Origin: Isoetes taiwanensis | Taxonomy: Eukaryota > Streptophyta > Lycopodiopsida > Isoetales > Isoetaceae | Direction of reading: 5' to 3' | NCBI GenBank assembly: GCA_021234155.1 | Contig: JAJEKV010000005.1 | Coordinates: 18,088,089-18,152,088 of the forward strand | Length of the DNA: 64,000 nucleotides | Shown here: piece after piece, positions 1 through 64,000 of the stretch | How positions within the stretch are numbered: position 1 is the first letter of the stretch | How the letters are laid out: each line of letters starts with the position of its first letter | Position numbers and translations under genes: made by a program | The notes under the pieces: generated by a model | The model's database searches: none | Seen by the model: only the letters and a program-made list of their open reading frames with translations | Told to the model about the DNA's origin: nothing

Positions 1-466
1 TTTGACAATATGCCTGTCAGGTCAGGGATGTGGTCTTATGGAATGTGCTAATAATATCAAGTTATGCGGTCTTATGGAATGTGCTAATAATATCAAGTTA
101 TGCTGAAAATGGGCTGGGACTAGAAGCTCTGAAATGCTATAGAGATATGCAATTAAATGGGATAGCCCCAAATGCTATAACATTTTCTAGCTCACTCAAG
201 ACATGTAGCAATGATTTTTCCCTTGAAATGGGTCGAGAAATACATTTAAAAATTGCGGGGGAGGGATTGGGTGACATCTCTGACAATATGTGAATTGTGG
301 CTCTCTTGCAGGGGCACAAGAAGTTTTCAACAAGCGCAGTATTCCAAATTTGGTGTCATGGAATACACTAATTACGGGATATATCGACTGTGGGCTTTGT
401 TGGAAAGCATTAAAATGTTATCAACAGATGGAACTTAGGGGGATAACTGGAGATGCCATTACTGTT
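1..466 (+). pseudogene. PPR-protein gene fragment, broken
   Basis: Translations in shifting frames read as consecutive PPR motifs: NGLGLEALKCYRDMQLNGI, then MGREIHLKIAGEGL, then NCGSLAGAQEVFNK and PNLVSWNTLITGYIDCG. This is the layout of plant PLS/PPR proteins, which bind organellar RNA in mitochondria or plastids. At least two frame changes are needed: one near position 20, where GTCAG is repeated (16-20 and 21-25), and one near 290, where the frame ends in TGA. A 36-bp unit is also tandemly duplicated (32-67 and 68-103), adding twelve residues in frame. After about 466 the PPR similarity stops. The 5' part lies outside the window. The fragment cannot encode a normal PPR protein. Family call is good; the exact gene is unknown. 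Confidence 0.8.
32..103 (+). repeat. 36-bp in-frame tandem duplication inside the PPR fragment
   Basis: The unit beginning GGTCTTATGG and ending AGTTATGC occurs at 32-67 and again, identical, at 68-103. It repeats twelve codons. The exact match suggests a recent slippage or repair event. Confidence 0.95.
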
Positions 467-1440
467 CCTGTCAGTGTGAACTGGGAAATTCATTTTGTAC
501 TGGTATTTCAATTTGCTAATTGCTTTTTACGTGCATTTATAATTCTATTTTATTACGAGCCACTTTTACAAGGGTGGATGTGGAATTACTGGTATGCCTG
601 GCCTGCCAGCTTCTGTCTTCTATCCCTCTGCCCCACACCAGTGTTGGGGAATGTTTTTGATCTTAATAGGAAAAATTCCTACTACTTTTGAGGGCATTCG
701 AAATTTACAAATTCTAATCGGAAGCTTCCTTCAACCAGAAAATTTCGAATTTGATAAACTAAAATTAAGTTTTATATTGAGCCCTTTCTGTGATATAACA
801 AAGCATGTAATATGCAGAAACAAGAAAAAAGGGTTGTATTCTTGTTTAAGGCACAATAGAGATAGACGAGATTCTGATCTTTGACATACAAGAGTTGCAT
901 ATAAGAGCAAACAAAATCTATCTTGTATTCTCAACTGTGCTCTTTCTTTCATGACATTATTTTCTTTCATCCTACAAACGAGGATTTAATTGATCGGCCA
1001 TAGCTTTGTGGTTGTGATGCTTAAGAAATAACACACATATAAATGCCGCCCCCTTTCTGCAAGGCGGCAAGAATCTGAAATCACTCAAAAATTGTGCGGG
1101 ATGGGTTCCGTTGGGTTTCCATGCCATCGATAACTATTAATGTTGGATTTGTACACCCTCATCTCTCGGGGGAACTTCCCAGTCTTTGCCCCACATCGAT
1201 AAACTAATGGAAAACATACCCCAATTATTAAATCTTTGCCCTTATTTTCTTTTCCTTACCACACCCACTATTATATCATAGGTGGTTCATTATTTCTTTA
1301 CTGCAATACTTCTTCCATGTCGAGCACCAAAGATTTCTTCAAGCCAATTCTCATAAAGTCATGGTATCAAGTATTCTATTGTCTTGATGTAGCAATTTGA
1401 ATTGATTGTCAAGACTTTGAACTATCATTTAAGCCACTTC
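467..1440. other. No gene recognised
   Basis: AT-rich sequence with only short ORFs. Nothing in either strand resembles a known protein, and no repeat shared with the rest of the window was noticed. Confidence 0.5.
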
Positions 1441-1489
1441 ACCCTCCGGCCATGGAGGGCAACCCTCCGTGCGCAGCACCTTGTTTTTT

Positions 1490-1745
1490 AAATATAACTA
1501 CCATTAACATTAATTAATACAAACCATTGCATTCCACACTTAAAAATAAAATTCCCCCTTAAACCCCCTTTGCTTTGGGTGCATATTCACACGGGGGCTG
1601 ACGTAGGGCATCGAGAGCTGTTGGATGAGCATATATGCCTTTTATTCCTCGATATAGACCGTACATAGAGATCCTTGTTTGTGGGGTATGCCTGTACAAG
1701 TTTTGGTATACTGTATAACACAGTTTGCGAAATACGATAAGATTT
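1490..1745 (-). repeat. Half copy of the foldback (TIR) element
   Basis: It contains one arm (TTAAACCCCCTTTGCTTTGG, then GGTGCATATTCACACGGGGG) followed by the loop region in reverse orientation (CTTGTTTGTGGGGTATGC). The matching second arm is missing here. Nearly the same half copy sits at 8,395-8,655. Full copies are at 3.6, 11.3, 15.6 and 57.6 kb. Confidence 0.8.
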
Positions 1746-1767
1746 GAGATAATGTACTATATGGTGT

Positions 1768-3366
<1,599 letters not shown>

Positions 3367-3370
3367 AATA

Positions 3371-3390
3371 TGTAGCATAATAACAGGGGG
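3371..3390 (+). repeat. Recurrent terminus TGTAGCATAATAACAGGGGG
   Basis: One of at least six occurrences (2,541; 3,371; 6,027; 8,926; 15,418; 55,458). Each is preceded by ATA. The sequence after the motif differs between groups of copies, so it probably marks the end of a mobile-element family. Confidence 0.7.
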
Positions 3391-3519
3391 TTTTCTGGTT
3401 TGAATTCTAAAATTTTTGTCACACGGGAGGGGGGGGGAGGTGACGTCCCTAAGGACCGGAAGGGGCCAAATTTTTTTTTTTGCAACACAAACCATTAATA
3501 TCCAACATATAAAAATTAA

Positions 3520-3960
3520 ATCCCCCAACACATAACAACCAACACATAACAACCATTGACATTAACAACCAACACATAACTACCATTGACATTAATTAAC
3601 ACAACCATTGGGTCCAACACATTTAAATTAAAATCCCCCTTAAACCCCCTTTGGTTTGGGTGCATATTCACACGGGGGTGACGTAGGGCAGCGAGAGCCC
3701 TCATAATGTATTTTGCACGTACGAAATTAACATCATATAGTATTCCGCTTGAAATCTTATAGTATTTTGCGAATCTTGTTATACAGTATAGCAAATTTTA
3801 TACTTGCATACCCCACAAACGAGGAACTTTACGTACGGTATAGATTAAGGAATAAGGGGTGAATATGCCTATCCAACAGCTCTCGTTGCTCGGAGTCACC
3901 CCCTGTGTGAATATGCACCCAAACCAAAGGGGGTTTAAGGGGGAGACGGTTGCAACACAA
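3520..3960. repeat. Foldback element with long inverted arms
   Basis: Left arm runs through ACCATTGACATTAA subrepeats, TTAAACCCCCTTTGGTTTGG and GGTGCATATTCACACGGGGG. The right arm ends with the reverse complement (TGTGAATATGCACCCAAACC, then AAAGGGGGTTTAAGGGGG). The loop is about 180 bp and contains CATACCCCACAAACGAGG. It is a MITE-like hairpin with no ORF. The outer left arm is longer than the outer right arm, so this copy is truncated on the right, where block C begins. Confidence 0.8.
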
Positions 3961-5440
3961 GAGCTAGTTACAGCACTTGTGAAGCTCATACCGCTGTAGG
4001 AGATGTCGAGTACTCTCACAACACTGGCTCAAAATACTAAAAGCGGTGTAGTCTCCTTTATTGCATTGGTGGCCTAACTTGCTATGGCACCACTCTGTAC
4101 TCTTTTCTTGTACGGATGCAATAGAGCAATATCTTGAAGTGCCCCTATAATTAAGGGCATAATTGGTTGCCAATAATACAATGGCACCATGACTACTAAA
4201 GCTGTGTATTTGGCTTTAAGGCCTTGTGACGGATTTTACCTATGGTCCTATGTGGATTTAGGTAAATGTGGCCACATTGTGTAAAGGCCACAAAAAAATA
4301 TATTTTGGTAGATATAAGCAATATGCTTATGCTACTTGGAAGCGACATATTGCTTTTTAAAGATGTTGGTCTGCAAAAGACCTTCGAAAATAGTTAACAA
4401 TGGGAAGTATTGCAAGAAATACCAAACCTTGTACCTTAGGGTCTTGAAAAATTGTTTTGCTTAGTATTTCTAAAGCAAACATCATTTGACTAATTGTTGT
4501 ACCCAAAATATATGCACATGGGTTTTTGATTTTAAACACGAGTGCAACTATAGCTTTGTGGGGATATTTTGCAACAATTGTTGGGGCCAGGATTAAACCT
4601 TATCTGAGGTTGTTCGGTGGATCCTATGCACAATCTGGCAAGGATTTGAAAATGGCGCACAATTTAATTGTGGAAAACAATATTGGCAATTGTGGCAACC
4701 TAGTATACTTGAGATGCAATTAGATTGCATTAGAAAATCCTATATAAGGTGACATTTGTGTGGGAAAACTTGGTAGCCTATGCTATATTTTACCCCTGAA
4801 GCTGACATTTTTTGTTAAATGATATTATCAAATCCATTTGCATCTGGGGCTTTGCCCATCACACTTTGGTGCCACACATTTACATATTTGGCTTGATTTG
4901 CAAGGTAACCTTAGGGCAAATGATATTTTGGCACGGGTAGCTGGTGAAACAATTTAGCCAATACTATCTGAGAAAACAAGTTGCTTATTTGAAAGGAGCA
5001 ATCATAATCAGGTTGGACTTTATTTAGTCTCCTAATACAGTTTTTGGCTCACGATTTCTATAGTCTAGCCATAAAAGGTTCCATGTCTTTTGTTTGCACT
5101 AATGCATTCATCTGAGGTTAGGAACAGAACTGAATTTGTCTCTCTATAAAAGGAAGACCATGCCTTTTAGTATTTATTTAAAGGGGAGATGGTTTTTAAG
5201 ATGTATGAGTGATTATGATTCGCTTGTACATTATAACACTTACATCTTAAATTTTGAAAGCCTCTTTTGTCATTCTACTAAAGTAGCTTATTTTATTTGC
5301 ATAAGCGTGATTGAAGAAAGCCGTGAAAGCTTTTCGTTAAAACTATTTTTATAACGATATGATTATCATGTATACTCTATAATAAAGAATACATTTGCAA
5401 TTGATAATGATATTATCAGGTCCTGCAAATAATCGAGCAG
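3942..5440 (+). repeat. Repeat block C, copy 1 (with internal deletion)
   Basis: Starts at GGAGACGGTTGCAACACAAG. Copies 2 and 3 are at 15,977-18,235 and 46,966-49,245. The copies align over long stretches, but this one lacks about 0.8 kb at position 4,932: the others continue with TTAGGGCATCTTCG, while this one jumps to the segment ending GGTGAAACAATTTAGCC. No long ORF is shared by the three copies, so the block is probably non-coding. Confidence 0.8.
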
Positions 5441-6026
5441 ACTTTGGCTCTCGTATTTGCATAATGGAGCTTCAAAACTTAGTTGGACTGCCCTCTTTTC
5501 AAGACATTGTCTAAGGCTTAAACTTAGGCGGTATTTGCAATTTTGAAACTAGAAATCATTATAATTTGGATGCACTATGTTTATACTTGGAATGCACCAT
5601 GTTAGTTGTATAAGTAGCATATCCGATTGCAGCTTATTGGATGTGGAAAAATCATTTACGTTATAATTCCATTTCTCTTTCTCGATTAATGGTTTCTCAG
5701 GGCAAAAGGATACAATTGGTGATCAGTGATAAACTGAGAGACCCAATGTACCTTTTGGCCCTTGCATCGTTACCGGGATTACTGCTAACGTTTGCATGTT
5801 TGGCTGCAGGTACGGGTTCTCTCCTCCAATTGTCTCTCCTTTGCTTTCAGGGAAGCTGTTGACGAAAAAAAGAATGGAATATTTGCACATGAGCTGGAAA
5901 CATGAACACTAGGATTATGATCGGCTTGGATAAGTATAATACCATACTTTCTGGTAAAGAATGAAATGTAAAACTATTTTTTATTTCTACTACACTTTTT
6001 GCTTTGTAAAGATACACTTTCAAATA
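5441..6026 (+). repeat. Repeat block D, copy 1
   Basis: Matches 18,236-18,830 (landmarks CTCGTATTTGCATAATGG and TTCTCGATTAATGGTTTCTC). In the second copy the block runs on into block A. Here it is cut at 6,026 by the recurrent terminus TCTAGCATTATAACAGGGGG. Confidence 0.75.
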
Positions 6027-6240
6027 TCTAGCATTATAACAGGGGGTTGTTTTTTCTGTTTTTGTACTGTTTTCTCTAAGGTTTTCATATGATTTGGTGG
6101 CCGTATTCATCCAGGTGTACTAAATAGTATTTCTAGAGTGCACCCTTTTATTAGCCGTTGATTTTAGAAAAAGGGGCAAATCGTGTGGTGGAGGCTTGTT
6201 TTGTGGTGGGTGAGAATATCCTCCCATTTTTTTTTAGGGT
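6027..6240 (+). repeat. Terminal repeat preceding a captured gene start
   Basis: Nearly identical to 55,458-55,650 and related to 8,926-9,060 and 2,541-2,670. It starts with TCTAGCATTATAACAGGGGG, continues with GTACTAAATAGTATTTCTAG and AGTGCACCC, then GCCGTTGATTTTAG. Downstream DNA differs completely between copies, as expected for the end of a mobile element carrying different cargo. Confidence 0.75.
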
Positions 6241-6607
6241 TTTTTCTAGGATTGTGTGGATTAGGGCCATAAGTCTTAGTTGAATGCTGCAGGATGGGAC
6301 CTTTGGGGCCTGTGTTGGACGCCAGAAACTTCTCGAGGCCATGGAACGTTGTTTTCAGCATTGGGTCATGGTGCTTGTAGTGGGTTGTGGTTTTACCGAG
6401 AAGAATAGACTGGTATTTGTATTGGGTCAATTAGTCCGGCAGGCATCACGAAGGGCAAGAAACAGTAGTTATAGGGTTCGCAAATTAATTAGTTCGCAAA
6501 ATATTCCTTCTCTTATTGTTTCTTTGCGACCATGCAGTGGAGAGGAAACTGGGTACTTCGTTGGAAATTTTGAAATTGGAGAACTGGAATCAAGAAGGCA
6601 GGAGACA

Positions 6608-6942
6608 ATGGCAGTTCAAGCACAGTACCCCTCAAATATCCCGGTTGCTGATTTTTGCATCAGGTACGAGAGTTTGAATTCATATTCTTGCGTTGATCTA
6701 ACCCAAATCATTTTTATATTTGATATGCGTGCAAACTACTCTAGAGTTGCATGGGCTGCGAAATCATCAATTGGGTCGTTGCCTAATATGTAATTTGCAA
6801 TGCAACAGGGCTCGGCAGGGCTATGCAAATGGAAACAGGAACCTTATGAATCCGTTTGGACTAGCACCCAATTTGGAGGACATGCAATACCAGTTTCTCA
6901 ACGGGGCTGGCACATCAAACCCGCTTCTCCTCTTCAATCCAA
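6608..6942 (+). pseudogene. First two exons of a BOI/SBP1-like RING ubiquitin-ligase gene
   Basis: Exon 1 (6608-6663) starts MAVQAQYPSN, the start I recall for the S-RNase-binding-protein/BOI family of plant RING E3 ligases, which act in stress and gibberellin responses. It ends at CAG|GTACGAG. An acceptor at 6,808 (TGCAACAG) opens exon 2 (6809-6942), which keeps the frame across the junction and reads through NGNRNLMNPFGLAPNLEDMQ to a donor at A|GTATGA. No coiled coil or C-terminal RING follows before other repeats begin, so only the 5' end of the gene is present. It lies about 0.37 kb after the terminal repeat, suggesting capture by a mobile element. The family call rests mainly on the first ten residues. 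Confidence 0.55.
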
Positions 6943-8390
6943 GTATGACAGGCTTTGCACCTCTGTCTTTGTTTTCTTTTGTTTGTGTTCCCTTTTTTTG
7001 TTTGGAAGGCGTTAGGGTGAGATTCATGTCATTTTTTCTGTTGGAACTATACTATGACAAGGCAGTGTTGTTTTGAGATCTGTTGTGAGAGCCATAATCT
7101 GATCATCTCTTATTGCATATCCGGTTCACGTATACGCTCCGATTACACTCTCTGTTCACTAGCGATCCACATTGCTAAATGAAAATGAGCGAGAATTCTT
7201 GTTGAATTTGAATAGCTCCAACAAAATACCACAGGAATTGGATCTTTTCGCACAACATCATCAGTAGCAGCATCATCGCTATCATCATCAACAGCAGCAA
7301 CGTCTGATATCTTGATGGGTGCACCATGAATTCTGAGGCTGAACCATAAATTCTAAGTCTGAATAACAAAGGGCAATAAAATGCCTAGAAGGCGCAATAG
7401 AAACCTTTGCATCTACGAGGTATCTAGGATTCCATTTATATCATTTTCATTCCTCTGTCGGTTTAAAAATTGTAACCCTTGCCTTGGTATATTCGAGGGA
7501 CATGAGGGTGCAATTGTGTGTTCGAGATAGAATGGGTGCAAAGCGCGGTGTTTGAGATAGACTGGGGAAGTGAGACATTTGTTTTGAGAAAATGGGTTGT
7601 GCATAACCCGTGCCAATGTTATCACCCACGATCCATGGAAATGAATGTATTTTAAAATGAATGTATTTTCGTGATTGATGCTGAAAGAAATCCTCTTAAC
7701 ATGCAAGATCAGGGCTTCAACTCTCTAAAATACATTCATATGGACGATAAAATCATATTCTATTCTATTCTATTCTCTAATATCTAGCATTATTACCCGT
7801 TTTTTCCTTTATCTTGCTATTTAATGTAGAACCTGGTACATAATGTTTCTGAGATCTAGTAGGAATACCACATTTTGAAATATTTATTCTTTTTTGGGTG
7901 TTAAACAATCTTCTTTGGTATTTCAGTCTGGCATGCATTGTTTCGATTAATCTGATTTACGCTACCAAATTTATAGGCATTCGTAGACAAATGTCGTGCA
8001 TGTCCTATTGCATTGCTTGCCTTTTTCGTGCTTCATATTCCACTGGTTGGTAATGTTTACTTTGCATACTTGTTATGGTAGTGCAGATATTTCATACTAC
8101 AGTGAATGTTTGATGCTGATTATTAAGCTATGCCATGCATATTCAATATGTTTATAATGATGCTACAGTATTTGCTATGCCATGTAAGTTCAATAAATTG
8201 TGGCAATATGTTGATATCTCTATCGATTCTCTATCGATTCTCACATAATAATCATATGATGAAAATTATGCAAGTGTTTGGTTTGTATTAAATGCTTTTC
8301 TATTTTTTTCGTCAATCTTTACACAATTCCTAAGGCCATTAAAGTTTTCCTCCTTTGTTAGGGCCCGAAGGGCCAATTTTTTTTTTTAGT
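6943..8390. other. No gene recognised; possible remainder of captured segment
   Basis: No protein similarity seen. TATCTAGCATTATTACCCG near 7,781 resembles the recurrent terminus and may mark the far side of the element. An AT-rich stretch follows. Confidence 0.4.
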
Positions 8391-8394
8391 ATAA

Positions 8395-8655
8395 CTACCA
8401 TTAACATTAATTAATACAAACCATTGCATTCCACACTTAAAAATAAAATTCCCCCTTAAACCCCCTTTGCTTTGGGTGCATATTCACACGGGGGCTGACG
8501 TAGGGCATCGAGAGCTGTTGGATGAGCATATATGCCTTTTATTCCTCGATATAGACCGTACATAGAGATCCTTGTTTGTGGGGTATGCCTGTACAAGTTT
8601 TGGTATCTTGTATAACCACGGTTTATGTAAATCTGATAAGATTTGAGATAATGTA
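8395..8655 (-). repeat. Half copy of the foldback element
   Basis: Almost the same as 1,490-1,745, including the CTTGTTTGTGGGGTATGCC segment. Preceded by GGGCCCGAAGGGCC and a T-run, a junction also seen beside the other foldback copies (11,221; 57,596). Confidence 0.75.
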
Positions 8656-8665
8656 CTATATGGTG

Positions 8666-8925
8666 TTGAAAGGAAATACTTGTTTATGTGAATATAAAGA
8701 ACAGCTTCAGACAAATATTGAACTTATCTAGTATTCTTGTTGGACTCTCATCGGTTTTAGGGCCCGGGTAGTGCCGGGACGTAATTTCTCTAGCCGGTTA
8801 AGTGACCAAGTTAGGAGTATGGACTTGGCTAGATTAGACCCTAGGCAAAGGAAAGTATATATGCTGAAACATCTGTTATCATATTCAAGGATATGAAACT
8901 CTATCCTTTTGAGTCCACCTGAATA
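8666..8925 (+). repeat. Repeat block A, left part, interrupted
   Basis: Matches 1,760-2,025 and stops at 8,925, where the recurrent terminus begins. The rest of block A resumes at 11,779, so about 2.85 kb is inserted and about 50 bp of block A is missing at the junction. Confidence 0.75.
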
Positions 8926-9060
8926 TGTAGCATAATAACAGGGGGTTTCTTTTGTATTTTTATACTGTTTTTTCCTATGGTTTTGCTATGATTTGGTGAA
9001 TGTATCTCGATGGAGTGTACTAATAAGTATTTCTAGAGTCGCATACATCTTTGCATTGAT
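8926..9060 (+). repeat. Recurrent terminal repeat, divergent copy
   Basis: Begins TGTAGCATAATAACAGGGGG and keeps the AGTATTTCTAGAGT landmark. It lies directly inside block A, giving a clear example of an insertion boundary. Confidence 0.7.
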
Positions 9061-9234
9061 TTTTGCTCTTTTAATGGTTAGCACCCATGTATTTGTCGAG
9101 ATGTACAAGAAAAATATATGTACAACCCTCCCTTTGCATCGCGAGTCGAAGGGCATATTTTAGGGTTCGAGGCAAGGCCGACCCCTTCGTGGCTTTTACG
9201 AAAGAGGGCCTCAGCACGTTTCTTCTATTCGGAC

Positions 9235-9288
9235 ATGGAAGACGAAGAACAGCAGGAACAGGGGATGTTTCAAGAGAACAGAGCAACG
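9235..9288 (+). pseudogene. Possible isolated first exon of an unknown gene
   Basis: ATG at 9235 opens an acidic peptide (MEDEEQQEQGMFQENRA) ending at a possible donor ACG|GTGATT. It occupies the same position relative to the terminal repeat as the gene starts at 6.6 and 55.7 kb. A second open stretch in another frame (to about 9,560, with CRALDAVSWVFGKMQCKEC) may be more cargo. I do not recognise the protein, and the exon model is weak. Confidence 0.25.
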
Positions 9289-9552
9289 GTGATTTTTTAT
9301 GGGTATTTGTTCTGGTTCCAGAAAGGGCGGTGAAGGAATCGTCATGCCCAACTCGGTATTCTAGCTGGCCGGGAGCCCCTCCTCACAAAAAAAACAAGAA
9401 GATGAAGAGACCCGAAGGCTCTGTGAGAATCTTTTATAGAAATGCCAATGGCAAGTGTAGAGCTTTGGATGCTGTTAGTTGGGTGTTCGGTAAAATGCAG
9501 TGTAAAGAATGTGTATTCACAGCCTATGCCAATTGTCAAAACCCATTTGTAC

Positions 9553-9998
9553 CACGGTGATATTTGATGCGATGCCATGCTGAGATGTTAATCCCATGGA
9601 CAACACACATCAGGTTAGAAATTATGTTTGCAGGTTATGTTCATAGGGATGAAGACAGTTATTTAGAAAAATCGAATTGGAAGTTGTGAGGCCAGATAAG
9701 TTCATATTTTTTACAGTGTTTGTTCCAGCCAGCTTATGGCAGTTCGTTTTGGTAGGCACACACGATGATATTTGATGTACGGTGATATTTGATGCGATGC
9801 CATGCGAGATGCTAATCCATGGACAACACACATCGGGTTAGAAATTATTTTTATCAAATCCATGTTTGCGAGGTTATGTTCATAAGGGCGAAAAGGCGGT
9901 TATTTAGAGAAATCAATTGGAAGTTGTGAGGCCGGATAAGTTGATATTTTTTACGGTGTTTGTTCCGGCCCGGCTTATGGCGGTTTCGTTTTAATAGT
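9553..9998. repeat. Tandem duplication, about 220 bp unit
   Basis: 9,553-9,768 and 9,778-9,998 match closely, sharing GGTGATATTTGATGCGATGC and TTGGAAGTTGTGAGGCC. The second copy carries a short insertion (TTTTATCAAATCC). No gene function seen. Confidence 0.85.
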
Positions 9999-10900
9999 CG
10001 AGCCTCCTTTTTTGGTAACGATGTGTTTTGCCTTGTTTGTGTACTAGCCATTTTAAGTAGATTATCTCTCGTAAGAAGGGCGAAAGAATGCAAATTAGAA
10101 GCGACCATATTGTTCATCTAGTTTTCCATTTCAGAAACACGGTAAGCAATCAGCGCCCAAAGACATTTAGATGGCAGTTTAACCAACAAAAATTCTACTT
10201 ATATGACTTTTAAAACTTGCACTAGAACTTGAAAGGGCGATTCTTGCTTGGGCTGGCTTTCGAATTTTTGCAGCAAAAAGGATTGGATTTTCCGGAAGAT
10301 TGAAGGTATTATTCTCGAGTTTTTTTGTTGTTGTTTATGAAAGGGGAATGCGTTCAAGATGGAGGGAATGGGAGTATCGTCGCTTGATGCAACCCGACCA
10401 CAAGAAGTTAATTGATCGCTTCAAAGTCTGTTTCAATAACGGTTGCTTTCATGAAAAATCTGGAGAGTGATTTCTCTTTGGAGCTTATAGCTTTCCAAAT
10501 TCAAAGCTTTGTCATTAGCCTTCCTTGAAGACCCATGAACTTCGATATCCTTTCTCGACCGTTATGAATTCACACCTTCAAGACCCATGATAACTTCGGC
10601 TACAAGCTTTGCAGCTCAAGTTTGGTTTCCCTCATAAGAGCATTTGTATGGTGAGTTTCTTACAAGGAGTTTGAGCAACTTCAGTTGGCTTGGTTTTCGT
10701 CATTGCCATTACTATTTGAGCTTTGATGTGTGCTCCATTGGTCTTGTGCGACTCGTCCTTTCGAGTAGTCCTTCCACGTTCATAACGTTTAAACATGCAG
10801 GCTATTTATTGTTCACAGATAAGATAATGTGACAAAAAAACTCATTTATATATATCTATCATTACATGTTTGTGTATTGCTGGATAATATTATTATAGGC
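9999..10900. other. No gene recognised
   Basis: Only short ORFs without recognisable similarity. Some sub-sequences are locally repeated (TTCAAGACCCATGA twice near 10,575). Confidence 0.4.
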
Positions 10901-10907
10901 ACGCTAG

Positions 10908-11035
10908 AGGCAACATGCACCATAGGCATGCATACTTCTTTAATGGCCCTTTAGAGTAACCCGGTTCGAGGCAACATCTTTGTAGGCATGCATATTTCTT
11001 TTAATGGGCCTTGGAGTAACCCAGGTTCAATTCAA
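10908..11035. repeat. Tandem repeat, about 65 bp unit, two copies
   Basis: GAGGCAACATGCACCATAGG and its partner GAGGCAACATCTTTGTAGG each lead into a TAATGG..CCTT..AGAGTAACCC segment. Imperfect but clear duplication. Confidence 0.7.
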
Positions 11036-11340
11036 TGAGGCCTTCAGCCTTTAAATAACCATTATATATCATAATAATTTTTATACTTCATATTATTATT
11101 TTTTTTTTTTTTTTTTTATATTGCTACATAATTAGATATATGTTTTACATCCGACATATTATTATTTACAAAATATAACATCAACTCATCCAAGTGTGAA
11201 GTCACGTTGTTTGTTCTTAGCCCCGAAGGGGCAAAAAATTTTTTTAACCTATATAACACATATTGCTACATGTTTTAGATGTCTTTTATATTCTCACGTC
11301 TGTTTTTTTTTTTATGGCCCAAGGCCAAAAAATTTTTTAG

Positions 11341-11778
11341 TATAATAACCAACACATAACTACCATTGACATTAATAAATATAACCATTGGATCCAACAC
11401 ATTTAAATTAAAATCCCCTTAAACCCCTTTGGTTTGGGTGCATATTCACACGGGGTGACTTAGGGCAGGGAGAGCCCTCATAATTGTATTTTGCACGCGT
11501 CTGAAATCAACACCATATAGTATTCGGTTGAAATCTTATAGTATTTTGCTAATCTTGTTATATCAGTATAGCAAATCTTGTACTTGCATACCCCACAAAC
11601 GAGGAACTTTACGCACGGTGTAGATTAAGGAATAAGGGGAATATGCCAATCCGGCGATGCCCGAGTGCGGGAATATGCAACCCAAACCAAAGGGGTTTAA
11701 GGGGATTTTAATTTAAATGTGTTGGATCCAATGGTTATATTTATTAATGTCAATGGTAGTTATGTGTTGGTAGTTATG

Positions 11779-11780
<2 letters not shown>
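11341..11780. repeat. Foldback element, best-preserved copy with long TIRs
   Basis: Left arm (about 11,345-11,465) and right arm (about 11,645-11,780) are near-perfect reverse complements for more than 100 bp, both including ACATTTAAATTAAAATCCCC and CCATTGGATCC. Loop about 180 bp. There is no ORF and no obvious target-site duplication. A non-autonomous MITE-like hairpin, possibly a source of small RNA. Confidence 0.85.
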
Positions 11781-13736
<1,956 letters not shown>

Positions 13737-14080
13737 TTGAGCATGAGTAAGAGTGGCCCACTGTAGGGCCGTTAATAAGGGGCAAACTAGGCCCAAACTT
13801 ATTGAATTCTGGGAGGAGACATGGGATAGAGGGACAAACTAATAACCCAGTAAAGCACGCAGTTAATTGATCTCAAGTGACAAAGATGGATTAGATCCAA
13901 ATAGGGCCAAAGGTGACATGGGTATCTTGAAGTTTGTTCCAAGCCTGAATCCTTGTGGGAATGTCTCCAAAATAGCAGAAACTTCTGGCAGTAATGTGGT
14001 CATTGTGGCTGATTCTAATGTGGAGATTGTAGTCGACTGACAATGAAGAGGGACTCTAGCAATGAAATTCAACCAAATCG
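13737..14080 (+). pseudogene. Decayed copy of the SAP-like ORF
   Basis: Aligns by eye with 50,137-50,490: CATGAGTAAG, AACTTATTGAATTC, ATGGATTAGATCCAAATAGG and TGGGAATGTC are shared. Several indels and stops break the frame. The DNA that follows (to about 14,430, including ATGCCAAGAGAGTTCAT) also matches the region after the 50-kb ORF. This second copy suggests the ORF belongs to a mobile element. Confidence 0.7.
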
Positions 14081-14584
14081 TTTGCTCGTAGTATTTATAC
14101 TTAGATGGTCTGAATTATCATAAGAGATTATTACCGCAAACTTTATATCCGGTTACAATGGTACGACAATTTTGATCTGTTTCATAAATTATTTAATTGC
14201 AAGAGGTATGATAGCTTTGGGTTGGCTTTTAAAATTACATTATTAATTTTCAAGATATAAATTTCGTGGGTAAAGGGGAAATGCCAAGAGAGTTCATAGC
14301 TTACACCGCTAGCATTAGTATTTCTTTTACCCTCCTTAGGCTAATAAGTGCTATTTGCCGCAGTAACCGAACTCTCTCCCCTCAAGACTCTTTTTGCATG
14401 GATGTTTGAGGAATGTGCGGTTATGAACTATTCATTAATTTTGTTGATACAATCCATATTGGTAAGTATTTACTCTTACTTTGCTATTACTGTTGAAGAC
14501 ATATGGACAAAATATTTGGCAATACATTTGGTACTTCCTTTTAATCCTATTTCTCTTGTAACTTTTTTCATATTATGAATCTGA

Positions 14585-15414
14585 AGTACGCTTTTTCACA
14601 TGGTTTTTCTATGATTTCGTTGTTGTATTTGTTGAGGTGTACTAAATAGTATTTCTAGAGTGCACCCTTTATGGGCCGTTGATTTTTGTTGGTTGGAACA
14701 ATCCGAGGGTTGTTGTCTTTCTCTGCATGTGTTTGTGCATGAATATCGCCGCGACGCGCATGCATTGTGCATGTGCACATGCATGTGCATGTGTGTGCAT
14801 GTTTATGTGCATGTGCATGTATATGCATGTGCATGTATTGTGCAAGTGTAAGTGCTGAAGCGCAAGTGCATGTGCATGTGTGCATGTGTGCATATGCATG
14901 TGTACTTGCCCTCTTGGATTCTTATTGCCGGAGTGGATTTTACTATCACGAGATGGATTTTTTGCTCACACTTACAAAGGTATTTGTTTTTTAATGTTTC
15001 TTCAGTTAGCATAATGTTGGTTTCCTGATTCTACAATGTAGTGGTGCAAAAGCCCCTTTTGTTTCCTTCCTAAGATTTGCTGCAGATTCAAGTTTAGCCC
15101 CCCTGCTTGCTTCCAACTCTTGGATATTCCCGGGTCTGCGGATTGCTCATAGCAGCCAGCCTTTAGCTTCAATCAACAAACGGATTCTTATGCACAATAA
15201 CAAAGCGGATTATTCCACGCCCTTTTCCATGTCCACGCATGAGATCAAACAAAGGGCCACAAGAATGCATTTTATATTGTAGGTTTGGAACTTTAATCGA
15301 ACCATAAGGTGAATCATGCATTACCTTTAAGCTAGAGATGGAGCATCCAAAATCATATGGATTGATAAACAATGGTGTCATTGTGAAAGAGAAATAGTTG
15401 TAGCCGAAGTAACA
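14585..15414 (+). repeat. Repeat block B, copy 2
   Basis: Near-identical to 2,582-3,366, lacking the first 40 bp, and joined on its left to the SAP-element remnant. Includes the GTGCAT minisatellite at 14,722-14,906. Confidence 0.8.
14722..14906 (+). repeat. GTGCAT-type minisatellite, copy 2
   Basis: Same variant order as 2,709-2,884 with small indels, showing that it moved with block B. Confidence 0.95.
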
Positions 15415-15539
15415 ATATGTAGCATAATAACAGTGGGATTTTCTCGGTTTGAATTCTAAAATTTTTGTCACACCTGAGGGGGGGGTGACGTCCCTAAGGA
15501 ATAGGAAGGGGCCAAATTTTTTTTGCAACACAAACCATT

Positions 15540-15985
15540 AATATCCAACATATAAAATTAAATCCCCAACACATAACAACCAACACATAACAACCATTGA
15601 CATTAACAACCAACACATAACTACCATTGACATTAATTAACACAACCATTGGGTCCAACACATTTAAATTAAATCCCCCTTAAACCCCTTTGGTTTGGGT
15701 GCATATTTCACGGGGGTGACGTAGGGGCGTGAGAGCCCTCATAATGTATTTTGCACGCGTGCAGAATTAACATCATATAGTATTCGCGGAAATCTTATAG
15801 TATTTTTTAATCTTGTTATACAAGATAGCAAATTTTATACTTGCATACCCCACAAACGAGGAACTTTAGATGACGGTATAGATTAAGGAATAAGGGGTGA
15901 ATATGCCTATCCAACGGCTCTCGTTGTTCTGAGTCACCCCGGTGGTGAATGCACCCAAACCAAAGGGGTTTAAGGGGGAGACGGT
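15540..15985. repeat. Foldback element copy
   Basis: Same arrangement as 3,520-3,960, with more indels. The left arm contains TTAAACCCCTTTGGTTTGGG and the right arm CCCAAACCAAAGGGGTTTAA. Confidence 0.8.
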
Positions 15986-18235
15986 TGCAAACACAAGAGC
16001 TGGATGCGACTTGTGAAGCTCAGTAGGAGAAAGACTTCACAACAGCTCAAAATACTAAAAGCGGTGTAGTCTCCTTTATTGCATTGGTGGCTAACTTGCT
16101 ATGGCACCACTCTGTACTCTTTTCTTGTAAATGGATGCAATAGAGCAATATCTTGAAGTGCCCCTATAATTAAGGGCATAATTGGTTGCCAATAATACAA
16201 TGGCACCATGACTACTAAAAGTGTGTATTTGGCTTTAAGGCCTTGTGGACGGATTTTACCTATGGTCCTATGTGGATTTAGGTAAATGTGGCCATTATTG
16301 TGTAAAGGCCACAAAAAAATATATTTGTGGTAGATATAAGCAATATGCTTATGCTACTTGGACTTGACATATTGCTTTTTTAAAGATGTTGGTACGCAAA
16401 AGACCTTCGAAAATAGTTAACAATGGGAAGTATTGCAAGAAATACCAAACCTTGTACCTTAGGGTCTTGATAAATTGTTTTGCTTAGTATTTCTAAAGCA
16501 AACATCATTTGACTAATTGTTGTAAACCCAAAAATATATGCACATGGGTTTTGATTTTAAACACGAAGTGTGCAACTATAGCTTTATTGGGGATATTTTG
16601 CAACAATTGTTGGGGCCGAGATTAAACCTTATCTGAGGTTGTTCAAAGGGTGGATCCCTATGCACAATCTGGCAAGGATTTGAAAATGGCTATCAATTTA
16701 ATTGTGGAAAACAATATTGGCAATTGTGGCAACCTAGTATACTTGAGATGCAATTAGATTGCATTAGAAAATCCTATATAAAGGTGACATTTGTGTGGAA
16801 AACTTGGTAGCCTATGCTATATTTTACCCACAGAAGGTGACATTTTTGTTAAATGATATTATCAAATCCATTTGCATCCGGGGCTTTGCCCATCACACTT
16901 TGGTGCCACACATTTACATATTTGGCTTGATTTGCAAGGTAACCTTAGGGCAAATGATATTTTGGCTTAGGGCATCTTCGAATTTTGCCTGCAGCTAAAG
17001 TGGGTTGGAATGGTAGCAGCCACGTAAATACATGTCGGGTCTCACAGATGGATCTCGGACAAAAGCAACGCATGTTGATGCTTGAGTTGAGCGACAAAAA
17101 CCCCTGGATCCGGATGATGTAACAACCGAATCTAGTCGGACTTGTGGGGATGCGATTTAGGTGTACCCACAGAGGCCTTTTCGGCCGGGCAAAAAATACT
17201 ATGAAGCCGGGTTTAGTCATTTTCGGCATGATAATAGTTTCATGGTTAGGCATAGAACCGATTTGGCATGCCTTTATCTCGCGGATACATCTTCTACTCA
17301 ATTGCATGGCGGCCGGAGCTACTATGGCCGACATTTGGCTTGTACAAGCCTTAAAGGCATTTCTCGATCATGCCATATTGGCGATTTTTGGGGAACAACC
17401 CTCTTATGAGCTTGGTGGGCTAAGCACGCTTCATGATCCGACTTCAAAGAAAAAGATGTAAGATATACATTTTATTGAAGGTCAACGGGCCGATTTGCTC
17501 TTAGGAGCGCTTATTACCATCAATTTGCTCGTGTTTGGAGCTTTAGGGTAATATTTTTACTCACGGCATAAATAGCTAAAGGGTAATTCATGATCATTTA
17601 CCACCATACTATAAATGCCAGATGGTGACTCTATTATGATTATTACGATACAAACTCCGTGTCTTTACATAGGACCGTACAAATATGATGTTGCTTCATG
17701 GTTTCTTCTTGATCATTGCTAATATAGACCTTGGGATTGAATGGCATGGATTTGGGTAGTCGGTGAAACAATTTAGCCAATACTATCCGAGAAAACAAGT
17801 TGCTTATTTGAAAGGAGCAATCATAATCGAGTTGGACTTTATTTAGTCTCCTAATACGCTTTTTTGGCTCGATTTCTATAGTCTAGCCATAAAAGGTTCC
17901 ATGTCTTTGAGCATCTTGCATTCATACAAAGTTAGAACAACTGAATTTGTCTCTATAAAAGGAAGACCATGCCTTTTAGTATTTATTTAAAGGGGAGATG
18001 GTTTTAAGATGTATGAGTGATTATGATTCGCTTGTACATTATAACACTTACATCTTAAATTTTTGAAAGCCTCTTTTGTCATTCTACTAAAGTAGCTTAT
18101 TTTATTTGCATAAGCTGTGATTCAAGAAAGCCGGAAAGCTTTTCTCGTTAAAACTATTTTTATCACGATATGATTATCATGTATACTCTATAATAAAGAA
18201 TACATTTGCAATTGATAATGATATTATCAGTCCCG
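15977..18235 (+). repeat. Repeat block C, copy 2 (full length)
   Basis: Contains the segment of about 0.8 kb (16,965-17,757) that copy 1 lacks. That segment holds a 105-codon ORF (17,144-17,461) that is not open in the corresponding part of copy 3, so it is probably not a gene. Confidence 0.8.
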
Positions 18236-18830
18236 CAAATAATCGAAGCGGACTTTGGCTCTCGTATTTGCATAATGGAGCTTCAAAACTTAGTTGACTA
18301 CCCTCTTTTCAAGACATTGTCTAAGGCTTAAACTTAGACAAGATTTGCAATTCTTTGAAACTAGAAATCATTATAGATTTGGATGCACTATGTTTATACT
18401 TGGAATGCACCATGTTAGTTGTATAAGTAGCATATCCGACAAACTTATTGGATGTGGAAAAATCATTTTCGTTATAATTCCATTTCTCTTTCTCGATTAA
18501 TGGTTTCTCGGGGCAAAAGGATACAATTGGTGATCGTGATAAACCGAGACCAATGTACCTTTTGGCCCACTACATCGTCTCACGGGATTACCGCTAACGT
18601 TTGCATGTTTGGTGCAGTACGGGTTCTCTCCTCCAATTGTCTCTCCTTTGCTTTCGGGGAATTTGTTGTAAAAAAAGAATGGAATATTTGCACATGAGCC
18701 TGGAAACATGAACACTAGGATTATGATCGGCTTGGATAAGTATAATACCATACTTTTCGGTAAAGAATGAAATGTAAAACTATTTTTTATTTCTACTACA
18801 CTTTTGCTTTGTAAAGATACACTTTCAATA
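18236..18830 (+). repeat. Repeat block D, copy 2
   Basis: Matches 5,441-6,020. It runs straight into block A through GATACACTTTCAATAAAAG, giving the likely original order B-C-D-A. Confidence 0.75.
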
Positions 18831-18837
18831 AAAGTTT

Positions 18838-19515
18838 GCATGTTGAAAGGAAATACTTGTTTATGTGAATATAAAGAACGACTTGGACAAATATTGAACT
18901 TATCTAGTATTCTTGTTGGACTCATCTGGTTTAGGGCCTGGGTAGTGCGGAGACGTAATTTCTCTACCCGGTTAAGTGACCAAGTTAGGAGTATGGACTT
19001 GGCTAGATTAGACCCTAGGCAAAGGAAAAATATATCTTTGAAACAACATTATCATATTCAAGGATATGAAACTCTATCCTTTTGAGTCCTTTGAATTAAT
19101 TAAACACGATTTACCTATATTGATTTGTTGAACATTATGTTTTCCATTCGCGACCGCTTTACCGTTACATTGGCTATTCTTGGTTTGCTACTTACTTACC
19201 GCTTTGCTATTTCTTGATGCATTGGGAAATTTCAAAAATGACAAAAATTAGCCAGCCGCACGATGACGGATTTCTATGGTTTATGAACATTAAAAATTGG
19301 GCTTCTTGAAACCCGAAAGGGACCATAAAGGTATGAATATCGCCATGTGATTTATCTTTTAGCTTTTAACATAGTAACGATTTATGTGCAACGTAGGGTC
19401 CTAGCAGAATGCTAGGTACCCTGCGCTACCTAGCAATATCTTGAATTTTCTTTTAGGACCCTACTTCCTGCGGTAGGAGGTAGGATGCTATATATATATA
19501 TATAAATATAAATAT
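18838..19515 (+). repeat. Repeat block A, copy 3, with structured end and short TA tail
   Basis: Arms TAGGGTCCTA (19,394-19,403) and TAGGACCCTA (19,454-19,463), then a short imperfect TA run (19,489-19,515). With 14,585 as left end, this copy gives a complete B-C-D-A unit of about 4.9 kb. Confidence 0.8.
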
Positions 19516-19684
19516 ACAAGTTTTTGTACTATCAATGGGATAAAATAAAGGGAAGATTACGAAAATTCTCCTATCATGTAGCTTCTTTCCTACTTCTTTT
19601 GGCACATGAAGTTTTTTAATCGATCCTACGGTGCATGTTCTAATGTGTGCATGTTTCAGTTTGTCTATATTTCAGTTTTCTAAG

Positions 19685-20130
19685 AATTTACGAAGATTCT
19701 GCTCTTAAATTTTACGAGATTCTATTAGATTCTTGTAAATTCTCTTATATTTTGTGAGATTTCCTTAGATTTTATCAAAATTCCTTTAGATTCCTTTAAA
19801 TTCAATGAAGATACCTACCTTACATTCGATTCTCTCATCTTTAGTTGATTAGTCAAAACTCATCAATTTGCTCCCACGACATTTTAGAACATCCAGCAAA
19901 AAGTTTACATCTTATGAAGATTCCATTAGATTCTAACAAATAATTACTATTTTTAGGAACTTTTCAATATTTAGTATTCTTAGCAACTTCTATTTCTCGA
20001 TCAAAGGCCAATGAAGAACTTAGATTCTCTTATAGGGATATTCCTTTACACCCTATTAGGTTTTTTTGCATTCTCTAATATTTTATAAAAACTCACTTAT
20101 ATTTTTTGTGACATTCTATTAGAATGCCGT
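19685..20130. repeat. Degenerate 10-bp periodic AT-rich repeat
   Basis: Units resembling TTCCTTAGAT recur almost exactly every 10 bp between about 19,690 and 19,810 (GATTCTATTA, GATTCTTGTA, AATTCTCTTA, GATTTCCTTA, AGATTCCTTT) and more loosely to 20,130. Similar arrays occur at 26,690-26,870 and 33,590-33,670. The helical period suggests curved DNA. Confidence 0.7.
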
Positions 20131-20965
20131 AGATTTCAATAAGAAGTTACTATTTTTAAGAAATTTTCAACTTATTCATTTTGGTTAACGAGTCAAAGCT
20201 CATTCTTAAAGTTTGATTCGTTGTATATATTTTTTTAGAAGTATCGACATATAGTTACGAAAGTAGTATTGGTTGCATTAATTGTATTAGATGTGTAATG
20301 TTATTTTAAGTCCATCATTATTACAAGTAACATGAGATTAATAATTTATTTGTTGGAGTGTAAGTTATAAGATACAAAGTGTCAAGGTTGGACAATTCTT
20401 AATTCTCGAAGGCACTAGTCAAGGTTTACCAACTAAAGTACATGTATATGCACTTCATATAGAGTAAATAGATCCATATCCTCTTGCACTCAAAAGGAAA
20501 GGAAGGAGAAATACGACTTGCGAAGGGAAGAAGCCACCGCTATACTGCTCCTATGCCAGTGGGGGAATGGAACGAGTAATCTGTATGGTACATCCACCTA
20601 TTTATCGTACAGCAGATATGACTATTATTAGATGTCGCACATTTATCAGTATTACAATCGACAAACTTGAATTTTCATATGCACTAAACTGCATACAAAT
20701 TATAACATACTATGGCATTTTTGATCTACATCATACGCACCTATGGTTCATAACCTCAACCCATTCAACATTGGCTGCAATGTCTCCACAAGTTCAATAA
20801 ACCTAAGGCTGTTTCTGAACCTGTAAATTTAAAAACCATGACTTAGTTGCATATTATTTAATGGCTGCAACTGTGCCTTGCCAACCTGTTTTTCCATAGA
20901 CATGATACAATGTTACTAAGCTTAAAATTATGAAGACAGGGAAATAGATAGTAAATCGCCAAACC
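20131..20965. other. No gene recognised
   Basis: Short ORFs only; the 77-codon ORF at 20,567-20,800 has no recognisable similarity. Confidence 0.4.
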
Positions 20966-22560
20966 GTGTCATGTTTGAACATCTTACATGTGAAAATCCA
21001 GCACCAAGCACAACATTCGCCAAACTGCTTTTTCATCTACATGATACCATTCTATGCCTTATTTAAAAATATAGGTGCACGCATGCATCACAAACCCTTC
21101 GTATATCAAGGTATTTTGCCTAGTACTACCTAATTGTTTGTCCCCACTAGTCAGTCAAAAAACTACATTAAGCTCAATATTTTGCCAACATAACATCACA
21201 TATTTGCAGGCCATGGCTGGGATAAGCAAATGTCATTCTCTCCAATTAACACTAAACCAACGGAATACCTTTCTCCAGCAAAGCCATTGCCTTGCAACCC
21301 AACTGGCATCATTTGATAAAGGACACAGGAGCCTTAATGGAACAAAACCATCGGGCAAGGCATGTTAGTTGCATACTATTTAACGTTAGTTGCATACTAT
21401 TTAACGGGTGTAAATATTGTCTTAGCAAACCTTGTCATGTTTCAGCATCTTAGATATGAGAATCCAGCATTAACCAGAAAACATTCTCACTCTCAGGCAA
21501 AAAAATCGACCAAGAAGGAAAAGTAAAATAACATGTTAAATCCTATAGAGCAAAATAGATAGCACATGACTAAACCGTGTCATGTTTGAATATCTTACAT
21601 GTGAAAAATCCAGCACCAAGCACAACATTTACCAAGCTGCTATACATCTACATCATACCATTCCACACCTTATTTAAAAGCATCCTGCATTAATAAGCTA
21701 TACTTTAGCGTAGCTTCAATATATGCATCTCTGTTACTTTATGCATCTCTGTTACTTGCATGCTAAATAGGCAACACTTTGATCGCACACACTACAATGC
21801 CCTGCAACTGATATGGAAAATGCATGATAGCCTCCTTCCCCACATTAATAAGCTAGAGATTTAGGTTACGTTCAATATTCTGCAATTTGTCCGCCCTTGC
21901 TCCAGCAAAGGTATTCTTTCCATGCATGTAGGTATAATTGTCTAAAATGGCATCAATCTCCTCAAAATAGGAAAAAAGAACTCACATGACGCTGGAAGAA
22001 CGTAGGCACATTCCACTTCGTGTGTATAATTCTAAAGACCAGCAGCATCCTGCATCAAACAAATAATGGATGTAGTCAATACATTTATTCATCATGCAAC
22101 ACCACATGCATGTCTGTTACTTGCATATCAATTTAGACATAAAAAATAGCCCTCATCAGATAAGCTAAAATGTCTAAGCCTAAAATAATTTCACCTGCAG
22201 CAGCGAATCTTACATCATCAGCATGTAAAAAGTATTAGTCTATTAGACCTGACAATGGACGAACATGCATCAATTCCATGCCATTATCGGAACCTTTCTA
22301 CTGGCATGTCAAGAGTACATGAAAGCTTTCTATCCCCAGTAGTGAGTTAAAAAACTACGCACATTTGCATGCCAGGGATAAGCACATGTCATTCCCTCCA
22401 ATTAACAGGGAATCCACGGAATACCTTCCTCCAGCAAAGCTATTACTTTCAAATGCCAGATGCCTTGCAAGCCAGCTGGCATCGTCCAATCAAGGAAGCA
22501 GGAGCTTTAGTAGAATAAATTCAAGGTTGCAAATTGCAAGAATTAAACCTCCGGAAAATG
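20966..22560. repeat. Diverged internal duplications
   Basis: A segment around 21,150-21,360 recurs at 22,330-22,530 (CCAATTAACA, ACGGAATACCTT, CTCCAGCAAAGC). CATGTTTGAACATCTTACATG at 20,969 recurs at 21,580. The copies are old and carry no conserved ORF. Confidence 0.6.
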
Positions 22561-25150
22561 CATCAACCTACAACTTTGCTTACACATATAGGCATACTCT
22601 CAGGGCTGCAAATTAGAAGGACTAAACCATCGAGCATAAATAGATGTATTTTCACCATTACAACTCACACACTTGAATTCTCATATCCACTAAATTACTT
22701 ACATTTTATAATGTGCTACACCACTTTCCATCTACACCACATACGCACCATCATTCACCTCATCATTCACCTCAAGGCAGCTTCTGATCCTGTAAATTCA
22801 CAAATCATGGCATCAGCAAGGCACCTGGAGAAACAAAACTAGAACGAGCCACTTATAACATACAATACCAACTGCTAAATGATCTGCAAGCCATCTAGCA
22901 TGTTCTGATATAGCAAAGAAGAGGCCCAACAGAATCTAGAACATGACTGACATAGCAAGCCAGGGAGGAGAATTAGATCCATATTCTGTGAGGCTTTCAT
23001 AGATAAAACCTCCTGCCGAAGTTCTAACACAAACTATAAGCATGTAAATGGGTTAACTACCTCTTCATAATATCAACAACAGCTGTCTGTCCATCCCAAA
23101 CAAGACAATGCCTATGGTAAAATTGCCATACCTTGCAAGTGCAAGCTCTGTTTTGCCAACAGGAGCATTCATTTGAAAGCTTAAGGAAAGACCTAAAAGT
23201 AACACTAGGCACACAATTTTCAAATTCCTAATCTTAATATGTCGAATATGACAAAATGCATTTGCTGCTCTAATTTTACAGCAGAGTAATAACAGGGGCC
23301 TAGCTTCAACAAGGAAGCTCCATTTCTAAAACATAAGCATGCATTGCTTACAGAGTAGCCCATAAAAGATGTTAGGTACATCTTTTCCAAATTCATAGTA
23401 CAAATGGGTTCAAATGCAGCAAAACGAATCTCCAGCTTTGATACTTTGCCATGGCAGAGAACTAGAATGTATGAATGGTTAATGTTAGTCTTGCATAAAG
23501 TAGGCAATTTAGATTTTATTTTTGCAAATGGATTTCAAAGCAAATACTTCCAACAAATGCAGCAAACCAAATCTCCAATACTTTGATACTTCGCCATGGC
23601 AGAGAACTAGAAATAAATGAGATCGAAGCTTGCTTATGGCGGTTTATGGAGTAATTACCTGACTGTTTGTATGAACACAATCAACAACTTCTCAGGTGAT
23701 AACATGCCCACCACGACGTAAATCTGTAGTATGAACCATACAAAGCATTTCAACGTCTCAATTGCATATCTTTACAACTCTGAAGACACAGTTGGAGATG
23801 ACTTTTTCGACTCCGGAGCTGGCCACGTAAACCGTAGGGAAGCAAAATCTAGAATTAAATCTCAAGTTTTGAAGCTTTCCTAGGGGTCTACTCCGGTGGC
23901 CAAGTGCAAGTCTGTTGATCCGGTGCAACCCGAAGTACGTCCTGTACGCACCTATGAAGAGCACTCGGGCTTCAAATATCTTCATAATCTCAATCAATTC
24001 AAGGCTGGCCCAAATTTCCTCACAAGCTCAACCAATTCAAGGCTGGTTGTGAATCTGCAAATTTAGAATCATGACATTAGGGGGGCATGTAATTTCTTCC
24101 TGTGTTCATCCTCCTCTATATCAACAGCTGTCCTAAGATGATAAAAAAAGATGCTAGAAAGAATACTTTATTGTGTAATAAACTATGATCACCATAGTAG
24201 CTAATATTCTATGCTGGATATTCATTCAAATATAGCAAAGGCATTTAACAATTATTGCTTTAGCCCGTTTAACAAGATACACAATCAATCAACACAAATA
24301 ACGATGAAGATATATAAAGAACATATGTTCTATTTATATCTTAAAGCAATACTGATGCTAAAACAGATCAACATTTCACAGGGCAATACTTTCTTATTAT
24401 TATCTGATCCTTCAGAGGCATACATATGGCCTGTACGACCTGCTGTAGCCTCAATAATAGCAAACAGACCATATGTGGTCGCTGCCCATACCAGCCGACC
24501 CATTCTAAAATGCTTTATTCCAACCCATTAACAGTATCAACAGTTTTAATTCTAATTCTAAATCTTTTACTTATTTTGCTCATCAAAGTATACCAGTGGA
24601 TCTTCCGGAAAAACCATGCAATAGTGCTTGAAAACTATAGAACCACAATAGATAGAATCTAGAGATAACTACTCTGTTTTGCAAATTTTGTTCTCAGAAA
24701 AATTACCTTCTTAAAAAACTGAAACCCAATCATATATTTGGCAGCATTCAGACTGGCCAAAACCGTCAGTGTGTCGCCTTCAGAGATGCTGCTACTAAAG
24801 CTTTTACAGATTATAAGCTGCAGAAATATGCTGCTGCTACAGATTATAAGCTGCAGAAAATCCTCCGGAGCCCTAAATCCATCTCTGATTTCGCTTTCCA
24901 AAAGCATGCCAGAGATATAATTTCGATTTCTACTGCTCAAAGAAGCACCATCCAGGCAATTTCGGCCCATTTATTGCAAAGTTCGGTCGACTATGGCAGC
25001 TCCATCATGCCGTATCCAAACTTGGTCGAAGCCTGATCAATATAACAGGCCCTTATAACCCTATAACCCTCAACTTTGCAGCCCAGAGGCATCGGATTTA
25101 GCAAATCCTAGGCATCACAATAGAAATTAAGAAAACAAAAAAAGGAAAAC
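22561..25150. other. No gene recognised; short local duplications
   Basis: Only small ORFs. ACTTTGCCATGGCAGAGAACTAG recurs at about 23,441 and 23,591 with a one-base change, and ACAGATTATAAGCTGCAGAA twice near 24,806-24,858. No protein similarity seen. Confidence 0.4.
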
Positions 25151-25160
25151 TTAAGCTTAC

Positions 25161-25566
25161 ATGCACAAGGCGCACACCATCTCTCCAATCGGCCAGTTCA
25201 TAAGCTCGACCCCATTTGCAAAGAGTTCATACTTGATGAAAACATGAGAAGCCCTGCATTTGTCTCGCAAGTCATCATAAGTCTTGATTATCAAGTTTCT
25301 GAAATCTTGCAGGCTTGCGTTTCGTTGAAGCCTCAGAATTCTGATCTGCTCCTTGAACTGGAGCTTTACTCGTCGAAATGAAGCAGGATTGGGAAACATC
25401 TGCATCAAAATGGAATGAGACAAAAGGGCTGCGTGAGAAAAACCCAAATTTTTGAACGCAAATGTACCATAGGTGGAGCTGCAGAAGACGAAGGGCTATC
25501 GACGCCACTATTCTGCCGCATGGAGAACTGGAAAGCCGGAGAACTGGAGTCACCAAGAGCTCTCAT
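25161..25566 (-). pseudogene. PB1-like gene fragment (two 5' exons), probably captured by a Helitron
   Basis: Exon 1 runs from ATG at 25,566 to 25,468 (33 codons, MRALGDSSSPAFQF..., low-complexity Ser/Pro), ending at ATG|GTACAT. An acceptor TGATGCAG opens exon 2 (25,399-25,161), which keeps the frame and ends at a strong donor GTAAGCTT. Exon 2 reads RVKLQFKEQIRILRL, then DFRNLIIKTYDDL, then FIKYELFANGVELM. This spacing of basic/hydrophobic strand, helix and acidic loop resembles a PB1 domain, a protein-pairing fold, but the OPCA acidic motif is weak. The fragment starts about 0.37 kb inside a Helitron 5' end, same orientation, and no further exons are visible. Gene identity unknown. Confidence 0.4.
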
Positions 25567-25679
25567 TCGAGAAGCTCAAGGAAATCGGTGCAACCAAGCA
25601 AAGGCCGGCGACCAAGGCAGAAGAAGAATCGGGTTGAAGGGAGATGCCCCGGCCTGGCCACGTAATTAATTATAATTAA

Positions 25680-25931
25680 TGCCTCATTAAAAATTGCTGC
25701 CACCTCAAAATGCCTGAATTAAATGCTCAAGTTCGACGGTCTGGATTAAAAGCCCCAATTTAATTCCTCAAATCCGACGTCACAGATCAAAAGCCCCAAA
25801 TAAAGGGGTCATTTGAGGTGGCTTATTTGGGGGCTTAACGTGGGCCGTCCAGATCTGAGATGGACGGCCAGGATTCCAAGATCTACATTCAATATAATTG
25901 TATGTATATACAAGTATTTGTACTATAAGGA
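25680..25931 (-). mobile_element. Helitron 5' end, element H1
   Basis: Reading the minus strand from 25,931: TCCTTATA, then CATACAATTATATT, then a near-palindrome GGCCGTCC...GGACGGCC (25,843-25,869), then AAGCCCCCAAATAAGCC and AAGCCCC-type repeats. The same order of parts occurs at 46,945 (minus) and 60,163 (plus). A TC start is the Helitron 5' rule. The 3' end was not found. Confidence 0.65.
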
Positions 25932-28319
25932 GGTATACGAAGGCGAATGTACGGATATAAGTTTCTATAAAAATTTTAAGTTTGTCAGTATTCCAGTAAA
26001 GTTTGGGAATATTCTTTAGTATTTTTCGAGAGTTTTGAGAGATATATTAATATTCCCCAAGCTACTAGAGTATTCCTGAAGAGTATTCAAAAAATCATTG
26101 CAAACAACAGCCTCCCTTAAGATCCCCTACAGAACAATGCCAAAGTACGTCCTGCACATTTCAAGCTTCTAGCAGTGCAGAACCTCAACTCAAGGGCTAA
26201 CACCTTTTTACTGAAGGGAGCACATTGTGAATGAAGTTATTGGCAGTATTGTCGCCAAATTTTCAAATTATTTTGCATGTTGTAGTATTGTCACCAAATT
26301 CTCAAATGATTCTGCAAATTGTTCTCAAATTATTCTGCCATATAGATTTATATAATTATCTAGTAGTCAGTTAACAATCTATAACAAGTAATCATTGGTA
26401 ATTCTCAAAATTCTATTTGCTTATATCGAATATCATAATCCACTAATTTATTGCTATCACATGGGTGAATCCAAAAGTGTGTCTTTTAAATTTTACCTTC
26501 TCAAAGTAAAAGTTTTCAATTAAATGCCATTCGATTCCTAAATTCTTTGTTGGAACATTAATCACACCATCTCTCAATCAAAAGATTCTTTAACCATAGA
26601 AGCTCACCATTGTTTATTAGGACTTCTCAATCCATAGAATAAGAATGATCTTTGTCGTCAGACGTGTCATCTTTGGACAATTCCTTGATTCCAAAGGCTA
26701 TCTCCAAATTCCTCTAGATTTCCTAAGACTCTTGAGATTCCCTTCAGATAATTATATAACTAGAAAACAAAGGACGTGTGGCAGGGATTCTTTTAGATTC
26801 CGTAAGATCCCATGTACATTCTTCTAGGTTTTATTACATTCCATCAAGATTCCCCTAGGTTCTCAAACATTTTCGTCTCCCGCACCGTAAAATAAATACA
26901 CATGCCCAAAACTTTAGAAACCCTATGTAATAAATGTACCGTTTCATCGACTAGCCAACTATATTTTGTCAGGCCAAAGAATTTCTTTGTATTATTTTGT
27001 CCAGCCCTTAATTTTTTCGGCAAGACATGTGGCTCAATAGCTTCGGTAATCTTTACGTATATAGGAATGTTGGTTTACCCAACATTCCTGGCATGTCAAC
27101 ATGCCTCCGCGTGTGAAACTATAGTATTTCTTTAAAAAACCCACAACCTTACCACTCCAGAACGTGAAGACATCCTTTTGCAAAGAGGTTGCCACCCTAG
27201 AACACAAAGACATGTTTGTGTAAAGAGATGCCTAGCTGACAGTATCTGATAGCATTTGACGCGTAATATACCTTTGTGTTTTGCAAAGTTTCTTTATCGA
27301 TGTTGGCTATTCTTCGTGTTGTTTCAGTCACCATTTGTCTCAAATTGGTTTACGTTCTCTTTCAAAGTTCAATGATGTATGCATTACTTGTCTAGGTTGA
27401 CTTCTTCAAATTGGGAGTTTACACTGTGGAGCTCATGGCAGTTACCGACTAATTATGCTGCTCAAATAAACCAAGTATGGCAAACATAACCAATGTTCTC
27501 TACCCCATTGATCCATGTCATATTCTTAACCCTTTTTGAATTTTTCCTAGTTATTCTTCCTTATACCTATGTTCTTCCTTGCTCATTTTTTGCAATCACA
27601 TGATGCTTTGCCTAAATCTTTTTTCCTAATGAATTTTATTTCTCCCAAGAGATGTTCTTCATATTTCATATCTTTTGTCCCATTTTCATTCCCCATGTCA
27701 CACCCTTGCAAATGCCCCTAGTCTAACTCTTGTTTGCAATTTACTTTAGTTAAAGTCGAACCCTAAGTAAGAAGCAAGTACCTCTACTACATTAAGAATT
27801 AATTATGGAACCATTTATGGACCATTCTATAAAACATTGCAACTTATCCAAGATTATTTTTTGCACCAAATACCACCCATAGCACATTCACAAATATTCA
27901 ACACCCAATGCTCAACATCCAACATGTAGTTTTTTAGCCACCAAGCTTAACATACATTGAACTCTAGATAGAAAGGCAAACCTTAGCTAAAAAGCAAGCA
28001 CCTCAACTATGTTAATAATCAATTATCGATCAACACTTATCTTATGGGTCCATTGCAACTCTAGTCTTGCAATTCTTAGAACAGAGATCTAACCGATTTC
28101 AATTACACATATCATTTTACACTCATAGACTTAATGACTAAGGTTTAGTAATAATAATATTCCTAGCTACTAGAATATTCCTACAAAAAGGCATCATTTG
28201 TAATTAAGGCTGACGAGATATACGTACATATGGAATAATTACAATTAGCATATTAAACTCTTACTCTATCTCAGTTCCTCTGTTTTTTCCGGGCCACTGT
28301 AACTCTCCAGAGATTAACC
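25932..28319. other. No gene recognised; includes a second 10-bp periodic tract
   Basis: Short ORFs only. Between 26,690 and 26,870, AATTCCTCTAGATTTCCTAA-like units repeat every 10-11 bp, like those at 19.7 kb. The segment just before 28,320 is the probable promoter of the B3-type gene. Confidence 0.4.
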
Positions 28320-29206
28320 ATGGCGACTGTGTTTCTTGTGGAGGTCAAGTTTGGCGAATTACCGGTGACCAACCTTCATTATTTTTTATATTAATTTAAG
28401 CTCCTTTAGATCATTGATATTTTACACATAGTGCAGGGGGTCGACGGAGTTGCTGTGGCAGTAGATAAACAGATTACTGCTGTTGGTCCCAATCGCAAGA
28501 ACTATCCTATCTTCGCGAGATCAGTGGGCCAAAGAACTTTTTTCGTCCAAGGATGGGATTTCTTCTTGCGGGAAAATAACATAACCGATGGTACTTTGCT
28601 CTTCTGTTTCATGGCAAACCACCGATTTTCGAGCTTGACAAGAAGAACTTGTGATGGGAGCTATTGCGCGCAACCCCTTGGAAATTGGGAAGTTGGGCAG
28701 CCTAGTAATGATCCACCTGCTAATACACATAAAAAATCCGAGCATCATGTTGACACTGATGTGCCGATGCATCCCAATGGTGAGAAGCAAATTCTTCTTA
28801 GCGATGATGAGTTATCAGATGATGAGGAGCCCATATCAAAGAAACCATTTCGTGTTCCCCTCCTTAAAGCAAACTTCAACAGAGGCCTGGTACTCTTCTA
28901 TTACCTCTGGCTCTTGATTACTATAAAGATTTTGAATATTACTGATTTCTTCTTTTTTAGATACTGCGAGAAGAAGACAAATGGCGAAATCCTCCTAGAG
29001 GGTCTACTGTGGTCATTGTCGGGCCTGGTGATCAGAAAGCAGGACTTGCAAGTAAAAAAAGCAGGCATTGTCTGAGCAATGGTTGGAGTGGTTTCAAAAA
29101 ATTGTTTGGCTTGCGACTTGGTGATGTCTTGGAGTTTAAATTACATGAGGATGAACTTCAATGGACTATGAAGATTATGGAGGGTCTTCGCTTTCTGACG
29201 CTTTGA
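28320..29206 (+). CDS. B3-domain-like gene, three exons, intact
   Basis: Exon 1, 28,320-28,364 (MATVFLVEVKFGELP, donor GTGACC); exon 2, 28,437 to about 28,890 (acceptor GTGCAG; donor CTG|GTACTC); exon 3, about 28,961-29,206 (acceptor TTTTTTAG). All junctions keep the frame and there is no stop before TGA at 29,204. Exon 2 encodes a B3-like N-terminal part (QRTFFVQGWDFFLRENNITD followed by a GTLLF strand) and an acidic linker (DDELSDDEEP). Exon 3 encodes a second B3-like unit (GWSGFKKLFGLRLGDVLEF). B3 domains bind plant DNA; tandem B3 domains are typical of REM-type factors. The splice model is supported by the paralogue at 59 kb, where the same exon ends are conserved. DNA-binding function is inferred. 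The exact subfamily is unknown, and B3 similarity is by pattern only. Confidence 0.7.
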
Positions 29207-30590
29207 AAACTCCAACTTAGTTAATATGTCGTGACTTTTTATGTTTACTGAAACTCAAGATGCTCTTTTTTGCTGAGTGCTTTTTTTGTCTGATGAATCT
29301 TTACCTTTTTCACTGTTTTATCTTCTCGAATGTGTAACAGCACTTCTATAAATATAATATATATCGACTACCTTTTTTTCCTCTGTTACATATATTGAAT
29401 TTCATTTTGGATGAATGCCAAAAATCTCTGTTAAGCTCATACTTTGGCCATGGTACAGACAACCATTCATCTTTTATTCTTTTTAAATAATAATATAGTG
29501 TTGCTGAACAGATGTGTCTATGCATTTCGATCACAATGCATGCAAACTAGCATGAAGCGAGCTCGTTTGTTGCATATATTGAGCCTGAATATTGAGTCTG
29601 CTGAATGTCGAAGAAAGACGCTCCAAAAGGAAGACATTCATAGAAACTCCAAATGGTTTACAAATCCACCTCCGAGAAATCTCAAAGAAGCTGCCAAATC
29701 TTTGGAAAAGGTGCAAGTCCCAAACAAAGCAAACTCGGCTAATCCCCAAATATCCACAAATAATGTGATATTAAACGTAAAACTACTTGTAAAAAACAAA
29801 CACACATAAAGAGAATAAATACCTTGAAGCAAAAAATGGAGACATACAGGAGTATTTGCCAGAGATGTCTTACTTCAATAAGAATGCTGATTGTAAGGAA
29901 AGAACTATGTATTCTTTTATTAATTGAAGATAGGGGATAGCATCTCATAGATGAGCCGGTCGAAATTAATACCCATTTGTGTGAAGGACCCTTCGTGTTT
30001 TAGCAATTTTTTACCTTAGATTGTGTTGCTAATCTTTGCAAGGCATCACAAGATGCCGCTTTAAAAAAATTAGGCTTGATGCTCTTTGACATATGAAACA
30101 ATTGCAACTTTGTAACTTTGTTTTTCATAAGTTTTCCTATTCTTCTGTTTATGGAGCACTACGTAAGAAACTTCTCAGAAATCTACTTTTGGCAAATTCT
30201 ATTCATTCTTGGTTGCTTCAATCAGTAATAATAAAAGTAATATACTCCATACAAAGTCCAAGCATAAGTATGAAAAATTTGTTGTCATTTTATACTTCAC
30301 TTTACAAAAGAGAAAAATAGACACAATCTATAACAGACATCAAGAACATTATATATTAAAACGGCTATATTTACAGCCTGTTACGTACGATGATACTAAT
30401 TATATATCCGATAGCCAACATCTAGCTACAAAATTCGTTTTTCCAACCTATCTTATTACGTCTGCATGATGTCTCTGCATCCAAAATTTACACCTTTTGC
30501 TCTACAACAGAAGATGAAAACAGAATTAGATTCCTACCCAGTGGCAGTATTCAAGTATTCAGTGGTAGTTTTTTATGTAAATTACCTTAT
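29207..30590. other. Intergenic; unsupported 121-codon ORF
   Basis: An ORF at 29,444-29,809 (+) has no recognisable similarity or splice support. AT-rich 3' flank of the B3-type gene. Confidence 0.4.
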
Positions 30591-30596
30591 CTATGA

Positions 30597-31197
30597 TCAG
30601 CCAACTGTTGCAGGGGTTCCCATCGACTCAGGGTGGTTCTGTTGCAAAGATGACGATGTGGAAGGCACGGCACTCTCCATTGCTGGTGTGACCCCCTGTG
30701 TAGCATACTAAAATTGTAATGAAACATGAGCTAAGTAGCAAACACAAAATCTGTAGATATCTTCTTACCATAGTTGTGTTTCTTGGTTTGAATAGAAACA
30801 CTTTGATCCATCCCTGAATCCATCCTGCAACTGGTGTGAAGTTGGCAACAGGTGCAAATGATCCACCAGGAAGATATCTGTGGAGCAGGGAATGGATTGT
30901 ACTACCAGGCTGATTTGTGTCGACATCTTCCAATAGAGTGAAGAGCCCATCTGGAAAAACTCGATGAATTGCAAGTGCAGTGAAAATTGCTTCTGCTGTG
31001 CCTTCGATCCATCCAGACCTTATGAAAGCTCTTCCTTCGGTTGTAGGATCTTGTATAGCAATACAAAAAAACTTGGTGCTGTTGGTTGTTAATGCAACTA
31101 CATGAGCTGGAAGTGGGATCCCCATGACAATGGTTTCTGTTGTAATCGACTCGAAATTGGGTTGTCCTGAAACAAATATAGTTTGCTGGACAAACAT
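30597..31197 (-). CDS. Unknown two-exon gene, about 175 residues
   Basis: Exon 1 runs 31,197-30,769 (143 codons, MFVQQTIFVSGQPNFESI...), then donor ATG|GTAAGA, a 73-bp intron, acceptor GCTACACAG and exon 2 (30,695-30,597), ending in TGA. The frame is kept. A TATA-like box (TTATAAATT on the minus strand, about 31,315-31,323) lies upstream, and the chosen ATG is the first one after it, leaving a leader of about 90 nt. The protein has no signal peptide or clear membrane segment. It is rich in hydrophobic/aromatic strands (FIRSGWIEG, FAPVANFTPVAGWIQGWIK) with a Ser/Thr/Pro tail (AVPSTSSSLQQNHPES). I do not recognise the family. The open frame, short intron and promoter-like signal make it a good gene candidate. 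Confidence 0.6.
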
Positions 31198-31700
31198 CTC
31201 AGTGAGACCAGCACCAACTATCGAAGTCTTAAGCTTCCCTTTAGCTATAACAACAAAACACAAATAACTAACAGATAACTGAACGTGGATGGATTCCTCC
31301 ACTGGTCTCCTCTCAATTTATAACACAACCCAGCTTCAACAGACGCATATCATAAATAATCCCATCTGCCAACTCCCGTAAAATTTTAATTCCTGGAATA
31401 GATATGGTTGCACGTCACGATTCTGCAAGAGATCTTATTTAATTTTAACACTAAATGTTTTATTTAATGATTGGTCAATTTAAAAGAACGCTAAATATAC
31501 TTTTGAATTGATTCAATATATGTTTATATGTACGAAGGATACCCTGAAGTTCGATGAATATTCTGATCTATGTAGTCATCACTCTTGGGATACACATTGA
31601 CACAATATTGTAATGGTATAGCATGTAAGGCTTTAGAACTCAATTTGTGAACATTGACTGCTTCCTACACTACTACAGTTGGAATCATTTTTATTAGAAG

Positions 31701-32149
31701 CCCAAACTTTGGATTTGGAAGTTAAGGACCCATAATAAGTGTGCATGATAAAGTACCAAGGCTCTAGTTGTTAAACTATCAAGATTGACATGCCAATTGC
31801 ACTATGTAGACTGTCCACCACGACTATGTTGGTCCCAGCACAGAATGTACATCAACTGCTATTGGTGAAGGACGTCACCTATTTCTAGCATGCAGGGTCC
31901 CTTTGGCTTAGATAGGTCAAGTTCAATGTCTCGTGTACATATATGTTTGGACTGGATGCAACAAAAAATATTCAAGCTTGCAAAGTTGCATGTCGTTAAC
32001 CAATAATAATCATTGAATTGATCTACAAAACATAGTTGGCAATGAGAATGACCGATGTCCAGTACTAAGCCTTGCACTTAGCTTCTTGATCGTAACCAAA
32101 TTTTGCGTGAAGATCGAAAAAAATGTCGGTGCTCGATTGTGGGTAGGTG
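31701..32149. repeat. Direct repeat, copy 1, about 0.45 kb
   Basis: Roughly 90% identical by eye to 32,849-33,302, starting GCCCAAACT and ending GATTGTGGGTAGGT. The copies are about 0.7 kb apart. They lack TG...CA ends, so they do not look like LTRs. Confidence 0.85.
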
Positions 32150-32848
32150 ATGTTGACAAAGCTGTAAAAGAAAGAGACGAGGTTGGAAAGCAAGGAGAGG
32201 ATATTAAGGAGATGGAACCTAAGGAAGATGTTAAGGCAGTTCATTTAGCCCGACTCTTTTAGTTTAATTCAAATTTAAGTTCACTTTCTCAATTTTACCT
32301 AAGATAGCTTTGACCTTCAACTTGCTTGATCTCTTTGTTGAGAACTTGATTTGTTGACACTTTTGTAATTGATTGAAGGAATCAATAAACTTTTTTGTAC
32401 ATTGGATCATGGAAAATACCATGGTATCTTCCACATTAAAAGTTGGCATTTTTTCTATCCCAAAAATTCTTGCATACACCAATGGGGCACAGACCATTGT
32501 GTCCAGTACTTTATGACAAAAACTATGGTTCATGAACATATGGGAATAAAATCTAAGGTTAAACATATAAAGGTCTAAAGTCGAGTGTCGAGAAGTACGT
32601 TAGAAGAAGTTAAATTGAATTCAACTGAGTTGCACTATGACCTCATAGTATCCATACCACTGTCAATGTTACCTCTATGTTATCTTTGATAGTTCTAGGT
32701 AGCTCCATCTCTAGTCTCTGCTTCGATATTCTCACCCTAAAACTAACATAATAATTGTACAAAGGTAAAGGAATAACATTAGCCAAAAAAAGAGCTTATA
32801 AGGCATTGTTTAGAAAAATCACTAGATAGTCAATCTTGGACTCTATAT
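32150..32848. other. Spacer between direct repeats
   Basis: Begins with a short glutamate/lysine-rich open stretch (GAAAGAGACGAGG...) but has no supported gene. The remainder is AT-rich. Confidence 0.4.
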
Positions 32849-33302
32849 GCCCAAACTCTGGATTTGGAAGTTAAGGACCCATAATAAGTGTGCATGACAA
32901 AGTACCAAGGCTCTAGTTGTTAAACTATCAAGATTGACATGTCAATTGCACTATGTAGACTATCCACCACGACTATGTTGGTCCCAGCTGAGAATGTACA
33001 TCAACCTGCTATTGGTCAAGGATGTCACCGTTTTTCTAGCATGCAGGGTCCCTTTGGCTTAGATAGGTCAAGTTCAATGTCTCCTGCACATATACGTTTG
33101 GACTGGATGCAACAAAAAATATTCAAACTTGCAAAATTCCATGTTGTTAACCAATAATAACCATTGAGTTGGTCTACAAAACATAGCTGACAATGAGAAA
33201 GAGTGATGTCCAGTACTAAGCCTTGCATTTAGTTTCTCGATCGTAACCAAATTTTGCGTGGAAATCGAATAAAATGTAGGTGCTTTCGATTGTGGGTAGG
33301 TC
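32849..33302. repeat. Direct repeat, copy 2, about 0.45 kb
   Basis: Partner of 31,701-32,149. ORFs on the minus strand of both copies are related only because the DNA is related. Confidence 0.85.
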
Positions 33303-33589
33303 ATGCCTAACCATGGTGGGCAAGACTAATTATGACATTTTCAGCAAATATTTATTTTCCTATGAGCACGCTTCAAAAACTTTTTGCAATGTAGTAATAC
33401 AAAGAATAATCCTTTGACTACACTTAGATTTTTTCGATTTCTTAGGTGAATATGTTCTTTGTTATAACTCCTTGAAAAATTCTCTCGTGGTTTTCAACAT
33501 TTGTAATATGAGTGATTGCACTAAGTTCGACCCTCCAAAAACACCCAAACAAGGAAAGATTCCCCTCCATTTCTGAACATTAGACCAAG

Positions 33590-33672
33590 GTTCCATTACA
33601 TTCTGCAATATTCCATGCAGGTTCTCGTAGTTTTTTGTAGATTCTACGAAGATTCCTCTAAATTCTCCAACC
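33590..33672. repeat. 10-11 bp periodic AT-rich repeat
   Basis: CATTACATTC, ATATTC, GTAGATTCTACGAAGATTCC and CTCTAAATTC recur with 10-11 bp spacing, as at 19.7 and 26.7 kb. It lies just upstream of the B3 fragment. Confidence 0.55.
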
Positions 33673-33689
33673 AAGTTGTCTGTCTTTTC

Positions 33690-33969
33690 TTTATAAGCCG
33701 TGTAGAACGTACGAAATAAATGCCAATGTGAGAGATATGCATTATTAAAGCGGGAAGATCGTTGGCGAATGCCTCCCAGGACCTCTGCAATCCTTGTTAC
33801 TGGAGCAAATGGGATTGACACTAAATTGAAACCAAAAACCAATCGATATTGTCTGAGTGACAATTGGGATCTGCTAGTCAAGCACTATTCTCTTAAATTT
33901 AGGGATATACTGGAATTTAGGGATATACTCTTTTTGAAGAAGAGTTTAATTTTGTGTACACCTGCATAA
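33690..33969 (+). pseudogene. B3-domain fragment, third family member, apparently intron-less
   Basis: From about 33,749 the frame reads ALLKREDRWRMPPRTSAILV and then LSDNWDLLVKHYSLKFRDIL, aligning with ILREEDKWRNPPRGSTVVIV and LSNGWSGFKKLFGLRLGDVL of the intact B3-type gene. It ends at TAA, 33,967. A GGGATATACT-containing unit of about 18 bp is duplicated near 33,900. The DNA just upstream can be read, in another frame, as the end of exon 2 (KP.R..., AN), without the short intron found in the other copies. If correct, this is a processed copy. The exon 3 part is well supported; the intron-loss reading is tentative. Confidence 0.5.
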
Positions 33970-34109
33970 ATTTTCATGCAGTTTATCTTGAACGTGAATA
34001 AAACTATTGAACCGTTCCTGGTCAAAGTTTATACCACATAAAATAGCACTACTACTGTATAAGAAAGAAAAAATAGGCATTATACCATCTATATGAAACT
34101 AAACTATAA

Positions 34110-36660
34110 CAAAGGGACTCATTACAATCTAGAAAGAACATAGCACTACCATCCTCTGAACCTTACTATCAGAAATCTCAGCAAGGCAAAACATAGTATA
34201 GAATAATCTTTTCTTGTATGAACTTTGCATGTTCTGCCTGAAGAGTCTCCCCGATCCCAATTTCGTATCTGCCAAAATACAACTTATTATATAGATATTC
34301 AAATATAGAACAAAAACAAAGCAACACAAACTTCACAAGCATATTATATTTCATGTAAAACATACCTTGCATAATTTGGAAGTGCTTCGCTTTCATGGAT
34401 GATCTGAGCACTTTTTGGTCGTTGTTCTCAGTTCAGGTGAAGACACCATCCTTTTTCTTTAGTTTTATTGTGAGAAATGCTATCACCTCATCCTTTTTCT
34501 TTTGTTTCACTGTGAGAAATACTATCACCCCATCCCTTTTTCTATCCTTTCATTGTCCAAAATGCCATCTTCCCATCCTTTTTCCCTAGTTTCATTGGGA
34601 GAAATACTATCACTCGATTCTTTGCCTTTTGGTTCATTGGTAGGAATGACATGTTCCTGGATTTTAACATTGGTTTGTAGCGCCATTTGTTTGGTAGGAT
34701 GGTATCTTCTAAATCATCCTAATAGTTTCTTCAGAAAAAAAAGCATTTATCTAAACAATTAAATATCACCATTAATTCAATCAGTGCATGTGTACAGTCT
34801 ATCAAATATGAAAGACAATGGTGAAGGAGCCCAACCAGCATTAACTCTCGGAAATGAACAATAAAAAATTGAAGAAGGTGCATTTGTATCCATAAGATCT
34901 GCCTCAAAAGTCTCCCCAATTTGGTATCTGTCAGAATGCAACTTATTATATAGATGTTCAAATATAGAAGAAAGAAAAACAAAGCAAGACAAACTTCACA
35001 AGCATATTATATTTCATGCAAAACGTAGTTTCCATAATTTGCAACCGCCCGATTTCGGATTTTTGACCACGTTTTGCTCATTTGGATCATGAGCTCTATC
35101 TCTCATCAACACACCCAAAGATTCAACGGGCATGCACCGGGAAGAGACTTTTGTTGTCGTTGTTTCTCGATTCAGTGAAGGCGACTTTGTCTCTGTGCTC
35201 CAAACCCATTCTTTTTCTTGATTTCATTGTGAGAAATGCTATCACCTCATCCCTTTTCTTTTGTTTCATTGTGGAAATACTATCACCCCATCCCATTTCT
35301 TGTTTTGATTGTCGGAAATACTATCACCCCATCCTTTTTCTTTGTGTTATAGTTTAATCATCCTAACCGGTTCCATACAATAACGAAGTGTATGTGGCAT
35401 AATTCAGGGCTATGAGAATATAATGTTGTCCAATGCTATTCAATAAGACAGAAATTTGCCAAAAGAAAGGCATCACAAACATTAGGAAATAAAGACACCA
35501 TTAGAACTCTTTTCTTCCCTCACGCAACACACTATAATGGTTCATTGGACCCGGATGCATATATGTCCAAAACATGCACTAACAATGCTTCAAAGACAAA
35601 CGCCATAAAACATGCATTCTAACCCCGCAGTTCCTAGTAGAACAACTAATACAAATATTAATAAAGAATAGGGAAAATCCTTTAAAGCATGGGAGTTACC
35701 TTATCCAAATGTGCTCCCTTGATCAATCCATGAAGATCAACAACAGGTAGACACAATTCTTCAAGATTTTGCTCATCCTTTTCTTTAGTTTCATTGGGAG
35801 AAATGCTATCACCTCATCCTTTTTCTTTTGTTTCATTGTGAGAAATACCATCAGGCCATCCCTTTTTTCTTGTTTCATTGTCCAAAATGCCATCTTCCCA
35901 TCCTTTTCCCTAGTTTCATTGGGAGAAATGCTATCACTCGATTTTTTGCCTTTTGGTTCATTGGTAGCAATGACATGTTCCTGGATTTTAACATTGGTTT
36001 GTAGCGCCATCTGATTGGTAGAATGGTATCTTCTAAATCATCCTAATAGTTTCTTCAGAAAAAAAAACATCTATCTAAACAATTAAATATCACCATTAAT
36101 TCAATCAAGGTGCATGTGTACAAGCCTATCAAATATGAAAGACAATGGTGAAGGTGCATTTGTATCCATAAGATCTGCCTCAAAAGTCTCCCCAATTTGG
36201 TATGTCCGGGGGAATGCAACTTATTATATAGATGTTCAAATATAGAAGAAAGAAAAACAAAGCAAGACAAACTTCACAAGCATATTATATTTCATGCAAA
36301 ACGTAGTTTCCATAATTTGCAAGTGCTTGATTTCCACGGATTTCTTGACCACTTTTGGCTCATTTGGATCATGAGCTCCCTATCTCTATCAACACACCCA
36401 AAGATTCAACGGGCATGTACCGGAAGAGACTTTTTGTTGTCGTTGTTCTCGGTTCAAGTGAAGGCGACCTTGTCTCGTCTTTGCCGATCCATTCTTTTTC
36501 TTTGGATTTCATTGTGAGAAATGCTATCACCTCATCCCTTTTCTTCTGTTTCATTGTGGGAAATACTATCACCCCATCCCCTTTCTTACGTTTGATTGTC
36601 GGAAATACTATCACCCCATCCTTTTTTCTTTGTGTTATAGTTTAATCATCCTAACCGATT
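34110..36660 (-). pseudogene. Tandemly amplified exon array encoding NETKEKD-type repeats
   Basis: Four partial copies of one segment (about 34,260-34,700; 34,915-35,345; 35,740-36,010; 36,195-36,640). On the minus strand each encodes a charged repeat of about 16-17 residues (consensus like SISPNETKEKDE), interrupted by frameshifts, then a segment KHFQIMQ|GTATGT with a plausible donor. Repeat units 48-51 bp long recur inside each copy (CATCCTTTTTCTTT..., CATTGTGAGAAATACTATC). Frames change every one or two units, so no full protein can be made. The parent protein is unknown; the repeats would be hydrophilic and probably disordered. Confidence 0.6.
35698..35775 (-). pseudogene. Duplicated exon (EELCL...LIKGAHLDK), copy 1
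   Basis: Minus strand reads EQNLEELCLPVVDLHGLIKG and AHLDK, then a GTAACTCC donor. It matches the exon at 37,131-37,233, but here the upstream part is fused to the NETKEKD repeats. Confidence 0.5.
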
Positions 36661-37130
36661 TAAGTACCCTTTGTTAATTGAATGATTGTATGTCTCTGAG
36701 TCTATCAAATATGAAACACAATGACAAAGGAGCCCAACCACCATTAACTCTCAAAAATGAACAATAAAAATTTGAAGAAGCTGCATTTATATCCACAATT
36801 TTTTTATTTCATATCCATACAATAATAGAAGTGTATGTGGCATAATTAGGGCTATGAGAATATAATGTTGTCCAATGCTATTCAATAAGACAGGAAATTT
36901 GCCAAAAGGAAGGAAGGAAGGAAGACACCATTAGAACTCTTTCTTCCCTCATGCAACACACTATAATGGTTCGTTGGACCAGATGCATATATGTCCAAAA
37001 CATGCACTAGCAATCTGCTTCAGCACAAACGCCATAAAAACATGCATTCTAACCCTGCAAGCTCCTACTAAAACAATGAATACAAATATTAATAAAGAAT
37101 AGGGAAAATCCTTTAAAGCATGGGAGTTAC

Positions 37131-37233
37131 CTTATCCAAATGTGCTCCCTTGATCAATCCACGAAGATCAACAACAGTTAGACACAATTCTTCAAGATTT
37201 TGCTCAATCTGTGTTAAATTTGGCAACGACATT
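37131..37233 (-). pseudogene. Duplicated exon, copy 2, with both splice sites
   Basis: Acceptor ATTCAG, then MSLPNLTQIEQNLEELCL and VVDLRGLIKGAHLDK, then donor GTAACTCC. 103 bp. The DNA that follows the donor in both copies (to about 35,400 and 36,810) is also duplicated, including AATAAAGAATAGGGAAAATCC. I do not recognise the protein. Confidence 0.5.
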
Positions 37234-37239
37234 CTGAAT

Positions 37240-38370
37240 AGATAATCTACAGTACTCAATCTGACATTCCATGGTATTGTATCTCTCTTTGTGATATTAC
37301 AATGAGGTTCTTACAATCTCAAAGCTACATCCCATGCAAAGTAGACCATCTGTTAAAACTACATAAGGTAGAACATCAAAAATCAACGGAGTTCATATTA
37401 CTCAAGCATCATGGCGACGGTTATTGCAAATTGCCCATGCAAACATGTCAAATTTCCAGCAAAGCTATTTACAACAGAAATCACATTATTAAAAGCTAAG
37501 AAAGCATCCCTTCAATACATCAACCTTTTGAATGACTCTGTGATTTATCTATAAATTAACCTTGTACACGGCTGCGAAGAATAAAATGCAACTAAAACTC
37601 CAATGTAGGAAAGAAAAGATAGCATAAAGGTACTGCCATAATGACCTCCAGTTTGAACTGTTGTGGAGTGAAAGATTGATCACAGATAAAGTTGACACTA
37701 GACGAGAACCATTTGCTTCATGTTTTATCATCTACTATTCCAACATCAGTGGTACAAACATGTTTAATCAGAGGGCCTATGAATCTCTTCAGGTTAGGAT
37801 TTGAGCAGGGGCATTTAGCTAGATGACTATCAGTGAAAACATTCCTAGGTCTGTAGAATAAGCTTCTCAAGGTTGACGTATATCTCCACCCGAATGTTGT
37901 AGATCACTATTTATGCCGTACATTGTGAAGAAAACTGCTGAGCACATTTTTAAATGTGCTGGAAAAATCAATGTTGTCCACTTGCTTTGAAAAATCAATG
38001 TTGTCCACTTCCCTGTAAGTTCTAAGCTTTATCTGGTCGACAGTTCATGAAAGCTCCTTCCATTTATTCTGCCATTAACACCCACAAAATGGGATAAATT
38101 TATAATTTGAGAATAATTTGTAGCCTCTGTGGCCATACAAAGTTATAGGTAAAAAAGAGCACGCACTGCATTCACACTACTAGATTGAAACAAGTACTTT
38201 AATAAAGTATGTAATATTACTGCAACTTACTATTGGCAGATAACAGAGTTAATCAGCAACAAAAATATAGAGAAAATTAGGTGTCACAGAACATCCAGCT
38301 TAGACAAACTAGATTTTAAGTATATCCCTGTAACTACCCACATACTCTTCACATGATCTGTTAATTGACA
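37240..38370. other. No gene recognised; probable Helitron 3' region
   Basis: Short ORFs only. The 3' end of the minus-strand Helitron should lie here or further left, marked by a hairpin followed by CTRR. I could not place it with confidence. Confidence 0.35.
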
Positions 38371-38372
38371 TA

Positions 38373-40350
38373 TTATTTTGAGCAAGAACCATCCTCTGAG
38401 ATCTTTCGCAGCCGTTCACATAGAGATGTACTCTCAGATGCCCAATCAACAGAAGCAATCTCTCGAACAACCATCTTTACTGCTTTATATCCAATCCATT
38501 GTATTCTGACTGCGCTACGCATATCCGAAATATCTTTGTAACCCACGCCGCTTTCTCCAACACATTAAGATACACTGTTCCCCCTTGCTCCCACATTGCA
38601 CAAATAAATATCAGCCCTCAATAAATATAATAGTCACATAAGAATTTTAAGACATTCTTGCCTTATTTCTGATTGCAAATAATTCTTCAGCAGTGTATCC
38701 AAGGAGTTCTTCACCTTGCTCATTAAATATAGTTACATTAACTTCTCCACTTGAATCTGTAATCATTGCCCGGAAAACATATCTGCACGACCCACCGTAT
38801 TTAGATTCCATGGCAGAGATGTAACTTTACTAATGACTCTAATGGTACCTTTTGCAAGTTTCAGTATCTCGTTGGCACTTTTCACACCACAACTTTGAGT
38901 TCCGATCAATTGGCTTCTTTTTGCATGATACACACCCATCGTACCACATAGCTTGCTTGGGATCAATAAAAGTCACAGTTGCTTTCACATTGAAGTACGC
39001 ACTCTGAAGAGCCAAAACCAAAACTCAGCAGCAAGAATCTTGCTAAATAATAGTAACGGCCAATCATAAGCAACAACATACCTCGCCATCTTGAATAGTT
39101 GATGGATTTATTTCTGATAAAAGCACATGGTTTGATAGCAGACCCGTAGACGTATATTTGTGTTGTTTTTCCCGCGATTGATACCTTCCATAACAGTGAG
39201 AAACATGGCAATATATAAGTATCTAGTATTACGTGTTAAAAAATGTCAGTAACTACCATAATCGCAAACTACGTGCAGCTTCCACATCCGGGTTTATGTT
39301 CATTATGCTCTTAGAAGTCGTTGACAGTGATATCCCTGAAACATACAAAACAGAACAATGAAGACATGTAAGCCTTCGCAATGGAACTGCTTCCTACTGC
39401 AGGACCTTCAAAGCTGCTTTCGCCGCGCGGTTTCGTGATCGATTACTATGGGGCTATCACGAATGGTTTGCATCAACATTTTGCATCTTTCATTGCCAAA
39501 GAACCCCACGGGCTTACCTTGACGGTTTGTTCACTACAAACATTCACTTACATTATCTGACATAATAATAACACACCACTGACACATTTAAGATACTCTA
39601 TACCTTTCATCCAGCAATGTGAGCTCCCGTTTGGAACATCCTCATTATTACGTTTCCTCTTGATATTTGTAGCACCCGACATGTCACAAACAATACCAGC
39701 GACATCATCACACATACAAATGTTATCTTGACTATACTTAGAAGCTTACGAGACATGATAACAATCGGTAAAAGTCCCTACCAAGCAATACTCCATTTTT
39801 CACATATGGTTGCGACTCATTTATCCATTACAAAATTTGGCCAGAGTACACCAAACTCCATATGAACATCATCTTCCGTTGACCCTTCCACTGTTGATTG
39901 AACATCAAGGATTATCTGGTAATCATGGTTTAATATTGAAAATTTCTTGTTTGTACGTCGAACTGTTCCCTTAGATATATAGTAAACCTGTAATGTATGA
40001 ACAAAACACAAATATCACAATGTGAAATTTAAAGATCTAATAGAAAATAACAACACTAATCTTACTCCGCCAACTTCCAGTATTCCATAGAATTTCTCTA
40101 CCGCCATGTCAAACATAGTTGCCTGGATTTCATCTCCCTGCAAACATCAACAAGATGCTCATGATTTGTATCGACATTTTCATTAAGGTTCAAGAGCCTT
40201 ACATCACCATCGATAAATCAACGTTGAAAACCTTGCCTCGGCCGCGGCGACTATCAAATGTTCTTACAATACTCTTGATGTTACCCGTACTTTGATCGTC
40301 CAATTAGCAATGTAAGGGAGTAAGCTTGGAAGCGGGGCATATTTTCTACC
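38373..40350 (-). pseudogene. Helitron-borne RPA70-like gene, multi-exon
   Basis: Reads in order along the minus strand as a replication protein A large subunit. First OB fold at 40,350-40,200 (PLPSLLPYIANWTIKVRVT, then IVRTFDSRRGRGKVFNVDLS); VYYISKGTVRRTNKKFSILN at about 39,985-39,930; zinc-finger OB fold at 39,020-38,840 (YFNVKATVTFIDPKQAMWYD, cysteines in CVSCKK and CEKCQRD); C-terminal OB fold at 38,780-38,650 (RYVFRAMITDSSGEVNVTIF, GYTAEELFAI); tail VDWASESTSLCERLRKIS, stop at 38,373. Plant Helitrons often carry an RPA-like single-strand DNA-binding gene. Its position downstream of Rep/helicase, same strand, fits this. Introns are present and some frames seem shifted, so function is doubtful. 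Confidence 0.75.
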
Positions 40351-40479
40351 ACTTTCCCCACTAACAGATACAATATCATATCAGCTTACTATATCCATGG
40401 AAATAGTACATCCATATAACTGAACTGTAACTTTAATTATCACTGTAGAAGCTCCCTGTATACCACATTCTTAGTTGTG

Positions 40480-43400
40480 ACAGACGATGTTGGGTTGTTA
40501 TGCAATATTCGCACATCCCTCTACGGCGAATTTCGTGTCAATGCCGTATAAAGTTGACCATGTGCAAACACATCCGTTTCAAAGTCTAAAACAATTTCAT
40601 CTAACGTCAATCAAGACAACTATGGGCGTCGTTGAATATGCAAGCCTCAAAGGTAATTGGCCGGTAGATAGTGAATGGCTAATTTTTCGGTGATGATAGA
40701 AGTCTGCACGAGATATAGGATGTATGTGTTCATCAAGACCGCCATCTAACCCAACCAGACGAACAGTCACATATTTTTCATGCATAGAATGAATGACAAC
40801 TCTTGCATTTCTCACAAGTCCCTTTTCTGCATCTAACAACCGCATGATATGGCATATAGCTCCCTCCTTTAGCTCAAGAACATGCCGGCGGTTGGATGCT
40901 CATAATTATGCTTGAGGAAATCACTTTCCGGCCGATCCCGCATTATGTATAACTTGGTCATTTTCCTAATAGAATCATAACGGAAGTATTTTTTTCCTGC
41001 TCCGGTAAGCGATCAAGAATGGATCTATTGAATTGGTCAACATATACATTTAGTGGAGACAAAAATGCTCGTTTCTCACACATTGCCGGTAATGCCAATA
41101 CACTGGCGGGGAACAAGAAATCCTTGGCTTCGTCCACCGAATTTGTAGTTGGAATAGTGTAAGCGTGACAACATCACTTTCCAGTTCTTACCTATGGACG
41201 TTACACACTCTATAAAGGTCACGGTTCCCGCATACCTAATTGGTTTATCCAACTTGTGAACCGTAAAAGCTCTCCCGTTGACGACGACTTAATAGATGCA
41301 CTTATTGTTGCTTGCCTTCCACATCCCCGCAATAGGAGCAATCGCCTAAAATCCCGGCCGCTATAAAGCACTTTCCCCAAAAGGATAATCATTATTGCAA
41401 ATTTCCGCATAAGAAGAATGTCTACAGATTCTATTACTGACTTTATTCGCCATAGCAAATTCATCCGAGATGATTATTTCCGCCTCTTTAAGCAATCTTT
41501 GCCTTGTTGGACCCTACATCAATCATTGAATGTATAGCAACATTGTCTTCATTTACGGGATCCGAAACAACGAATGGGCGGTTTCCCCACGGGATATAGG
41601 CGACTTGCTAAAAGTCGTTGCCAGAATCAACACAATCCGTTGACGACCTCTAACAGCGGACATATTGCATTTAGTAGAAAAGTCTTGCCGGTCCCTCCTT
41701 TCCCATAAATAAAGATCGGGCCCTTATTCCGGAAGATTGTGTCATTGCTGCAATGTGGTCATACAAATAAGCCCTGATCGCTATTCATTTTTGCTACGCA
41801 TCTCATGTGCCCTCTTGCAAATATTTGCCATGTTCACGATACTTTCGCGGTTCCTCTACCACCAAATCACAACGAATAGTGATCACGGGTAACCAAATCG
41901 ACCCTTTGTTGTTCCATCTTTGAAGCAACACATTCTCCACGCACATCGTCGGTGCTTGTTGTGTTGCAACATTATCCGTTGAATCAATAACAAGATCAGC
42001 TATCAATTCTCCACGAAACCGGATTCCATAGATCCATAGCGGAGCGCCATCAAGTATTAAAGGCAAATAGAAAACGAATTTGCTTATTTGGTGTCCTAAG
42101 AGATGAAACTTGACTTCTTGCATCGTCAACATTGGTTTACGTTATATTACGCAACAAACCCATCGCGATTCTGATTTCTTGATATGTCTCATAAGTATGT
42201 CCATTGTACATCTTTAGTTCTTCCCAGCTTCTTGGCGTTGTATGCGTGAGAAGCCCGGCGCCAAATAGAACGACTCACCACGACGAGGCATCACTAATCT
42301 CATTCTACAAACCAACTCCCTCTTCGTTCGCTTGCGCACAACACATCTAATGACACCTTGCTGCTCAACCTCTAAATATTCACCAGCAACATGTGTTGCT
42401 CGATGCATTGGTAAGAACAAATACTGTTCATAGTAATCTATATATGTGAGCTTTGAGAATTCTGCCACACATGGTCGAAGGAAATACCGCTCAAGTAAGG
42501 ACGCAGTATTCTCTCTCCTATATCGCACACGTCCTCTATCTTGTAAATGAACTGGAAGACATTTTACACCTGGAGATTTTTCCGATACATGATAGCAAAA
42601 CAAACGCCATGCTGCCTCCGTAGACGATATATACCTCGCTGCAACATAATCTTCCATCTCCGGCCGATTTTCTGATTGACCTTCAATTCTGTATTGTACC
42701 TTATCATAACCTTTATAGATGTATGTATCTGGATACATAAACACTTGAACAAGAGCCGCTATGTCCACATTAATATGACAATTAAGCTCTTTCAAAGGAA
42801 AGGCGAATATGAAACAACATACACATCCTCCTCACTCGTCTTCGATATTGAACATATCCCCTTGAATCCACATAGGTTGCTTGACTCATAGGCCGTGGAT
42901 ACTTCCAAGTACACCTGCCATTTACCCGGCGTAGCCAGCGAGTCTTAGATGGATCATGTATTTTCGCACTAAAATGCAAGCTCCTCATCATGAGGCATTT
43001 CGGTGAGATTATATTGTCTATCATTCGCATAGGTATCTCACGTTCGGTTCTCACAATCATATGAACATGCGGAAGTCCCCTCTTCGAAATTCAACTTCGT
43101 GCATCATATCGCAAGTGGCCCAAAATATGACCGAATCAGCTTCTTTAAATGCTGCAAATGAGCATGGAAGACACGCACTACCACGGTTGGAATTTCTGGG
43201 CCGCGGTTTATTCGGCTTTGAGCATTGCCTCTATCTCCAACCAACTGGATTGTAGTCATTGTTATAAATAGTGTAGGGGCGCCCTTTGGCCCTCGCAAGT
43301 GCCAATGCATCAGCCATCTGAATCCGAGCACCATAACCTTGAGCAAGAAAGCGATGGCGGCAACATAACGCGTGATTGACCGGACCCATCATCATCGCCA

Positions 43401-45039
43401 AAGTCATCACTTATATCCGTATTACCTCCTCGTACCACGTTAGTTGCTAGAAAGTTTAGCTTCTCCTCCTCATATCGAGAATACATATCAACCAAATACT
43501 CACAAGTAAGTCGTCCTACTAGAAATCTACTCTCATGTAATAGCGCGATCTATACCACTCAATTTGTGAAAAACCATGCTCATTGAATGGGAACCAACCC
43601 GCCGTCCCATGCGGGAAAAGCGCCGGATCTGCAGAGGCTCATCTTTGTCGATCCAATATGCTCATATAAACTTCCGCGTTCTTCATTATGAAGCCAAAAC
43701 ACATTAACCCTTGGGTTAACCGTTACAATCGTTGTTTCCATGTATGATATCAACCTCATCTTCTACAATCGCACCATTCAACCTTAGCAAAGCAGTTTCA
43801 ACTCGCATATCTCTCATCCGCCTTATAAATTCGCAATATGGATTTATATCACGTAATACACCACCCACTTGCATAACCCATTACCTTTGGAAGCAATTGT
43901 GCATTAGCGGTTGTAATCCTTTCACTTTCATCATATATATACCAATGCAACGGCTGGTGTGGCGCGTGGTCGGCATCACCCGATGGTAGGTTCGCCCCAT
44001 CATGGCAATGGAGGACGGAGATTCCAAGCGAACAAACTCTCCTTGCACACACAATGCAAGGAAACAAAAAGACGATTTAATTTTCGACTATTCTTGCTTA
44101 AACCACTCTCCCCAAAAGGCGTTGAAGAGCAAGCAGAGCAACTTCGGGTAGCCTCGGAAGAATCCGCTCACCATTCTTGCAACAAAACAACTCGTCTCTG
44201 CGACTCTAACAAAGCTTTGTATGGCAAAATCCACGGACCTTATTCCATTGCGATTTGCCTATTGCTACCTACTTACATAATTTTCCATTCTTGACACAGC
44301 CGAGACCAATGCTCGTGGCAGCTGTCACTCTCATTCTATCTCCCCATCTACTCCGGCCTCAGCCTCAATTGGCGGTCCTTCACGGCCACCACCACCGGGT
44401 AGCCAAGCGAGGTCCCATCTCACCACTCCGCCCACCATCTTCCCCATCAATACCCCCTTGCAATTCGCCCTCAATTCCACTACTAGTCCAATCAGCAGGG
44501 CTGATTTAAGCGCCTAACCGTCTGCGATCCCTTGCGGCGGAGCCTCAAAGTAGCCCTGCGCTCCTCGGAAAGGCCAGCCCTCCACCTGCGATGAATTTCA
44601 TTCCGGTTCAATCTCCTCTGTTCCTCAGCTGAATAGTTCTGCGTTGGGTCTATCTCTACTCGCCTCGAATGCTCTGCGGCCGCTGTCACTCTCATTCTAT
44701 CTCCCGCATCTACACCACTATCAGCCTCAATAGCAACAGCAGTCCCTTCCTGGCCACCACCTTCAGTAGCCAACTGAGCTCCCATCTCACTACCCTGCCC
44801 ACCATCTTCCCCATCAACACCCCCTTGCAATTCGCCCTCAATTCCACTACTAGTCCAATCATGAGCTTGATTTGTATTTGCCTAGCTCGACGCCGATCCC
44901 TTACAGCCTGCCTCATAGCAGCCCTGCGCTCCTCGGAAAGGCCAGCCCTCCACCTGCGTTGATATTCATTCCGGTTCAATCTCCTCTGCTCCTCAGCTGA
45001 ATAGTTCTGCGTTGGGTCTATCTCTACTCGCCTCGGCAT
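40480..45039 (-). pseudogene. Helitron Rep/helicase gene, decayed
   Basis: Likely start MPRRVEIDPTQ at 45,039, with the basic N-terminal segment RRLNRNEYQRRWRAGLSEER. The Rep nuclease HUH motif is GLPHVHMIV (43,075-43,049). Helitron-specific region: NGRCTWKYPRPMSQATYVD, then TYIYKGYDK, ARYISSTEAAWRLF and PGVKCLPVHLQDRGRV (42,950-42,500). PIF1-type helicase: Walker A as FIYGKGGTGKTFLLN (about 41,710-41,670), RLLDAEKGLVRNARVVI, RLAYS, and motif VI FAHGQLYTALTR (about 40,570-40,530). These are the rolling-circle nuclease and 5'-3' helicase used for Helitron transposition. Frameshifts and stops separate nearly every motif, so this copy cannot make an active protein as it stands. Confidence 0.85.
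44319..45035 (-). repeat. Tandem duplication in the Helitron N-terminal region
   Basis: 44,319-44,667 and 44,683-45,035 are close copies, both containing GCTGTCACTCTCATTCTATC and TCTATCTCTACTCGCCTCG. The basic RRLNRNE...GLSEERR segment is therefore encoded twice. Confidence 0.9.
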
Positions 45040-46560
45040 CCCAACAAACCATACGTACCACTCCCTCACCAATATTACCAATCTACACAACTGCCCCATT
45101 GAACGTGGAAACACACACAATAGCAAAGTAAAATTAAATAAATCAACACACACTATAGTCACAAGAACCACCAATATAGCATAACAAACAATTTAATATA
45201 ATCTGAAACCAGAAACAAACAAACCTTTCTTTGTGGCTGAACTGAACGGACGCCTGATCTAAACCCTCCATCATAACCTCCAAACTCGGACAACGGACAC
45301 CACAACAAAAGCTATAATCAATGTAAACCAAGTTAACAGACCAGCAACACTACAATCTCGACCATCAAACTCATCCAAGGAATACAAAACATAAAATCAA
45401 AACATTCCCAACCACCATAGCCATCCACACACTAAAATGCTTATGAAATCCTCAGTACACTAAAGAGACCTCAACAATCACTTTTCAAAAGGTTCCAAAT
45501 TTCAATCATAACCCAAATACCTGTCAAAACTCAGAATGTCTAAGGCCAAAACTTTGAATCTCAAAAGTGAGGACAAAACTCACAATTTTCCCATGGTGCC
45601 TTTAGGGACTCCATGACAATAAAGTGTTTCCATGGTGGAACGGACACTCAACAAGCAAAATCGGCATCATCTTTGCCGGCTTTGTTCTCAAAGACGTGCA
45701 AGCACTTTTGGGATGTTTGTTCTTGGAGTAGATGAGGAGGCAGACAAAAAGACATGTCGTACTTAACTGGCTGAGCATGCTGCTGGTTTGTCTCAAAGAC
45801 ATGCAACCACTTTCAGGATGTTTCTTCTTAGAGTAGATGGGGATCTCTTGTAGCATTCGCCGTTTCTGATGGGGATCTCTAGTTGTGGAGCATTCCTATC
45901 ATGTCTAAAAAGGTCAAAACTCAGAATATCTTAAGCCAAAACTTTAAATCTCAAATCTTCACTGCAGTAACAAAACATTCAACATACACTCAACTAGCAA
46001 GAAAATTCAACAATCACAGGACAAAACTCAGAATTTTCTCTACTTGTCCAGAGCCAAATATTAACACCAAAATGAGAGCTTGGCAATTTCCACAATCCCC
46101 ACCAATGCAAGAAGCACATATTCCCTGTTCAATCCTCAGTCACTCTTACCTCCAACAGCAGAATATCTACCCCTCTGAATGCCTATCCCGAAACAGACCA
46201 AAAACCACGGATCACACAATAGCGAAGCTCAAAATCCTCATATACTAACCTGCAGCCTCATATCCACGTGTACCACACACTGCCATCGCCGCACCTCATA
46301 AAGAACTCGCATCTTCAATCCTCCTTCCACTACAGTAGCCCTGTTCCGAACTCCTTTCCCGACCCTATTCCATAGGCATACGTGGACAACAAACCCCATC
46401 GACACAGGACCATTACAACTTCCACAATTTAATTCCCTTATTAATATAAACTACCATCATTTAACCACCTTATCAAGCTAAACGAGCCTATATTAAATCC
46501 CTACATTCCATCATAGAAAACTTCATCTCAAACACGAATCTCACACACCCACCAACCCAA
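45040..46560 (-). mobile_element. Helitron H2 5' internal region without ORF
   Basis: AT-rich leader between the 5' end and the Rep/helicase start. It contains a local duplication (GTTTGTCTCAAAGACATGCA-like at 45,790 and TGTTCTCAAAGACGTGCA at 45,682). No gene seen. Confidence 0.5.
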
Positions 46561-46945
46561 ACAATGACACCTCAAATAAAGGTCCCTATATCGGGCTAGA
46601 TCCAACGGTCAATCTCCCACATTCGGCTATGCACGAATGATTTTTAATGGATTAGAAGCCCAATTCTATCACCTTCCCTGCAACTTCCCATCCAAAATTG
46701 ACGGCCAAGATTTGACCTTCCCTTTTAATCCGACGGCCCATATGAAAAGCCCCAAATAATTTTAATCGACGGTCTAGATAAAATGCCCCAATTTCAAGGG
46801 CCCAGATTAAAAGCCCCAAATAAGGGGGGATGCTTGGGGTGTTACGAGGTGGCACCGTCTGGGCCGTCCATCTCAGAGATGGACGGCCGAGATCAATCTC
46901 TACACCATGTTGGTAGACCTCCAAATAATTGTATATATATAAGGA
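46561..46945 (-). mobile_element. Helitron 5' end, autonomous element H2
   Basis: Minus strand from 46,945: A|TCCTTATATATATACAATTA, then a perfect palindrome with 13-bp arms GGCCGTCCATCTC (46,862-46,874) and GAGATGGACGGCC (46,876-46,888), then repeated AAGCCCCAAAT and GACGG motifs. It lies upstream of, and in the same orientation as, the Rep/helicase gene. The base before TC is A, as expected for Helitron insertion between A and T. Confidence 0.7.
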
Positions 46946-46965
46946 TATAGGTGATATAACAGGTT

Positions 46966-49245
46966 GGAGACGGTTGCAACACAAGAGCTAGTTACAGCAC
47001 TTGTGAAGCTCATACCGCTGTAGGAGATGTCGAGTACTCTCACAACACTGGCTCAAAATACTAAGAGCGGTGTAGTCTCCTTTATTGCATTGGTGGCCTA
47101 ACTTGCTATGGCACCACTCTGTACTCTTTTCTTGTACGGATGCAATAGAGCAATATCTTGAAGTGCCCCTATAATTAAGGGCATAATTGGTTGCCAATAA
47201 TACAATGGCACCATGACTACTAAAGCTGTGTATTTGGCTTTAAGGCCTTGTGACGGATTTTACCTATGGTCCTATGTGGATTTAGGTAAATGTGGCCACA
47301 TTGTGTAAAGGCCACAAAAAAATATTTTTGGTAGATATAAGCAATATGCTTATGCTACTTGGAAGCGACATATTGCTTTTAAAGATGTTGGTCTGCAAAA
47401 GACCTTCGAAAATAGTTAACAATGGGAAGTATTGCAAGAAATACCAAACCTTGTACCTTAGGGTCTTGAAAAATTGTTTTGCTTAGTATTTCTAAAGCAA
47501 ACATCATTTGACTAATTGTTGTACCCAAAATATATGCACATGGGTTTTGATTTTAAACACGAGTGCAACTATAGCTTTGTGGGGATATTTTGCAACAATT
47601 GTTGGGGCCAGGATTAAACCTTATACAGGTTGTTCAGGTGGATCCTATGCACAATCTGGCAAGGATTTGAAAATGGCGCACAATTTAATTGTGGAAAACA
47701 ATATTGGCAATTGTGGCAACCTAGTATACTTGAGATGCAATTAGATTGCATTAGAAAATCCTATATAAGGTGACATTTGTGTGGGAAAACTTGGTAGCCT
47801 ATGCTATATTTTACCCCTGAAGCTGACATTTTTTGTTAAATGATATTATCAAATCCATTTGCATCCGGGGCTTTGCCCATCACACTTTGGTGCCACACAT
47901 TTACATATTTGGCTTGATTTGCAAGGTAACCTTAGGGCAAATGATATTTTGGCTTAGGGCATCTTCGAAATTTTGCACGAGCTAAAGTGGTCATTTGGAA
48001 TGGTAGCGAGCCACGTAAATACATGTCGGGTCTCTCACCGGATGGATCTCGGACAAAAGCAACGCATGTTGATGCTTGAGTTGAGCGGCAAAAACCTATC
48101 GGATCCGCATGTAACAACCGAATCTAGTCGGACTTTTTGGGATGCGATTTAGGTGTGCCCTGAGAGGCCTACGCCACGGCAAAAATACTATGAAGTCGGG
48201 CTTAGTCATTTTCGCATGATAATAGTTTCATGGTTAGGCATAGAACCCGATTTGGCATGCCTTTATCTCGTGATACATCTTCTACTGAATTGCATGGCGG
48301 TTTGGAGCTACTATGGCCGATTTGGTTTTGTACAAGCCTTTAAAGGCATTTCTCTCGACGCCTATATTATGGATTTTTGGGAACAACCCTCTTATGAGCT
48401 TGGTGGGCTAAGTCGCTTCATGATCCGACTTCAAGCAAAAGTTGTAAGATATACATTTTATTGAAGGTCCAATCGCCGATTTGCTCTTAGGCAAGATTAT
48501 TACCATCGATTTGCTCGTGTTGGAGCTTTACAGTAATATTTTTACCGGCATAAATAGCTAAAGGGTAATTCATGATCTGTTACCACCATACTATAACAGT
48601 TAGATGGTGACTCTATTATGATTATTCGATACAAACTCCGTGTCTTTATATACAGGACCGCATAAATATGATCTTTCGCTTCATGGTTTCTTTTCGGATC
48701 ATTGCTAATATAGACCTTGGGATTGAATGGCATGGGATCGGTAGTTGGTGAAACAATTTAGCCAATACTATCCGAGAAAACAAGTTGCTTATTTGAAAGG
48801 AGCAATCATAATCAGGTTGGACTTTATTTAGTCTCCTAATACAGTTTTTTGGCTCTGATTTCTATAGTCTAGCCATAAAAGGTTCCATGTCTTTGAACAA
48901 GCATCGCATTCATACAAAGGTTAGGAACGTAAATCGAATTTGTCTCTCTATAAAAGGAAGACCATGCCTTTTAGTATTTATTTAAAGGGGAGATGGTTTT
49001 TAAGATGTATGAGTGATTATGATTCGCTTGTACATTATAACACTTACATCTTAAATTTTGAAAGCCTCTTTTGTCATTCTACTAAAGTAGCTTATTTTAT
49101 TTGCATAACTGTGATTCAGTAAAGCCCAGGAAAGCTTTTCTCGTTAAAACTATTTTTATACGATATGATTATCATGTATACTCTATAATAAAGAATACAT
49201 TTGCAATTGATAATGATATTATCAGGTCCTGCAAATAATCGAGCC
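46966..49245 (+). repeat. Repeat block C, copy 3
   Basis: Begins GGAGACGGTTGCAACACAAG and is most similar to copy 1 over the first 1 kb. It keeps the 0.8-kb segment missing from copy 1 (47,955-48,745). No ORF is conserved with the other copies. Confidence 0.8.
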
Positions 49246-49282
49246 CTAATATCAGGCCCTAATATATCAGGCCCTAATATAA
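49243..49282. repeat. Triplicated GCCCTAATAT motif
   Basis: GAGCCCTAATATCA, GGCCCTAATATATCA and GGCCCTAATATAAT follow one another at the right edge of block C. Confidence 0.8.
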
Positions 49283-49298
49283 TCCACTTCAAACTGAT

Positions 49299-49371
49299 GG
49301 GCATAGCATAATGGTTAGACAACGAATTTGGACTTATAATCTATGGACTGGTTTAGTCCATAGAATAGGAC
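49299..49371 (+). other. tRNA-like sequence with strong hairpin
   Basis: TAGCATAATGGTTAGAC resembles a tRNA A box/D arm and GGACTTATAATC resembles an anticodon arm with UAU. CTATGGACT (49,341-49,349) and AGTCCATAG (49,355-49,363) form a 9-bp stem where a T arm would be, but its loop is only five bases and no acceptor stem is apparent. It may be a tRNA-derived SINE head or a decayed tRNA gene rather than a working tRNA. Confidence 0.3.
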
Positions 49372-50136
49372 AGATAATATTGGTTTAGGGTCTCTTTTGG
49401 CAGGAGCTTTGGCAACCTTGGGACAAGGCTAATATGAATGGAGCATAAATTGCCTATAGCATTGCAGGTCCAAGTGAGCATCTAATAGTGTAACAAAAAG
49501 GTGGCATACACTTGCCCCAATTTGGTTATATCCTAACCCCTATAGTATTATTTGAGAATTGTAATGATGATTACAATAAGATATGAAGGATAGATATGGT
49601 TATGCAATTTTTTACCCCCTAGCATTTAAATTAGGGATTGGTTAAACTAATACTATGATTACAGGCCAAAGGTTGGTGGTAATTCAAATGTGCAGTTGTA
49701 GCATAGGGTATGTGTCGGGGGATGATAGGATCTAGGATCCCAAATGGATATGGGATTTTTATGGTGTAAATATGGACACAAGGTGTTGGTAACATATACT
49801 CGAAATTTGTTACAATAGTACCTACAAAGTTTTTTTCGCTAACCCTAATGTCAAAAAAAAGTAAACCCTAGCGATGGTGGCGTCTACGACAGCCTTGGGC
49901 TGATAGGTGCTGACGGATCCCTAACAAACCATGGATGACCTTTTGATTGTTTGTTACATGCAAAATATCGACAACTCGGATTGATCGAGACAAAAACAAA
50001 TTTGTTATGATCCTTTTCTTAATCTTCTTGTAATATTTGCTTAGAAACGTGATTGGCTTTGGTTTTCTCATAATATGGTTTAACCTCCATGCTATATAAT
50101 AAGATCGGATCCCTCTTCTATGAACACGATTTTTGG
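49372..50136. other. No gene recognised
   Basis: Flanking DNA left of the SAP-like ORF, with no ORF of note. Confidence 0.4.
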
Positions 50137-50490
50137 GCATGAGCAAGGCAGGCGGGCGAGGGGGTGTGCAATAAAGGGCAGACCAGATCTAAACTCATTG
50201 AATTCCTTAGAAGAAATGGCTTAGAGCATAGTAGCCCGCAGCCTACTAAGGCTCAACTGTTAGAATTGTGCAGAGCCCATGGATTAGATCCAAATAGGGA
50301 AAAGGGTGATTCTGGAATTATAAAATTCCTCCCTAGTCTGAATGCATGTGGGAATGTCCCTAGATCTGGTAATACATCAAGCGGCAATGTGGAGTTTGTT
50401 GGAAAATTGAAGAAATTGAAGAAATCGATGATGGAGTGCAACCAAATCAAGGTTCCTGCAATTGAATTGTTTAAATCTTTGGTTTCCTAA
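50137..50490 (+). CDS. SAP-like ORF, possibly ORF1 of the reverse-transcriptase element
   Basis: Open from about 50,164 to TAA at 50,488. Residues TRSKLIEFLRRNGLEHSS and TKAQLLELCRAHGLDPN have the helix-turn-helix spacing of a SAP motif (DNA or chromatin binding), followed by a lysine-rich segment (GKLKKLKKSMMEC). An ATG at 50,139 is in another frame, so either a frameshift or an upstream exon supplies the start. A decayed copy at 13,737-14,080 shows that the segment is repeated. It lies 3 kb upstream of the reverse transcriptase on the same strand. SAP is a pattern-based call. Confidence 0.45.
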
Positions 50491-51690
50491 TCATTTAATG
50501 TAATATTCAAGGTTATAGAGGGTGTAGTACTACAGTCACGGTATTTGTAGGCATGGGGTTACCATGATTAATACAGTTCTGCATGAATTGCTCATTCGAA
50601 ATTAAGATGTAATGTTATAATCCATAGGCTTTTAACATATGGTAAGAGTATATTTAAGTTAAACTGTGGGTAAAGGGCAGAAATGCCAAGAGAGTTCATT
50701 GCTTACCTGTTAGCAGTAGGATTTTTTACCCTCTTAAGGCTAATTAGTTCTATTTGCTGCAGGTAACCGAGCTCTCTTCTCCTGCATCTAGCTCTGTTTT
50801 TTGCATGGAAGCATGAATGATTGAAGAATGTTTTTATGTACTACTGTATTTATATTGTATACAACGTTTATGGTAAGATTTTGATCCCTTCAAGTATAAT
50901 TATTCAACGGAGTAACTGTATGGTAAACTCTTAATCCTTTTTGTGTATTGGTATTTTGAATATTATGGCTGTTTTTTACTGCTTGGTAAAACATGTTTGG
51001 AGCACCTTGAAGTAATTTATGGTAATATAATTATGGATCTCAGCATTTGGCTGCATGATCTCTTATTTTCTTATTCTGTTTCCATATTTGCTTACTTTTT
51101 GGTTCGTCCAGTGGTTTTTAAATTTGCATGGTGTTTTCCTGTTTAATTTTAAGGCTTTGGGTATTGCCCCTCTTTTTTGATCATGCTGGGATTTAACACA
51201 TCTGTTGCTAGTTTTACAGTTCTCTTCAACAGTTTATTCCAAATTGTTTTACAAGTTATTTTACAAGTTATTTAGCAATTTTATGGTACAGCATATTGCT
51301 TGTTGTGGATGAATTCCTTTTGCTACATTTATTTGAAAAAGTAAACATGTATCAAAGTAGTATGGTCAAGGTTAAATAATTGTATTATTAAATGAGTTGA
51401 GCTGGTCCTTATTTTTAGACTTTTGGTCTAAGGTTAAGCTATTATATGGTTACATGATCTCTAAGGGCTCCCTCTTTAGGGTCCAATAAATTCAGTAGTC
51501 TTATTTAGTTAGGTTAAGGCTATTTGAATGTCTAGTCAAGTAGAGGCTTGGTTAGGCCAGTCTATATATCTCCCCACTTTGGATCACTGGTTTTACTGGT
51601 GAAGTCCTTAGAGATCGATGTAGTCATTTATTTTACTTTACATTATTCTTATCCTAATTTTTATGGTTACTAATATGTATTCTGTTCTTT
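50491..51690. other. Intron-like or spacer DNA
   Basis: T-rich, no supported coding frame. The first 0.4 kb matches 14,080-14,430 (ATGCCAAGAGAGTTCAT). Confidence 0.4.
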
Positions 51691-51692
51691 AG

Positions 51693-52072
51693 GAAGCTAG
51701 AGCTCAGAAAAGTAATACTGGTTTCTTCAAGCAACAAGATTCCAATCAACAAACAAATGCACTTTGTTTGGAGGGGTAGACCAGAGTGGCTTCCTGAGCT
51801 TGCTAAACTTGGTTACATGGGGCGGTATCTTAGCCCCTAATAAAAGTCTGGCGGTTTTGGCATGTGTAAAGTTGGTGGAGGTTCATAATCTGCTAATCTG
51901 TAAGGAATGCAATTTGAATGAAGGAGAAATTTCAGTAGTACTTTTTCTTGGGTTTAACAATATGCTGGGACTTGTGGCAAGTTTCAAGGATGCTGATTAC
52001 GCTAAGTGTCATGAGTTGATTATTGATGCATACAAGAAATTGCCCGATGCACATTTGGTCTGGCGATAAAAG
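51693..52072 (+). pseudogene. Possible exon(s) upstream of the reverse transcriptase
   Basis: After a TTCTTTAG acceptor, frames read QKSNTGFFKQQDSNQQTN, then in a second frame WRGRPEWLPELAKLGYMGRY, then in a third LACVKLVEVHNLLICKEC and ADYAKCHELIIDAYKKLPDA. The composition looks like protein-coding DNA, but frame changes and two stops intervene. No family recognised. Confidence 0.3.
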
Positions 52073-52957
52073 GATGTGGTTGATCTTCGGCCTTCATCGA
52101 GGGGCTTTAAAGACGAAAAGCGGAGAACAATCTCAAGTTCACTTATACCCCAAAAGGCAAGGTTAGTACTCCCCTCTTGATAAAGTTAGTGAGCGGGGAT
52201 GCATCATTGGATAATTGTCTCGTTTTAGTATGGATGAAGTGGAAAACAATCCGGTTAATGTAATTAATTATCGAGGTTTTAATACCTCCATGTAATGAAG
52301 AGGATAATATCGTAGGTGTTTGAATCTTATGGATTAAAGGAACTAAATCTTTTTTAATTGTGGTGGATTCCCTTTAATGTCAAATAGGAATGTGGAGATA
52401 CATGCTTTGGCGGGCCAAGCAAACTCGTGGGCTAGCAAAATCTCGGTGTGATTGCTCCAATCAAGAAAGGAATCCTTTATTATGCTTGCCTGAATAACTA
52501 ATGAGGAAGTTACTAAAGCTGAAAGAGATGCTATATCTTTCACTAAAAATATCGAGAAAAGATTAATTTGAATCTACCTTTCCCAATTCAAACCACGGAG
52601 AAAAAATGTACTATTGGGACCGCCCTATATATAGGGCAAAAGGGACACATGGCAAAAACCCGATGAACAGAGAATAGACTTTTACTTGAAACGCATTTGA
52701 GGACTTATTGCCCTTTTTCAAGTGTAATTGTGACAATGTTACGGATGAAAAATGTGTTGATAATATCATATGGTTTGACCATATGGTTTGGTTCATGTTT
52801 AATAACTGGAGAAGATTTGGGTGAGCAAAGTTTGCGAGATGAGGTTTGCATATATATGTGAGATGGTTATCTTGATCCAATTAAGAAAGTTGTCATTTCT
52901 TACATTGGATATCGAAAAGTAAGGGATCTCGTTCTTCAAAATGACTCACAAAAGTTA
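52073..52957. other. Spacer or intron, no gene recognised
   Basis: Short ORFs in both strands only. Confidence 0.4.
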
Positions 52958-53202
52958 GGCCGAGAATGAAAATTGTAACTTTAAACTGGAATTTGGCAAC
53001 TCTAAGACAGTGGATATTATTGAGAAAACTATCAAGTCCAGGAAGTTTTTAATGGATCATTTCCATGATAATAACAGCTTTGGATATGCTCCTGCAAGGA
53101 AGAGAAACCAGAATTCTAATGCTACTGTCAGTGGTATCCTCAAACCTCCAAAGATCTTGAGAAATCAAGTGGGTACAGAAGTGTTAGCTGCAAATAAAAC
53201 AG
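52958..53202 (+). CDS. Probable upstream exon of the reverse-transcriptase gene
   Basis: Open frame from about 52,958 (ENENCNFKLEFGNSKTVDII) through a basic region (APARKRNQNSNATVSG, PPKILRNQ) to a donor ACAG|GTAACT at 53,203. The downstream acceptor that restores frame is uncertain: joining at 53,480 is out of frame, while AGAG|TT at 53,490 is in frame. Basic, low-complexity N-terminal extension; function unknown. Confidence 0.4.
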
Positions 53203-53479
53203 GTAACTCTGCTGGTGCAGACAGCAGCAGTAATATTATGTTTTGAATATAGTATGGTTTACATACTATATACGGCTTATATATTTCTGAATGCTTGACT
53301 GTGCATGCATTGCATGTTGTTCAGGCCTTAGTGCCAATCTATATGGGATCTTTCCCAATTTTTATATGGGAGTTATTCCCCAAATTTTCTTTTTATGGGA
53401 TTTATTCCCAAATTTTGCTACTATATGATATTGAATAAAATATTTTATGTTGCTAAAGCATTGATATTGTTTTAAACAG

Positions 53480-55471
53480 AAAAGAAGAGTTCTTTGCAAC
53501 AGGATTGATGGAAGGATTAAACTACAAGTATTAAAGGAAAAAATTGATAAAAAGTATGTGCATCTTACCTATTTTTCCAAAGTTGTGGATAAAATCAGCT
53601 ATACTAGTGCTTTTAAAAGTGTTATTAGCAGACATCTTGGTAGTATTGGTTATGATGCATGGGAAAACACAACTTTCGGGTGGAGATATATTAGTAATCT
53701 TAAAGATATGTTCTATAAACCCAAAGTGGTCTTTACTAATGATGGTCAGCCAGCTTGTGTATGCTCTATACCAAGGTTGCAGAAATTTGTAGATCCAAGA
53801 ATTGGACATATCCGTACTACGGATATCAATATTATACATTGCAAGGGCTTGAGAAATTGGTTTGCACTTGGGCTAAATTACATCCCTGACTGTCCTTTTA
53901 CTATTACAAAGTATATGGAAGAAATTGAGATTACAATTGAGCAGTTTTTTCATGTGCACAGATTCTCATTCATGATTTTTGATGAACATACTATACAGCA
54001 ATGCAAATTGGATCTGATGAATGAAATAAAATGGTTAGCTAAGTTATTTGTGGAAAGCAATGCACAGATCAGGAAAAAATTCCTTATTGAGGATGAAAGT
54101 GTTATAAAAAATATGGAATGGTTAGTTAATAACCTGTATATTTCAGGGGTTGATAAGGCAGCCAACAATCCAGTGTTTATCTGCCCATTGCATATCAGAA
54201 TGGAAGCTAGTGTCAGACTTAATAGTAATGATTTTTGCAGCAGTACAATCAGTAAAGATCAACTCATTTTACAGGTCCAAACAGAGATTTGCAATCTATT
54301 GGGGGATGGACACATTGGTAGCTTGGAACTCCCGTACCTCCTTGGGATCTTTAAAGCACATAAGTTTGAATATAGATGGATAACAAATGCGCATGATACA
54401 ATTTTTTCCATCACTGCATCTATTGTGGCAGCTGGTTTGAACCTGATACTTGATATATGGCCTTCTATTTGCTTTGAAAGGTGTAGTAAAGCCAATATTT
54501 TCCAAAAAAATAATATTAAAGCTGCATGGGTAGTTAATTCTATATATGATGTTGCATGTAACATTCCAGCAAAAATCAATGATGTCTTTGTGGCAGACAT
54601 TACCAAATGCTATGAAAATATCCCTCTTTATGGGGAGTATGGGATCTGCAATGTGATGGAAAAGGTTAGTTTAATGGCCTGGAGTTTCCAAAGGAAAAGT
54701 CATTCTAGATGTGATATCTGGTACCAAATTCAAAGTAATGGTAAAATTACCATGGAATGGAAGAACAAAGCCCCTGAAAGTAAAGCATGGAAAAAGCTGG
54801 ATAAGGAACTCTTCATTGCACTGAACATATGGCTGCTTAATAATTGCTGGCTTCTTATGCATGATGGTATTTTTAAACAGGTTAAAGGTATTCCTATGGG
54901 GTTTGCTTCAAGCCCAGGATGGTGCAACTTATATTTGGCAGCACTTGAATTGGACTTTATTACTAAGCTTATTAATGAAGGAAGGCTACAAGAAGCTGCT
55001 GCCTTTAAGTTTACGTTCAGGTATATTGATGATTTACTCAGCATTAATAATCCTGCTATTAGAGGATTTCTTGGCCTGTTAAATAAAAATATAGAGCCAA
55101 ATATATATGACTTGGAGCATTTAGTCATCAAAGATGAAACAGTATATTGTAAGAAGGGAGACCTTATTGGTAGGAAAGTTGATTTCCTAAACATGTCTAT
55201 TGAAATTATGGCACATCATACAGGCCTATATAATACTATGAAGTTTGATAAAAGAAATAATCTACCTTTTAAGGTGGCAAGATTCATACATGCTACCAGT
55301 TGCAGGCCATATATTAATGCTTGCAATGTAATTATATCACAAATACAGCCATTGCTTTATGTGCACAACAATCCAATTCGGGCTGCTGCTGATGTGTTGG
55401 AACTTATGAATTGCTTCATCAACAATGGCTTCAGAAAAGATGATGTATGGTTTAAATATCTAGCATTATAA
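53480..55471 (+). CDS. Penelope/RVT-like reverse transcriptase
   Basis: An open frame of about 660 codons with no disruption. Reverse-transcriptase motifs in order: LPYLLGIFKAHKFEYRWITN (motif 2-like), FVADITKCYENIPL (motif 3/A, catalytic Asp), QVKGIPMGFASSPGWCNLYL (motif 4/B), FRYIDDLLSINNP (motif 5/C, YIDD catalytic pair), VDFLNMSIEI, and MKFDKRNNLPFKVARFIHAT (motif 7 region and thumb). No GIY-YIG endonuclease follows. This pattern recalls the Penelope-like/RVT branch of RTs rather than plant LTR or LINE elements. The last residues (YLAL, stop) are encoded by the recurrent terminus starting at 55,458, so the natural C-terminus may be cut. Active-site residues are intact, so the enzyme may be functional. 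Start uncertain (upstream exon). Confidence 0.8.
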   Translation, partial: KRRVLCNRIDGRIKLQVLKEKIDKKYVHLTYFSKVVDKISYTSAFKSVISRHLGSIGYDAWENTTFGWRYISNLKDMFYKPKVVFTNDGQPACVCSIPRLQKFVDPRIGHIRTTDINIIHCKGLRNWFALGLNYIPDCPFTITKYMEEIEITIEQFFHVHRFSFMIFDEHTIQQCKLDLMNEIKWLAKLFVESNAQIRKKFLIEDESVIKNMEWLVNNLYISGVDKAANNPVFICPLHIRMEASVRLNSNDFCSSTISKDQLILQVQTEICNLLGDGHIGSLELPYLLGIFKAHKFEYRWITNAHDTIFSITASIVAAGLNLILDIWPSICFERCSKANIFQKNNIKAAWVVNSIYDVACNIPAKINDVFVADITKCYENIPLYGEYGICNVMEKVSLMAWSFQRKSHSRCDIWYQIQSNGKITMEWKNKAPESKAWKKLDKELFIALNIWLLNNCWLLMHDGIFKQVKGIPMGFASSPGWCNLYLAALELDFITKLINEGRLQEAAAFKFTFRYIDDLLSINNPAIRGFLGLLNKNIEPNIYDLEHLVIKDETVYCKKGDLIGRKVDFLNMSIEIMAHHTGLYNTMKFDKRNNLPFKVARFIHATSCRPYINACNVIISQIQPLLYVHNNPIRAAADVLELMNCFINNGFRKDDVWFKYLAL

Positions 55472-55650
55472 CAGGGGTTTTTTTTCTGTTTTTGTACTGT
55501 TTTCTCTAAGGTTTTCATATGATTTGGTGGTCGTATTCATCCAGGTGTACTAAATAGTATTTCTAGAGTGCACCCTTTTGTTAGCCGTTGATTTTAGAGA
55601 AGGGGCAAATCCCGTGGTGGATATCCTCCCATTATTTTTAGGGTTTTTCT
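55458..55650 (+). repeat. Recurrent terminal repeat, copy at the RT gene end
   Basis: TCTAGCATTATAACAGGGG, then the same 190 bp as 6,027-6,240 (AGTATTTCTAGAGTGCACCC, TTAGCCGTTGATTTTAGAGA, ATATCCTCCCAT). It provides the stop codon of the RT frame and leads into another isolated gene start. Confidence 0.75.
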
Positions 55651-55710
55651 GGTTCTAAGCCGGACGGATAAAAGCTAAAAAAGCTTTATGCCAATGACAG
55701 TGATAATTTG

Positions 55711-55978
55711 CAAAGTCAGCATGGTTGCCCTAAACGGCTATGCTGGCCCCAGGAGGGACGTTAATACCGCGCTTTCCTTGAGCACAGAATTACCGAGTTC
55801 GGCGATGGAGGATTTCGCCGGAGTAGATTGCACCCTTTCGCTCGCAACTGCATCGACGAAGAAAGCTTCAGCTCTACAATTTTACCAGCATTCGATCGAA
55901 TCTTACACACCCCAAAAAAACGACGAGACGTGCTGCAGCGGCATGTCGGAAGCTGGAAATCTGCACATGTTTTTCGTG
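55711..55978 (+). pseudogene. Isolated first exon with a GATA/HAN-type motif
   Basis: Open frame from MVALNGYAGPRRDVNT (ATG about 55,721) through VDCTLSLATASTKK to a plausible donor TTCGTG|GTAAAT at 55,979. VDCTLSL[GA]T.ST is the conserved N-terminal motif of HAN-class GATA transcription factors. The GATA zinc finger, expected in a later exon, is absent; the next coding signal is a minus-strand xylulokinase exon. It follows the same terminal repeat that precedes the BOI-like exons, suggesting capture. The family call rests on one short motif. Confidence 0.4.
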
Positions 55979-56186
55979 GTAAATCATCTACCATGGATAT
56001 ACTGTTTTGTGTTTGGAGGGTTTAGGGTTTAAGAAATAGGGCTAAGTTGTATATTTTGTGTGTTAATCCAAATGCTGGGCATCTTGAATGCTGGGCTTTC
56101 GATTCCATGCAAATAATAAGTTATGCAGGTAACAAATTTATGCGCTTTCAGTTTCAAATTTCCATCCATGAATGCCCTGCAACCCT

Positions 56187-56852
56187 TTACGGTTTAAATG
56201 GAAGAGCTTTATCAGACCAAATGCGCTGTCTGAAATCCATCAGATTCATGCCAGCTCCATCGGCATAATCAATGTCAGCATAATCTCCAAGCAAGAGAGA
56301 TGCCATAAAAGAACTTACTAAAGATATCCTCTCAGTGATATGGTAAGTTTCTGGTTGTTTCTCAAATATTTTCCTTATCTGGGGACCAGTGAAACCTTCA
56401 TATGCTCTAAATCCTGTGAGTTTGGCAACCTCAAGCGCTCCTCCCAATGCAGCTTCAATGGCTCTACATTGAGCACGGGTGCTGCTATCCATCCATATAG
56501 GTGAGTTATTGACTGAAAATGCATCCTGAAGTTGGTGAACAAGACTATCAGAATGTTTTAATTCCTTGAGGTCTTTCAGAGCGCCTTGCTTCCAATAAAC
56601 ACTCCCATGTTGTTGTCCACTACCTGAAATAGCCCTTATCTTTCTTAGCGGAAAAGATGCTCTCTGTAACTTGTCTAACACAAGCTCTAGAGCTGCCACC
56701 CACATAAGAGGAGGTGCTGTAACTCTGCCTTCACCACAGAGCCCTCTGTCAGCACCCCCTTTTGTGTTGTAATGAGGTAATTCTGTGTCAAAATGTACTG
56801 TTTCTGAGCCATGTATCCTAAGACCGGCATCAATGATAACTGCTTTGAGTGA
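56187..56852 (-). pseudogene. Xylulokinase (FGGY family) exon, isolated
   Basis: Minus strand reads continuously SLKAVIIDAGLRIHGSETVH, then ISGSGQQHGSVYW, SPIWMDSSTRAQCR, FTGPQIRKIFEKQ and TERISLVSSFMASLLLGDYA, DGAGMNLMD. These match the N-terminal domain of plant cytosolic D-xylulokinase, which phosphorylates D-xylulose for the pentose phosphate pathway. About 220 of an expected 550 or so residues are present. The first residues (glycine-rich FGGY start) and the C-terminal ATP-binding half are missing. The right end lacks a clear acceptor AG in the right phase; the left end has a possible donor AACC|GTAAAG. Probably a fragment, though a very large gene with distant exons cannot be excluded. 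Confidence 0.75.
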
Positions 56853-57082
56853 TTTGCCATTAAATCATTTGTTTAAAATCCATGAATACGTGTGCAAGGA
56901 AGAAAGATTTGCTTACTGTGTTGAAGAGTCCAGCCCAAGGAAAAGTGCATCCGATTGGGGACATGATCGATCCACTAAAACGGAGGTTAATGATTTTATC
57001 TCTTAAAAGAAAGATGTGAGCATTAGCCGCTCGCAAAATCAGGTCTCTAAATTTATATGCTTTTTAGTGATTATACTTACCA

Positions 57083-57286
57083 TTGCAGGGTTCTCTTCTC
57101 GTTATCTTTAGGTCCTTTCCATGTTCTATTGCAGGGGACATTATTTGTACTTTTCAAAGGCTGGTCAGTCCTGCTAATTGAAGCAGAAATGGAAGGTGTA
57201 TTGCCATCATCCACAGGTGCAAGATCCGTATAGTATCTGGTTGTTGTATCTTCTTCTGAAGGAATCGGGCTTGGCAAGTCACTCAT
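57083..57286 (-). pseudogene. Possible first exon of unknown gene
   Basis: ATG at 57,286 opens MSDLPSPIPSEEDTTTRYYT... (about 68 codons, acidic then basic), ending at a strong donor CAATG|GTAAGT. It lies upstream of the xylulokinase exon on the same strand, but does not look like the start of that enzyme. Unrecognised. Confidence 0.25.
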
Positions 57287-57595
57287 GAATAGGGCAGAGG
57301 CATATTATATTATAATCCAGCCACTATCACACATGGAAATGCTGGATTAGAAAATTCTATTATCTCATTTATGGTGATTATTTATAATTCTATTGCTCCT
57401 CTTTAGAGAAATTTTACTTTGAATATTTGCAATATCTTTTTCCTACTACCTCCATATGGTTCTAGCTTTGCATATTCTGCCCGACCTAAATTTGGTCAAT
57501 GAGACTAGTGATGGTAGAAACATGCCCTTTATTTCTAGTAAGGTCATTGCAACTACTTAAATTGTCTATATCTACACCCCTACACCATCTTTAAG
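57287..57595. other. No gene recognised
   Basis: AT-rich spacer between the possible exon and the foldback element. Confidence 0.4.
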
Positions 57596-58025
57596 GCCCC
57601 GAAGGGGCCAAAATTTTTTTTAGTTAACACAAACTATTAACATATAACTAACATTATTAACACAAACCATTGCATTTGACACATTTAAATTAAAATCCCC
57701 CTTAAACCCCCTTTGGTTTGGGTGCATATTCACACGGGGGGTTACGTAGGGCAGCGAGAGCCTCAAAAAATGTACAATACATGTACAAAATTAACACCAT
57801 TAAGTACATTGTCTCAAACCTTATAGTATTTTGCAAACCTTAATATACAGTATACAAAAACTTGTACATGCATACCCCACAAACGAGGATCGCTATGTAT
57901 GGTCCAGATCTTGGAATAAAGGGCAAAATATGCCCATCCAAGGCTCGTTCAAGTAACCCCCCGCGGTGAATATGCACCCAAACCAAAGGGGTTTAAGGGG
58001 ATTTTAATTTAAATGTGTCGATATG
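57596..58025. repeat. Foldback element copy
   Basis: Left arm starts after GGCCCCGAAGGGGCC and a T-run and includes CACATTTAAATTAAAATCCC and CCTTTGGTTTGGGTGCAT. The right arm contains GCACCCAAACCAAAGGGG and ATTTTAATTTAAATGTGTCG. Loop about 190 bp with CATACCCCACAAACGAGG. Confidence 0.85.
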
Positions 58026-58840
58026 ATATCGCCAATTGTTATGTTTGAGCTTTTTACAAATCCAAATCAGCATGAGGTTTTGGTCTGCTTATTATGGACT
58101 AGTCTGTGTACTAAGGATCAAGATAATTGGTCTGCTTATTTGGAACGGAATACATAGATATTATATCAGAAGCATCTTCTGGTAATATGGAAGGTTTTTT
58201 GCCAGCATTTTGTAATAGCTGATCACTAGGATGTTATTGACAAAAGATACTAATTTGATATGAGAAATATGTTACATTTTTGTGATTCTTTGGATATATA
58301 GGGTTAGTAGTATGATCATATCTGACTACAATTTGGTTTTTGGTTCATATTAGCCTTATGTTGACTAGTAAAGGTTCAGTGGACCTCAATTATAGTTTGT
58401 TTCAGCCAATGGCTTGCATGGATATAGGTTGAATATAAAACACTTAAGGTGATTCTCTAAGGCAGTAATAGAGGTTATATACATGGTTAATTGGTCTTGA
58501 TTTGATTTAATTTACTTGGCAATGGAATACTTAACATTGAAACCCCATTCTTTATATTTTTTTTGATAAGTCATTCCTTTTGATTCTGTTTTGATTATAT
58601 TTTAAGGATCCTAGGATAGCAGTAACAAATGTATGATGAATAATAAGATAAATCCTGTAGGAGGTATTCCTGTGACAACCAGACTAAATATCAAGATATA
58701 AAGGCAAAGCAAAAAGCATTGATATTATAGATATAAAGTGGATAAAAACAACAAAAGATTAAGCCAATTGTGATAAATAATTGGCTCATGGACAATATCT
58801 TAACATAAGGTAATCATATGTTCCTTTTTTTTGGAAAAAA
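58026..58840. other. No gene recognised
   Basis: AT-rich, no coding signal. Confidence 0.4.
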
Positions 58841-58843
58841 AAG

Positions 58844-59746
58844 CTAAGCCTTGTTCTTCCGAACGCGGTGTAGTGCAGCACCTTTCAGGATCTTCATATC
58901 CCACTCTAGTTTGTTTCCATTATAAGTAAATTCAAGAACATCTCCAAGGGTTAAACCAAACAATTTCTTAAAACTGTTCCAACCCACTCCTAGGCTGACT
59001 ACGCTACTTTTGGCTGAGGGGACTCTTTTGGTTTTCGGTCCAAGAATCACAACGCAGTATATCCCCTTGGTGGACTTCGCCACTTGTTTTCATTCTCTAG
59101 TACCTAGTAATAATAAAAAAATCTCTACTGAGAACCTTAGCACAATGCATGGAATTTAAAAATATAAATATACCAGGCCTCGGTTTATATTGGCTCTGAG
59201 TAGTGCGACACGAAATGGTTTATGAGATGGTGGTTCATCTTCGTCAGAAATGTCATCATCGGATGTATCTAGTTCGCTACATTTGACGGGTTCAGTAGCA
59301 CCATGCTGATTTTTACACACCGCCGATTCTTAGTAGGCTTCTTTGTGGATTGGAACTTCAAGTTGCCGATTACCAATAGGTTTCATAGCGATAGTTTCCA
59401 TCGCAGTCACAGGCGATTAAGCGAGTCCCATGGTTAGACAAACTACATAAAAGTGCGGTCCCTTCTACCATGTTGTTTCCGCCGAAATGACTCCCGGCCT
59501 TGGTGAAGAATGTTGACCACCCACGGTGGCTATATATATGGAATACTCCTTCGATTTGGTCCCATGCCAACAAATATCTCGATCTCGGCGAGCAATACTC
59601 CCTCGGCTTCTGAAAAATCTCGATTACGGTTAAGACTTATATCTCTATAAAGGAAATAGTCATGAAAGAATGTATCGTTTTTTTTTTTTTTTTTGCTCAC
59701 CAAACAAATGACCGAACTTGACATCTACTAAAAACAACATCGCCAT
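58844..59746 (-). pseudogene. B3-domain-like pseudogene, paralogue of the 28-kb gene
   Basis: Same three-exon structure as the intact gene. Exon 1, 59,746-59,701 (MAMLFLVDVKFGHLF, donor GTGAGC); exon 2, 59,609-59,174 (acceptor TTTTTCAG; GVLLAEIEIFVGMGPNRRS, later SDDDISDEDEPPSHKPFRVA, LLRANINRGL, donor CTG|GTATAT); exon 3, about 59,098-58,844 (KWRSPPRG, GVGWNSFKKLFGLTLGDVLE). Exon 1 to exon 2 joins in frame. Exon 2 then has a frameshift near 59,375 and a TAA near 59,330, and exon 3 has a one-base frameshift near 59,055, so the copy is dead or carries errors. Conserved splice sites support the gene model at 28 kb. Confidence 0.75.
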
Positions 59747-60110
59747 AGCCCGAAAATAGGAAGGAAATATGGACTTGGAATGTTGAAAGGCGGCTTCGGC
59801 CGGGAAATAGCTTATAAAATGAAGATTTATTAGGATTTAATGTAATTATGATATATCTACTCTATTTATTGCTTGTGTAAGGCCTATTTGTAAGGCCTAA
59901 GATGGTACCATCATTGTTAGTAATTAATTGTTGGGTATTATCTTATTCTAAATTTTCTTTATCACTACTAGTTTTTTTTAAAAAAACTCCACCATTGGCT
60001 CATATAACCCTCTATAATCTATTCCCTTTGGTTTAGGACCATTTTTAACTTTTAGTTGGCAGGAGGGTCCCTTTGCTAGCAAAGGGATCCTCCAATCCCT
60101 TTTGTTAACA
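59747..60110. other. No gene recognised
   Basis: Upstream region of the B3 pseudogene, then AT-rich spacer. Confidence 0.4.
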
Positions 60111-60162
60111 TATGGGACCTTATCTGCCTTCCGGTAGGAGGTAGGAATATATCTCTTATATA

Positions 60163-60803
<641 letters not shown>

Positions 60804-63087
60804 GCTTGGTATGTTCATTTTATTAGTTTCTTCTAGTTTGTTTGAACTCCGTTTGATCCATAAAGCGTATGATCCTATGACGTTTTTTGTGAACACGCAT
60901 TTTACTCTTTGTTCTTTGTATTTTGATCAAGAAGTGTATAGCATTGGGATCAATCGGATATGTGAATGCTCATATTTCTTTTGCTTTCTGTTAATTTTTC
61001 CTTTCCATCTTGTTTCTAGTGCATCTGTGTAAGTTTGTGTTATGCCTTTTGTGCTCCAGTCCATCTTATCATCTTTGTATTATTGACTTTTTGGGTTTAC
61101 TTTTATGGTTGCTCATTTAATTAGCTATACCTTCTTTCCGGCTGTGGTTCCCGATTGTGGTATTCTATTGTGATTCGGTTGATCAATGACAGCTTTGAAT
61201 GGAGATGATGTTTCCTTTTGCTTGGTCGTCGGTCTATAGCTTCTTGCAGGGGCATGATAAAAGGTGCTCTTGAAGCTTGAAGTAGGTATATCTGGTTCTG
61301 GGTTTTATGCCGCTGCAAGATCTTTGCGATTGCAAAGCTACAGGAACAATTGACAAATGCACAGAAGATGTAGTAGATAATGTCATTCCCGCCATTGGAG
61401 TTGCTTTGCCTGCTTCTTAAGACTAGGTATTTTAGACTCTTTTGTTTTTCTATGGGATACGTAGAATGTTTGTCTATGCTTTGCAAGTTTGTAAGGTCAA
61501 TGGGCATGATTCGCAAAACAGTGGTGTGGCCTGGTTCACAGACCCCAAAGCAGGGGCCGTGTGGTCTGTGAGGACGCATGAAAAGACAATTTTTTTTTAC
61601 AGACATGTTTCCATCATTACTTTATTACGTTTGATGTCAACTTCTGTGTCTAAAAGCAGTGGTCTAGATTTGCTGCAAATTATTTGCATTTCCAGTAGCA
61701 AATATTCTGATTTTCACAGTTTAGTTTGAGCAAAAATGAGTTCTTTTTTTTGGCAGGATGGAGTATATGTTCAACATGGTAGCTACAGAATGACAAATAG
61801 CTAGGTCTACATTTTAATATTATAGAAGCGCTTCATCAATGTAGGTGAGTTTTTATGCAAAATGTTGATGCAAAATGTATTTGTTGCAGATTCCATCTTG
61901 CTTAAAGAAGCATTATACATCTTCTTGCAGAACTAGAGTTTATGGAGCCTGCTGGAGACAAGAAAATGGCATTCCAGGGAGTGTGAGCAATCTAGAAAAA
62001 AGCATTTTGGCAATCTAGCAGAGCAATTTGCCAATGTCTATTGCTTGGAGCAAATGGTATGTGTCTTTTCTTGCACTGATGATATTTTCATTTACTCTGT
62101 ATTGCAATGATTAGATCAACGTTTCTAATTTGCCTTCTTCTATTTGCATCATCACAAGAATCATGACTAGGCCAATTTCTCCTTTGATCTTCTTGCAGCA
62201 TTTTCAGGGTGGATCACATCATGCATCAAGACTTCTATCATGGATCATTGAATAGTTTTACAGGAACTGCAAGGTACATCAACATTAGACCAGCATTTTT
62301 GTGTTGCAATGCTTTGAATCTCTTGGTCTGTGATACAAATGTGGGATTGTAAATTGAGTGGGATTAAAGTTTTTGATTCATTTGCCTGGTATGTATTTGA
62401 AACCCTTGCAAGGAAATGATTCAGGAACATATAAATCTTCACAGATTTGGCGCAGTGGAAAGATGGCTCACCTGAAAATGCGAAAGCTCATTGGTTGCAG
62501 CATGGCTTCAATCGTTGCACGTAGAGTCGGGGCAAATAAAGGTACTCTGCGTGCTCACAGGAGCTGGCTCTGATTCTGGTGCTGGGGCAGGAATTCAAGC
62601 AGACATGAAGGCATGTGCTGCCCCGTGGCGTCTATTGTTGCACTGCAATAACATCTGTTACCGCTCAGAATACTTTAGGTGTTCATGTATTTTCTCTGTT
62701 TGGTCCTATTAATGCAAAACGTAAGTTTATCCAATGCTGATTCGAAACATTATGGTGCTCATTTATGTAGCTTGTTTGCCATGCCCAGTGGATTTTGTTA
62801 CACGGCAAATGGAATCAGTGCTGAGCGATATATTACCATTGAATGTGGTAACTGCCTGCAAATTAGATTACTGCACATATTTCCAACGCTTATTGAACTG
62901 ATAACTCAGGTCAAAACTGGGATGTTGGCCACGGAGAAAATCATTTGGGGCGTATCTGCCACATTGAGATCTCACAATTTTAGGGTTTGCTCTAGTAACC
63001 TCACCTATCCTATTGTTTTAGAAATATGCTGACCGTATCAAAACTATAACTAATATCCTGTGTAGATTCTTACTACTCTAATGCAGG
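60804..63087. other. No confident gene; scattered open stretches
   Basis: A short frame at about 61,331-61,423 reads CTEDVVDNVIPAIGVALPAS before a stop, and ORFs at 62,358-62,573 and 62,679-63,032 are open but unrecognised. A 161-codon minus ORF (61,121-61,606) has no support. The region could hold introns and exons of the gene at the right edge or Helitron cargo. Confidence 0.35.
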
Positions 63088-63088
63088 C

Positions 63089-64000
63089 GGCAATTTACAT
63101 TTGGATCTTGCGAGACAACTATAATGGTTCATCCAGTCATGGTGGCAGCTAGTGGTGATGTGCTTGCTGGCCCAGCTATCCTCGATGCATTACGGTATGT
63201 GTGTCTGAGTTTCTAACTAAGAAGTCGATGTCATTTTTGCCACTTCTACTTTACTCGTCCTTTTCTTTCTAAAAGTATGCCAAATTTAGTACCCAATTCA
63301 TTATGGGTTATTATAAATCTGGAAAACTTGAAGTTATGTCAAGAATAGTACATTGCAATAAGCTAAGTTGCTGGATAATGTTATGTCATTAGATGTTGTA
63401 AATTTGAAAACTTTTGAGTTATGGCAAGCCATAGCCCATTACAATAAGCTAGTCTCTAGTCTTGCTAAAATATAATGTTATTCAAGTCCTAGCTCGTCAT
63501 TCTCGATCCATGCCATTCAAAACCGCCTCTCTGACATAATGCCAAGTTCTACACTTGTTTGATACAGGTTGAATTTTCTGTGGTGCAATCAATTTGTAAG
63601 GTTAGGATTGGATTTTGCTACTTGCTTAGCCCATCACCAGGTAAATTAATCGTTTTGTCTTCTGTCATAATTTTAGGCTAATCTATAATGCCAGCATAGT
63701 CTTGGTCTCTTTGTGCCGCTGCTTGCATTCATGAGTTCAAACTGTCCATTTCCAAAAGACAGATATATTTAAGGATCTATACAAGACTAAGTGGAGTCTT
63801 AAATATCTTGGCGTTCCAAATGGCCGTTTTTGATACTGCTGAAGATGCTAAAGGTGCATTGATTTGGCTCATAGATTGCAAATCTTTCAAAATTGTTTTT
63901 TTTACATCTATATGTAAGGCATACAATTTTTATTATCTTATGCTAAGTTTGTTGAACTACCTATTTTTATAGGGATCTGCCACTGCAAGAACTGCATTCT
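63089..64000 (+). CDS. Unidentified multi-exon gene, partial at window edge
   Basis: Three successive open exons join in frame. One ends GDVLAGPAILDALR (acceptor ATGCAG near 63,086; donor ACG|GTATGT near 63,194). The next, about 63,555-63,640, reads LNFLWCNQFVRLGLDFATCL and ends at CACCAG|GTAAAT. The third, about 63,763-63,853, reads SGVLNILAFQMAVFDTAEDA and ends AAAG|GTGCAT. A further acceptor TTTTATAG at 63,972 opens GICHCKNCI at the edge, a cysteine cluster. Phases match at all three junctions. The family is not recognised. Chance open frames cannot be excluded because each exon is short. Confidence 0.35.

Follow-up and report, generated by a model that had tools for sequence, protein, structure and literature searches.

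Results

The window copy: an open reverse transcriptase exon in a decayed element

The stretch of Isoetes taiwanensis DNA analysed here (the window, 64,000 nucleotides) contains a copy of a retrotransposon that extends from about 49245 to about 60190. Its exon 3, an open reverse transcriptase (RT) exon on the plus strand (53480..55459), was delimited by its ORF, Pfam, comparison with other copies in the genome and motif positions. The exon starts with base 53480 at a conserved acceptor CAG/A (the slash lying between 53479 and 53480) and is part of a stop-to-stop frame of 668 codons (53465-55471, plus strand, ORF list). As stated in a preliminary description of this locus, motifs A, B and C are intact and were located at 54593 (ADITKCYENIP, with its Asp as residue 378 of the RT frame), 54887 (GIPMGF) and 55022 (YIDD), respectively. 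Further RT stretches are DKAANNP at 54152, KAHK at 54353, FLNM at 55184 and SCRPY at 55298. We take the following stretches to be of the Penelope type: N-terminal DKAANNP, KAHK ahead of motif A, FLN behind YIDD and, in the thumb, SCRPY...SQ. Pfam returned a weak RVT_1 match below the cut-off (E 2.9e-4), covering motifs B to C only, and no GIY-YIG domain in the window RT frame, in agreement with the earlier statement that none follows the RT. The span from motif A to motif B is 97 aa, compared to at most 118 aa in TERT of the same genome.

The RT of the sister copies L002 and L003 is 694 aa long from the same start, and in the window the last RT codons and the stop of the frame are supplied by a 2.56 kb repeat insertion into the 3' end of the RT (~55455..58019, breakpoints by comparison with L002). 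This insertion carries a xylulokinase-like frame on the minus strand (56190-56864, Pfam FGGY_N 1.9e-11), and its end segments recur elsewhere within the window. The severed last RT codons, recognized by comparison with sister copies, lie at 58020..58075 on the plus strand and already contain frame-breaking indels.

All features of the copy given in the following are likewise on the plus strand. Upstream of the RT exon lies a predicted intron (53247..53479) with a conserved 3' splice site (CAG/A, phase 0), and this conserved splice signal supports the intron that had been suspected at this place. It is preceded by exon 2, or ORF1 (51693..53246, from ORFs and the comparison with L002), which is degraded by many 1-2 nt indels and whose acceptor reads TTTAG/GAA. 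The region 52958-55471 had been described as RT, probably with an intron; this holds from 53480 onward, whereas 52958-53246 is the end of the degraded ORF1, which in intact copies measures about 500 aa. Farther 5', a conserved block a (50667..50776; nhmmer, alignment A4) in intron 1 is followed by block b (51457..51614; nhmmer, covariation in alignment A3), a folded RNA across the junction between pseudo-LTR (pLTR) and internal part, whose own fold in the window has a z of -3.74. Block b includes UAUAUAU (51563..51569), placed by the common stop of the end-type block b copies, as the presumed start of reverse transcription and end of integration. The left pLTR (49245..51568) is slightly short at its 5' end, the edge being formed by another repeat that ends at 49242. 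It was delimited by blastn matches of 49271-49953 to the right pLTR of L011 (84%), of 50133-50356 to the exon 1 region and of 51453-51566 to L012, and its sequence contains leader exon 1 (50139..50451), with a broken frame in this copy.

On the other side of the RT, the 3' region of the subfamily (58076..60114; 58020-59509 matches L002 and 58835-59890 matches L013) is longer than in other copies. Within it, 58835-59890 and the counterparts in L002-L004 and L013 resemble, by eye, a B3-domain coding piece on the minus strand. Hairpin H (60115..60144, nhmmer 4.4e-9), located ahead of the right pLTR in other copies, is followed by the TA-rich right end of the window copy (60145..60190), and blastn gave no long match to a right pLTR beyond 60185. 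The window also holds a second, partial copy on the plus strand consisting of a pLTR and block a (12136..14377, block a at 14267-14377; 90.4% to L010, nhmmer). Separately, at 19460-19531, a sequence resembling hairpin H stands before (TA)n and one half of the target palindrome, and probably marks where a further element related to these ends on the right.

A multi-copy family with pseudo-LTRs

A search of the same genome (1.66 Gb, 1110 contigs) with the window RT gave 4623 first-look candidates, the best 66 of which were scored; these are 58-100% identical to the query and 52 of them contain no stops. Since most are full-length, chance is ruled out as the source of the long open frame noted earlier. 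With ORF1 of L024 as the query, 3466 candidates were obtained in the same genome, and the best 84 scored matches were retained. As the scored matches of both searches are ranked, these counts are lower bounds and biased towards good copies. A total of 28 loci was read, about 5 kb each for L001-L008 and about 10 kb each for L009-L028.

Both RT and ORF1 of the family are under purifying selection, with a median dN/dS (NG86) of 0.084 for RT (range 0.043-0.225; computable for 37 of 190 pairs, the others being saturated) and of 0.089 for ORF1 (range 0.037-0.301; 39 of 153 pairs, others saturated). A single-copy cellular RT gene had been offered as one identity for the window frame. This candidate was rejected because the RT is multi-copy, with at least 66 matches (the best of the 4623 candidates), and mobile in build, with pLTRs.

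Six copies could be followed to both ends, yielding full elements of 10,033-10,810 bp that consist of a left pLTR of 3.0-3.4 kb, an internal part of 4.0-4.1 kb and a right pLTR of 3.0-3.4 kb. The two pLTRs of one element are 94.6-99.1% alike, whereas pLTRs of different elements agree to 81.6% at best (902 alignable bp). Leader exon 1 (105-113 aa) lies inside the pLTR, intron 1 bridges the pLTR/internal junction, and the internal part holds exon 2 (ORF1, ~500 aa) and then exon 3 (RT, ~694 aa). The right pLTR begins 118-124 nt beyond the stop codon of the RT (measured in L018, L024, L026 and L028), with hairpin H immediately 5' of it (nhmmer). A partial pLTR pair is also present in L028; among the 28 loci, no pair was seen in L017, L020, L021 and L001-L008, the latter being too short to show one. 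Thus, a pLTR that includes the start of the coding region, a Penelope-like trait, is found in the six full elements and in the partial pair of L028.

Tandem and partial tandem copies, another trait of Penelope-like elements (PLEs), also occur: two RTs lie 6.75 kb apart on contig C976, and five junction matches follow each other on C223 with a spacing of about 4.2 kb, one unit of which was read. The loci L046 and L047 represent one unit each from two tandem clusters, about 4.2-4.5 kb long, with blocks a and b present and RT absent; L046 holds an exon-1-like piece and L047 a short ORF1-like piece. The pair L019/L024 appears mosaic, with a dS of 0.18 in ORF1 and of 0.77 in RT, a mismatch that suggests template switching or recombination.

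That the family represents true LTR retrotransposons or DIRS-like elements with an odd RT, as the long direct terminal repeats might indicate, is very improbable, given that no integrase, RNase H, protease, RVT_2 or recombinase was matched by Pfam (E≤1, 20 RTs and 21 ORF1s), that a coding exon lies within the repeats, the ends of which are at TA tracts, and that tandem clusters exist. Likewise, the EEP, RNase H or integrase domains together with a strong RVT_1 or RVT_2 match, as in plant LINE and LTR elements, were not found in the Pfam searches, and Telomerase_RBD was absent from the Pfam matches of the 20 RTs. NCBIfam returned nothing for three RTs and two ORF1s, and PDB sequence profiles nothing relevant. 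With Foldseek, neither ORF1 nor RT had a match at E≤0.001, and VIA-align gave none for ORF1; the AlphaFold models (20-21 close relatives) were poor, and these negatives say nothing about the fold. No relatives of the family were confirmed in viral contigs or prokaryote genomes, and no earlier description of it was found in the open-licence literature.

Leader exon and predicted splicing

In the genomic copies, splice signals and breaks in conservation are seen at the putative intron borders. Of the 20 loci read over 10 kb, 16 yielded an open exon 1 in a pattern search (all but L019, L024, L025 and L026), and in each of these 16 its conservation ends at PNQ/GT. Nine more exon-1 starts were found 3' of an RT, five of them lacking the PNQ end. 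For 17 of the 21 ORF1s, the acceptor of exon 2 is in phase 0 (of the others, three begin inside the exon and L017 gave none), and the acceptor of exon 3, CAG/, is in phase 0 in 23 of 28 copies, the pattern having missed L004, L005, L018, L019 and L020. Exon 1 contains GRPEG...NKG, which is presumably AT-hook-like, and showed a SAP match below the cut-off (best E 0.0093 in five sequences tested).

ORF1 ends with its own stop. A phase-0 AG/GT precedes this stop in 3 of 19 ORF1 tails, not all at one place, and a phase-0 GT scoring at least as high as the weakest exon-1 donor is present in 7 of 19, on a scoring table that assigns the exon-1 donors themselves only -0.9 to 2.5. An in-frame splice from ORF1 to RT was therefore rejected for lack of a donor at a shared place. 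This led us to propose exon skipping from exon 1 to exon 3, and the splice phases weakly suggest that the leader exon may be joined to either ORF1 or RT.

Conserved RNA blocks in intron 1

Alignment A3 of block b comprises 20 sequences, including that of the window, and its structure has six helices with 52 pairs, 96.2% of the cells being able to pair. As a control, the partner strand was slid by 1-3 columns, which reduced pairing to 28-52%; this control is flattered, since the structure was taken from the same alignment. Changes on both sides were found for 32 of the 52 pairs. None of 500 shuffles reaches the observed value in four of five measures and one of 500 does so in the fifth, although related sequences can beat shuffles. 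The UAUAUA end point is unpaired in this structure, flanked by helix 5 on one side and by the returning strand of helix 3 on the other. Block a (alignment A4, 21 sequences) has a mean identity of 84% and a two-sided change in only one of 15 pairs, and is also present in the RT-less units L046 and L047. In six loci, cmscan (E≤5) matched no Rfam ribozyme family, the hammerhead ribozyme included.

Element ends meet TA tracts

In the six full elements, the left pLTR passes into the internal part at ...TATAT/(A/T)CCC (the first slash marking the border), and the right pLTR halts at the same point and is followed by genomic sequence. Accordingly placed are all eight end-type copies of block b (L012, L029, L032, L034, L035 twice, L038 and L040), which stop at model position 107 or 108 of 150 (nhmmer). 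TA goes on outside the end point in five of the six full elements. The alternating TA runs beyond the right ends measure 2 nt (E18), 8 nt (E24), 139 nt (E26), 16 nt (E25), 12 nt (E09) and 5 nt (E22), and those beyond the left ends 14, 3, 9, 71, 64 and 0 nt in the same order and 36 nt in L028. Because the pLTR itself begins with TA, the left tract is in part the element's own.

In addition, five of seven elements (E18, E24, E26, E09 and E22) have on at least one flank one half of a near-palindrome that reads TAGTACAAARACTTG(TA)n or the complement of this, with mismatches in E24 and E09 and with both halves present in E22; the exact TAGTACAAARACTTG(TA)n pattern was found in 6 of 47 loci. These TA runs and near-palindrome halves at the ends indicate that insertions favour TA tracts, often at the centre of this repeat, and the family thus appears to insert into TA-repeat DNA. 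Next to E25 (L035, 903-1479), a TA tract separates two truncated copies of block b that point towards one another, an arrangement that recalls the inverted pLTRs reported for other PLEs. The telomeric (TTTAGGG)2 was not found in the 28 loci, and 23 of the 28 copies lie more than 500 kb from a contig end, with five within 100 kb. Thus, these 28 loci give no sign of the telomere association that characterizes PLEs without endonuclease (EN(-)).

Search for an endonuclease

No dedicated endonuclease was recognized in the family: Pfam matched no GIY-YIG domain at E≤1 in 21 ORF1s or 20 RTs. Among the Pfam matches of ORF1, DUF6917, a domain of unknown function, alone recurs (9 of 21, best E 0.0027). 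Most copies have LYIGQKGHMAK in ORF1, and a CxC motif (e.g. KCNCD) lies between the conserved IGQKGHMAK..E.R..FYL.RI segment and the RT. An hhalign comparison of ORF1 with three GIY-YIG proteins of the same genome extended over 20 columns (probability 1%, E 0.049). From LYIGQKGHMAK and CxC together with an alignment of only 20 columns, a highly derived endonuclease domain is possible. In the genome, 121 GIY-YIG matches were listed (from the best 150 scored among 263 candidates), and each of them is 85 kb or more away from every listed RT (best 66 of 4623). Three of these 121 are separate frames of 122-144 aa (L041 3600-3965, L042 3297-3683 and L043 2831-3262) that have the tail GYNNL..NPS.SKK.W conserved among them; in L043, a frame resembling a helicase (PIF1/Helitron by eye) lies about 1.4 kb away.

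These data bear on a reading of the family as an N-terminal-endonuclease PLE of the Chlamys/Naiad type, in which a GIY-YIG domain of ORF1, too derived to be recognized, would nick (TA)n for target-primed reverse transcription. As reportedly described by Craig in 2021, Chlamys and Naiad are PLEs with an N-terminal endonuclease, CxC, an insertion-in-fingers and a bias towards microsatellites. The position of the CxC motif before the RT and the TA-repeat targets would agree with these clade traits, and the A-to-B span, being close to that of TERT, would fit an insertion-in-fingers. However, the Pfam searches, the hhalign result and the distance of all listed GIY-YIG matches from the RTs speak against this type, and we consider it rather unlikely.

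Uneven decay of the window copy

Compared to L002, the window RT shows 36 substitutions and no indels in 1965 nt and a dS of 0.065, whereas 41 indel events were counted in 1247 aligned nt of ORF1 and 33 in 1.5 kb of the 3' region (summed bins), i.e. 74 events in about 2.7 kb outside the RT. Changes specific to the window copy were counted among L001-L003, the 5' part of L004 being unalignable. They amount to 19 indels and 49 substitutions in 1145 nt of ORF1 (4.3% substitutions), to 17 indels and 89 substitutions in 1316 nt of the 3' region (6.8%), and to 27 substitutions without indels in 1965 nt of the RT (1.4%), 15 of them silent and 12 replacement. Since the RT has fewer indels and substitutions than ORF1 and the 3' region, its frame was preserved under constraint as the remainder of the copy drifted. 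Thus, the preliminary description correctly noted that the RT frame is kept as its surroundings decay, and both of its explanations, selection and recent arrival, are supported by the low dS to L002 and the fewer changes in the RT.

The contrast could also arise if the broken ORF1 beside a clean RT were mostly patchy assembly-consensus error, in line with the many 1-2 nt indels of ORF1 and the high ratio of its window-specific indels to substitutions. Random error should, however, strike the RT equally, and it leaves the smaller number of RT substitutions unexplained. Furthermore, L002 and L003 have no RT-specific indel and L004 has two with the frame still open, and the same contrast is shown by L010/L011, where 23 small indel events in four 250-nt bins of ORF1 exceed those in nearby non-coding DNA and the RT bins have none. 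We therefore regard consensus error as improbable.

Even less probable is that the window copy, or the small subfamily L001-L004, is a domesticated RT with a host function. The absence of RT indels, the low rate and composition of the RT changes and the dead ORF1 could be read in this way, but the RT belongs to an element that has a pLTR, both conserved blocks (a and b) and the hairpin, other contigs hold copies almost identical to it, and the RT C-terminus is cut by the insertion. Moreover, the RT score that led to L002-L004 is biased towards clean RTs, and selection can also act in a mobile lineage that borrows the ORF1 protein from other copies. Preservation of the window RT by selection in such a borrowing lineage is, in our view, the likeliest explanation, with consensus error as a possible contributor.

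Discussion

The element described here is, as judged from its sequence, a real retrotransposon of an ordinary kind but of unusual build, TA-directed and Penelope-like by anatomy; the anatomy and the presumed order of RT motifs agree with the earlier assignment of the RT as Penelope-like. We assign a probability of roughly 0.6 to the reading that the family consists of Penelope-like retrotransposons in which reverse transcription starts internally at UAUAUA, primed by (TA)n DNA, and a leader exon is used with exon skipping. This reading draws on the anatomy, the conserved RNA fold, the common end point, the TA tracts at the ends, the purifying selection and the copy number of the family.

According to this model, a promoter assumed to lie in the left pLTR would give rise to one transcript. 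Its spliced form would be translated, with exon 1 joined to ORF1 or, by exon skipping, to RT, so that both proteins would share an AT-hook/SAP-like leader, as predicted from the splice phases. The template would be the unspliced RNA, which would keep block b; as this block lies within intron 1, spliced RNA would not be copied. The RT may bind block b, and a 3' end within a (TA)n tract could pair with the unpaired UAUAUA and prime cDNA synthesis internally, similar to the use of an internal template by telomerase. Copying of one full unit and a second pLTR, or a jump to a second template, would produce the pLTR-internal-pLTR insert, the far end of which might be resolved through the element's own (TA)n. 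The more specific proposal, namely telomerase-style targeting by an RNA template with no dedicated GIY-YIG, one alternatively spliced leader and the start signal in an intron, is tentative and in our view a minority option.

If UAUAUA indeed acts as a template, the internal initiation of PLEs would be linked with telomerase templating in a system whose RNA and target are defined and whose copies are numerous. A start signal for copying inside an intron would also be a plain reason why introns are kept in PLE copies. PMC9033089 describes PLEs as patchy in plants and names EN(-) PLEs in Selaginella and conifers; against this background, a single plant genome contains a diverse family with many open RT frames.

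According to PMC3846280, the pLTRs of PLEs hold the first ORF codons, introns can persist and host genes can be carried. For a purified Anolis PLE, PMC11167929 describes reverse transcription that, on AT-rich DNA, begins internally in the RNA where pLTR and ORF join, from a start site not homologous to the cut DNA, and mentions a hammerhead ribozyme in many PLEs. With Penelope/Poseidon and Anolis PAc, as portrayed in PMC11167929 and PMC3846280, the plant family shares pLTRs with the coding start, tandem or partial-tandem copies, retained introns (in the plant predicted from splice signals), AT-rich targets and, as its genomic footprint would suggest, an RT start in RNA of the pLTR/coding junction. 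It differs from them in that neither GIY-YIG nor hammerhead was detected, in its pLTR of about 3 kb compared to about 0.2 kb in rotifer families (same sources), and in that the junction lies in an intron and the putative start site UAUAUA equals the TA target repeat.

A PLE-like RT without a recognized GIY-YIG is shared with the EN(-) PLEs (Athena, and those of Selaginella and conifers in PMC9033089); unlike these, the 28 plant loci show no telomere association. From the EN+ groups Penelope/Poseidon, Neptune, Chlamys and Naiad, the family is set apart by the negative GIY-YIG searches of 21 ORF1s and 20 RTs. With Chlamys and Naiad, as they are reportedly defined, it may have in common CxC before the RT, an insertion-in-fingers and microsatellite targets, whereas the N-terminal GIY-YIG is not recognizable and ORF1 and RT occupy separate frames. 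Telomerase (TERT and its RNA) differs in copying a short repeat and not a whole element, and its Telomerase_RBD has no counterpart in the Pfam matches of the 20 RTs; the two systems resemble each other in their RT motifs and, presumably, in the use of an internal template complementary to the DNA end.
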